Origin: Ruminococcus sp.
Lineage (GTDB): Bacteria > Bacillota > Clostridia > Oscillospirales > Ruminococcaceae
Assembly (NCBI GenBank): GCA_017437285.1
Contig: JAFSBM010000177.1
Location: 1 to 42,432 of the forward strand
Direction of reading: 5' to 3'
DNA: 42,432 nucleotides
Part shown: positions 1 to 42,432 of the stretch, piece by piece
Numbering within the stretch: position 1 is the first letter of the stretch
How the letters are laid out: each line of letters starts with the position of its first letter
Made by a program: the position numbers and the translations under genes
Notes under the pieces: generated by a model
What the model was told of the DNA's origin: nothing
Seen by the model: the letters and a program-made list of their open reading frames with translations, nothing else
The model's database searches: none

Positions 1-24
1 GAGAGAGAAGCTGGCAGCGAGCGC

Positions 25-83
25 TGAAAGTTGAAGCCCTTCTTCGTTCCGCTACGCTCCACTCCAAAGGGCTTCAACTTTCA
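25..83. repeat. Long perfect inverted repeat at the window start
   Basis: Bases 25-41 and 67-83 are perfect reverse complements (17 bp; the left arm reads TGAAAGTTGAAGCCCTT), separated by a 25-base loop rich in CGCTCC-like sequence. The right arm is followed by ATATACCTTTTCTC, which is only a weak U-rich tail. It could be the terminator of a gene left of the window or a REP-like interspersed repeat; the sequence cannot separate these. The rest of 1-169 holds no gene that I can see. Confidence 0.6.
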
Positions 84-169
84 ATATACCTTTTCTCTTG
101 GAATTTTTTTGTTTTGGGTCATATCTATTGACAACGCAGAAAGGCTAATAGCTTTTTTTATAAAAAACC

Positions 170-198
170 TTGATTTCTGACTGAAAAGCTGATATAAT
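170..198 (+). promoter_or_regulatory. Sigma-A type promoter for tepA-ftsK
   Basis: TTGATT (170-175) and a perfect TATAAT (193-198) are 17 bases apart, and the tepA start codon lies 63 bases downstream. Another TTGACA at 128-133 has no -10 box at proper spacing. Confidence 0.65.
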
Positions 199-260
199 AA
201 ATATGTATACTCATTTGCAGAATGGTTATAATAATATCAGAAAACAAAGGAGATGTTATT

Positions 261-929
261 ATGGCTGAGGAAAAGAAAAATGAGTTGACAGATAACGGTA
301 TATCAACAACAAATAATTGCAGGCATATCATTCATTGCCTTAATATTATAGGGCAGATTGAGGGGCATTATGTCCTTGGCGAAACAAATAAAACCACCAA
401 ATATGAGCATATTATCCCTGTTCTTGTGGCTATTGAGCAGGACAGGAGCGTTGAGGGACTTATAATAATTCTCAACACTATCGGGGGAGATGTGGAGGCA
501 GGACTTGCCATTGCGGAGCTGATTGCAGGTATGAAAACACCTACAGTTTCTCTTGTAGTTGGAGGCGGTCACTCAATCGGAGTTCCCCTTGCGGTGGCGG
601 CGAAAAAGTCGTTTATCGTTCCCTCGGCATCTATGACAATTCACCCTGTCCGTATGAACGGCACAGTGCTGGGAGTTCCCCAGACTCTTGCCTATTTCGA
701 TAAAATGCAGGACAGAATTATTGATTTTGTCACCAAAAACAGCCACGTTCAGGAAGATGTTTTCCGCAGTATGATGATGAATACCCAGGAACTTGTCCTT
801 GATGTGGGAACTGTTGCTGACGGTGAAAAGGCGGTAGAACTGGGACTTATTGACAGCCTTGGAAGTCTGTCTGACGCTATGGAATGTCTGTATGATATGA
901 TTGAAAATACCGAAAAAAGATATATCTAA
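261..929 (+). CDS. tepA: ClpP-like serine protease, TepA/YmfB family
   Basis: This encodes a 222-residue cytoplasmic ClpP-fold protein. The family cleaves small peptides or membrane-linked substrates; in Bacillus the homologue was named translocation-enhancing protein. A nucleophile-like serine is seen in GGGHSIG (Ser near residue 105) and the catalytic histidine in SMTIHPV (near residue 128). An upstream TTG could extend the frame to 222, but the ATG at 261 sits 8 bases after AAAGGAGA, so I chose it. The length is normal for TepA, slightly longer than ClpP. It is followed closely by ftsK, the same order as Bacillus ymfB-spoIIIE, which supports the assignment. Its real substrate is unknown. 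Confidence 0.88.
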   Translation: MAEEKKNELTDNGISTTNNCRHIIHCLNIIGQIEGHYVLGETNKTTKYEHIIPVLVAIEQDRSVEGLIIILNTIGGDVEAGLAIAELIAGMKTPTVSLVVGGGHSIGVPLAVAAKKSFIVPSASMTIHPVRMNGTVLGVPQTLAYFDKMQDRIIDFVTKNSHVQEDVFRSMMMNTQELVLDVGTVADGEKAVELGLIDSLGSLSDAMECLYDMIENTEKRYI

Positions 930-942
930 TTCGGAGGACAAA

Positions 943-3816
943 ATGGGATTTTTTAATGGAAAGTTTCTTTTCGGAGCTGATTTCAACGACGAGGATTTTA
1001 CCCGTGACGGTAAGCCAAAGAAGAAGGGCAGTTCCGATGACGCTGAAAATACGCAGGAGCTTGATATAAAGGAAAATCAGCCGAAAAAGAAAGGTGCTGC
1101 AACAGATATGAGTGCCGCTGCAATGGCTGACGAGCAGAAAGAAGTGCTAATGGAGAGGATTGAAGCTGCTGAAAATAGAAAGCAGAAAGCAGCTCAGCCT
1201 CCTGCTAAGGCAAGCAAGCCTGAGGAAGCTGAGGAGGACCTTACCGAGGACAGTTCTGACGGAAATACGCTTACAGATGAAGATATTCTCACTCCCAATC
1301 AGGCAAGAATAGTTTCAATCGTACTCTTTGCGGTGGGAATTCTTTGTCTTATGGCAGTTCTGTTCAAAGGCTCTGAGGGCTGGCAGACATTCCACAACGG
1401 TATCCTCGGACTGTTCGGCATTGTGTCAATTTTTGTGCCGTTTCTTCTGATGTACGGTGCATATATGATTGGCAAAAAGGATAAAGATTCAACTAAGAAA
1501 AATGTCACAATGACAATCTGGATAGTCCTTATCTGTTCGGCAATACAGGTATTTTTCGGCAAAATTCACCCTGAAAACGGTCTTGGAGATTTCATCAGCA
1601 GGGTAAGCCGTTCAGGTGCTGACTACAGCGGAGGCGGAATTGCAGGCTCATTCCTGTCATATTTACTCATTTCGTGGCTTGGCAGAGGCGGAGCAATTAT
1701 TGTAATGCTCCTCATTCTTTTTGTTGCACTTCTCATAAGCACAGGCAAAAGCCTTAATGATTTATTTAATGTTTTAGGAAATCCTCTTAAATCCCTGAAA
1801 AGCTTTGGTGACAGCTTCAATTCCGTATTCGGCGGAGATGATGACGATTTTTACGGAGATGAGGACGATTACAGCGACAACAGAATTGAAAGTTCAAGCG
1901 GACTTTCCATTGAAATGGCAGATGTACGGGATTTTGAAGAAACTGCACAGCCTGTGGAAAAGCCTGTGAAAAAGCGTGAGAAAGCGGCTGAAAGACCTAA
2001 GCCTGCTGAGCAAAGACCTGCTCTCAGTCCGCAGGAGCAGAGGGAGCTTGATGAATTCAGCCGTGACTTTGACATTCCTCTCCCCGATGACAACATAAGA
2101 ATACATAATGTTCAGCAGGAGCAGACTGTTCCGCAGGAGCAAGAAGTTAAAAAGCCTGCTATAAAACCTCTTGTGAGAAATGAAAACGCATTTCGTAAGC
2201 CTGTGGAAAATACTGAGGCTGTTGAAAAAGAGGAAACAGAGCTTGACAGAATTATTATAAATGCGGCAAAAAATAAGGAGCAGCAGGACAAGGCTCTCAC
2301 AGGTGAAATCGTTGAAACACCGCAGGAGGGTACTCAGCTTTCAATGTATATGCTCCCGGGACTTGAACTGTTATCTATGCCAAAGGGCAACAATAACAGC
2401 TCCGAGGCAATTGCGGAAATGAACGAAAAATCTGCAAAAATCGTTGATACATTCAAGAGTTTCGGCGTTGAGGTAAAAATCAGAGATATCTACAGAGGTC
2501 CCTCAATTACAAGATACGAAATTCAGCCCGGTGTAGGCGTTAAGGTATCGAAAATACGTGGATTGGAGGATGATATTGCCCTTAGTCTTGCGGCACAGGG
2601 AGTGCGTCTTGAAGCACCTGTTCCCGGCAAGGCGGCAGTCGGCATTGAGGTGCCGAATATCAACAAGGACGTTGTAACTCTCCGTGAAATTCTGTCCTCT
2701 TCCGAATTCAGAACAGCTGAGAGCAAGCTTGCTTTTGCGGTGGGCAAGGACATTACGGGAAATGCCGTAGTTGGCGATATTACGAAGATGCCCCACGTTA
2801 TCATTGCAGGTACAACAGGTTCGGGTAAATCCGTTTGTACCCGTTCAATCATTATGAGTATCCTTTACAAGGCAACACCCGATGAGGTAAAAATTATCCT
2901 CATTGACCCGAAAGTTGTTGAATTCAAGGTATTCGAGGGTATTCCCCATTTGCTTATCCCAATCGTAACCGAGGCTAAAAAGGCGGCAGGTGCGTTGAAT
3001 TGGGCAGTAAATGAGATGATGCGAAGATACAACACATTTGCGGATATTGGAGCAAATGACATAAAGTCGTATAACGAGATAGCCGACGAAGAAGATGATA
3101 TGGAGCGTATGCCACAGATTGTCATTTTCATTGATGAGTTGGCAGATATGATGCTTGTGGCAGGCAAGGAGGTTGAGGACTCAATCTGCCGTCTTGCACA
3201 AATGGGACGTGCGGCAGGTATGCACCTTGTAGTGGCTACACAGCGTCCTACAACAGACGTAATCACAGGACTTATCAAGGCGAATATTCCGAGCCGAATT
3301 GCCCTTTCTGTTATGTCGCAGGTTGACTCACGAACAATTATTGATATGGCAGGTGCGGATAAGCTGCTGGGCAACGGCGATATGCTCTATATGCCAATCG
3401 GCACAAGCAAGCCAATCCGTATACAGGGATGTTTTGCGTCCTCAAAGGATATAAGCGAAACTCTCACATTTATCCGTTCACAGGCAACGGGAGAATATGA
3501 CAGCCGCATTGTTGAAGCTGTTGAAAACTACGTACCGCAGACAAAGAATGACCGTGGAGCAAGTGACAGCGGCTATGAAGCAGGCACAGATGAAGATTTA
3601 ATTGTAAGGGCAGCTGAGGTTGCCGTGAATAACGGTCAGCTTTCCACAACGATGTTACAGAGAAAGTTGAAACTTGGCTATGCAAGAGCGTCACGAATTA
3701 TGGACGAACTTGAAGATTTAGGCATAGTAAGCGAGGCTGAGGGTTCAAAGCCGAGAAAGGTGCTTATGTCAAAAATGCAGTTTGACGACTGGAAATTGCG
3801 TAAATTAGAGGAATAA
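943..3816 (+). CDS. ftsK: DNA translocase FtsK/SpoIIIE
   Basis: This is a 957-residue septal DNA pump that moves chromosomal DNA through the division or sporulation septum. An N-terminal charged stretch of about 130 residues precedes about four or five membrane segments (roughly 130-280), then a long acidic/Gln/Pro linker, then the RecA-like motor. Walker A GTTGSGKSV is near residue 623 and Walker B IVIFIDELADMM near 727; both are intact. The C-terminal winged-helix gamma domain (about 885-945, with LKLGYARASRIMDELEDLG) would read polar DNA sequences. A TTG frame extension begins at 901 inside tepA, but GGAGG at 933-937 points to the ATG at 943. The gene is coupled to tepA, with a 13-base gap. 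Confidence 0.96.
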   Translation: MGFFNGKFLFGADFNDEDFTRDGKPKKKGSSDDAENTQELDIKENQPKKKGAATDMSAAAMADEQKEVLMERIEAAENRKQKAAQPPAKASKPEEAEEDLTEDSSDGNTLTDEDILTPNQARIVSIVLFAVGILCLMAVLFKGSEGWQTFHNGILGLFGIVSIFVPFLLMYGAYMIGKKDKDSTKKNVTMTIWIVLICSAIQVFFGKIHPENGLGDFISRVSRSGADYSGGGIAGSFLSYLLISWLGRGGAIIVMLLILFVALLISTGKSLNDLFNVLGNPLKSLKSFGDSFNSVFGGDDDDFYGDEDDYSDNRIESSSGLSIEMADVRDFEETAQPVEKPVKKREKAAERPKPAEQRPALSPQEQRELDEFSRDFDIPLPDDNIRIHNVQQEQTVPQEQEVKKPAIKPLVRNENAFRKPVENTEAVEKEETELDRIIINAAKNKEQQDKALTGEIVETPQEGTQLSMYMLPGLELLSMPKGNNNSSEAIAEMNEKSAKIVDTFKSFGVEVKIRDIYRGPSITRYEIQPGVGVKVSKIRGLEDDIALSLAAQGVRLEAPVPGKAAVGIEVPNINKDVVTLREILSSSEFRTAESKLAFAVGKDITGNAVVGDITKMPHVIIAGTTGSGKSVCTRSIIMSILYKATPDEVKIILIDPKVVEFKVFEGIPHLLIPIVTEAKKAAGALNWAVNEMMRRYNTFADIGANDIKSYNEIADEEDDMERMPQIVIFIDELADMMLVAGKEVEDSICRLAQMGRAAGMHLVVATQRPTTDVITGLIKANIPSRIALSVMSQVDSRTIIDMAGADKLLGNGDMLYMPIGTSKPIRIQGCFASSKDISETLTFIRSQATGEYDSRIVEAVENYVPQTKNDRGASDSGYEAGTDEDLIVRAAEVAVNNGQLSTTMLQRKLKLGYARASRIMDELEDLGIVSEAEGSKPRKVLMSKMQFDDWKLRKLEE

Positions 3817-3823
3817 GCTATTT

Positions 3824-3998
3824 AATGCGTAATGCGTAATGCGTAATGCGTAATTAATCTGTTGGGTTGCTTTTGGCAGTCCGTGTCTTACGCATTATTT
3901 GTTGATACACCGTCAATTTATGTAGGGGCGGATATTATCCACCCGCTAATGTCTAACTTTTCAAACAATTACGCATTACGAATTACGAATTACGAATT
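3824..3998. repeat. Intergenic element with inverted arms of short tandem units (type A)
   Basis: The left arm is four or more copies of the unit ATGCGTA (3824-3855). The right arm (3969-3998) has ATTACGCATTACGAATTACG, which is the reverse complement of similar units, so the transcript could fold into a long imperfect hairpin. The middle contains GGGCGGATATTATCCACCC, itself nearly palindromic. No open reading frame is credible. This kind of array is common filler between operons in Clostridia. Confidence 0.65.
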
Positions 3999-4018
3999 TA
4001 AAAAGGGGGGGCGTGAAA

Positions 4019-4843
4019 ATGTATGACAGCAGGACAGTAATGGGACAGCTTGAAGCCAAAGGCTTGGGAGAAATGGCGGCGGCACTGGAGAAGTATTACC
4101 GCAATGCCATTGGCTGTTTCACTAAGGAGTACAGGGGGGAAGTACCTCTGGGAATGAGCAAAATCGGAGGATTTCCCGATTTGCCGCCGAAAATCGAATA
4201 CCCGAGAATGACGGGATATGCTAAAAAGTGGCTGAAAGGCGAAAACGAGGGCAAAACCGAGCAATATGAGGAATCGGCAATGCAGCTTGTGGCACAGATA
4301 AATCTCTATGACCTTGCGGAATCGGGAGATGATTTGGATAAGCTTTTGCCCGAAAGAGGGATACTGTACATCTTCTGGAGCGGCGAGATTTCGCCCCTTG
4401 AAAGCGATGACTGGACGGAGTATACCGTGGATAATCCCGAAAATAAGGATATTTTCAAGGTTATTTTCTGGGACGGCGATATGTCAAAGCTGAAACGTAC
4501 ATTGCCGCCCTGCGGATTTTATACAAAATATTTCGAGGAATGTCTGCCCGAAAGAGGCATTGAATTCGGCTGGATGGACGAGTACAGCATTGAGGCAATT
4601 GACGAAATAGACGGCATTGAGGAAGCATTGGGAAATGAAAGCTATGACCTGACTGACGGCGGCGACAAGCTTTTCGGCTATCCAAAGGGCGGAAATGCCC
4701 CTGAGGTTGACGAGGATACAGTAAATCTCTTTCAGTTTGATTTCAATATGGGATGTCTGTGGGCGGTTTACTGGCTTATGGACAGAAACGACCTGCTGAA
4801 TCGTGATTTTTCCAAGGTTACCCTTGATTTTGATATTGATTAG
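4019..4843 (+). CDS. DUF1963 (YwqG-like) family protein
   Basis: This encodes a soluble 274-residue protein with no signal peptide. Family hallmarks are visible: SKIGGFPDLP near residues 50-59, LVAQINLYDL near 93-102, GILYIFW, the KLFGYP motif and a C-terminal LLNRDFSKV segment. The DUF1963/YwqG fold is known structurally, but its biochemical role is not established, so I give no function. A GTG at 4013 is also in frame, but the G-rich ribosome binding site at 4005-4011 is placed properly only for the ATG at 4019. It stands alone between two repeat-filled gaps. Confidence 0.85.
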   Translation: MYDSRTVMGQLEAKGLGEMAAALEKYYRNAIGCFTKEYRGEVPLGMSKIGGFPDLPPKIEYPRMTGYAKKWLKGENEGKTEQYEESAMQLVAQINLYDLAESGDDLDKLLPERGILYIFWSGEISPLESDDWTEYTVDNPENKDIFKVIFWDGDMSKLKRTLPPCGFYTKYFEECLPERGIEFGWMDEYSIEAIDEIDGIEEALGNESYDLTDGGDKLFGYPKGGNAPEVDEDTVNLFQFDFNMGCLWAVYWLMDRNDLLNRDFSKVTLDFDID

Positions 4844-4851
4844 TTTGTGTG

Positions 4852-4977
4852 AGCTATTAGCCGTTAGCTGTTAGCCGTTAGCTGTTAGCTTTTCGGCAAT
4901 GCGTAATTATTTTAAAGAGCCTATAGCTAATAGCTAATGGCTAAAGGCTAATGGCTTTAATACAGCTAATAGCTAAA
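4852..4977. repeat. Intergenic element with inverted arms of short tandem units (type B)
   Basis: The left arm is built from TTAGC-ending units (GCTATTAGCCGTTAGCTG and variants, 4852-4892). The right arm (4921-4977) is built from their reverse complement (GCTAATGGCTAAAGGC and variants). A 30-base spacer containing GCGTAATTATT separates them. It has the same unit family as the element after 9252 and fills the gap between the DUF1963 gene and ygiQ. Confidence 0.65.
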
Positions 4978-5004
4978 AGTAAAAATTACAGGTGAAAAAT
5001 ATTT

Positions 5005-6957
5005 ATGTATGATAAGTTTATCCCTTTAACAAAAAAGGAAATGGACGAACAGGGAATTAAACAGTTCGATTTCATTTACATAACAGGCGATGCCTACGTT
5101 GACCACCCCAGCTTCGGTGCGGCAATTGTTACCCGTCTTATCGAAGCTATGGGATTTACCGTGGGTATCATCTCACAGCCCGACTGGCACAGCGACAGGG
5201 ATTTCAGAAAATTCGGCTGTCCGAAATATGCCTTTCTCGTAACATCGGGCAATATTGACTCTATGGTTGCCCACTATACAGCGGCAAAGAGAAAGCGTTC
5301 AGATGATGCATATACAGCAGGAGGAATGGCAGGCAAACGACCTGACAGAGCCGTTATTGTCTATTGTCAGAAACTCCGTGAATACTTCGGAGATGTGGCA
5401 ATTGCCATTGGCGGTCTTGAAGCATCTCTCCGCCGTTTCGCCCACTACGACTACTGGGACGACGCTGTTCGCCCCTCGGTGCTGGCTGACAGCGGTGCTG
5501 ATTTGCTTATGTATGGCATGGGGGAACATCAGATACAGGAGCTTTGCACTCGCCTTGCCAATGGTGAAAATATACGTGAAATCCACGATATACGTGGAAC
5601 CTGCTATATGACGGAGCCTGTGAATACTCCTCTCGGTGCGGCACAATGTCCCTCATTCGAGCAGGTGCGTGACAATAAAAAGGAGTACGCAAAGGCTACG
5701 AAAATACAGTATGACTGGCAGGACGAAGTCTACGGCAAGACGGTAATTCAGCGTCACGGCAATATGATGCTTGTGCAGAATCCACCTGCGAAAAGCCTTA
5801 CCACAGAGGAACTGGACTACATCTACAGTCTGCCCTATACACGGCGGTATCACCCCTCTTATGAGGCTTTGGGCGGCGTTCCGGGAATTGAGGAAGTGCG
5901 GTTTTCCATAACTCACAACCGTGGCTGTTTCGGCTATTGCAACTTCTGTTCAATTGCACTTCATCAAGGACGTAAAATCACCGTGAGAAGCGAAAAATCA
6001 GTTCTTGAAGAAGCTGAAAGAATAACGAAAATGCCCGATTTCAAGGGATATATTCACGATGTAGGCGGACCAACTGCGAATTTCCGTCATACTTCCTGCG
6101 AAAAGCAGATTGAAAAGGGGCTTTGCATGGGTAAAAAATGCCTTGCTCCAACTCCATGCCCTGCCCTCAAAGCTGACCACAGCGAATATCTGGCTATGCT
6201 CCGTAAAATCAGAGCAATCAAGGGCATTAAGAGAGTTTTTATACGCTCGGGAATACGTTACGACTATCTTATGGAAGATAAGAACGATGAATTTATTCGT
6301 GAACTGATAAAACATCACGTCAGCGGACAGCTTAAAGTTGCCCCTGAGCATTGTTCTGCGGTAGTTCTTGACAAAATGGGCAAGCCGCATATTGAAGCGT
6401 ACAAGGCATTTCAGAAGCGATTTTACGAGATTACAAAGGGTATAGGCAAGGAGCAGTATCTTGTGCCGTATCTTATGTCATCTCACCCCGGAAGTACGCT
6501 GAATGAAGCCATAGACCTTGCACTTTTCCTCCGTGACAATAAAATCCGTCCCGAACAGGTGCAGGATTTCTACCCGACTCCGGGAACAATTTCAACTTGT
6601 ATGTTCTACACGGAACTTGACCCGTACACAATGGAAAAGGTTTATGTCCCGAAAACCGCCAAGGAAAAGGCAATGCAGAGGGCGTTATTACAGTATTTCC
6701 GCCCGCAGAACAGGGAAATCGTCCTTGAAGCCTTAAAGGCGGCAGGGCGGTATGACCTCATAGGCACATCACCAAATTGCCTTGTTGAGGATAACAAAAA
6801 AAGCAGTAATGGAAAAGGCGGTGGAAAATCTTGGCAAGACGGAAAAAATCAGAAAAGACACATTTCAGAACGTCAACCGCAAGGTACAAACCGCAGAAAT
6901 ACCGCAAAAGGGAAACCGCAGCCAACAGGGCGAAAACCGAAGAAAAAACGGATTTAG
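5005..6957 (+). CDS. ygiQ: YgiQ family radical SAM protein (UPF0313)
   Basis: This is a 650-residue radical S-adenosylmethionine protein. The N terminus (FDFIYITGDAYVDHPSFG, residues 22-39) is characteristic of YgiQ. The cluster-binding CxxxCxxC motif is Cys308, Cys312 and Cys315 in RGCFGYCNFCS, and a further Cys-rich stretch (KGLCMGKKCLAPTPCP) follows. The substrate is not established for the family. The C-terminal 50 residues are low-complexity and strongly basic (Lys/Arg/Gly/Asn). The last 127 bases are shared, in another frame, with the start of the next gene. RBS: AGGTGA at 4990-4995. Confidence 0.93.
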   Translation: MYDKFIPLTKKEMDEQGIKQFDFIYITGDAYVDHPSFGAAIVTRLIEAMGFTVGIISQPDWHSDRDFRKFGCPKYAFLVTSGNIDSMVAHYTAAKRKRSDDAYTAGGMAGKRPDRAVIVYCQKLREYFGDVAIAIGGLEASLRRFAHYDYWDDAVRPSVLADSGADLLMYGMGEHQIQELCTRLANGENIREIHDIRGTCYMTEPVNTPLGAAQCPSFEQVRDNKKEYAKATKIQYDWQDEVYGKTVIQRHGNMMLVQNPPAKSLTTEELDYIYSLPYTRRYHPSYEALGGVPGIEEVRFSITHNRGCFGYCNFCSIALHQGRKITVRSEKSVLEEAERITKMPDFKGYIHDVGGPTANFRHTSCEKQIEKGLCMGKKCLAPTPCPALKADHSEYLAMLRKIRAIKGIKRVFIRSGIRYDYLMEDKNDEFIRELIKHHVSGQLKVAPEHCSAVVLDKMGKPHIEAYKAFQKRFYEITKGIGKEQYLVPYLMSSHPGSTLNEAIDLALFLRDNKIRPEQVQDFYPTPGTISTCMFYTELDPYTMEKVYVPKTAKEKAMQRALLQYFRPQNREIVLEALKAAGRYDLIGTSPNCLVEDNKKSSNGKGGGKSWQDGKNQKRHISERQPQGTNRRNTAKGKPQPTGRKPKKKRI

Positions 6958-7829
6958 GCGGAGTTACAACGGTAATTATCAGCCTTGCGGTGCTGATTGC
7001 CCTTATCGTATGGAACAGCGTCAGAGGTACAGTTTATACTCCTGCCGATGATAATTTGCGTGTTCATTTTGTTGATGTAGGGCAGGGGGACTGCATTTAC
7101 ATAAGCTGCGGCGATGAGAGTATGCTCATAGACTGCGGTGAAAAATCGGAGCATAGGGACGTTGTCCGCTATCTCAACAGAGAGGAAGTCACCAAGCTTA
7201 AATATGTAATTGCTACTCACCCTCATTCAGACCATATGGGCGGAATGTCGAAAATCCTTGAAGAATTTCCCACAGAGGAAGTTATAATTCCGCCTCTTAC
7301 AAAAGAGGCAATTCCCCTGACATATTTTTTCGAGGATTTTGTTGATGTAATCGAGGAGAAGAATATCACCCTTACAGAGGCAAAAGTGGGAATGAAAGGC
7401 AAAATCGGCGATGCGGAATGGCGTATAATTTCCCCGACAAAATGCGATGAGGGAAATCTCAACAACTGCTCCGTAAGTATCATTTTAAAGCACGGCAAGA
7501 ATAATTTCTGCCTTACAGGTGATTCCGAGGAGGAAGCCGAAAAAACTATGGCATATTCGGGAGTTACCGAAGATGTGGACGTGTTCAAAGCGGCTCACCA
7601 CGGCGGTGCAACTTCAAATACGGAGCTGTTTCTCACAATGATTCGCCCTGAAATTGTTGTAATTTCCTGCGGCGAGGATAACAGTTACGGTCACCCCAAT
7701 CCCGAGGTGCTGAAAAGGTTTGAAACTTATGCCGATGAAATTTACAGAACCGACGAGGACGGAAATGTTGTCATTGAGTCTGACGGTGAGGAACTTAACG
7801 TGCTTAAAAAAGAGGGTAGCTTATGGTAA
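6831..7829 (+). CDS. ComEC/Rec2-like metallo-beta-lactamase-fold hydrolase, membrane anchored
   Basis: This encodes a 332-residue protein. A very basic N-terminal tail (1-40) is followed by one membrane segment (VTTVIISLAVLIALIVW, about 45-61) and a secreted-side MBL domain of the type fused to ComEC. Zinc-ligand motifs are visible: FVDVGQGDC, THPHSDHMGG (His130, His132, Asp134, His135), LTGDSEEE and KAAHHGG. Similar free-standing proteins are proposed nucleases or phosphodiesterases; the substrate here is unknown. The only start upstream of the membrane segment is TTG at 6831, after a GGCGGTGG stretch, which forces a 127-base overlap with ygiQ. The start is therefore less certain than the gene. 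It overlaps the DUF3006 gene by 7 bases. Confidence 0.85.
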   Translation: MARRKKSEKTHFRTSTARYKPQKYRKRETAANRAKTEEKTDLGGVTTVIISLAVLIALIVWNSVRGTVYTPADDNLRVHFVDVGQGDCIYISCGDESMLIDCGEKSEHRDVVRYLNREEVTKLKYVIATHPHSDHMGGMSKILEEFPTEEVIIPPLTKEAIPLTYFFEDFVDVIEEKNITLTEAKVGMKGKIGDAEWRIISPTKCDEGNLNNCSVSIILKHGKNNFCLTGDSEEEAEKTMAYSGVTEDVDVFKAAHHGGATSNTELFLTMIRPEIVVISCGEDNSYGHPNPEVLKRFETYADEIYRTDEDGNVVIESDGEELNVLKKEGSLW

Positions 7830-8032
7830 TTGACCGCATAGAGGGCAGATTTGCCCTTGTTGAAAATTTCGGGGAAATGATAGAAATTCCCCTTTGTCAG
7901 CTTCCCGAAAATGTTCGGGAGGGGGATATACTCAAAATCGAAAACGGTGAGTATATCGTCGATAACACATCAGCCGAAGATGAGAAAAATAAACTTTTCT
8001 CACGGCTTGAAAATATTTTAAATAAGGAATAA
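7823..8032 (+). CDS. DUF3006 family small protein
   Basis: This encodes a 69-residue acidic protein, MVIDRIEGRFALVEN at its start, matching the small beta-barrel-like DUF3006 family. DUF3006 genes often follow a ComEC-like MBL hydrolase gene, as here, where the two overlap by 7 bases, so co-translation and a joint role are likely. No activity is known. Confidence 0.8.
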   Translation: MVIDRIEGRFALVENFGEMIEIPLCQLPENVREGDILKIENGEYIVDNTSAEDEKNKLFSRLENILNKE

Positions 8033-8034
8033 TT

Positions 8035-9252
8035 ATGACTGATACTATTATTGTTGGCGGCGGTGCGGCAGGCTGCGTTGCGGCGATTTATGCGGCTCGC
8101 TGGGGCAAAAGCGTTATGCTCTTTGAGAAAAATGAGCGTGTGGGGCGAAAACTCCGCATAACGGGCAAGGGACGCTGCAACGTGACGAATAATTCCACGA
8201 CCCGTGAGCATATGGAGAATATCCCTGTAAATAGCCGATTTATGTACAGTTCCTTTGCAATGTACGGAGCAGAGGAAACTATGGCTTTTTTCGAGGAACT
8301 TGGAGTTCCGCTGAAAACCGAAAGGGGAAACAGAGTTTTCCCTGTAAGCGACAATGCGGAGGATATTGTAAATGCCCTTGACCGTGAACTGAAAAATCTC
8401 GGTGTGAAAATCGTGAGAAAGGCGGTAAAATCGCTGATTATCGTGGAGGGAGAGTGCAAGGGAGTCATAGCTGACGGCAAGGAATACAGAAGCGGGACGG
8501 TTCTTGTTGCCTGCGGCGGAAAATCCTACCCTGCAACAGGTTCAACAGGTGACGGATATATTTTTGCGGAACAGGCAGGTCATACCGTAACGGAACTGAA
8601 ACCCAGCCTTGTGCCGCTTACTTCTCCCGATAAATTCTGTGCAGAACTTATGGGACTTTCTCTCCGCAATGTGACTTTGAAGCTTATGGAGGGCGAAAAG
8701 GCTGTATACAGCGAAATGGGCGAGATGCTCTTTACACATTTCGGATTAAGCGGACCTCTTGTGCTGTCGGCAAGCAGTCACATCAGAGAGATGAAACCCA
8801 ACAAATTCAAGGCGGTAATTGACTTGAAACCTGCTCTTTCAGCGGAACAGCTTGACGCAAGAATTCAGCGTGATTTCGCTGAAAATCTCAACCGTGACTT
8901 TCAGAACGGCATAAGAAAACTGCTCCCTGCAAAGCTTATACCCGTTATTATCCGACTTTCGGGAATTGCTCCCGACAGGAAAATCAACGGTATAACCAAA
9001 GAGGAACGCCGCAAATTCGGGGAGCTTATAAAGGCATTTCCCGTGAGAATTTCGGGATTTCGCCCCATTGACGAGGCGATTATCACAAGCGGCGGAGTCA
9101 GCGTTAAGGAAATCGACCCGAAAACTATGGAATCCAAGCTTGTAAGGGGACTTTTCTTTGCAGGTGAGGTCATTGACGTTGACGCATACACAGGGGGATT
9201 TAATTTACAGATTGCCTTTTCTACGGCATATGCGGCTTCTCTAAGCTTGTAG
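8035..9252 (+). CDS. HI0933/BaiN-family FAD-dependent oxidoreductase
   Basis: This encodes a 405-residue flavoprotein with an N-terminal Rossmann dinucleotide motif (IIVGGGAAGCVAAIYAARWG, residues 4-23) and the family signature VGRKLRITGKGRCNVTNN. A C-terminal FAD-contacting segment reads GEVIDVDAYTGGFNLQIAFS. The family includes BaiN, a proposed bile-acid-route reductase, but most members, including this one, have no assigned substrate. In Clostridia this gene often lies just before cmk-plsC-ispH. Here it is separated from cmk by a repeat element and two small membrane-protein genes. It starts 2 bases after DUF3006. Confidence 0.9.
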   Translation: MTDTIIVGGGAAGCVAAIYAARWGKSVMLFEKNERVGRKLRITGKGRCNVTNNSTTREHMENIPVNSRFMYSSFAMYGAEETMAFFEELGVPLKTERGNRVFPVSDNAEDIVNALDRELKNLGVKIVRKAVKSLIIVEGECKGVIADGKEYRSGTVLVACGGKSYPATGSTGDGYIFAEQAGHTVTELKPSLVPLTSPDKFCAELMGLSLRNVTLKLMEGEKAVYSEMGEMLFTHFGLSGPLVLSASSHIREMKPNKFKAVIDLKPALSAEQLDARIQRDFAENLNRDFQNGIRKLLPAKLIPVIIRLSGIAPDRKINGITKEERRKFGELIKAFPVRISGFRPIDEAIITSGGVSVKEIDPKTMESKLVRGLFFAGEVIDVDAYTGGFNLQIAFSTAYAASLSL

Positions 9253-9515
9253 CTATTAGCTATTAGCCGTTAGCTGTTAGCCATTAGCTATTAGCCGTTA
9301 GCCGTTAGCTATTAGTCGTTAGCCATTAGCCGTTAGCTATTAGTCGTTAGCCATTAGCTATTAGCTGTTAGTTGGTGGATAATATCCAAGGCAGTATTGA
9401 CAAATATTTCAGCGTACAAAAATTATAAAGCATACAGAAAGACAGCCGTTTCCAAAAGCTAAAGGCTAAAGGCTCACAGCTAAAGGCTATAAAACAGCTA
9501 AAGGCTAACGGCTTA
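9253..9515. repeat. Intergenic element with inverted arms of short tandem units (type B, long copy)
   Basis: The left arm (9253-9370) is about ten variants of TTAGCTATTAGCCG. The right arm (9455-9515) carries GGCTAAAGGCTCACAGC-type units, the reverse complement. The centre holds TTGGTGGATAATATCCAA, a small palindrome, and a TTGACA at 9397-9402 without a well-placed -10 box. No gene is present in this 281-base gap. Confidence 0.65.
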
Positions 9516-9533
9516 AATTAAGGAGTTACATAT

Positions 9534-9896
9534 ATGGGATGTATTGGTAATATTTTATGGGTTATTTTCGGCGGTTTATTCAGTGCATTAAGCTGGATAA
9601 TCGTGGGAGTTTTGTGGTGCATAACCATTGTGGGAATTCCCGTGGGCGTGCAATGCTTCAAGTTTGCAGGGCTTTCCTTTATGCCCTTTGGCAAGGAAGT
9701 TGAATACAAGGGCGGCACAGTTTCCACATTAGTAAATATTTTATGGCTGATTTTCGGCGGACTTGAAATGGCGGTTGCCTTTGGTATATGGGGAATTTCC
9801 CTTTGCGTTACAATAATCGGCATACCTTTCGGACTGCAATTTTTCAAGCTTGCTAAACTTGCACTTTTACCCTTTGGTGCGGAAATCCGCAGTTGA
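9534..9896 (+). CDS. yccF: YccF domain membrane protein
   Basis: This encodes a 120-residue integral membrane protein made of two similar halves, each a hydrophobic hairpin ending in a GIP[VF]G[VL]Q motif followed by FK.A.L...PFG. That duplicated pattern is the YccF (DUF307) hallmark. The function is unknown. AGGAG at 9520-9524 precedes the ATG. It is nearly continuous with the next membrane-protein gene. Confidence 0.88.
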   Translation: MGCIGNILWVIFGGLFSALSWIIVGVLWCITIVGIPVGVQCFKFAGLSFMPFGKEVEYKGGTVSTLVNILWLIFGGLEMAVAFGIWGISLCVTIIGIPFGLQFFKLAKLALLPFGAEIRS

Positions 9897-9898
9897 TT

Positions 9899-10414
9899 AT
9901 GGAGAACTTTTTCAGAAAATTCTTCCGCTATTCCTTTGAGTTTGTTCTGGCAGGCTTTGTAGGCTGGCTCTATGAAGTGGCGGTTGTGTGGATAATGTAC
10001 GGCTATGTCTACAACAGGGGAATGCTTCATATGCCCATTGTGCCGATATATGCGGTGGGAGCGTTCATTCTTCTGCTGATTTTCGGCAGAAAAAAGCAAA
10101 ATCCGCTGTTTGTGTTCATTGTGTCAACTGTTGTTACGACGGTTTTTGAACTTGGAGCGTCATATCTGCTCGATTTCATATTCGGCAGACATTTCTGGAC
10201 ATACGAGGACTGGTATTTTTCAATTCTTGACCGTGCAAGCTTGATTTCAAGCGTGATTTTCGGCTTGTTCGCCCTGCTGTACCTGTTTGCCGTTCACCCT
10301 CTTTCGGGGAAACTCAGCGAAAAACTCCCCAAATGGGTATGCATAGGATTTTCAGTAACTGCATCTGCGGCTATTGCTGTAGATGCGGCAGTATCATTTA
10401 TAGAATGGAGATAG
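9899..10414 (+). CDS. Putative ABC-transporter permease, CmpB family (PF06541 type)
   Basis: This encodes a 171-residue protein with about five membrane segments. The family pattern is visible in the first two: AGFVGWLYEV near residue 20, then NRGMLHMPIVPIYAVGA, a later YLLDFIFGRHFWTYEDW and ISLISS-like RASLISSVIFG. The database name suggests a permease, but no ATPase lies nearby and transport has not been shown, so the name is only a label. A TTG at 9893 overlaps the yccF stop; I prefer the ATG at 9899. It is followed 3 bases later by cmk. Confidence 0.75.
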   Translation: MENFFRKFFRYSFEFVLAGFVGWLYEVAVVWIMYGYVYNRGMLHMPIVPIYAVGAFILLLIFGRKKQNPLFVFIVSTVVTTVFELGASYLLDFIFGRHFWTYEDWYFSILDRASLISSVIFGLFALLYLFAVHPLSGKLSEKLPKWVCIGFSVTASAAIAVDAAVSFIEWR

Positions 10415-10417
10415 TTT

Positions 10418-11077
10418 ATGAAAACAATAAATATAGCTATTGACGGTCCTGCGGGAGCAGGAAAAAGCACAATTGCAAAAATGGTTTCAGCGGAAATGGG
10501 GTATATCTACGTTGACACGGGAGCGATGTACCGTGCAGTTGCCCTTTATCTCACGGAGAATAATATTCCCGATGAGGAGGCTGAAAAGCATATGGAGGAG
10601 GTTGAGGTTTCCTTGAAATTCGCTGACGGAGTTCAGCGTGTTTACCTCGGTGACAGGGACGTTTCAGACCTTATCCGCACTCCCGAAATCTCAATGGCGG
10701 CATCGAGAACATCTGCTATTCCTGCGGTGAGAGCAAGACTTTTCGATTTGCAGCAAAAGCTTGCAAGGGAAAATAATATAATTATGGACGGCAGAGATAT
10801 AGGCACGGTTGTTCTTCCCAATGCAGATGTGAAAATTTTCCTCACGGCATCGGCTGAGGAACGTGCAAACCGCCGTTTCAAGGAACTGGCTGAAAAGCCC
10901 GATTGTCCCACATATGAGGAAATTTTAAAGGATATAATTCAGCGTGACTATAACGATATGAACCGTGAAACTGCTCCCCTTAAACAGGCTGAGGACGCTG
11001 TTCTCGTTGATACAACGGAGCTTACTCTGGAGCAGTCAGCGGCAAGAATTGCGGAAATTATAAAGGAGCGTGTGTAG
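10418..11077 (+). CDS. cmk: Cytidylate kinase
   Basis: This encodes a 219-residue cytoplasmic enzyme that phosphorylates CMP and dCMP with ATP. The P-loop IDGPAGAGKSTIAK is at residues 7-20. It is followed by MGYIYVDTGAMYRA, DGRDIGTVVLPNADVKIFL and the lid region ASAEERANRR, all as in the family. The length is normal. It lies 3 bases after the CmpB-type gene and one base before plsC, so it is part of the cmk-plsC-ispH/rpsA run seen in many Clostridia. Confidence 0.96.
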   Translation: MKTINIAIDGPAGAGKSTIAKMVSAEMGYIYVDTGAMYRAVALYLTENNIPDEEAEKHMEEVEVSLKFADGVQRVYLGDRDVSDLIRTPEISMAASRTSAIPAVRARLFDLQQKLARENNIIMDGRDIGTVVLPNADVKIFLTASAEERANRRFKELAEKPDCPTYEEILKDIIQRDYNDMNRETAPLKQAEDAVLVDTTELTLEQSAARIAEIIKERV

Positions 11078-11078
11078 T

Positions 11079-11723
11079 ATGTTTTACATTTGCAAATGGC
11101 TTGTATGGATAGCAATGAAAATCGCATTCAGCGTAAAGCTGGAGGGCAAGGAGAATATTCCAAAGGACACAAACTGCATATTCGCCTCAAATCACCGCAC
11201 CAACGCTGACCCGCCCCTTATAAGCTGCGGACTTAAAGGAAAGCACTCATTTATGGCGAAAGAGGAACTTTTCAAGAATAAGTTTTTCGGCTGGCTTATA
11301 AGAAATCTCGGAGCATTCCCTGTTTCAAGAGGAAAGGGGGATACGGCGGTGCTTGATACGGCTGTGGAACGGCTTGAAAACGGCAGTAATCTTATGATTT
11401 TCCCCGAGGGAACACGTTCAAAGGACGGCAAGGTTCACCGTGGTCATTCAGGTGCGGCAGTTATTGCGGCACGTTCGGGAAAGCCTGTTATTCCTGTGGG
11501 AATTGTTTTCGGTGAAAAGCTGAAATTCCGCACAAAAATTACGGTAAAGTACGGCAAGCCTATCATTCCTGCGGATTATGTGGAGGTATCGGATACACCA
11601 AATCCTCGTCAGCTTGTGAAGCTGAAAAACCGCTATATGGCGGATATAAAGCTGCTCGTTGAGGGCGAACCCGAAGCTGAAAAGCTCCCCGATAACAGTG
11701 AAAAGGAGCAGGCTGATGAATAA
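11079..11723 (+). CDS. plsC: 1-acyl-sn-glycerol-3-phosphate acyltransferase
   Basis: This encodes a 214-residue membrane-associated acyltransferase making phosphatidic acid from lysophosphatidic acid. The HX4D catalytic motif is NHRTNADPP (near residues 40-48). The second block is AFPVSRGKGD and the third FPEGTRSKDG; PVIPVGI follows. A GTG at 11070 lies inside cmk; AAGGAG at 11063-11068 fits the ATG at 11079 better. The 3' end overlaps ispH by 8 bases (ATGAATAA). Confidence 0.93.
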   Translation: MFYICKWLVWIAMKIAFSVKLEGKENIPKDTNCIFASNHRTNADPPLISCGLKGKHSFMAKEELFKNKFFGWLIRNLGAFPVSRGKGDTAVLDTAVERLENGSNLMIFPEGTRSKDGKVHRGHSGAAVIAARSGKPVIPVGIVFGEKLKFRTKITVKYGKPIIPADYVEVSDTPNPRQLVKLKNRYMADIKLLVEGEPEAEKLPDNSEKEQADE

Positions 11724-13686
11724 AGTTACAGTAGCAAAATCGGCAGGTTTTTGTTTTGGGGTTGACAGAGCCGTAAAAATGGTGTATAATGAATTGGAGT
11801 CCAACACTAAGGTTGCCACTCTCGGACCTATCATACACAATCAGGACGTTGTGAACGATATGAATGCCAAGGGTGCAAGAGTTGTGGAGTCCGTTGATGA
11901 ACTGCTCCCCGAGGAAACGGTGGTTATCCGTTCTCACGGCGTAGGCAGGGAGGTTTATGAAAAAATAGCGGAAAAAGGCTGTCGTATGCTTGACGCTACC
12001 TGTCCCTTTGTGGCGAAAATTCATAAGATTGTGGCTGAGAAATCAAAAGAGGGATATTTGATTCTCATAGCAGGCGATGTAAATCATCCGGAAATACAAG
12101 GAATTATTGGTCATTGTGAACAAAATTTCTACGTTTTTAAGGATAATTTTGAACTAAAACACGTTTTTGAAAAAAATCCGGATTTTTTGCGAAAAAAGCT
12201 TGCATTTGTCGCTCAAACAACGTATAATATAATAGAATGGGAAGAATGTTTAAAGGTGATCCCAAAAGGCAATCCCGATATTGTCATATTCGATACAATA
12301 TGCAGTGCTACAGATACAAGGCAGTCAGATGCGGCGGAGCTTGCAAAGCAGTCTGATGTAATGCTTGTTGTGGGCGGCAGACACAGCTCCAACACCGTGA
12401 AACTCTACGAGGTGTGCAGCCGATATTGTAAAACGTATCACATAGAAAATTCGGATGAGCTTTCATCTTTGAAGCTGCCCTGTGCCGGCAAAATCGGCAT
12501 AACAGCCGGGGCATCAACGCCGGCATATATAATCGAGGAGGTACAAACAACCATGACAGAGAATGTAAATCTCAATGCAATTGACGAGGAGATCGACTTT
12601 GCGGAAGCTCTCGATCAGTCCTTCAAAAAAATACATACAGGAGAGAAGGTAAAGGGATACGTTGTAAGTGTCAGCAATGCAGAGATCACAGTTGATCTTG
12701 GCACAAAGCACACAGGCTATGTTAAGCTTGAGGACCTTACAGACGATTCCACAAAGAAGCCTGAGGATATCGTTTCCGTTGGCGATGAAATTGAGCTTAT
12801 CGTTATCAAGGTAAACGACAGCGAAGGTACAGTTGCTCTTTCCAAGAGAAAGGTTGACGAGCAGGCTGGCTACGACACTGTTGTAAAGGCTAAGGAAGAG
12901 GGCGAAGTTCTTGAGGGAACTGTAAGCCGCATCGTAAACAAGGGTGTTACACTCAACTATATGGGCGTAAGAATCTTTATCCCTGCTTCACAGACAGGCC
13001 TCCCAAGAGGTGCAGAGCTTGATCAGCTCAACAAGCAGAAGGTTCAGTTCAAGATTATCGAGGTAGATGAGGGCGGCAAGAAGAGAGCTGTTGGTTCTAT
13101 CAAGGCTGTTGATTCTGCTAAGAAGGAAGAGGCTAAGGCTGCATTCTGGGCTAACGCTGAAATCGGCAAGACATACGTTGGTAAGGTTAAGTCACTTACA
13201 AGCTTTGGTGCATTCGTTGACCTTGGCGGTATCGACGGTATGGTTCATATTTCTGAGCTTTCATGGAAGCGTGTTAAGCACCCCAGCGAAGTTGTTTCTG
13301 TTGGTGATACTCTTGAAGTATACATCAAGGATCTCAACGCTGAGGAGAACAGAATTTCTCTCGGCTTCAAGAAGGCTGAGGACAATCCTTGGGAAATCTT
13401 CAAGTCACAGTATGCTGTTGACGATGTAGTTAAGGCTACAATCGTTTCTACAACAAGCTTCGGTGCATTCGCACAGATTATCGACGGTGTTGACGGTCTT
13501 ATCCACATTTCACAGCTTGCTGACAAGAAGGTTGAGAATGTTAAGGATATCGTTTCTGTTGGCGATGTTGTTGATGTTAAGATTATCGACATTGACGATG
13601 AGTCAAAGAGAATCAGCATTTCTATGCGTGCACTTCTCGAAGATGCAGCTGACGCTGAGGACGAGGAATACGAGGACGAGGAATAA
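11716..13686 (+). CDS. ispH: Bifunctional IspH (HMBPP reductase) fused to ribosomal protein S1
   Basis: This encodes a 656-residue fusion. Residues 1-278 are IspH, the 4Fe-4S enzyme of the last step of the MEP isoprenoid pathway. The three cluster cysteines are in AKSAGFCFG, DATCPFV and FDTICSAT, with the active-site segment NHPEIQGIIGHC. Residues 280-656 hold four S1 RNA-binding repeats, the last two with the typical SFGAFVDLGG and SFGAFAQIIDG cores, and an acidic tail (EDEEYEDEE). Such fusions are known in Clostridia. The S1 half uses the strongly biased codons of a highly expressed gene; the IspH half does not, and bases about 12040-12290 are AT-rich. An internal promoter and an internal ribosome site (listed separately) could make free S1. 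The ATG at 11716 follows AAAAGGAG. Confidence 0.95.
   Translation: MNKVTVAKSAGFCFGVDRAVKMVYNELESNTKVATLGPIIHNQDVVNDMNAKGARVVESVDELLPEETVVIRSHGVGREVYEKIAEKGCRMLDATCPFVAKIHKIVAEKSKEGYLILIAGDVNHPEIQGIIGHCEQNFYVFKDNFELKHVFEKNPDFLRKKLAFVAQTTYNIIEWEECLKVIPKGNPDIVIFDTICSATDTRQSDAAELAKQSDVMLVVGGRHSSNTVKLYEVCSRYCKTYHIENSDELSSLKLPCAGKIGITAGASTPAYIIEEVQTTMTENVNLNAIDEEIDFAEALDQSFKKIHTGEKVKGYVVSVSNAEITVDLGTKHTGYVKLEDLTDDSTKKPEDIVSVGDEIELIVIKVNDSEGTVALSKRKVDEQAGYDTVVKAKEEGEVLEGTVSRIVNKGVTLNYMGVRIFIPASQTGLPRGAELDQLNKQKVQFKIIEVDEGGKKRAVGSIKAVDSAKKEEAKAAFWANAEIGKTYVGKVKSLTSFGAFVDLGGIDGMVHISELSWKRVKHPSEVVSVGDTLEVYIKDLNAEENRISLGFKKAEDNPWEIFKSQYAVDDVVKATIVSTTSFGAFAQIIDGVDGLIHISQLADKKVENVKDIVSVGDVVDVKIIDIDDESKRISISMRALLEDAADAEDEEYEDEE
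12200..12228 (+). promoter_or_regulatory. Near-consensus promoter inside the ispH coding part
   Basis: TTGCAT (12200-12205) and a perfect TATAAT (12223-12228) are separated by exactly 17 bases. The pair reads into the S1 half. It has the same hexamers and spacing as the yicC promoter at 22587-22615. It would start a transcript near 12235 with a leader of about 320 bases before the internal start at 12553. Confidence 0.5.
12536..12555 (+). promoter_or_regulatory. rpsA: Internal ribosome binding site and start for free S1
   Basis: AGGAGGT (12536-12542) lies 10 bases before an in-frame ATG (12553-12555) at the exact IspH/S1 boundary. Translation from it gives a 377-residue protein starting MTENVNLNAIDEEIDFAEAL, which looks like a normal stand-alone S1 N terminus. 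The SD also encodes the conserved Ile-Glu-Glu-Val of IspH, so chance is possible. Confidence 0.5.
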
Positions 13687-13707
13687 TCCCGTAAATTGAG
13701 ATTTAAA

Positions 13708-13737
13708 AAGGCTGTACCGCAAGGTATAGCCTTTTTT
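13708..13737 (+). terminator. Intrinsic terminator after ispH/rpsA
   Basis: An 11-bp stem (AAGGCTGTACC, 13708-13718, with 13723-13733, one G-U pair) with a GCAA loop and a run of six T (13732-13737). It ends 19 bases before the next start codon, so the downstream paralogue pair may depend on read-through or on a promoter I do not see. Confidence 0.85.
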
Positions 13738-13756
13738 GCAAAAGGAGAAATGATAT

Positions 13757-14554
13757 ATGGACGAATATTGCGGATATGAGGTTGATGACGTTCACAGCGG
13801 AACTGACCTTGACGAGGTAATGTGCGAGGTCTGCGGAACAATTCAGCCTGCGGCGAATAAAGTGTGTTCAAATTGCGGTGAGAAAATCAGAAAAAGCAGT
13901 AGAAATACAGCTGAAAGCGGAAAAAAGAAAGGGTTATTTGTTTCCTTTGTAATAGGTATTGGTATGATTATAACGACAATTAATTGTATCATGGGATTTG
14001 TAAAGGAAAAGTCTGCGGCTGAGAAATCTTATGAAATTACAGCGGAAGATGTGGAAATGTCTGAACTTGTTAACAGCGGAAAATATCTTGACGGCGACTA
14101 TGTTGCAGGCGAGGATTTTCCTGTGGGAGAGTACCTGTTGTATGTAGAAGATTGTTTTGATGATAGCATGGGGTATGATTATGGTTATATTGGAGCATTT
14201 CATTATTACTCATGGTTTCAAAACTCGTTTTATGCGGATTTTATTGAAGGTGAGCATGTAAGTATTTCAGGATGCAGTTTATACGATATTTCAAAGCCTT
14301 TAGCAGAAAATAATCCTTTTGAAAAAGCAGGTATGTTTAAAGTGGGATTTGATTTAGAGTCCGGTACATATACAGTTATACCTGACGAAAGCGGATTTCA
14401 GCCTTATGTTAAGGTGCATAAAAACTGCAAGGATTATGACAGTGAAACCTTTGATAATTCAACATCGCCGTTAGAGGATGATTATGAGGAAGAAACAATT
14501 ACAGTTAAGAATGGTGAATACCTTGAACTGAGATTTTGCAAGCTGGAAAAATAA
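13757..14554 (+). CDS. Zinc-ribbon membrane protein, paralogue 1 (unknown function)
   Basis: I do not recognise a named family for this 265-residue protein. The N terminus holds a four-cysteine zinc ribbon (Cys23, Cys26, Cys37, Cys40; CEVCG then CSNCG). A single membrane segment follows at about 57-78 (VSFVIGIGMIITTINCIMGF), and the rest is a probably extracellular region. That region has two related motifs, VAGEDFPVGEYLLY and FKVGFDLESGTYTVIP, resembling the short beta-repeats of secreted Firmicute proteins in which a glycine-turn precedes YxV. No signal peptidase site is seen. The next gene shares the first 30 residues almost exactly, also at DNA level, and the C-terminal domain, so the two are a tandem duplication. 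AAAGGAG at 13741-13747 supports the start. Confidence 0.75.
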   Translation: MDEYCGYEVDDVHSGTDLDEVMCEVCGTIQPAANKVCSNCGEKIRKSSRNTAESGKKKGLFVSFVIGIGMIITTINCIMGFVKEKSAAEKSYEITAEDVEMSELVNSGKYLDGDYVAGEDFPVGEYLLYVEDCFDDSMGYDYGYIGAFHYYSWFQNSFYADFIEGEHVSISGCSLYDISKPLAENNPFEKAGMFKVGFDLESGTYTVIPDESGFQPYVKVHKNCKDYDSETFDNSTSPLEDDYEEETITVKNGEYLELRFCKLEK

Positions 14555-14577
14555 TGATTTGAAAGGGGTTATGATAT

Positions 14578-16497
14578 ATGGATGAATATTGCGGATATGA
14601 GGTTGATGACGTTTACAGCGGAGAAGTCCTTGACGAAGTAATGTGCGAGGTCTGCGGAACAATTCAGCCTGTTGAAAATAAAATCTGCTCCTATTGCGGT
14701 GCAAAAATTCAAAGCAAAGAGGCAAAAAAGGCACGTAAGAAAAAACGTAAGAAAGAATCGGGGGACTACGTTCCTGCACGTAAGAAAATTAATCGAAAAC
14801 CTCCGTCGAAACCTGCGGCTGAAAACACTATGGAAAAGCCTAAGCCAATGGAAAAGCCGACTCCTATGGAAAGACCGAAACCCATAGAAAGACCGACTCC
14901 CATTGTCAAGCCAAAGCCTGCGGAATCCCCGAAACCTGTGGATTCCTTTGCACAAAGGCTTGCGGAGATACACAATTCTGTGGAGTTTCCCGAATCTGTC
15001 GTGGAAAAGCCAATGGAAATGCCCGAAGATGTGGAGTTTCCCGAATCTGTCGTGGAAAAACCAATGGCAATGCCCGAAGATGTGGAATTCCCCGAATCTG
15101 TCGTGGAAAAACCAATGGCAATGCCCGAAGATGTGGAGTTTCCTGAATCTATCGTGGAAAAACCAATGGCAATGCCCGAAGATGTGGAATTTCCTGAATC
15201 TGTCGTGGAAAAGCCAATGGCAATGCCCGAAGATGTGGAATTCCCCGAATCCGTTGTGGAAAAGCCAATGGCAATGCCCGAAGAAGTGGAATTCCCCGAA
15301 TCCGTTGTGGAAAAGCCAATGGCAATGCCCGAAGAAGTGGAATTTCCTGAATCTATTGTGGAAAAACCAATGGCAATGCCCGAAGATGTGGAATTTCCTG
15401 AATCTGTTGTGGAAAAACCAATGGCAATGCCCGAAGAAGTGGAATTTCCTCAATCTGTCGTGGAAAAGCCAATGGAAATGCCCAAGCCTGTGGAACTCCC
15501 AAAGCCTGCGAAATCCCCGAAACCTATGGATTCCTTTGCACAAAGGCTTGCGGAGATACATAATTCTGTGAAATTGCCCGAAGATGTGGCTGATGATGCA
15601 GATGAGGCAGATTTTGAAATGCCCGATGTGCTGGATAGAACTCCACGTCATTCGGTGAGCATTAATAAGCCTGATTTACAAAAGCCTGAACCGATTATCA
15701 ATCCTCCAAGACCTGCGGTGAGTATTAGTAATATGAATTCACGAAATCAGGATAATTCGCCGCTGATGTCAAGAGGTATCGACGGAGAGGAAAGATATTC
15801 CGAGGAAGATTTGTCTGATGACCTCCCTATGGACGATTACATCGACGAGGGCGAAAACGAAAAGGAAAGACTCAAGCTTGCCTTGAAATTGACAGCGATT
15901 GTGCTTTTTATTATGATAGGTATCGTTGTTATGGTTGAGGCAGCAGAACTCAAAAGCAGACATAGGGAGAAAATGAATCTTTCCAACTATTCCGCCCCTG
16001 TAACGTATTATGATGACGGCAATGTTTCCCTTGATTTTGAGGACCAGGAACTGCTGGAAGTAGGCAAGGATTTTCCTGCCGATGAGTATTTCTTTAGCGG
16101 TAACGATACTTACGGAGGCGGTGTAGTCGTGTGGGATTCGAAAATTGAAGATGTGCTGTGTGTTGCCGATGTTGATAATTCTCTTTATCTCACGCTTAAA
16201 GAGGGGCAGTTTTTAATGAGCGTTAATTGTGATATGTATCGGCTTGAAAAATCTTTTAAAGAAAATAACCCCTTTGCCTGCCCGGGAATGTTCAAGGTGG
16301 GATTTGACCTTGAAGCAGGTACATATAATGTTGTACCATATGGCAATGCAGGTCAGCCCTGCGTCCGTGTGCATAAGAAAAGCGTATATGATATGGATTC
16401 TTTTTTAGGCAATTTCTTACCTGAAAACGGAAAGATTAAAGTTAAAAAGGGCGATTATCTTGAATTGGATAATTGCATACTTGAAAAAAACGAATAG
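14578..16497 (+). CDS. Zinc-ribbon membrane protein, paralogue 2, with a ten-copy Pro/Glu repeat
   Basis: This encodes a 639-residue enlarged paralogue of the preceding gene. It has the same N-terminal zinc ribbon (Cys23, Cys26, Cys37, Cys40), then a basic stretch and KPxPMExP-type proline repeats (about 75-115). Ten 17-residue repeats follow (residues 135-304, VEFPESVVEKPMAMPED). The segment DSFAQRLAEIHNSV occurs on both sides of the repeat array, so the array lies within a larger duplication. One membrane segment is at about 437-460 (TAIVLFIMIGIVVMVEA), then the shared outer domain (FKVGFDLEAGTYNVVP). The repeat-bearing part would be cytoplasmic if the zinc ribbon is inside, perhaps as a spacer or docking region. 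AAAGGGG before the start. Function unknown. Confidence 0.75.
   Translation: MDEYCGYEVDDVYSGEVLDEVMCEVCGTIQPVENKICSYCGAKIQSKEAKKARKKKRKKESGDYVPARKKINRKPPSKPAAENTMEKPKPMEKPTPMERPKPIERPTPIVKPKPAESPKPVDSFAQRLAEIHNSVEFPESVVEKPMEMPEDVEFPESVVEKPMAMPEDVEFPESVVEKPMAMPEDVEFPESIVEKPMAMPEDVEFPESVVEKPMAMPEDVEFPESVVEKPMAMPEEVEFPESVVEKPMAMPEEVEFPESIVEKPMAMPEDVEFPESVVEKPMAMPEEVEFPQSVVEKPMEMPKPVELPKPAKSPKPMDSFAQRLAEIHNSVKLPEDVADDADEADFEMPDVLDRTPRHSVSINKPDLQKPEPIINPPRPAVSISNMNSRNQDNSPLMSRGIDGEERYSEEDLSDDLPMDDYIDEGENEKERLKLALKLTAIVLFIMIGIVVMVEAAELKSRHREKMNLSNYSAPVTYYDDGNVSLDFEDQELLEVGKDFPADEYFFSGNDTYGGGVVVWDSKIEDVLCVADVDNSLYLTLKEGQFLMSVNCDMYRLEKSFKENNPFACPGMFKVGFDLEAGTYNVVPYGNAGQPCVRVHKKSVYDMDSFLGNFLPENGKIKVKKGDYLELDNCILEKNE
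14980..15489 (+). repeat. Coding minisatellite: ten 51-bp units
   Basis: Ten head-to-tail 51-bp units (510 bp) encode VEFPE-S-[VI]-VEKPM-[AE]-MPE-[DE]. Differences between units are mostly silent third positions (GTC/GTT, TTT/TTC, CCC/CCT) plus V/I, D/E and A/E changes, with the two edge units most divergent. This suggests repeated unit duplication with selection on the protein. All repeat units are open in other frames as well, which creates long false reading frames on both strands. Confidence 0.93.
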
Positions 16498-16505
16498 ACT
16501 GATAG

Positions 16506-16543
16506 CCGTCAATCCGCAATTTTTACGGATTGACGGTATTTTT
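16506..16543 (+). terminator. Intrinsic terminator after paralogue 2
   Basis: A perfect 11-bp stem, CCGTCAATCCG (16506-16516) with 16526-16536, a 9-base loop and a TATTTTTG tail. It ends the zinc-ribbon pair before the cellulase promoter. Confidence 0.88.
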
Positions 16544-16604
16544 GTGCGATATGGCAAAAAATCGCTGTTGAATTTGGCGTATCTGTCATTATGTTCCTTA
16601 ACTC

Positions 16605-16633
16605 TTGACAAATTGGGGAAAATAGTGTATATT
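16605..16633 (+). promoter_or_regulatory. Promoter of the first GH9 cellulase gene
   Basis: A consensus TTGACA (16605-16610), 17-base spacer and TATATT (16628-16633). The predicted start near 16640 gives a leader of about 60 bases that ends in AGAGGGG, 9 bases before the ATG at 16700. Confidence 0.75.
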
Positions 16634-16699
16634 TAAAATGTAATGGTGTACCAAAAATACAACTGTGTATGCCAAAATTATCGAGAGGGGTAGTTAATA

Positions 16700-19135
16700 A
16701 TGAATTTTAAGAAAATCACATCAGCTCTTTCTGCTATGGCAGTTTCAGCAGGTATGCTTTCCGCACTTCCGACGGCTCAGTCCTCGGCAGCTCTGGACAT
16801 CAACTATGCAGAAGCTCTCCAGAAATCCTTGTTCTTCTACGAGGTACAGCAGGCAGGTGTTCTCCCTGAGTGGAATCAGGTTTCATGGCGTGCAGACTCA
16901 ATGGAGAACGACGAGGTTCCCGGCGGTTGGTTTGACGCAGGTGATCACCTCAAATTTACGCTTACAAACGCATACTCAGCTATGATTCTTGGCTGGGGAC
17001 TCTATCAGTATAAGGACGCTGTAAAAGAAGCAGGTCTTTATGACAGATATCTTCTTAACCTCAAATGGGGACTTGATTACGTTTCTGCCTGCGACAGAGG
17101 CGATTCTGTTATCGGTACTATCGGTGATGACGCTTTCGACCATAAGTGGTGGGGAAGTGCTGAGGTTTATATGAGAAAGTATGTGCTTCAGGGCGGTGAA
17201 GATCCTCGTCCCTATGACGAAATTGAGTGTACAACCGTAGTGGCAGATATGGCTTCTGCTCTTGCTTTCGGTTATCTCATTCTCAAAGACGAAGATCCCA
17301 CAACTGCTGAGAAGTATCTCACACAGGCTAAGGATCTCTTTAAGCGTGCTGACGCTCACAGAAGCAATGACGGACAGGGCGTTCAGAAAGGCTACTATAA
17401 TATTCAGCAGTCAGGTACGGATGACGACTATGTTGATGAGCTTATGGTTGCTGCAAATATTCTGTATATGGCAACAGGCGAACAGTCATATCTCGATCTC
17501 TGCGAAAGCGATTATATTCCCATATTCCCACTTGAAAACCAGTCAACAGACCGTAAGTTCACATGGGGACTCTGCTGGGATGATGTTTCACAGATGGCTG
17601 CTCTCCTCTATGCTCAGAATACAGGCAAGGAAGAATGGGTAGAACACGTTAAGCATCACCTTGAATACTGGACAACAGGCTATAACGGCAAGCAGGTTTC
17701 ATATACTCCAGACGGTCACGCATGGCTCTTTAACTGGGGTTCAATGCGTCATATGGCTAATACGGTTATGATTGCAAAGATTGCTTGTGATACTGTTCTC
17801 AAGGATGATGCAGCATCAGTTTCAAAGTATGATACATGGTCTAAGGAACAGTTTGACTACGCATTCGGCGACAACGCTCTTGGTCTTTCATATGTAATCG
17901 GTATGGGCGAAAAGAACGCTGTAAACGTTCACCACAGAACAACTTCCGGTATTCACGATGACCACTGGAACAGCCTTGGCGGTTCCGGTACTCCTACAGC
18001 AGGAGAAGAATGGCAGACAGAATATGCTCACGTTCTTTACGGCGCATTAGAGGGCGGTCCTACTCAGGACGGCAGCTTCAAGGATGAAAATGCAGCTTAC
18101 GAGCATACAGAGGTTGCTATCGACTACAACGCAGGCTTTACAGGCGCTCTCTGTGCATTTATCGCTGAGGAGGGCGGCGAGCCTCTCGCAGACTTCCCGC
18201 CAATTGAAACTCCTAAGTGGGACGAGTGGAAAATGGCAGCTGTTCTCAACGGCAGCGGTGCAAGCTATACTGAGGTAAAGGCTTGGGCTATGAACCACAC
18301 AGCTTGGCCTGCACGTGTATATGAGGATGTGAAGTATCGCTACTTCTTTGATGTTTCAGAAGTTCTTGCAGCTGGTCTTTCAATTGATGATATTACCTTT
18401 GAAACAAAGGCACAGCAGTATTCCGAAGGTGAAGCCGGCTATGGTACAGCTAACGGTATCCACAAGTATGAGGGAGATCCCACAGGCAACACATACTATG
18501 CTGAAATCGCATTTGAGGACGGCAGAGCTATTATGCCTACAGGACAGAGCGAACACCGTGACGAGGTTCAGTTCAGAGTTTCAATCCCCGACGCTATTGA
18601 CGGCAAGCCTACAACAGGTGCCTGGGATCCTTCAAATGACTGGTCTTATGAGGGTATTGAGGATGCAGACAATATCAAGACATCAGCAGCTTATAACAGA
18701 CATATCACTATGTATGTAAACGATATTCTCGTATGGGGTACAGAACCCGACGGAACTACAGCAGTTCCCGGTGCAGACATTGAGGGCGGAACAGTAACTC
18801 CTCCTACAACTACAGTACCTCCCACAAAGCCTCCTGTAACTACAACAACTCAGCCCACAACAAAGCCTGTAGAGCCTACAACAAAGCCCGAAGAACCAAC
18901 AGGCGGAAATGACAAGGTTCTCTATGGTGACGCAAACTGTGACGGAGTTGTAACAATTGCCGATGCAGCAGCTGTTCTCCAGTCAATCGGAAATGCTGAT
19001 AAGTATTCACTTTCAGAGCAGGGACAGACAAATGCAGACGTAAATGGTCAGGCAGGAATTACTCCCGATGACGCAATTGTTATTATGAAAGTTGACGCTG
19101 AGATGATAAAACAGAGCGAACTTCCGCTCAAATAA
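16700..19135 (+). CDS. Secreted GH9 cellulase with CBM3c and dockerin
   Basis: This encodes an 811-residue cellulosomal enzyme. Residues 1-31 are a signal peptide (SALPTAQSSA end). The GH9 catalytic domain (about 32-480) has the DAGDH motif with Asp79 and Asp82, the VHHR histidine motif (411-413) and the general acid Glu471 in EHTEVAIDYNAGFTGAL. A CBM3c-type module follows (about 503-680), then a Thr/Pro linker (about 690-735) and a C-terminal dockerin (about 740-811). The dockerin has two calcium-loop-like segments, the first DANCDGVVTIAD. GH9 plus CBM3c is the architecture of processive endoglucanases (Thermobifida Cel9A, C. thermocellum CelI), so beta-1,4-glucan cleavage on crystalline cellulose is likely. 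The dockerin type resembles that of R. flavefaciens. It has its own promoter and terminator. Confidence 0.95.
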   Translation: MNFKKITSALSAMAVSAGMLSALPTAQSSAALDINYAEALQKSLFFYEVQQAGVLPEWNQVSWRADSMENDEVPGGWFDAGDHLKFTLTNAYSAMILGWGLYQYKDAVKEAGLYDRYLLNLKWGLDYVSACDRGDSVIGTIGDDAFDHKWWGSAEVYMRKYVLQGGEDPRPYDEIECTTVVADMASALAFGYLILKDEDPTTAEKYLTQAKDLFKRADAHRSNDGQGVQKGYYNIQQSGTDDDYVDELMVAANILYMATGEQSYLDLCESDYIPIFPLENQSTDRKFTWGLCWDDVSQMAALLYAQNTGKEEWVEHVKHHLEYWTTGYNGKQVSYTPDGHAWLFNWGSMRHMANTVMIAKIACDTVLKDDAASVSKYDTWSKEQFDYAFGDNALGLSYVIGMGEKNAVNVHHRTTSGIHDDHWNSLGGSGTPTAGEEWQTEYAHVLYGALEGGPTQDGSFKDENAAYEHTEVAIDYNAGFTGALCAFIAEEGGEPLADFPPIETPKWDEWKMAAVLNGSGASYTEVKAWAMNHTAWPARVYEDVKYRYFFDVSEVLAAGLSIDDITFETKAQQYSEGEAGYGTANGIHKYEGDPTGNTYYAEIAFEDGRAIMPTGQSEHRDEVQFRVSIPDAIDGKPTTGAWDPSNDWSYEGIEDADNIKTSAAYNRHITMYVNDILVWGTEPDGTTAVPGADIEGGTVTPPTTTVPPTKPPVTTTTQPTTKPVEPTTKPEEPTGGNDKVLYGDANCDGVVTIADAAAVLQSIGNADKYSLSEQGQTNADVNGQAGITPDDAIVIMKVDAEMIKQSELPLK

Positions 19136-19157
19136 AAACTTATTCATAATTCAGACA

Positions 19158-19186
19158 CAAAGAGAGCTTTTGCTCTCTTTGTTTTT
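19158..19186 (+). terminator. Intrinsic terminator after the first GH9 gene
   Basis: A perfect 10-bp stem CAAAGAGAGC (19158-19167) with 19172-19181, a TTTT loop and five T. It separates transcription of the two cellulase genes. Confidence 0.92.
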
Positions 19187-19258
19187 GCTTGTCAATGGTT
19201 AAAATGCACAAAATATCCAATGATATATTATAGGAATAAACGAAATTTCAAAAAGCTA

Positions 19259-19287
19259 TTTACTTTTTCTCCGTTATATACTATAAT
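19259..19287 (+). promoter_or_regulatory. Promoter of the second GH9 gene
   Basis: TTTACT (19259-19264), 17 bases, and a perfect TATAAT (19282-19287). Transcription would begin near 19294, just before the leader hairpin at 19301. A second candidate begins with TTGACA at 19343 but its -10 (near 19367) is poorer. Confidence 0.55.
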
Positions 19288-19300
19288 TAGGATAACGGAT

Positions 19301-19340
19301 AGGACAGGTGCAAGTTATGTCCTTTGGAGGTAACTGTCCT
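19301..19340 (+). promoter_or_regulatory. Leader with mutually exclusive hairpins before the second GH9 gene
   Basis: AGGACAG (19301-19307) is complementary to CTGTCCT (19334-19340). The same left arm (GGACA) can also pair with TGTCC at 19318-19322. GGAGG at 19326-19330 sits between the alternatives. Two exclusive pairings in a long leader (about 130 bases) suggest a regulatory fold or a protein site, but no known riboswitch class is recognisable. Confidence 0.35.
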
Positions 19341-19425
19341 CGTTGACACACACATATATAACCGCAGTATATGCACTGTTACTGCGTTATAGAAAAATAT
19401 TTAAATCTTTTGGGAGGGTATAAAA

Positions 19426-22400
19426 ATGCACAAGAGAATTAAAAGCGCGATCGCTGCAAGCATTATGGCAGTATCTATGGTCGCACCCGCAATTGCTAAT
19501 GTTGCGCCTATGGCTGCTTCAGCAGGTCAGGTACTTGGTGAAACTTCCTTCGATTACAAGGCACTTCCTTGGCATACTTGCGAAACAAGCCCCGCTAAGC
19601 AGGACTTCGCAATCGAAGATGGAGCATTCCACATTACAGTTCTTAATCCTGTAGGTGGCGACCACGAAAAGTGGGATCTTCAGTTCAGATGCAGAAACCT
19701 TAACTTCAAGGCTGGTCATACATATGAGTTCAGCTTCACAGTTAAGGGTGCAAGAGCTGGTATGGAGCTTTGCTCTAAGATTTCCGACATCAGCGGTGAA
19801 AATGAATACTTCGTTCTTAACGAAACAGAAATGCAGATGGGACCTGCTATGGGCGGTCAGTGGGGTAAGGCATTAAAGCTTTCTACTTCTTCACAGACTG
19901 TTGAGGGTACATTCAAGCCTACTAAGGACCTCGAGAGCGTTGAGTGGGCATTCCACTATGCTGACGGTACTCAGTGGGAAGGTAACGCTGAAGAAGGCGA
20001 CGAAATCTGGTTCGAAGAGATGTCTATCATCTGTACAGATTGTCCCGATGAGTATGTAGAGGGTTCATGTAATGCTGATCCTTCAAACTCTTTCGGTGCT
20101 GTAAACCGTGACTATGCTTCTAAGACAAATCCCGACATCCTTATGGACGGCGATGAAATTCTTAACTACGTTTCAGTAAACCAGATTGGTTACTATCCAA
20201 ACCTCAAGAAGGTTGCTACACTTTCAGATAACGGTGGTGACATCCTTTACGGTGCATCAAAGCTTAATCTTAGCGCAAACACATATGATTTCGAAGTTTG
20301 TGACGCTTCATCCGGTAAGGTAGTATGGGAAGGCACATCAGGTCCTAAGATTGCTGACGCTGACTCTGCTGATAACGTATACAAGCTCGATTTCTCTGAG
20401 TTCGATACTCCCGGTAGATACTTCATCCGTATCAAGGGTGAGAAGTGGAGATCCTTCGACTTCAACATCGGCGATAACATCTACTATGATGAGAGCCACA
20501 ACATCCTTACAAACGCTGTAAACTACTTCTATCAGAACCGTTCAGGTATTGATATTGAAGCTGAATACATCACTTCAGGTGATACATCTACACTTGCTCA
20601 TAAGGGCGGTCATAAGACAGATACAGCTGCTGTACAGAAGGTTTGGAAGAACGAGTACGCAAGCGCTGAAGAAGCTACAGGTACATACGCTTCATCCAAG
20701 ATTACTGCTAACGGCGGTTGGTACGATGCCGGTGACCACGGTAAGTACGTTGTTAACGGCGGTATCGCTGTCTGGACACTCCAGAACATGTACGAGAGAG
20801 CTACTCTCATCGGACAGGACAAGGAAAAGTTTGCTGATAACTCAGGCGTTGTTGTAGTTCCTGAGGCTGGCAACAAGATTCCTGATATTCTCGACGAAGC
20901 TGCTGTAGAGCTTGACTGGATTGCTGACATGAAGGTTGATGCTTCTGAGCCTACATGGGGCAAGGTAGCTGCTGGTCTTTACTACCACAAGCTCCACGAC
21001 CATAAGTGGACAGGACTTGCTACAAGACCTTGGAACTACGAAGAAGAGTGGGAAACAACTCGTATCGTTAAGCCTCCTACGCTTGCTGCTACACTGAACT
21101 ACTCAGCTTGTGCTGCTCAGGCTGCAAGACTTTGGGCTGACTACGATGCTGCTAAGGCTGAAGAGTATCTCTCATCCGCTAAGGAAGCTTATGAGGCTTA
21201 CCAGAAGTGGTGGTATGAGTATGATGATTCAGAGGTTCAGCATCCTACACTTGACACAAAGTGTCCTGCTGAAGAAATCAACGAGACTTCACTCTATGCT
21301 CCTATGTGGCAGGCAAAGGGCGGCGGACCTTACGGTGATAACAACGTTCTCGACGACGCTTACTGGGCAGCTTGTGAAATCTTCATTTCTGCTTCAGTTA
21401 TGGGCGACGCTGACGCTGCTACATATAAGAGCGAAATCGACAATTCTAAGTATGCTTACACATGTCATACAAGAATGGTCGGCGGTGAGAACAAGGACGG
21501 TTCATTCACTTCATTTAACTGGGGTAATACTGCTTCTTGTGGTACTCTCGCACTTTCACTCCACAAGGATCTCCTTTCAGACGCTGAAAACGCAAAGGTT
21601 AAGGAAGCTATTCTTACAGCTGCTGGCGACTACATCGCTATGGAAGAGAAGCAGGGTTACGGTATTCCTTACATCTACGACGGTGATCCATACAACGATC
21701 CTAACAACCTGCCTCCTTCTGTAATGATTCAGGGTTACGAGTGGGGTTCAAACTCAATGGTAATCAACAATACTATTGTTATGGCTTACGCTTATGACGC
21801 TACAAAGGATATTAAGTACATGAACGGTATTGTTTCCGCTATGGACTACCTCCTTGGTAACAACCCACTTTCATTCTCTTATGTAACTGGTTACGGTACA
21901 TATAAGGAAAAGAATCCTCACCACAGATATTGGTCTTACGAGCTTGATAAGACTCTGCCTATGGCTCCTGACGGAGTTCTCTCAGGCGGTCCTAACGCAG
22001 GTCTCCAGGATCCATACGTTCGTGCTCTCGGATTCGTTCCCGGTGAGCTTAGCAACCCATCACAGAGATGTTTCGTTGACTCAATCGAAGCTTGGTCTAC
22101 AAACGAGGTTACAATCAACTGGAACGCTCCTCTTGCTTGGATTACTTCATTCCTCCAGGATGAAGCACATCTTGCAGGTGGTGAGCAGCCTACAACTGTA
22201 CCTACAACAGAGCCTACAGAGCCACAGCAGGGTACCACAAAGCCTTCCGGTAAGGAAGTATGGGGCGACGCTAACTGTGACGGTAAGGTAACAATCGCTG
22301 ACGCTGCTGCATTATTCCAGGCAATCGGTAACGGCGATAAGTATGCTCTTACAGCTCAGGGTGCTGCTAACGCTGACGTTATTGACAACGGCGAAGGCCT

Positions 22401-22503
22401 TACAATTAAGGACGGCGTTGCTATTCAGGCAGTTGATGCTGGTCTTATCAGCGCAACAGACTTCCCAATGACTTCAGCTGAATACGATGCAGCTGTTAAG
22501 TAA
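19426..22503 (+). CDS. Secreted GH9 cellulase, CBM4-Ig-GH9-dockerin (exoglucanase type)
   Basis: This encodes a 1025-residue cellulosomal enzyme. A signal peptide (1-33) precedes a CBM4/16-like beta-sandwich (about 35-205). An Ig-like CelD_N module (about 245-345, starting LNYVSVNQIGYYP) precedes the GH9 domain (about 355-920). The catalytic residues are visible: Asp434 and Asp437 in GWYDAGDHGKY, the HHR motif, and Glu894 in STNEVTINWNAPL. A short Thr/Pro linker leads to a dockerin (about 945-1025, DANCDGKVTIADAAALFQ). This order matches C. thermocellum CbhA/CelK, so cellobiohydrolase activity is likely, though not proven. Codon use is strongly biased, as in highly expressed genes. Loop 2 of the dockerin is one residue longer than in the first enzyme. 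Confidence 0.95.
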   Translation: MHKRIKSAIAASIMAVSMVAPAIANVAPMAASAGQVLGETSFDYKALPWHTCETSPAKQDFAIEDGAFHITVLNPVGGDHEKWDLQFRCRNLNFKAGHTYEFSFTVKGARAGMELCSKISDISGENEYFVLNETEMQMGPAMGGQWGKALKLSTSSQTVEGTFKPTKDLESVEWAFHYADGTQWEGNAEEGDEIWFEEMSIICTDCPDEYVEGSCNADPSNSFGAVNRDYASKTNPDILMDGDEILNYVSVNQIGYYPNLKKVATLSDNGGDILYGASKLNLSANTYDFEVCDASSGKVVWEGTSGPKIADADSADNVYKLDFSEFDTPGRYFIRIKGEKWRSFDFNIGDNIYYDESHNILTNAVNYFYQNRSGIDIEAEYITSGDTSTLAHKGGHKTDTAAVQKVWKNEYASAEEATGTYASSKITANGGWYDAGDHGKYVVNGGIAVWTLQNMYERATLIGQDKEKFADNSGVVVVPEAGNKIPDILDEAAVELDWIADMKVDASEPTWGKVAAGLYYHKLHDHKWTGLATRPWNYEEEWETTRIVKPPTLAATLNYSACAAQAARLWADYDAAKAEEYLSSAKEAYEAYQKWWYEYDDSEVQHPTLDTKCPAEEINETSLYAPMWQAKGGGPYGDNNVLDDAYWAACEIFISASVMGDADAATYKSEIDNSKYAYTCHTRMVGGENKDGSFTSFNWGNTASCGTLALSLHKDLLSDAENAKVKEAILTAAGDYIAMEEKQGYGIPYIYDGDPYNDPNNLPPSVMIQGYEWGSNSMVINNTIVMAYAYDATKDIKYMNGIVSAMDYLLGNNPLSFSYVTGYGTYKEKNPHHRYWSYELDKTLPMAPDGVLSGGPNAGLQDPYVRALGFVPGELSNPSQRCFVDSIEAWSTNEVTINWNAPLAWITSFLQDEAHLAGGEQPTTVPTTEPTEPQQGTTKPSGKEVWGDANCDGKVTIADAAALFQAIGNGDKYALTAQGAANADVIDNGEGLTIKDGVAIQAVDAGLISATDFPMTSAEYDAAVK

Positions 22504-22534
22504 TTGATAGTTTGCTTCGAAAATTAGCATAATT

Positions 22535-22561
22535 AAAGGGACGCTTCGGCGTCCCTTTTTT
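22535..22561 (+). terminator. Intrinsic terminator after the second GH9 gene
   Basis: A 10-bp stem (AAAGGGACGC with GCGTCCCTTT) closed by a very stable TTCG tetraloop, then six T. Confidence 0.95.
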
Positions 22562-22586
22562 GTGCGTTTTACCAAGAATATACCCC

Positions 22587-22615
22587 TTGCATTTTCCTGT
22601 AAAACGTGGTATAAT
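22587..22615 (+). promoter_or_regulatory. Promoter of the yicC-to-thiN housekeeping run
   Basis: TTGCAT (22587-22592), 17 bases, TATAAT (22610-22615). It is the only clear promoter I find before the 14-gene series that ends at the 36423 terminator. Confidence 0.75.
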
Positions 22616-22680
22616 AAAATAGTGTAGTTATGCGTAAATTTACGCATTGTGTATTAATTTTAACGAAAGAGGGCGATTCG

Positions 22681-23559
22681 GTGATAAAAAGCATGACTGG
22701 CTATGGCAGGTCACAAATGATTATTAACGGCAGAGATATTCTTGTTGAAATACGCTCTGTAAATCACAGGTACTATGAGTATAATTCCCGTGTTCCGAGA
22801 ACATATAATTACATTGACGAAAAGCTTAAAGCGCTGCTTAAATCGGGCATTTCCCGTGGCAAGGTTGATGTTTCGGTTTCCATAAATAATATCGAGGGCA
22901 GAGATACCGAGATTGCTATAAATAAAGGCGTTGCTGAGGGCTATGTCAAGGCACTCCGTGGAGTTGCCGATGAGCTTTGTGTTGCCGATGACCTGACGCT
23001 TTCAAATCTTATTCGACTTCCCGATGTTTTCATCGTGCAAAAAACTCCCGATGACGAGGACGAAATCTGGAACGATGTTTCAACAGTTGCCAATGAGGCT
23101 CTTGAACACTTTGTGAAAATGCGTGAAACTGAGGGCGAAAAGATGCGTAATGACGTGCTTTCAAAGGCTGATTTCATCGTTGAAATGGTGGGCAGGGTTG
23201 AGGAACTTTCTCCAAAAACTGTTGAAAGCTACCGTGACAGACTTTACAAGAAGCTGAGCGAGGTGCTGGAGGGCAAGGATATTGACCAGCAGAGAATTCT
23301 CACAGAAGCCGCTGTTTTCGCAGAGAAAATTGCAGTTGACGAGGAAACTGTCCGCCTTAGAAGCCATATCTCACAGCTTCGTGAACTTGTGAATTCCGAT
23401 GAAACTATCGGCAGAAAGCTTGATTTTATCGTGCAGGAAATGAACAGAGAGGTCAATACAATCGGCTCAAAGGCTCAGGATTTGAATATCACAAAAATTG
23501 TTGTTGATATGAAAGCTGAACTTGAAAAAATCAGAGAGCAGATTCAGAATATAGAATAA
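22681..23559 (+). CDS. yicC: YicC family endoribonuclease
   Basis: This encodes a 292-residue cytoplasmic protein of the YicC/YloC family, recently described endoribonucleases. The start [10 protein letters not shown] and the internal [11 protein letters not shown] motif are diagnostic, and the C-terminal [15 protein letters not shown]...[18 protein letters not shown] matches the family end. An upstream ATG at 22630 would add 17 unlike residues, so I chose the GTG at 22681, which gives the normal family length; GAAAGAGGG lies upstream. It begins the conserved order yicC-remA-gmk-rpoZ. Confidence 0.93.
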
Positions 23560-23560
23560 T

Positions 23561-23818
23561 ATGAAAATGATAAATATTGGCTACGGAAATATGATTTCCG
23601 CAGAGAGAATTGTAACGGTCATAAGCCCCGAATCCGCCCCCATAAAGCGGCTTATTCAGGAGGCTAAGGACGACGGCAGAGCCATTGACGCTACATATGG
23701 CAGAAAGACAAGAGCAGTTATTGTTATGGACAGCGGACATATCGTCCTTTCGTCCCTTATAACTGAAACTCTTGCTTCAAGAATAAATGAAAACGGAGGT
23801 TCAGAGGCAGATGAATAA
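23561..23818 (+). CDS. remA: RemA-like DUF370 regulator
   Basis: This encodes an 85-residue protein with the DUF370 core [20 protein letters not shown], the invariant [14 protein letters not shown] and [15 protein letters not shown]. Bacillus RemA is a DNA-binding ring protein that activates extracellular-matrix genes. Here only the family and its place upstream of gmk are conserved, so the target genes are unknown. It starts one base after yicC and overlaps gmk by 8 bases. Confidence 0.93.
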
Positions 23819-24416
23819 AGGCAGACTTATTGTATTTTCAGCTCCCTCAGGCTGCGGAAAAGGTACGATGCTGGCTGAAATTTTAAAGGATAATTCCTTT
23901 CATTGCTCAGTTTCAACAACTACAAGACAGCCGAGAACAGGCGAAATCGACGGTGTGAATTACTTCTTTATCTCAAAGGAGGAATTTGAAAAAAAGGTTT
24001 CAAATGACGAATTTCTTGAGTATGCGGAATACTGCGAAAATTTCTATGGTACTCTGAAAACGGAGGTTGACAGCTATCTCGAAAAGGGGATTAATGTCAT
24101 TCTTGAAATTGAAATTCAGGGTGCTATGAAAGTACGTGAGCTTCGTCCCGACGCTCTGTTCGTGTTTATCGCTCCGCCCTCTGTAAATGAACTCCGCCGC
24201 CGACTCAACAAGAGAGGCACGGAAACACAGGAGGTTATAGAACAGCGTATTGCGGCAGCTGTTGAGGAATTGAAGTATATGCCAAAATACGATTACGTTA
24301 TTGTTAATGATGCTTTGGAAGATGCTGTAAGCGACTTCTTTGCGGTTATTCGCTCGGAACAGCTTAAAACATCTGCACAGGCTGAATTTATAGAGGAGGT
24401 TATCAAAAATGCTTAG
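23811..24416 (+). CDS. gmk: Guanylate kinase
   Basis: This encodes a 201-residue enzyme making GDP from GMP. The P-loop is [11 protein letters not shown] (residues 9-19). It is followed by [21 protein letters not shown] and [14 protein letters not shown], the GMP-binding signature. GGAGG at 23795-23799 supports the ATG at 23811 over the in-frame ATG at 23787. It overlaps rpoZ by 8 bases. Confidence 0.97.
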
Positions 24417-24612
24417 ACCTGCAGTAAACCAGATAATTTCAAAGAATGAGAGTTGTTACTCCCTCGTAATTGCCGTTGCAAAACGTGCAAGAGAAATTTC
24501 AGAGGAACTGTACAAAAACGGTGAAACTCTCGAGGAAAAGCCCGTTAAGACTGCTGTTGAGGAGCTTGCAAGCGGCAAGAGCAAAATCGTAAGCACTCTC
24601 GGCGAGGAATAA
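24409..24612 (+). CDS. rpoZ: RNA polymerase omega subunit
   Basis: This encodes a 67-residue omega subunit, which helps assembly of beta-prime into RNA polymerase. [10 protein letters not shown] and SCYSLVIAVAKRAREISEEL match the conserved helix pair, and KPVKTAVEELASGK the family tail. GAGGAGG lies 9 bases before the ATG. In many Firmicutes coaBC comes next; here priA follows after 3 bases. Confidence 0.93.
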   Translation: MLRPAVNQIISKNESCYSLVIAVAKRAREISEELYKNGETLEEKPVKTAVEELASGKSKIVSTLGEE

Positions 24613-24615
24613 TCC

Positions 24616-27054
24616 TTGATAGCGGAAATTGCTGTCAGCGGCACGGCTTATTCCTTTGATATGCTTTTCAGTTATCGTATCCCACAGGATATGGAACTGA
24701 AAAGGGGCTGCCGTGTGCTTGTTCCCTTTGGCAGAGGAAATCGGCGTAGAGTCGGCGTTGCAATGGGATTTACCGAGGGCGATGAAAAATCCCTTAAACC
24801 TGTTGCCGCCCTTATTGATTCCGAACCTGTGCTGAATGAGGAGCAGTTGAAGCTGGCGGAGTTTCTTCATGACCGCACTTTCTGTACGTGGTATGACGGA
24901 ATAAAGGCAATGCTCCCGCCTGCTATGAGCATAAGTGCAGAGGAAAATTTTCGGCTTTCAAAAAGTTTCAGCGAAACCGATTCCCTTTCCGAAAATGCAA
25001 AAAAGCTTTTAGAGGTGCTTGAATCCCTTGAAGATAAGGCAATTTTAACAGAGCTTTTGAAAAATTACATTGCCGAAAATGGCAGGCTCTGTGTGGACGA
25101 ATTGCTTGACGCAGGGGCATTGACCTCCGAGAATACTTTTAAACAGGCTGTTGGCGATGCCACGGTGCGAATGATTCGCCTTAGCTATGATTTTCTCTGC
25201 AATCCCACCGCTTTCCGACTTACTCCAAAGCAGGAAAGGGCAGCGGATTTTCTCCAGGAATGGGGAACTGCATCTGTCAAAGAAGCGGCATATATGTGCG
25301 GCTTTACGGAGTCCGTTTTCAAGCGGCTTGTGGCAAATGGTGCAGCCGAAGAATACGATATGGAACTGCTCAGAGGTGTCGATGACGGCAGCGAGGAGCG
25401 AATAAATCCCGATTCTACGGTACTTTCAGAGGAACAGCAGTGTGTTCATGACGAAGTTTTCAAGGCGGTTTCAGAAAAAAATGCAGGTGTGTTTCTGCTT
25501 CACGGCGTTACGGGAAGCGGCAAAACATCGGTTTTTGAAAAGCTTATCCACAATACCGTCAGACTTGGACGGAGGGCAATGCTCCTTATTCCCGAAATCG
25601 GTCTTACACCGCAGGTTCTGAAAAGATTCAGAGCGCTTTTCGGCGAAAGGGTAGCTGTAATCCACAGCGGATTATCTCTCGGTCAAAGACTTGACGAATA
25701 CAAAAGAATAAAACGGGGCGATGCGGATATCATAATCGGTACAAGGAGTGCTGTATTTGCCCCTGCTGATAATATTGGGCTGATTATAATTGACGAGGAG
25801 GGCGAAAGGTCGTACAAATCCGACAGTTCTCCCCGATACCATGCCCACGATGTTGCAAAACAAAGATGTGCATATCACGGTGCAACCCTGCTTTTAGCAT
25901 CGGCTACACCCTCAATTGAAAGCTATTATCTGGCGGAAAGGGGAGTTTATAGGCTCCTTGAAATGAAAAAACGCTATAATTCGGCATCTCTGCCCGATGT
26001 TTCAATTGTTGATATGAATTTGGAGCGAATTTCGGGAAATCCCACGGAATTCAGCCAGCAACTGATAGATGAGGTCAATGCAAATCTCAAACGAGGGGAG
26101 CAGAGTATTCTCCTGCTGAACCGACGGGGATTTCACACAATTATAAGCTGTGTTGATTGCTATCAGCCAATTTATTGCCCAAATTGCTCAGTTCCCCTGA
26201 CATATCACCGCAAAAACGGCAAGCTTATGTGCCACTATTGCGGATTTGCACAGGAACCTGCCACCGTATGCCCTGCCTGCGGCTCAAACAGGCTTAAAAG
26301 TATGGGATTCGGTACGCAAAGGCTTGAAGAAGAACTGAAAATGTTCTTCCCTGCGGCACGTATTCTCCGAATGGACGCAGATACGACTTTTTCCCGATAT
26401 TCCTACGAAAAAGGCTTCTCCGAGTTCAAGAACGGCGAATATGATATAATGGTGGGAACTCAGATGATAGGCAAGGGACTTGACTTCCCCAATGTCACTT
26501 TGGTGGGAGTTCTTTCCATTGACAAGGCTCTCTATGCCGGAGATTTCCGAAGCTATGAGCGAACTTTTTCCCTTATAACACAGGTTGTAGGGCGAGGCGG
26601 CCGTGGTGAACGAAAGGGCAGAGCAGTTTTGCAGACATTTATGCCCGACCACTATATTATGAATTTAGCGGCGGCACAGGATTTCAAGGGATTTTACAAC
26701 GAGGAAATCGCCATACGCCGTGCGTTGATTTTTCCGCCTTTGTGCGATATGTGTATTCTCTGCTTTGCAGGCACAGATGAGGAAGAAGTCAGAGGGGGAG
26801 CAGCTGCCGTAATTCAGCTTATGAATACGAAACTCTCCCAATTACAGCCGAAAACTCCTGTTCGTGTTCTCGGACCTGTAAGGGCATCTTATGGCAGACT
26901 CAACGGAAAATTCCGCTGGAGAATAATTATAAAAATGAAGAATACCGCAGAAATGCGAGGTTTTATCAGCTCACTCCTCACCGAGGGGGCGAAGTTGAAG
27001 GAAATGAAAAAAATTGCCTTCTATGCCGATATTAACGGCGATGTTGGCGTGTAA
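24616..27054 (+). CDS. priA: Primosomal replication restart helicase PriA
   Basis: This encodes an 812-residue 3'-5' DNA helicase that reloads the replisome at stalled forks. The N-terminal DNA-binding domain starts IAEIAVSGTAYSFDMLFSYR. Walker A is GVTGSGKTSVF (from Gly297). The eight-cysteine double zinc-binding segment (CVDCYQPIYCPNCS to CHYCGF and CPACGS) and the helicase block QMIGKGLDFPNV are present. The motif II box reads Asp393-Glu394-Glu395-Gly396, where most PriA proteins have DEEH (or DEEQ in some Clostridia). The start is TTG at 24616, which fits the conserved N terminus. Confidence 0.96.
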   Translation: MIAEIAVSGTAYSFDMLFSYRIPQDMELKRGCRVLVPFGRGNRRRVGVAMGFTEGDEKSLKPVAALIDSEPVLNEEQLKLAEFLHDRTFCTWYDGIKAMLPPAMSISAEENFRLSKSFSETDSLSENAKKLLEVLESLEDKAILTELLKNYIAENGRLCVDELLDAGALTSENTFKQAVGDATVRMIRLSYDFLCNPTAFRLTPKQERAADFLQEWGTASVKEAAYMCGFTESVFKRLVANGAAEEYDMELLRGVDDGSEERINPDSTVLSEEQQCVHDEVFKAVSEKNAGVFLLHGVTGSGKTSVFEKLIHNTVRLGRRAMLLIPEIGLTPQVLKRFRALFGERVAVIHSGLSLGQRLDEYKRIKRGDADIIIGTRSAVFAPADNIGLIIIDEEGERSYKSDSSPRYHAHDVAKQRCAYHGATLLLASATPSIESYYLAERGVYRLLEMKKRYNSASLPDVSIVDMNLERISGNPTEFSQQLIDEVNANLKRGEQSILLLNRRGFHTIISCVDCYQPIYCPNCSVPLTYHRKNGKLMCHYCGFAQEPATVCPACGSNRLKSMGFGTQRLEEELKMFFPAARILRMDADTTFSRYSYEKGFSEFKNGEYDIMVGTQMIGKGLDFPNVTLVGVLSIDKALYAGDFRSYERTFSLITQVVGRGGRGERKGRAVLQTFMPDHYIMNLAAAQDFKGFYNEEIAIRRALIFPPLCDMCILCFAGTDEEEVRGGAAAVIQLMNTKLSQLQPKTPVRVLGPVRASYGRLNGKFRWRIIIKMKNTAEMRGFISSLLTEGAKLKEMKKIAFYADINGDVGV

Positions 27055-27066
27055 AGAGGATAAAAA

Positions 27067-27528
27067 ATGGCTTACAGAAAAATTTTAACAGATAAAGACG
27101 AGTCACTTCACAAGGTTTGCCGCCCTGTGGAGAAGTTTGATAATAAATTGGCAATTCTTCTCGACGATATGCACGAAACTCTCGAAAAGGCACAGGGCGT
27201 AGGTCTTGCGGCTCCACAGGTCGGAATTTGCAGACGTGTGTTCATCATGCACCTTGACGAGGGCAGAATTGAGGCTATAAATCCCGAAATTCTCACAAAA
27301 AGCGGCAAACAGCGTGTGCAGGAGGGCTGCCTTTCATGTCCTAATGTGTGGGGCTATGTAACTCGTCCCGAAAAGGCTGTTTTGAAGGCTCAGGACAGGG
27401 ACGGAAACTGGTTTACCCGTGAATTTACAGGACTTGGTGCCCAGTGCGTATGCCACGAAAATGACCACCTTGACGGTCACGTATTTACTGAAATCGTAGA
27501 GGAATTCTACGTTCCCGAGGAGGGTTAA
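27067..27528 (+). CDS. def: Peptide deformylase
   Basis: This encodes a 153-residue metallo-enzyme removing the formyl group from new proteins. All three motifs are intact: GVGLAAPQVG (motif I), EGCLSCPN (motif II, metal-binding Cys) and CHENDHLDG (motif III, HExxH type). AGAGGATAAAA precedes the ATG. Pairing with fmt directly downstream, 2 bases away, is normal, since the two act at opposite ends of formyl-methionine use. Confidence 0.96.
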   Translation: MAYRKILTDKDESLHKVCRPVEKFDNKLAILLDDMHETLEKAQGVGLAAPQVGICRRVFIMHLDEGRIEAINPEILTKSGKQRVQEGCLSCPNVWGYVTRPEKAVLKAQDRDGNWFTREFTGLGAQCVCHENDHLDGHVFTEIVEEFYVPEEG

Positions 27529-27530
27529 TT

Positions 27531-28454
27531 TTGAAAATTGTTTTTATGGGAACTCCGGATTTTGCGGTGCCATGCCTGCGTGTTCTTGCTGAATCCGAAC
27601 ACGAGGTTGCAGCTGTTTTCACTCAGCCCGACAAGCCAAAGGGCAGAGGATACAAGATGATTCCTACTCCCGTCAAGGCGGCGGCAGAGGAATACGGCAT
27701 TGCTGTATATCAGCCCCTTTCCCTGCGAAAGGGCGAGGACGCTGAAAAATCAATGGAGATTTTGCACAATATTGCTCCCGATTTGATAGTGGTAACAGCT
27801 TACGGACAGATTCTTCCAAAGGAAATTTTGGAGCTTCCAAAGTATGGCTGTATCAACATTCACGCATCGCTTCTGCCAAAGTACAGAGGTGCTGCTCCCA
27901 TTAACTGGGTACTGCTCAACGGCGAAAAGGTAACGGGAGTTACTTCAATGCAGATGAGCGAGGGACTTGATACGGGAGATATGCTTATCAAGAAATCCAC
28001 GGAAATAGGCGAAAATGAAACATATTCCGAGCTTTATGGCAGACTTGCGGCTATGGGCGGCGAGGTTCTTGCTGAAACTTTAAAGGCTGTTGAGGAGGGT
28101 TCACTTTCCCCTGAAAAGCAGGACGATTCCCTCAGCTGCTATTCTCCCATGATTACAAAGGATATGAGCAGCCTTGATTTTACAAAATCAGCAGAGGAAA
28201 TTCACAACACAATAAGAGGTGTAAGCGGATTTACAATGATGAACGGCAAGCGTCTTAAAGTATTTTCCTCTGAAATTTCGCACAATATTGCTATTGGTGA
28301 GGCTGGCACAATTGTTGATGCCGATAAGTTTGCAGTAAGCTGCGGTGACGGTGTTGTGCTGTTCACGGAAATTCAGCTTGAGGGTGCAAAGCGTATGAAA
28401 ACCGCTGACTTCCTCCGTGGCAGAAAGCTTGAAAAAGGACTTAAACTGGGTTAA
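27531..28454 (+). CDS. fmt: Methionyl-tRNA formyltransferase
   Basis: This encodes a 307-residue enzyme that formylates initiator Met-tRNA. The start KIVFMGTPDFAVPCL, the catalytic segment HASLLPKYRGAAPINW and QMSEGLDTGDML are all typical. The start is TTG at 27531, right after GAGGAGGG at 27517-27524. The C-terminal OB-like domain ends with RGRKLEKGLKLG. Its length is normal. Confidence 0.96.
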   Translation: MKIVFMGTPDFAVPCLRVLAESEHEVAAVFTQPDKPKGRGYKMIPTPVKAAAEEYGIAVYQPLSLRKGEDAEKSMEILHNIAPDLIVVTAYGQILPKEILELPKYGCINIHASLLPKYRGAAPINWVLLNGEKVTGVTSMQMSEGLDTGDMLIKKSTEIGENETYSELYGRLAAMGGEVLAETLKAVEEGSLSPEKQDDSLSCYSPMITKDMSSLDFTKSAEEIHNTIRGVSGFTMMNGKRLKVFSSEISHNIAIGEAGTIVDADKFAVSCGDGVVLFTEIQLEGAKRMKTADFLRGRKLEKGLKLG

Positions 28455-28466
28455 CAGGAGAATTGA

Positions 28467-29141
28467 ATGAATTATTTAATTTATTTTTTGCTGATGCTGA
28501 TTTTGCCCGTTATTGCACAGCTTGGAGTTACGCTGACATATAAAAAGTACAGCAAAGTGGCTTCATCTCGTGGTTATACCGCTGAACAGGTGGCAAGGCA
28601 AATTCTCGACAGCAACGGATTGAGCCATATCCGCATTGAGCGTGTTCACGGCAATCTCAGCGACCATTATTCACCCAATGAGGGGGTTGTAAGGCTCTCC
28701 GACAGCGTTTACGGCAGCCGTTCAATTGCGGCAATCGGCGTTGCGGCTCACGAGTGCGGCCATGCCTGCCAGCACGCTGAACAGTACGCACCCATGGAGA
28801 TGCGCTCCAAAATCGTGCCTGTGGTGAACATCTGCTCCCAGTTCTGGCACATCGTTTTTGTAATCGGTCTGACTATGGTCAACACTCCAATTGTGGCAAA
28901 TATCGGCATTTATATGTTTATGGCAGTTGTGCTGTTTCAGATTGTAACTCTGCCGACGGAACTTAACGCAAGCTACAGAGCCATGAGAACTCTGGAGGGG
29001 CAGTATATTCTCGAAGCCGATGAAGTTCCAAAGGCGAAAAAAGTCCTGACAGCGGCGGCAATGACCTATGTTACGGCACTTGTGACATCACTTCTCCACC
29101 TTTTAACCCTTGTGATGAGAGTGAGAGGTAATGATGATTGA
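28467..29141 (+). CDS. yugP: YugP-family membrane zinc metallopeptidase
   Basis: This encodes a 224-residue protein with an N-terminal membrane segment, the zinc motif VAAHECGHACQHAEQY (near residues 91-106) and two or three further hydrophobic segments, as in family PF04298. The physiological substrate is unknown. Its position between fmt and rsmB is a frequent Clostridial arrangement. The 3' end overlaps rsmB by 11 bases. Confidence 0.92.
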   Translation: MNYLIYFLLMLILPVIAQLGVTLTYKKYSKVASSRGYTAEQVARQILDSNGLSHIRIERVHGNLSDHYSPNEGVVRLSDSVYGSRSIAAIGVAAHECGHACQHAEQYAPMEMRSKIVPVVNICSQFWHIVFVIGLTMVNTPIVANIGIYMFMAVVLFQIVTLPTELNASYRAMRTLEGQYILEADEVPKAKKVLTAAAMTYVTALVTSLLHLLTLVMRVRGNDD

Positions 29142-30441
29142 CGCAAGATATACGGCGGCAAAGCTGCTTGACAAAACTTTGAAAAATGACAGCTATTCAA
29201 ATATTCAGCTGAACAGCGGACTTGAACGCTCCGATCTGGACGCTCAGGGGAAGAAGCTGTGTACAGCGATTTACTATGGCGTAATTCAGCGTAGGATAAC
29301 TCTTGACTACATTTTAGCACAATATTGCTCTCGTCCCTTGGCGAAAATGGACAGCATAATTGTAACTATATTGCGGTGCGGAGTTTATCAGATTTTATAT
29401 ATGGACAGCGTTCCTGATAATGCGGCGGTTAATGAAAGCGTGCGGCTTGCTAAGCAGTTCGGCAAAACAAGTGCGTCGGGAATGGTAAATGCTGTTCTGC
29501 GAAACTTCATAAGAGGGGGCAAAAAGCTTTTTGCAAAAGAGGAAAAGGACGATATAAAGCGGTTTTCCGTGATGTATTCCATTCCTGTTGAGCTTATCCG
29601 CAGCCTTGTGAATGACTACGGCGAGGACAGGGCAAAGGCTTTTGCGGAGTTTTCCGTTGGCGATGAAAAGGCAACATTTATCCGCAGAAATCCGCTGAAA
29701 TGTTCCTATGAGGAACTTGTAAAGGCTCTGGGAAATGTGGAGCTTTCCACCGATGACCAATTGTGCTGCCGCCTTGAAAATGGCGGAGTAATCGGCACAA
29801 ATGCCTTTAAATCGGGATTTTTCCACGTGCAGGATATTTCCTCTCAGATTTGCTGTGAGGTTCTTGCTCCAACTGAAAATGACGTTGTTCTCGATATTTG
29901 TGCTGCTCCCGGCGGCAAGACTTTTACAATGGCGGAGATGATGAATGGCAGGGGAGAAATCCATGCCTTTGACCTCCACGAAAAGCGTGTAAAGCTTATC
30001 AGCGAGGGTGCGGAACGTCTTGGACTTCCCAATATATCGGCAAAATCGGGAGATGCCTCGGTGTATAACGAGGACATTCCAAAATGCACGAAAATCCTCT
30101 GTGACGTACCCTGTTCGGGCTTCGGAGTTATTTCCCATAAGCCTGAAATCAAGTACAAAAGCTTGTCGGAATTTGAACGGCTCCCCGAAATTCAGTACAA
30201 TATTGCTCAGAACGCTTTGAACTATCTTGCTATTGGCGGAGAAATGGTTTACTCCACCTGCACCGTGCGAAAAGCGGAAAATGAGGAAGTTGTTGAACGG
30301 CTTCTGAAAAATAATCCCGATATTGTTTTAGCAGATATTTCCGAAATAAGGGGCAGGAAATATTCAAATCCCGTGACATTCTTCCCCGACGATTTCGGCG
30401 GCGACGGATTTTTCGTTGCAAAGCTTAAAAAAGTAAAGTAA
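29131..30441 (+). CDS. rsmB: 16S rRNA m5C967 methyltransferase RsmB
   Basis: This encodes a 436-residue protein with an N-terminal NusB-like RNA-binding domain (about 1-140) and a SAM-dependent RNA cytosine methyltransferase domain. The SAM motif is LDICAAPGGKTFTMAEM. The two catalytic cysteines are in CDVPCSGFG and YSTCTVRKAENEE. Two adjacent ATGs (29131, 29134) are both usable. Confidence 0.95.
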   Translation: MMIDARYTAAKLLDKTLKNDSYSNIQLNSGLERSDLDAQGKKLCTAIYYGVIQRRITLDYILAQYCSRPLAKMDSIIVTILRCGVYQILYMDSVPDNAAVNESVRLAKQFGKTSASGMVNAVLRNFIRGGKKLFAKEEKDDIKRFSVMYSIPVELIRSLVNDYGEDRAKAFAEFSVGDEKATFIRRNPLKCSYEELVKALGNVELSTDDQLCCRLENGGVIGTNAFKSGFFHVQDISSQICCEVLAPTENDVVLDICAAPGGKTFTMAEMMNGRGEIHAFDLHEKRVKLISEGAERLGLPNISAKSGDASVYNEDIPKCTKILCDVPCSGFGVISHKPEIKYKSLSEFERLPEIQYNIAQNALNYLAIGGEMVYSTCTVRKAENEEVVERLLKNNPDIVLADISEIRGRKYSNPVTFFPDDFGGDGFFVAKLKKVK

Positions 30442-30460
30442 ATCAACAGGAGGTGCAGCG

Positions 30461-31498
30461 TTGGAAAAAATTGATATTTTAAGTCTTGACTTAAAAGAGC
30501 TTGAATCGGCTCTTGTGGAAATGGGCGAAAAGAAATTCAGAGCAAAGCAGATTTTTCAATGGCTGCACGTAAAAAAAGTTCCTGATTTCGACAAAATGAC
30601 TGATATTTCTATACAATTGAGAGAGCGTCTGAAAGAAAATTTTTGTATAAATGGACTATTTGTGCAAAAAAGACTTGAATCTTGTATAGATAATACTGTA
30701 AAATATCTATATAGGCTTTCTGACGGGAATTTTGTAGAAACCGTTTTAATGGAATACAGCTACGGTTACAGCCTTTGTATCTCCACTCAGGTGGGGTGCA
30801 AAATGGGGTGCAGATTCTGCGCTTCGGCTATTGCGGGATTCGTCCGCAACCTCACTCCCTCGGAAATGCTTTTGCAGATTTATGAAACCGAAAGAAACAG
30901 CGGCGTGAAGATTTCAGGGCTTGTGCTTATGGGAATAGGCGAACCCCTCGATAACTACGACAATGTTCTGAAGTTTCTGTCACTTCTTTCCCACAAGGAC
31001 GGCAATAATTTCAGCCTCCGCCATGTGTCACTTTCCACCTGCGGACTTGTGCCGAAAATTTACGAGCTGGCTGAACTTAAACTGGGACTTACCCTTTGTA
31101 TCTCCCTCCACAGCTCCGACAATTCGTCAAGAAGTGAAATAATGCCTGTCAACAGGACATATAATATAGAAGCACTCATTGAAGCCTGCAAGCATTACAT
31201 ATCCGCAACGGGCAGACGGATTACCTTTGAATATGCGGTTATGGACAATGTGAACTCCGCTGAAAAAGATGCGGACAGGCTGGCTGAACTTCTCCGTGGC
31301 ATAAATTGTCACGTAAATCTCATACCTGTTAATAAGGTAAAAGAAAGAAAATACACCACCGCAAGGACAGCTGTTGCGGAATTTGCAAAACGGCTTGAAA
31401 AGCGTGGTATCAACGCTACCGTAAGACGTACTCTCGGCAGCGATATAGAGGCAGCGTGCGGTCAGTTAAGACGTGACGCTCATGAACAATCGGAGTGA
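30461..31498 (+). CDS. rlmN: 23S rRNA m2A2503 methyltransferase RlmN (radical SAM)
   Basis: This encodes a 345-residue radical SAM enzyme that methylates A2503 of 23S rRNA (and A37 of some tRNAs). The Cys motif is Cys113, Cys117 and Cys120 in GCKMGCRFCAS. LVLMGIGEPLDNYDN and the C-terminal ARRTLG-like VRRTLGSDIEAACGQL, with the methyl-accepting cysteine, are present. It begins with TTG after AGGAGGT (30448-30454). Bases about 30600-30740 are notably AT-rich and use CAA for Gln, unlike the rest. A MITE follows 3 bases after the stop. Confidence 0.95.
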   Translation: MEKIDILSLDLKELESALVEMGEKKFRAKQIFQWLHVKKVPDFDKMTDISIQLRERLKENFCINGLFVQKRLESCIDNTVKYLYRLSDGNFVETVLMEYSYGYSLCISTQVGCKMGCRFCASAIAGFVRNLTPSEMLLQIYETERNSGVKISGLVLMGIGEPLDNYDNVLKFLSLLSHKDGNNFSLRHVSLSTCGLVPKIYELAELKLGLTLCISLHSSDNSSRSEIMPVNRTYNIEALIEACKHYISATGRRITFEYAVMDNVNSAEKDADRLAELLRGINCHVNLIPVNKVKERKYTTARTAVAEFAKRLEKRGINATVRRTLGSDIEAACGQLRRDAHEQSE

Positions 31499-31501
31499 CT
31501 T

Positions 31502-31663
31502 AAGGGCATATCTAAAAACCCCTTTTGAGAAAAAACAGCTATGCACGTCATCTGCTTCGTCAACCTCCCTTGGAGTGCGACAGCACGCCTTCGGAAGGTT
31601 TCCTTGCAGCTGTCATACCTATCCGTTTTTTCTTCAATCAAACGAGTTTTTAGAGATACCCTT
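31502..31663. mobile_element. MITE-like element with imperfect terminal inverted repeats
   Basis: A 162-bp non-coding element. The left end (31502-31536, AAGGGCATATCTAAAAACCC...) and right end (31625-31663, ...GTTTTTAGAGATACCCTT) are imperfect reverse complements of about 35 bases. The centre (31537-31624) contains CCTTCGGAAGG and encodes no protein. Flanking TTAA palindromes may be part of the ends or a target duplication. A short relative lies at 36466-36517. No transposase is in the window, so any movement would need one in trans. The short open frames here are by-products. Confidence 0.7.
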
Positions 31664-31716
31664 AATAGACTTCGGGAGATACTTCGAGGTATCTTCGGAA
31701 AGCGAGGTGCATACGA

Positions 31717-32442
31717 ATGCGATTCAGATACGGCACGGATATCGGTCTGCGGCGTGATGAAAATCAGGACGCTGTAAGATGTGAATATTTCGGGCATAAT
31801 ATACTTGCCGTAGTTTGTGACGGCATGGGCGGCGAGCGGGCAGGCAAAGAGGCAAGCCACATCGCCATTGATGAGTTTTTCCAGAGATTTTCAGACGGCT
31901 ACAGCGAAAATCTCACAGAGGATGAGATAAGAAAGCTGCTTATTTCTTCGATTTCAGCGGCAAATTCCGTTATTTATACAAGGGCACGTATGGACTTCAA
32001 GAATTTCGGAATGGGTACAACCTGTGTTGCGGCTTTTGTAACGGCGGATACGGCATTTGTGGCAAACGTAGGCGACAGCCGTGCTTATCTCATTACAGAT
32101 ACAGGGCTTTACAGCATTACAACCGACCACAATGTAGCGTCTTTGCTCTATGAGCAGGGCAAGATAACAGAGGAGGAAATGGCTGTACATCCACAAAAAC
32201 ATATGCTTACAAGAGCTGTCGGCGTGGAAAAAACAGTTCTCACCGATACGTTTACCTTGACCTATGAGGATAAAATCAATTTGCTGCTTTGTTCCGACGG
32301 TTTATCGGGATATTGCAGCGATGATGAAATATATGACATATTATCACAGACAGACTTTGATACGGCAGCAGAAGCGCTTATTCAGCTTGCACTGAATAAA
32401 GGCGGCCGTGACAATGTAACAGTTGCCATTATCGGTGACTAA
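31717..32442 (+). CDS. prpC: PP2C-type serine/threonine phosphatase
   Basis: This encodes a 241-residue metal-dependent phosphatase that reverses Ser/Thr phosphorylation by the kinase encoded next. Metal-binding motifs are clear: DIGLRRDENQDA, VVCDGMGGERAG, ANVGDSRAYL and GGRDNVTVAI. The ATG at 31717 is preceded by GCGAGG. It begins 54 bases after the MITE, so the MITE now separates it from the upstream operon and may affect read-through. Confidence 0.95.
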   Translation: MRFRYGTDIGLRRDENQDAVRCEYFGHNILAVVCDGMGGERAGKEASHIAIDEFFQRFSDGYSENLTEDEIRKLLISSISAANSVIYTRARMDFKNFGMGTTCVAAFVTADTAFVANVGDSRAYLITDTGLYSITTDHNVASLLYEQGKITEEEMAVHPQKHMLTRAVGVEKTVLTDTFTLTYEDKINLLLCSDGLSGYCSDDEIYDILSQTDFDTAAEALIQLALNKGGRDNVTVAIIGD

Positions 32443-32492
32443 TAACTAATATAATTAAACCTGAAAAGGGTTGGAAAAGGAAGGGTAAGGCA

Positions 32493-34919
32493 ATGGAAAA
32501 GTACATTGGCAAGAAGCTTGACGGCAGATATGAAATTACAGAACTTATCGGCGTCGGCGGTATGGCTGAGGTTTACAAGGGCGTAGATGTCATTGACAAT
32601 AAGCCTGTAGCCATTAAGATACTCAAAAAAGAGTATGCGGAAAATGAGGAATTCCTCCGCCGTTTCCGCAACGAATCAAAGGCAATCGCTGTTCTCTCAC
32701 ATCCAAATATTGTGAAGATTTATGATGTGGGATTTTCCGACAAGCTCCAGTATATCGTTATGGAGTACATCGACGGTATCACTCTTAAAGAGTATATCGA
32801 GGAGGAAAAGGTTCTCACATGGAAGGATACGGTTCATTTCGTAATCCAGATTTTAAGAGCATTACAGCACGCTCACGACAAGGGCATTGTTCACCGTGAC
32901 ATCAAGCCCCAGAACATTATGATGTTCAGCGACGGCACTATCAAGGTCATGGATTTCGGCATTGCTAAATTTGCCCGTGAGGAAGGCAAAACAGCTACCG
33001 ACCAGGCTATCGGCAGCGTTCACTACATCAGCCCCGAGCAGGCAAGCGGTGCAGTTACCGACGCAAAGAGCGATATTTACTCAGTTGGTGCAATGATGTA
33101 TGAGATGCTTTCGGGAAGAAAGCCTTTCGACAGCGATAATCCCGTTGCAATTGCAGTTATGCATATGCAGGATATTCCTGAGCGTCCAAGAGCTGTCAAC
33201 CCCGATATTCCCGACGGTCTTGAGGAAATAATTCTCAAGGCTATGGAAAAGGCTCCTGCTGACAGATACAGCAATACAGGGGAAATGATTGCTGATATTG
33301 AGAAATTCAAGGCTAATCCCACAATGACTTTCGGCTATTACCGTGAGGAGGGCGTTGACGATAACGCTGATACACAGTATTATGCAGCAGGTGAAATTGA
33401 ACTTCCTCCTGCTGATGAAGCTCCTGTTACACAGAAGCCTGTTTATGCAGGTACAGCTGTTAATGCAGGTGCAGGCGGCGGAAGATATCCTCAGCAGAGA
33501 AATCAGCCCTACGGCAACCTTGATGACTACTATGACGACTATGAGGATGACGATGATGAAGAAGAAACAGAGCGTACATCTCTTGTAGTGCCTGTACTTA
33601 CCGCAATTATCGTTGTTGTTATTATCGTTGGTGTTATATTCATTTCAATGCTGTTCAAGGATATGCTCCAGGGTTCAAGCCAGACAAACGACTGGTCAAT
33701 GCCTGACGTAGTAGGTTGGGACTTCGAGGAGGCTCGAAACACATACGGTGACAATATCAAGTTCCAGGAGGACGGACAGGAATTCAATGAGGCTGAGGCA
33801 GGTGTAATTATTGAGCAGTCAATCGAACCCGGCAGCCAGTTCAAGAAGGGCGATGTCCTTAAGGTTGTAATCAGTAAGGGTATGGAAACAGAAGAAGTTC
33901 CGGACGTAAAAAATAAGAACGGACAGCTTGCGAAAGCAGAGCTTGAGCAGCTTGATTTCGTTGTTGAAATCAAAAATTCTTCAAGTACCGACGTAAAGAA
34001 GGGCAATGTTATTAAGACAGAGCCTGAGGCAGGTCAGAAAGCACACAAGGGTTCAACAATTATTGTATATGTAAGCCTTGGTGAGGACGCAGGACAGATT
34101 GCTGTTGAAAAATATGTTGGTATGACAGTTGATGAGGCTTATCTCCGTGCAGATTATGCAGGACTTAAGGTAATAACAAAGGGTGCAGCTTCCTATGAGC
34201 CTGAGGGACAGGTAATCAAGCAGTCTATCGACGAGGGCGAAAAGGTTGAAAAGGGTTCAGAAATTGAACTTACTTTCAGTAACGGTAAAAAACCCGACGG
34301 CGAAGTTTCAGTAACTTATGACCTCCCTGCTGAGGCAAACGGACGTTTCGTAATTGCATTTATGGTTCAGAAAGAGGACGGAAGTCCTGAAATTCAGGAG
34401 TCAGGCACATTCTACTGTCCTGAATATGCACAGATTACACAGTCTGTTATCGGTTCAGGTGAAAATGTAAATGTTACTGTAATGGTTACAAATGAAGGCA
34501 ACGACAAGCGTGCCACTATCGGAACTTACAACTTCAACTTTGCAGAAGGCACATATTCTTCTATCTCAGGGGAAGATGTTTACGGTGCATTTGAGGCAAT
34601 CGGAGCATTCCCTGAGCCTGAAACAGAACCGCCAACGGAAGCTCCTACTGAGCAATACGGACCACCTGTGACAGATCCGCCTTCTGACCCTGTTCAGGGA
34701 GTAAACGGTGACTATGTCAATGGTGAATGGGTATGGTACAGCCAGTACAACAACGGCGACTACAAAAACGGTACATGGACTTGGTACAGCCCTGATTATA
34801 ACGGTGAATGGATAAACGGCAGCGAGTGGAAATGGTATGAACCCGACGTTAACGGCTATTGGCAGTTAATAGGACAGGACGACAATGGAAACGATGTTTA
34901 CGATTTCATATGGTATTAA
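32493..34919 (+). CDS. pknB: PASTA-domain Ser/Thr protein kinase (PknB/PrkC type) with aromatic tail
   Basis: This encodes an 808-residue membrane kinase. The cytoplasmic kinase domain (about 10-275) has Lys42 (VAIKIL), the catalytic Asp136 in VHRDIKPQN and DFGIAKF. An acidic juxtamembrane stretch and one membrane segment (about 364-388) lead to three extracellular PASTA repeats (about 405-610), which in the family sense muropeptides or lipid II. A beta-rich region and a Pro/Thr/Glu linker follow. The last 70 residues are rich in Trp, Tyr and Gly, with three copies of an N-G-x-W-x-W-Y motif, which I do not know from standard PrkC proteins. The phosphatase gene lies 50 bases upstream, and rsgA overlaps the end. 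Confidence 0.95.
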   Translation: MEKYIGKKLDGRYEITELIGVGGMAEVYKGVDVIDNKPVAIKILKKEYAENEEFLRRFRNESKAIAVLSHPNIVKIYDVGFSDKLQYIVMEYIDGITLKEYIEEEKVLTWKDTVHFVIQILRALQHAHDKGIVHRDIKPQNIMMFSDGTIKVMDFGIAKFAREEGKTATDQAIGSVHYISPEQASGAVTDAKSDIYSVGAMMYEMLSGRKPFDSDNPVAIAVMHMQDIPERPRAVNPDIPDGLEEIILKAMEKAPADRYSNTGEMIADIEKFKANPTMTFGYYREEGVDDNADTQYYAAGEIELPPADEAPVTQKPVYAGTAVNAGAGGGRYPQQRNQPYGNLDDYYDDYEDDDDEEETERTSLVVPVLTAIIVVVIIVGVIFISMLFKDMLQGSSQTNDWSMPDVVGWDFEEARNTYGDNIKFQEDGQEFNEAEAGVIIEQSIEPGSQFKKGDVLKVVISKGMETEEVPDVKNKNGQLAKAELEQLDFVVEIKNSSSTDVKKGNVIKTEPEAGQKAHKGSTIIVYVSLGEDAGQIAVEKYVGMTVDEAYLRADYAGLKVITKGAASYEPEGQVIKQSIDEGEKVEKGSEIELTFSNGKKPDGEVSVTYDLPAEANGRFVIAFMVQKEDGSPEIQESGTFYCPEYAQITQSVIGSGENVNVTVMVTNEGNDKRATIGTYNFNFAEGTYSSISGEDVYGAFEAIGAFPEPETEPPTEAPTEQYGPPVTDPPSDPVQGVNGDYVNGEWVWYSQYNNGDYKNGTWTWYSPDYNGEWINGSEWKWYEPDVNGYWQLIGQDDNGNDVYDFIWY

Positions 34920-35794
34920 ATGAATCATCATTCAGCGGAATTATATTGAAATGCTTAGGGGGACTCTATACAGTAGAGTCCCCTGACGGCATATTTGAGT
35001 GTAAAGCAAGGGGCATATTCCGCAGCAAAGGGATAAGCCCCTCTGTCGGTGACAGGGTAACTGTCAGCGGCGGAGTAATCTCCGAAATCGGAGAGAGGAA
35101 AAATTATCTCATCAGACCACCTCTTGCTAATCTTGACCAGCTTATTTTTATTGTATCAACAGTCAGTCCCAGTCCGAATTATCTCATACTTGACAAGTTT
35201 ATTGCAATTGCGGAATACAAGGGCATTGAGCCTGTTGTAGTAATTACAAAAACCGACTTAGGCGACAGCAGCGATTTGCAGGCTGTTTACGGCGGCATTG
35301 GCATTAAGGTAATGGAAGTTGACTATTCCGATGAAAGCTCCATAGAAGCTGTAAGAGAACTTCTCAAAGGAAAAATAAGTGCCTTTACGGGAAATTCGGG
35401 AGCAGGCAAGTCAACGCTGCTCAATGCGGTGGATTCAACGCTGAATATTCCCACAGGGGAAATCAGCAAAAAGCTTGGCAGAGGACGGCATACAACACGT
35501 CACGCTGAACTTTACAAGCTTAAAGGCGGCGGATATATAGCCGATACCCCAGGATTTTCCACATTTGAAACGGCTCGCTATGACATAATCCGCAAGGAGG
35601 AACTGGCAGGCTGTTTCCGTGAATTTGAGGGAATTACCGACAATTGCCGATTTCGTGACTGCTCCCATACCTGTGAAAAGGGCTGTGCTGTCCTTGAAGC
35701 GGTGGAGGCTGGGGAAATCCCGAAAATCCGCCATGAAAGCTATTGTGCAATGTATGAGGAAGCAAAACAGCTCAAGGAGTGGGAGTTGAAATGA
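34910..35794 (+). CDS. rsgA: Ribosome small subunit-dependent GTPase RsgA
   Basis: This encodes a 294-residue circularly permuted GTPase that helps 30S maturation. An N-terminal OB domain is followed by the permuted G-motifs: VITKTDLG (G4), GNSGAGKSTLLNAV (P-loop) and DTPGFSTFE (G3). The C-terminal zinc knuckle is CRFRDCSHTCEKGC. An in-frame extension upstream to 34859 lies in the kinase gene; the ATG at 34910 overlaps the pknB stop by 10 bases, and MVLNESSFSGIILK fits the family start. No clear ribosome site is seen, so coupled translation is likely. Confidence 0.93.
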   Translation: MVLNESSFSGIILKCLGGLYTVESPDGIFECKARGIFRSKGISPSVGDRVTVSGGVISEIGERKNYLIRPPLANLDQLIFIVSTVSPSPNYLILDKFIAIAEYKGIEPVVVITKTDLGDSSDLQAVYGGIGIKVMEVDYSDESSIEAVRELLKGKISAFTGNSGAGKSTLLNAVDSTLNIPTGEISKKLGRGRHTTRHAELYKLKGGGYIADTPGFSTFETARYDIIRKEELAGCFREFEGITDNCRFRDCSHTCEKGCAVLEAVEAGEIPKIRHESYCAMYEEAKQLKEWELK

Positions 35795-36423
35795 GTATCT
35801 GCACTATTTTTGCAGGGGGCAGAATCAGCACTACGGATTTTATAAATCCCCGTGAAATCCGAGAAAAAAGCGGACTTATAATTTGTGCCGACAGCGGACT
35901 CCGCATAGCCGAGAGTCTTGGAATTGTTCCCGATTTAATCGTTGGTGATTTCGATTCCTATACGGGGGAATTGCCCGAAGATGTGGAAATTCACAGAAGT
36001 ATTCCCGAAAAGGACGATACCGACACCATTTTAGCGGTGAGGATTGCCCTTGAAAGAGGATACAGGGAAATTCAGCTGTATGGCGGACTTGGAGCGAGAT
36101 TTGACCACAGCTTTGCCAATATTCAGACGCTGATTTTCGCCTATGAAAAGGGCTGTGAAATGACAATCTGTGACGCTGATAATGTGCTTACCCTCCGTGG
36201 AGCAGGGGAGTATGAGTTCCCTTGTAAAAATGACTGGTATTTTTCGATTTTTGCCTTGACGGAAAAGGCTGAAATCGGGGAACTTAAAGGGGTAAAATAT
36301 CCCCTTGAAAATTACGAAATGACAATGGGCTACCCCATTGGAGTGAGCAATGAAATAACGGCTGACAGGGCAGTTCTGCGGATTAATTCGGGAATTGTGC
36401 TTATAATTAAATCAAAAAAATAA
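35791..36423 (+). CDS. thiN: Thiamine diphosphokinase
   Basis: This encodes a 210-residue enzyme converting thiamine to thiamine diphosphate with ATP. The motifs ICADSGLRIAESLG, VGDFDSY, DDTDTILAVRIALE and GGLGARFDHSFANI are intact. AAGGAG (35774-35779) precedes the ATG, whose first four bases overlap the rsgA stop (ATGA). In Bacillus rpe lies between rsgA and thiN; here it is missing. It is the last gene of the run, ending at a terminator. Confidence 0.94.
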   Translation: MSICTIFAGGRISTTDFINPREIREKSGLIICADSGLRIAESLGIVPDLIVGDFDSYTGELPEDVEIHRSIPEKDDTDTILAVRIALERGYREIQLYGGLGARFDHSFANIQTLIFAYEKGCEMTICDADNVLTLRGAGEYEFPCKNDWYFSIFALTEKAEIGELKGVKYPLENYEMTMGYPIGVSNEITADRAVLRINSGIVLIIKSKK

Positions 36424-36449
36424 CGAGTGGATTTCCACTCGTTTTTTTT
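36423..36449 (+). terminator. Intrinsic terminator after thiN
   Basis: An 8-bp stem ACGAGTGG (36423-36430) with CCACTCGT (36435-36442), an ATTT loop and eight T. It overlaps the thiN stop codon. Confidence 0.9.
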
Positions 36450-36465
36450 GCCTGATAAATTTCAT

Positions 36466-36517
36466 GGCATCTCTAAAAACTCGTTTTTTCTCAAAAGGGG
36501 TTTTTAGAGATGCCCTT
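36466..36517. mobile_element. Hairpin-only MITE derivative
   Basis: A perfect 15-bp inverted repeat, GGCATCTCTAAAAAC (36466-36480) and its complement (36500-36514), flanks a 19-base loop. Bases 36483-36517 match the reverse complement of the left end of the MITE at 31502-31536 with one difference. This element is thus both ends of that family joined after loss of the middle, in opposite orientation. It lies between the thiN terminator and the next gene; a TTCACC at its right edge and TATTAT at 36540-36545 are a weak promoter candidate. Confidence 0.65.
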
Positions 36518-36589
36518 CACCAAACAACACGGGAATACATATTATATAAAGCGGTATATCACCGTAATACAACAGGAGGAATAAATTCT

Positions 36590-37447
36590 ATGGCAACCTT
36601 TTATAATCAGGCAACCCTTTCCTACAACGGCAATGTTGCAGGTTCAAATATAACATCGGGCAGAATTATTGAAACTCTGTCTGCCACAAAAAATGCACTC
36701 GTTTCCACTTATACGACAACGGGAGATGTAACCTACGTGATAAGCATTATCAACAGCGGAAATACCGACTGTACAGCGCTTACACTCACCGATAACCTCG
36801 GAAGCTACACTCTCCCCGACGGTACAACTGAAGTTGTACCTCTCAGCTATGTAAACGGTACAGTAAACTATTTTGTAAACGGCATACAACAGCCGTCACC
36901 CGAAGTTACCGACAACGAACCCCTTACAATTACAGGTATCAGCGTTCCTGCACAGGGAAATGCAATTATTATCTATACTGCACGTCCAAATCAGTATGCA
37001 CCTCTTGGAACTGACGCTTCTATAACAAATACTGTAACGGTGGAAGGCTGCATAAACAGCGTTACTGCCGAGGAAACAATCACCTACAGCACAGAGCCTA
37101 TGCTTACTATCAGCAAAGCACTGGAGCCTACAGTAGTTGCAGAAAACGGCACTATAACCTATACCTTTGCAATCAGAAATTACGGCAGCACAGCAACAGA
37201 TTTGTCAGATGATGTTATCTTTACTGACGTTTTCGACCCTGTTCTTAATATCTCAGCTGTAACATTCAACGGAACTCCGTGGACAGCAGGTGATGATTAC
37301 ACCTATGACACTCAGACAGGTGTATTTACTTCTGTTAACGGCAGCGTAACTGTTCCTGCGGCAACCTTCACTCAGGACGAAACAACAGGCGTATGGGCTG
37401 TTGAACCCGGTGTAAGTACACTTGTAATTACAGGAACTTTAGCCTAA
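36590..37447 (+). CDS. DUF11-type beta-repeat protein
   Basis: This encodes a 285-residue Thr/Asn/Val-rich protein with two repeats of the DUF11 kind. One is DVTYVISIINSGNTDCTALTLTDNLG (interrupted here by description only: DVTYVISIIN, then LTLTDNLG). The second contains ISKALEPTVVAENGTITYT and IRNYGSTATDL. DUF11 modules are usually on secreted surface proteins, yet no signal peptide, membrane segment or sorting signal is visible. The reading frame extends upstream into the MITE, but AGGAGGA at 36574-36580 fixes the ATG at 36590. Function unknown; a structural or surface role by another export route is possible. Confidence 0.75.
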   Translation: MATFYNQATLSYNGNVAGSNITSGRIIETLSATKNALVSTYTTTGDVTYVISIINSGNTDCTALTLTDNLGSYTLPDGTTEVVPLSYVNGTVNYFVNGIQQPSPEVTDNEPLTITGISVPAQGNAIIIYTARPNQYAPLGTDASITNTVTVEGCINSVTAEETITYSTEPMLTISKALEPTVVAENGTITYTFAIRNYGSTATDLSDDVIFTDVFDPVLNISAVTFNGTPWTAGDDYTYDTQTGVFTSVNGSVTVPAATFTQDETTGVWAVEPGVSTLVITGTLA

Positions 37448-37516
37448 ACAAAAAACCTGCTCGAAAATGGCTGATACTCTTAACGGAGAATCACCAATCA
37501 ACCGAATAGGACACAA

Positions 37517-37552
37517 ACCCGTGCAGACTTTTGATTTCTGCACGGGTGTTTT
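37517..37552 (+). terminator. Intrinsic terminator after the DUF11-type gene
   Basis: A perfect 11-bp stem ACCCGTGCAGA (37517-37527) with 37537-37547, a 9-base loop and a GTTTT tail. Confidence 0.82.
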
Positions 37553-37831
37553 ATACTGATATTAGCTTCTCAATATATCGCACTTTCATCGACAGGATGC
37601 GCCGATTTCGTCAATATGCACAAAAATATAGTGCAGCGTTATAAACCGCTGATTGTTTCGTTTGAATTGGATTATTCGCATATCGAGATTATCCCGCAAC
37701 AACGTTATTTTCAACTCTTCGCAGAACAAATCGCATGTATCCGATGGCTTCGATAAACCCATATATTTCGGCATATTGCTCATCTTTTGTGCATTTTTTT
37801 CAGCTGCGAATATTTCGTATGTATTGGAATC
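37553..37831. other. Intergenic stretch without a recognisable gene
   Basis: This 279-base stretch lies between the DUF11 terminator and the promoter of the peptide locus. Both strands have short open frames: 37586-37783 on the minus strand, and a plus frame without a start reading FVNMHKNIVQRYKPLIVSFE. None has a ribosome site or a family I can name. It could be a worn gene remnant left at the edge of a transferred segment. Confidence 0.5.
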
Positions 37832-37860
37832 TTGACTTTTTCGTCATGTTGTGCTATAAT
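37832..37860 (+). promoter_or_regulatory. Promoter of the Cys-rich peptide locus
   Basis: TTGACT (37832-37837), 17 bases, and a perfect TATAAT (37855-37860). Transcription would start near 37867, leaving a leader of about 58 bases before the first peptide gene. Confidence 0.75.
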
Positions 37861-37924
37861 ATCATTAATTCTACAGCATAAGCGTTTGCTAGGTGCTGTA
37901 AATAAAAGACAAGGGGTGCTTTTC

Positions 37925-38089
37925 ATGATTACATATGACACAAGCGACTACTCAAAGATGCTCGGCAATATCGCTGTAGAGTCTGTGAACGCAGTTTCTT
38001 GCATGGGACAGTGTACAGGTTGTAAGTGTAGCTGTAAGTGTTCCTGTAGAAACAGAGAAGTAGATACTTTTGAATGGGAGGAATTCTAA
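37925..38089 (+). CDS. Cys-rich RiPP precursor peptide A
   Basis: This encodes a 54-residue peptide. The first 25 residues form a leader with DYSKMLGNI (residues 8-16). The core has seven cysteines at 26, 30, 33, 35, 37, 39 and 41 (CMGQCTGCKCSCKCSC), with Lys, Ser, Gly and Thr as spacers. A short acidic/aromatic tail ends FEWEEF. AAGGGG (37911-37916) is placed for the ATG at 37925. Its stop overlaps the next ATG. A radical SAM/SPASM maturase gene follows, so thioether (ranthipeptide/sactipeptide-like) bridges on the core are likely. A metallothionein-like metal-binding peptide is the main alternative. Confidence 0.85.
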   Translation: MITYDTSDYSKMLGNIAVESVNAVSCMGQCTGCKCSCKCSCRNREVDTFEWEEF

Positions 38090-38247
38090 TGAGCGCTAAT
38101 ATCAACGATTATCTTGAAATGTTTGGAAACATTGACGAGCATAATATGGCTATGGCTAAGTGTGCATGCGTTGCTTGCAATTCTTGTACTTGTGCATGCT
38201 CTTGTCGTGCTGTGCCTGAGTTTGAGGATGGAGAATTAGAATGGTAA
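38089..38247 (+). CDS. Cys-rich RiPP precursor peptide B
   Basis: This encodes a 52-residue peptide that is a diverged copy of peptide A. The leader contains DYLEMFGNI (residues 7-15), matching DYSKMLGNI in A. The core has seven cysteines at 25, 27, 30, 33, 35, 37 and 39 (CACVACNSCTCACSC), with Ala, Ser, Thr and Asn spacers, so the ring spacing differs at the first cysteine while the C-x-C-x-C-x-C end is the same. The tail ends DGELEW. GGGAGG (38077-38082) lies before the ATG, which overlaps the stop of A; the 3' end overlaps the maturase start by 7 bases. Shared leader plus varied core is typical of two precursors served by one enzyme. Confidence 0.85.
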   Translation: MSANINDYLEMFGNIDEHNMAMAKCACVACNSCTCACSCRAVPEFEDGELEW

Positions 38248-39647
38248 GAATATCTCGTTTTACACATGTGTATGATGTCGGAACTGCAGTGGCTCTATAC
38301 CACTCACTTCGAATGAAACCCGTGTATCTTTCACGAGATGTCTATGAGAGCTTGCAAACATGGGTTGCAAGCTCTTGTTGTAATAGGATAGAAGATGCAC
38401 CTGAATCTATTGCTAATGAAGTAGCAGAACTTGCTCGATGGAAGATCCTCACACAAACAGACGATGAGGATGACAAGGTTCTTCGGTTTGTAAAATCAAG
38501 AGTACCTGCTCCAGCGATAAACATTTGCTATTTTATTTTAAGCGAACAATGCAACCTTGCTTGCAAATACTGTTTCCTTGGTAACAATGACTCAAACAAA
38601 CGTCATAATTTTTCATCAGAGAACATGACTGTTGAAACTGCAGATAAAGCTATTGACTTCTTTGTTAAACAAATGAAAGAGTCAGGACTAGATAGTGAAG
38701 AAAACCAAGCCGCTATCATTTTTTATGGTGGCGAACCAATGGTAAACTATGATGTACTCAAATATGTTGCCACAAAAATAAATAGTATGCGGTCTACTGT
38801 TAAATGCTTAAGAAATGCTGAAATGTCAATGGTTACAAATGGATTGCTTCTGAACGAAGAACGCATATTAGAGCTGCAGAAATTAGGAGTTTCTATTGCT
38901 ATATCCATAGATGGTGTTACCGAAGAAGCGAACGCCATGCGTGTAGATGTAGCTGGCAATCCAGTATTTGATCGAATCCTTAAAACACTTAATCAATGCA
39001 AAAAAATAGGTGCGAATGTTTCTCTCTCGGTTACACTAAGTGAAGAAACTGTGAAGGATACGCAAAATGTACTCAAATTGATTGACGAATACGGTATTAA
39101 ATCACTCGGTTTTAATATTATGATGTCTAGTGATACTTTTGTGTTGCCGCAAAGCTATAACGAACAGGCGGCTCAATTCATCATCGATGAATTTGTTGAA
39201 CTCAGAAAAAGAGGCATATATGAAGATCGAATGATGCGTAAACTCAAGGCATTCACTAAAGCACAAGTTTATTTTTCTGATTGTGGTGCAACAGGTGGTG
39301 GTCAAATCGTTATCTCCCCGAACGGACAAGTCGGAATTTGTCATGGATGTTTATTTGATAAGAAATACTTTGTATCCGATATCGAAGATAAAGATTTTAT
39401 TGCGATTAATGATCCCACTTTCATTGAATGGTCAAGATTAACACCATTGAATAATGAAGAATGTTATTCCTGTCCAGCTCTTGGCATCTGTGGCGGTGGA
39501 TGTCCCATAAATGCTATGTATCTCAAGCCTGGAAATTCAATTCATTCCCTTGACGAGCGTTTTTGTGTTCATTCGAAAAAGACACTTGAATTCTTTATAC
39601 ACGATCTTTACAGAGTAATCACGAAGGGCAGTGATTGCGATGAGTGA
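38241..39647 (+). CDS. Radical SAM/SPASM peptide maturase
   Basis: This encodes a 468-residue protein. The N-terminal 90 residues (HVYDVGTAVALYHSL) look like the leader-handling region of peptide maturases. The radical SAM cluster motif is Cys104, Cys108 and Cys111 (SEQCNLACKYCFLGN), followed by IIFYGGEPMVNYD. A C-terminal SPASM domain starts at Cys348 (CGATGGGQIVISPNGQVG) and continues CHGC, CYSC, GICGGGCP and a last FC, enough for auxiliary Fe-S clusters. In the known SCIFF/ranthipeptide, sactipeptide and Clo7bot-type systems such enzymes link Cys sulfur to a carbon of another residue; which bond is made here is not visible. Codon use is AT-rich, with many CAA and AGA codons. Confidence 0.92.
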   Translation: MVRISRFTHVYDVGTAVALYHSLRMKPVYLSRDVYESLQTWVASSCCNRIEDAPESIANEVAELARWKILTQTDDEDDKVLRFVKSRVPAPAINICYFILSEQCNLACKYCFLGNNDSNKRHNFSSENMTVETADKAIDFFVKQMKESGLDSEENQAAIIFYGGEPMVNYDVLKYVATKINSMRSTVKCLRNAEMSMVTNGLLLNEERILELQKLGVSIAISIDGVTEEANAMRVDVAGNPVFDRILKTLNQCKKIGANVSLSVTLSEETVKDTQNVLKLIDEYGIKSLGFNIMMSSDTFVLPQSYNEQAAQFIIDEFVELRKRGIYEDRMMRKLKAFTKAQVYFSDCGATGGGQIVISPNGQVGICHGCLFDKKYFVSDIEDKDFIAINDPTFIEWSRLTPLNNEECYSCPALGICGGGCPINAMYLKPGNSIHSLDERFCVHSKKTLEFFIHDLYRVITKGSDCDE

Positions 39648-41781
39648 TACAATCGATATTTGGGGAATTGAAACTAACAACCTTAAAAGTATAGACGTTA
39701 GTCTTACCAAACACGCTATAAATCTAATTATCGGACCATCGGGCAGCGGAAAATCATCGCTGGCTTATGACACGATTGCACAAATAGGACAGCATGAGTT
39801 TTTATCAATGTTTTCTGATGATATGTCTGATCCAACATATAAAGTTAAAGGCTTTCGTAATATGGTCACAGCCGTTCCGATAAAGCAATCAAACTATAAT
39901 AATAATGTTAGGTCTACAATAGGTACATATTTCGGGTTAAGTCGATACATTGGTTTTATCTTCTCTGTGCTTTCAGGTTTAAGTGAAGAGTTTTTTGTCT
40001 TGAACAAAGAAAGTAATCTTTGCGAAACGTGTCATGGCTTAGGAATAATCAGGGAACTTGATGTGAATAAACTCATCAGTTTCAATACGAAATTAAAGGA
40101 CGACCCTGTAAGGTGTTGGGATCGTTATAAGGATTTTTATCGCAAAATTATTGTTGAATTTTGCAAAGAAACCGGTATTGATGCTGACAAAACTTTCAGG
40201 GAGCTGACTAAAAAGGAACGACACACTTTTTTATACGGGGAAAGTCAAACAAAATACAAAATAACCTATCGAAAAGTCAATTCAAACGCAAGTCGCACTA
40301 CAAGATATTTCGGAGTTATGCTTCAAAAACCTCTTATTGTAGGGGCAGGTATCAGTGATAAGTATTATTCGGATACCATATGCCCCTGCTGTTTAGGGAA
40401 AAAATATGCTGTCTCTCATGAATCAGTAAAAGTGCAAGGATTATCAATTGGAGAATACATGGTCACACCGTTTTCTGATTTGATTAAAATAAATCAAAAT
40501 ATAAAAAAATCAGAAAAAAACAGCTCTTTGGATTTTGCTTTTGATATTATTGATTCTTTTTTGAAAAGAGCAATCGAATTTAATCTTGGACATCTGTTTT
40601 TTAACCGGTCAATCCCAACGCTCTCAGGTGGAGAACTTCAAAGGCTACGCATGGTGCAAGTATTTAATACTCAATTATCTGATTTGATGATCATTCTCGA
40701 TGAACCGTTAGGTGGTTTATCAGGCAACGAAAGAAAGAAGATATATGATAGCATAGTTGATCTAGCCGATAAGCACACTCTTGTCATTGTCGATCACAGT
40801 GATATTTTTGTTAATTCCGCAGTAAACATATTTGCTCTTGGAGAGAAAAGCGGTAAAAATGGCGGGAGACTAATAAATCCTAAAGAATACTTATCTTCTC
40901 AAAGAAACTTATTTTACCAAGCGCCACAAACAGTAGGAAATGCTATAAAGGTATCAATTGATAGCCAGATATATCAATATCAGGGAGTAGATCTCGAACT
41001 TGCGGAGAATAGTCTTAATCTAATTACTGGTGCATCTGGAGTCGGTAAATCGACTTTAATACGTGAGTACTTTCCACAATTTTTTGAAAGTTATTCTTAT
41101 GTCAATCAACGTCCGATTCATGGAAATAAGAATTCTAATGTAGCAACAGCACTTGAAATTTCCACTGAAGTATTTAGCACTTATGCAAAGAAATTCAAGA
41201 AAGATAAAAATTATTTTTCGAACATCTCCGGAAATGAAGGCTGTTGTTCTACTTGTTCAGGGGCTGGTTTTATTGAATATGGTAGCGATAAAACATCATT
41301 CATTCGGTTAGAATGTGCCGAGTGTCATGGAACTGGATTTAACTCCACACTTGTAAAGCATAAGATAAACGGAAAATCTATTTTTGACGTTTGGAAAATG
41401 ACAGTCGACGAAGCGTACGCATTTTTTAATAAGGTAAATCCTAAAATATCTAATGCTTTACTTGAAGCTTCATCAATTCTGCTTGGGCACTTAATTATAG
41501 GCCAACCAACTTCTTCTTTATCAGGAGGAGAAAACATTAGAATAAAACTTCTCAAATTGCGGTCATCACGAGCAACTGTAATAGGTGTGGATGAACCTTT
41601 TAAGGGATTGAGTATTACAGAAATTCATAGTGTTGTCGCTTATCTTGTATCAATGCTTAATAAAGGAAAAACGATTGTTGTTATCGATCATAATGAGCAA
41701 GCATTTCCATATTTTTCCAAAAGGATTCATCTCATAAACAATGATGGAGTGTTAAAAGGAACTAATCGATTTTCAGGTTAA
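39640..41781 (+). CDS. UvrA-like twin ABC ATPase linked to the peptide locus
   Basis: This encodes a 713-residue UvrA paralogue, shorter than true UvrA (about 940). Both ATPase units are present: Walker A GPSGSGKSS (from Gly32) with LSGGELQRLR (from 328) and ILDEP near 350, and Walker A GASGVGKST (from 464) with LSGGENIRIK (from 627) and VDEP. UvrA-type zinc modules are seen: CETC (128-131) with CPCC (248-251), and CCSTC (535-539) with CAECHG (559-564). A normal UvrB-binding region is not evident. Relatives such as DrrC and Ecm16 protect antibiotic makers from DNA-binding products, so self-immunity is one idea. I prefer the ATG at 39640, after AAGGGC, to the GTG at 39631. It overlaps the maturase by 8 bases. 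Confidence 0.88.
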   Translation: MSDTIDIWGIETNNLKSIDVSLTKHAINLIIGPSGSGKSSLAYDTIAQIGQHEFLSMFSDDMSDPTYKVKGFRNMVTAVPIKQSNYNNNVRSTIGTYFGLSRYIGFIFSVLSGLSEEFFVLNKESNLCETCHGLGIIRELDVNKLISFNTKLKDDPVRCWDRYKDFYRKIIVEFCKETGIDADKTFRELTKKERHTFLYGESQTKYKITYRKVNSNASRTTRYFGVMLQKPLIVGAGISDKYYSDTICPCCLGKKYAVSHESVKVQGLSIGEYMVTPFSDLIKINQNIKKSEKNSSLDFAFDIIDSFLKRAIEFNLGHLFFNRSIPTLSGGELQRLRMVQVFNTQLSDLMIILDEPLGGLSGNERKKIYDSIVDLADKHTLVIVDHSDIFVNSAVNIFALGEKSGKNGGRLINPKEYLSSQRNLFYQAPQTVGNAIKVSIDSQIYQYQGVDLELAENSLNLITGASGVGKSTLIREYFPQFFESYSYVNQRPIHGNKNSNVATALEISTEVFSTYAKKFKKDKNYFSNISGNEGCCSTCSGAGFIEYGSDKTSFIRLECAECHGTGFNSTLVKHKINGKSIFDVWKMTVDEAYAFFNKVNPKISNALLEASSILLGHLIIGQPTSSLSGGENIRIKLLKLRSSRATVIGVDEPFKGLSITEIHSVVAYLVSMLNKGKTIVVIDHNEQAFPYFSKRIHLINNDGVLKGTNRFSG

Positions 41782-41822
41782 GACTCTGGTTTGTCTATTC
41801 ACCTACAATCACATACTTATGG

Positions 41823-41853
41823 AACACAGCTTTTTATTAAGCTGTGTTTTTTT
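41823..41853. terminator. Bidirectional terminator between the peptide locus and the DUF6076 gene
   Basis: A 10-bp stem AACACAGCTT (41823-41832) with AAGCTGTGTT (41839-41848), then seven T on the plus strand. On the minus strand the stem is also followed by a T-poor but usable sequence. It ends at the stop of the convergent gene. Confidence 0.85.
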
Positions 41854-42432
41854 AATCCCCTAAAACAATCTTCTCAAACCTCTCCCCCGAAATCTCCCCA
41901 CAAAGATAAGCCCTCCGAGCCGCCTGAGCTTGCATCAGCCATGCGGTATACTGTTCAAAAGACATATCCTTTTCTGTCTCTTCCCCCGGAAGCTTCCATT
42001 CGCCACGTTCAAAACGCTTGTAATTGCGGTTTTTCACACGATCATACTCCGCAAGCAGGGTGTCCTGCTGTTTCTTTAATTTTTGAATAAGCTTGGGTGC
42101 AACCTGTTTGCAGGTCTTGCCGTCCGACGTAATCACTCTGTCACAGTACAGGGTGATTTTTTTCGTTTTTGGAACAAAGAATCTGCCGCAGCACTGACAG
42201 CTGCGTATCGGCTTACCAAGCTGTGTGAAATGCAACAGCATAAATGCGTAGTAATCATCAAACCGATTGAAAAAATAGGTTTCCGATAGCCGCATTTCCG
42301 CTGAACCGATTGGATGATTAATATACTCCATCTGATAACTCCTGCGGAACAGTTCTGTTTCTGTCAACACACATTCAGCAAACCATTTCTGCACATCGTC
42401 ATACTGCTCGCACTTATGCAAAATGCGGAACA
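41852..42432 (-). CDS. DUF6076 domain protein (N terminus outside the window)
   Basis: At least 193 residues are encoded on the minus strand and the frame stays open to the window edge, so the true start is outside; a TTG at 42421 would be a false start. The zinc-finger-like segment CQCCGRFFVPKTKKITLYCD followed by a distant Cys (KTCKQ) matches DUF6076 proteins of Ruminococcus-type bacteria. The C-terminal part is helical and basic. Its function is unknown. Codon use resembles the host genes rather than the AT-rich peptide locus. Confidence 0.75.
   Translation of the reverse strand, partial: FRILHKCEQYDDVQKWFAECVLTETELFRRSYQMEYINHPIGSAEMRLSETYFFNRFDDYYAFMLLHFTQLGKPIRSCQCCGRFFVPKTKKITLYCDRVITSDGKTCKQVAPKLIQKLKKQQDTLLAEYDRVKNRNYKRFERGEWKLPGEETEKDMSFEQYTAWLMQAQAARRAYLCGEISGERFEKIVLGD

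Follow-up and report, generated by a model that had tools for sequence, protein, structure and literature searches.

Introduction

Ecm16 and DrrC are UvrA-like proteins encoded in gene clusters for DNA intercalators, and PMC10192343 reports that their role in self-resistance has been confirmed experimentally. In actinobacteria, UvrA-like genes have also served as markers when genomes are mined for natural products that bind DNA (PMC10413001).

On the peptide side, the closest described family is FibroRumin, which is defined by one model for a Cys-rich precursor (TIGR04135) and one for its radical SAM/SPASM maturase (TIGR04136). SPASM enzymes of this sort frequently yield peptides with thioether links. 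We know of no described RiPP class with a UvrA-like partner. The open-licence literature, which is the only literature covered here, yielded no description of the cassette reported below.

Architecture of the cassette

The window (the whole stretch of 42,432 nucleotides that was analysed) contains one compact unit. It opens with a promoter and two peptide genes of seven Cys codons each; the genes for a radical SAM/SPASM enzyme and for a UvrA paralogue with twin ATPase sites come next, and a terminator closes it. The coordinates of the four genes were checked by translation.

37832..37860, + strand, sigma-70-type promoter with an extended -10 (TTGACT-17-TATAAT, TG before the -10; 11 of 12 consensus positions)
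37872..37900, + strand, possible but weak 5'-UTR hairpin between the promoter and the ribosome-binding site
37925..38089, + strand, precursor A, 54 aa
38089..38247, + strand, precursor B, 52 aa
38241..39647, + strand, maturase, 468 aa
39640..41781, + strand, UvrA-like gene, 713 aa
41821..41853, + strand, intrinsic terminator (12-bp hairpin at 41821-41850, then a T run)

Successive genes overlap by 1 (A/B), 7 (B/maturase) and 8 bases (maturase/UvrA-like). An earlier note on this DNA had described a single operon, without a transporter or protease gene, behind a near-consensus promoter, and all of this is borne out; the genes overlap, and the promoter matches the consensus at 11 of 12 positions. 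Its call of a terminator is upheld by the 12-bp hairpin with a U run (fold of -15.3 kcal/mol), but the hairpin is absent from the list of a pattern scan for terminators. Given that the peptides and the maturase score far over their family cut-offs, and that relatives of all four genes occur elsewhere, we conclude that the reading frames are real genes.

Promoter-like sites are not in excess in the region (10 seen versus 16.8 expected). The best site within 130 bases 5' of the first precursor matches 9 to 11 of 12 positions in 22/22 loci, the window included; these raw scores, taken without a shuffled control, are 10 or 11 in 17 loci and a weak 9 in five. The 5'-UTR hairpin has a z-score of -1.62 in the window, and of -1.93, -0.87 and -0.32 in loci L021, L022 and L023. 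L034 has a different hairpin (z-score -2.14), and folding of the promoter-to-ribosome-binding-site stretch gave no convincing hairpin in L033 or L024.

The precursors and the maturase belong to FibroRumin

Both precursors carry seven Cys, as had been noticed earlier, and both exceed the TIGR04135 cut-off of 45 bits, precursor A with 69.2 and precursor B with 86.5. No SCIFF or PapB-type precursor model matched them in the NCBIfam scan. The core of A has the pattern C-x3-C-x2-C-x-C-x-C-x-C-x-C and a mean identity of 79.3% (16 loci). The core of B, CACVACNSCTCACSC, has a mean identity of 94.8% with a pN/pS of 0.07 (16 loci), in a comparison that spans several phyla and in which synonymous sites are near-saturated. 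The cores are conserved much more strongly than the leaders: among two-peptide loci, core B is 95% identical against 46% for the leader, and all seven of its Cys are kept in 17/17. The divergent peptides of genome G273 retain fewer of the Cys positions. Such near-invariant cores argue against the default label of "bacteriocin" for the FibroRumin family.

Some loci encode a single fused precursor that holds both cores; that of L034 scores 32 bits with TIGR04135, under the cut-off. In one lineage a fused-type precursor is combined with the kind of UvrA that belongs to two-peptide loci, a natural module swap.

The maturase scores 902 bits with TIGR04136 (cut-off 400), in line with the radical SAM/SPASM peptide maturase proposed in the earlier note. 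Homologues with products of another type, which the note had named as a counter-case, did not emerge: TIGR04136 is the only model over its cut-off among the best 25. The CxxxCxxC motif is invariant in 26/26 aligned rows. The predicted structure (pLDDT 91.8) has TigE and CteB (5wgg) among its top structure matches, and its N-terminal strands and helices presumably resemble a precursor-binding RRE. With PapB- and SCIFF-type maturases such as PapB and CteB the enzyme shares the radical SAM core and SPASM, but it scores well under their family cut-offs. The PapB-type model is second best (141 bits, cut-off 340), and membership in SCIFF, Clo7bot or CcpM is ruled out by scores of 119 (TIGR03974, cut-off 425), 73 (TIGR04334, 600) and 101 bits (TIGR04068, 500), respectively. 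Kinship to ranthipeptide maturases appears at the level of the enzyme only, and a ranthipeptide product, with beta/gamma thioether links to a non-alpha carbon, is putative.

The earlier suggestion of a new RiPP class does not hold, since precursors and maturase belong to families that NCBI has already named FibroRumin. The two FibroRumin models cover peptide and maturase only, and the UvrA-like partner lies outside them. It is this partner, not the peptides or the maturase, that is new.

The fourth gene encodes an additional UvrA-like ATPase that resembles Ecm16 in its domains

General UvrA is the best NCBIfam model for the fourth protein, which reaches 329 bits with TIGR00630, under the cut-off of 730 for canonical UvrA. 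PF17755 is matched at 43.9 bits (cut-off 23.2). Both ATPase motif sets are intact and invariant in 17/17 aligned rows, which bears out the earlier identification of a twin-ATPase UvrA paralogue. The protein has an insertion domain as well as zinc modules 2 and 3, all likewise invariant in 17 rows. No transporter-permease model appeared among the best 25 Pfam matches. A UvrA that seemed damaged in Fretibacterium (L026) carries no mutation; its reading frame enters an assembly gap of N.

Residues 108-114 of the protein cover residues 113-263 of Thermotoga maritima UvrA (3pih), a stretch that we take to be the UvrB-binding domain, so that about 150 residues are absent. In its domains, the protein would be a UvrA of the Ecm16 type. 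Ecm16 (7sh1) is its best solved relative by sequence. Like Ecm16 and DrrC as described in PMC10192343, it lacks a UvrB-binding domain, both of its ABC ATPase motif sets are intact, it has an insertion domain of equal length along with zinc modules 2 and 3, and its gene lies within a biosynthetic cassette. Its zinc Cys (128, 131, 248, 251, 536, 539, 559 and 562) have spacings identical to those of their Ecm16 counterparts given there (C176, C179, C296, C299, C589, C592, C612 and C615).

The differences are also clear. Identity to Ecm16 is 23% in the structural alignment, and the cassette UvrA is partnered by a Cys-rich peptide of ribosomal origin. The majority of the groove residues named for Ecm16 are not kept: of the ten given in PMC10192343, a clear basic counterpart was seen for two (K381 and K572) in an alignment read by eye. 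Further basic stretches exist in the protein. In a Foldseek search canonical UvrA came out on top and Ecm16 ranked 22nd by E-value, with the highest target TM-score (0.82) among the best 50 matches.

Another UvrA homologue is present in the window's own genome and in 13/13 other searched genomes with a cassette UvrA; these 13 include G827, whose cassette copy is gapped. Hence, the cassette UvrA is an extra copy. A role of the fourth gene in canonical excision repair is ruled out by the score under the cut-off, the missing UvrB-binding domain and the other UvrA in carriers.

Linkage and spread

The earlier note had proposed co-occurrence of the UvrA-like gene with the peptides in related genomes as a check, and this co-occurrence was found: the gene follows the maturase in 19/19 assessable close cassettes, counting the window and a Campylobacter plasmid. 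In 17 of 18 close loci it is the next gene 3' of the maturase, at distances from overlapping up to 169 bases; the 18th locus stops within the maturase. Among the 394 genomes of the order sample, a cassette-type UvrA (at least 815 bits) occurs in two, exactly those two with the maturase, and the next-best match scores 269 bits. Furthermore, the identity matrices of UvrA and maturase correlate (r 0.63, 17 loci), a value reached in 0/2000 permutations. No gene beyond the four is widely common, each being found in at most 4/20 flanks.

At the level of the class, the cassette occurs in 2/391 genomes. Its hosts are very different gut and mouth bacteria from several phyla. The emphasis that had been placed on a rumen bacterium is too narrow. 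On the Campylobacter plasmid, which also has a mobilization gene, the UvrA-like gene is annotated as a hypothetical protein. Mob_Pre, MobA/MobL and relaxase models are matched among flank proteins. A Kosakonia cassette gave no megablast match in E. coli genomes. A phage-borne cassette was considered and rejected: scans of viral contigs with the maturase, the UvrA-like protein, the UvrA alignment and the core-B pattern found no cassette (one such scan had a 26% relative, L147, among the matches listed), and phage records held distant relatives only.

Two loci over the TIGR04136 cut-off are without a cassette UvrA, as are nine more distant loci, all under that cut-off. Both of the former have a ResIII-type helicase gene just upstream, another DNA-acting ATPase. 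That the helicase family is exclusive to RiPPs is not supported: none of five more distant members (30-39% identity) has a FibroRumin-like peptide by annotation or ORF list. Near one of these five, L143, a radical SAM/SPASM-like gene lies on the opposite strand at a distance of 0.6 kb.

In a tree, the cassette UvrA proteins form one clade, separate from 15 sampled UvrA2-like rows (one annotated as DrrC; the tree does not include Ecm16). Their nearest sampled relatives belong to another peptide operon, on Acinetobacter and Moraxella plasmids (support 100/100). As this placement first rested on one row, a long-branch artefact was considered; it was dismissed when the placement, repeated with a second member, had support of 100/100. 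Like the cassette, this operon combines a Cys-containing peptide and modification-type enzymes with a UvrA-like ATPase that follows them. Unlike the cassette, it has two ThiF-family enzymes and no radical SAM enzyme, and its peptide, of 63 to 66 aa with 4 or 5 Cys and no NCBIfam match, is unrelated in sequence. This peptide is a putative RiPP precursor.

What the cassette may do

Our preferred reading, which we hold tentatively but consider a real possibility, is a RiPP module, spread horizontally, whose product targets DNA inside the cell; the UvrA-like ATPase would recognise complexes of product and DNA or clear them. In its favour are the linkage and the correlated identities of UvrA and maturase, the missing UvrB-binding domain, the Ecm16-like zinc spacings, the invariant ATPase motifs, the nearest relatives in another peptide operon, the helicase of the UvrA-less loci, the presence of the cassette UvrA as an extra copy, and the self-resistance reported for Ecm16 and DrrC. 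The SPASM enzyme would install links, thioether or related, in each of the two Cys-rich peptides; peptides A and B probably work as a pair, because both cores are fused in one precursor at some loci. The mature peptides would act on DNA within the cell. By analogy with what has been proposed for Ecm16 and echinomycin, a UvrA-like dimer may recognise the DNA-bound product and clear it with ATP, without using UvrB, and the carrier would be protected. The partner resembles proteins by which some producers of DNA-binding antibiotics protect themselves, and this points to DNA as the putative target of the peptides. The link to DNA or immunity drawn in the earlier note has indirect support, while the DNA target itself stays presumptive. 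Three points speak against this reading: clearly basic residues at only two of the ten named Ecm16 groove positions, canonical UvrA at the top in Foldseek, and the UvrA-less loci. In addition, near-invariant cores and a unit without exporter or protease would suit a product that stays inside the cell more than a classical antibiotic, and the analogy with self-resistance is the weaker for it. The cassette may serve self-immunity or anti-phage defence.

A broader and more doubtful proposal is that a short UvrA-like clade is dedicated to Cys-containing modified peptides, made by no fewer than two unrelated chemistries, radical SAM and ThiF/E1, and belonging to mobile, intracellular modules. Here the peptides would be DNA ligands with an anti-phage, anti-plasmid or addiction role, and a UvrA-like protein or a helicase would be the alternative DNA-acting partners.

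It is somewhat less probable that the cassette is an anti-phage or anti-plasmid module in which foreign or distorted DNA is sensed by the UvrA-like protein (by the helicase where the UvrA is missing), with the modified peptides as effector or bound cofactor. The missing exporter and protease, the near-invariant cores, the mobile contexts and the helicase gene in both UvrA-less loci would all suit such a module, and so would several neighbours: a type I R-M system that begins 8 bases after UvrA in L027, AbiL in L029, AbiEi in L032, Wadjet JetABC adjoining the UvrA-less L039, and BREX upstream of one ThiF operon. However, named defence genes occur at no fewer than 3/15 cassette loci versus at least 1/13 control regions, which is too close to show enrichment beside defence genes, suggestive as the neighbours are. 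For this count, 85 of 97 flank ORFs were scanned jointly and 10 proteins of 5 loci were traced singly; the control comprised 84 ORFs in 13 hand-placed regions of the same genomes, and on both sides the best 25 family matches were considered. Scanned against PADLOC, the UvrA-like protein matches generic ATPase models only. That the scans of viral contigs found no cassette and phage records no close relative speaks against this module, but says little about defence.

It is improbable that the peptides serve as a conserved cofactor for metal binding or redox reactions, CxC-rich and metallothionein-like rather than toxic, which the ATPase uses or delivers on DNA. The conservation of core B (94.8% identity, pN/pS 0.07, seven Cys in 17/17 two-peptide loci) is unlike a diversifying bacteriocin and agrees with this idea, but sporadic, laterally moved occurrence (2/391 class genomes) is unusual for a cofactor, the flanks hold no further widely common gene, and the G273 peptides keep fewer Cys positions. 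Least probable of all is an ordinary secreted ranthipeptide-like bacteriocin with the ATPase as exporter or passenger: the thioether habit of SPASM maturases and the PapB-type second-best model (141 bits) favour it, but the UvrA-type zinc modules and insertion domain are invariant, no permease model is matched among the best 25 from Pfam, no fifth gene exceeds 4/20 flanks, and linkage in 19/19 assessable loci does not fit a passenger.

Taken together, a UvrA-like gene that is strictly linked to a ribosomally made peptide, both in anaerobes and on a plasmid, leads to the concrete prediction of an action of FibroRumin peptides on DNA. A small set of cassettes for testing also results, with natural fused precursors and a single natural module swap among them.

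The operon and its family

A promoter at 37832, in agreement with the consensus at 11 of 12 positions, precedes the four genes of the cassette, each of which overlaps the next. They are followed by a terminator hairpin that stops at 41850 (-15.3 kcal/mol by folding, absent from the pattern-scan listing).

Genes of the cassette in the window
37925-38089, precursor A
38089-38247, precursor B
38241-39647, radical SAM/SPASM maturase
39640-41781, UvrA-like ATPase

In a DNA alignment, positions 37784-41721 match a Ruminococcus locus fetched from another genome (L022) at 75%. This homology starts about 50 bases before the promoter, which makes the promoter part of the unit, and it stops close to where the UvrA-like gene ends. 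A possible 5' UTR hairpin at 37872-37900 has counterparts of similar shape in L021-L023, with weak z-scores, and a DUF6076 gene (41852-42421, opposite strand) follows just after the cassette.

Both peptides match TIGR04135 and the enzyme matches TIGR04136, well above the curated NCBIfam cut-offs. On these matches, precursors and maturase belong to the FibroRumin system, already a known family in NCBIfam. SCIFF and Clo7bot, which the earlier note had offered as the nearest relatives, score far under their cut-offs. For the UvrA-like gene, the top NCBIfam model among the best 25 of 199 matches is the general UvrA model TIGR00630, at 329 bits versus a cut-off of 730. No description of a FibroRumin-type peptide paired with a UvrA-like protein was found in the openly licensed literature searched; RiPPs have been counted among actinobacterial clusters with uvrA-like genes, none being described individually in the passages concerned (PMC10413001).

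Linkage, distribution and transfer

When genome contigs were scanned once with the maturase as query, by a method that uses short peptide patterns and favours close relatives, 28 loci came back; identity was 57-88% in 18 of these (L021-L038). Since the UvrA-like protein was not part of the query, its presence is an independent observation. Its gene is directly downstream of the maturase in 17 of the 18 close loci, at spacings from overlap up to 169 bases; in the remaining one, L036, the sequence stops inside the maturase, and in L026 about 142 residues of the UvrA frame can be read before an assembly gap. With the window and a Campylobacter plasmid (NZ_CP012551.1) included, linkage holds in 19/19 assessable cases. 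The record titles of the close loci, some of them metagenome bins with labels as deposited, include Ruminococcus, Lachnospiraceae, Fretibacterium, a Spirochaetes bin, a Bacteroidales bin, a Coriobacteriales and Kosakonia.

The cassette occurs in few genomes. Counting the window's own genome each time, TIGR04136 matches over the cut-off came from 2 of 391 genomes of the class and 2 of 394 of the order, and a UvrA of at least 815 bits occurs in exactly the two maturase-bearing genomes of what is apparently the same 394-genome draw, nine others of which hold UvrA homologues at 241-269 bits. Among 15 genomes in which UvrA relatives were sought, 12 have the cassette UvrA with scores of at least 815 bits, and genome G827, whose copy is interrupted by a gap, is the 13th; all 13 carriers and the window's own genome have another UvrA homologue besides. 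In the remaining two, the L039 genome and G273, the maturase matches TIGR04136 (460 and 485 bits) and the cassette UvrA is absent. It was likewise not found in the flanks retrieved for the nine distant loci (L040-L048), and their maturases fall below the TIGR04136 cut-off: eight score 242 to 365 bits, while that of L048 is frame-broken, its first piece scoring 113 bits. Two of these loci have single precursors, with 10 Cys (L040:75-314) and 12 Cys (L047:5483-5734), and no UvrA-like gene was found in the fetched flanks of either.

Cassette GC content was lower than that of the host in several genomes, for example, against control regions, in L038 (32% versus 54%), L032 (47 versus 63), L033 (38 versus 58) and L027 (46 versus 66), and the window's cassette genes have 35-41% GC versus 45% upstream. 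However, the AT-excess is not universal: L023 and L028 do not differ from their flanks, and in L031 the GC content is slightly above that of the control region. Among flank ORFs of at least 60 aa at 20 loci, no family is common to more than four, flanks being short (<1 kb to one side or both) in L021, L024, L025, L036 and the window. The commonest is the plasmid recombination enzyme Mob_Pre (four loci); three loci have a recombinase, as read from sequence, and a set of neighbours occurring together is seen in three Ruminococcus loci. As no flank family is widely common, the four genes look like the entire conserved unit, with neither exporter nor protease in it.

The precursor peptides

Both cores, A and B, are present in 17 loci, and a divergent pair is found in G273 besides. 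In L033, L034, L035 and L037 a single, fused precursor has a B-type core followed by an A-type core (CRCVACNRCSC and CISQCTGC in L034), which suggests that the two cores act together. The UvrAs of L034 and R. albus 8 (L021) share 92% identity, while the L034 maturase is only 65% identical to that of L021 and closer to that of L037 (70%); the identity shift falls at the maturase-UvrA border. L034 and L035 (5798-9526) present a natural module swap, a fused precursor and its maturase with the UvrA of the two-peptide Ruminococcus type. That one UvrA type accompanies both precursor types suggests that they have a product or target in common. Still, UvrA and maturase identity matrices correlate overall across 17 loci (r 0.63, 0/2000 permutations as high).

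Mean core identity was computed over 16 two-peptide loci; L021, nearly a copy of L022, was set aside, as were the loci with fused precursors (L033-L035 and L037) and G273 with its divergent pair. It is 94.8% for B and 79.3% for A, whereas UvrA (12 rows) and the maturase (14 rows) have 57.9% and 66.3%. The leaders, aligned with gaps, reach 45.9% (B) and 34.9% (A). The G273 cores are less alike, so near-invariance applies to the cassette proper. With synonymous sites near saturation and pairs non-independent, pN/pS of the cores is 0.07 (B) and 0.13 (A), compared with 0.27 in the maturase and 0.35 in UvrA; the leaders gave 0.59 and 0.76, values inflated by the ungapped alignment used for them. 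Such core conservation is the opposite of a diversifying bacteriocin. Between B and the maturase, L023 has a frame-broken remnant of a third precursor (2837-2988), or an assembly error.

The UvrA-like ATPase

The UvrA DNA-binding domain PF17755 is found at 43.9 bits (cut-off 23.2). Compared with canonical UvrA, about 150 residues are missing at the place of the UvrB-binding domain. In 17/17 aligned rows, the window included, there is no variation in the two Walker A motifs, the two LSGGE signatures, the two Walker B DEP motifs, the two switch histidines or any of the eight zinc cysteines; L031 has a few extra residues in the zinc-cysteine/insertion-domain region. In a fold comparison with the structure model (pLDDT 87.7), canonical UvrA chains come top and Ecm16 22nd by E-value. 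By sequence, the best match among solved structures is 7sh1 (245 bits), the echinomycin resistance protein Ecm16 (PMC10192343). Cys spacings in the window protein equal those published for Ecm16, among them the 117 residues that span the insertion domain and the 20 of module 3 (PMC10192343). A basic residue is clearly kept, as read from the alignment, at only 2 of 10 named groove positions; this and the fold ranking speak against the likeness to Ecm16.

A tree of 18 cassette, two ThiF-operon, 15 UvrA2-like, 12 canonical and 2 other rows placed the 18 cassette UvrAs in one group (support 100/100) that joins the two ThiF-operon UvrAs (100/100); the tree is unrooted and sampled without Ecm16, hence nearest means nearest within the sample. 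In a first tree, the one ThiF row then included had a branch length of 2.3 changes per column, and the grouping held after the second was added. The first gene of each ThiF operon encodes the peptide (66 or 63 aa, with 5 or 4 Cys); a pair of ThiF genes and then the UvrA-like gene follow.

ThiF operons
L123:5502-10097 (NZ_CP010358.1), plasmid of Acinetobacter johnsonii
L124:3550-8154 (NZ_CP024445.1), plasmid of Moraxella osloensis

One ThiF protein bears a weak likeness to a SagC-type peptide maturase component (46 bits versus a cut-off of 188). The Acinetobacter operon comes after the BREX genes pglZ and brxL.

Relatives with a helicase

Both TIGR04136-positive loci that have no cassette UvrA have a ResIII/DEAD-type helicase gene (~810 aa) directly upstream of the precursors. 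In Desulfosporosinus (L039:2954-13129) the FibroRumin genes lie between the ResIII/HNH helicase gene and Wadjet jetABC; in G273 (L090:1294-6062) divergent A and B peptides follow a helicase of the same family. The two helicases are 51% identical, and an HNH domain is above cut-off in one. The helicase form is represented by as few as two loci. In both this and the UvrA form, a predicted DNA-acting ATPase adjoins the peptides. At E 1e-100 or better the helicase occurs in G273 only, among 291 class genomes. No FibroRumin-like peptide was found alongside the five distant members inspected (30-39% identity), so a helicase family specific to RiPPs is not supported. Near one of them (L143:4763-9041), about 0.6 kb off on the other strand, is a SPASM-like radical SAM gene (111 bits to TIGR04053, cut-off 395).

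Possible roles: self-protection or defence

The main rival to self-protection is that the cassette is a defence module. The absence of export from the unit favours this reading, and defence genes do occur nearby: type I R-M genes begin 8 bases after UvrA in L027, with AbiL in L029, AbiEi in L032 and Wadjet JetABC in L039. However, control regions (84 ORFs in 13 hand-placed regions of the same genomes) also yielded defence-type matches, namely a type I specificity subunit (one or more) and a match to mad5; enrichment beside the cassette is therefore not established.

Taken together, our results reveal four tightly linked genes that form a mobile unit, its ATPase resembling Ecm16 and its Cys-rich cores close to invariant. 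The maturase would carry out thioether chemistry on the peptides, the product may target DNA, and the UvrA-like ATPase would clear product-DNA complexes, self-protection being the role with the best precedent.
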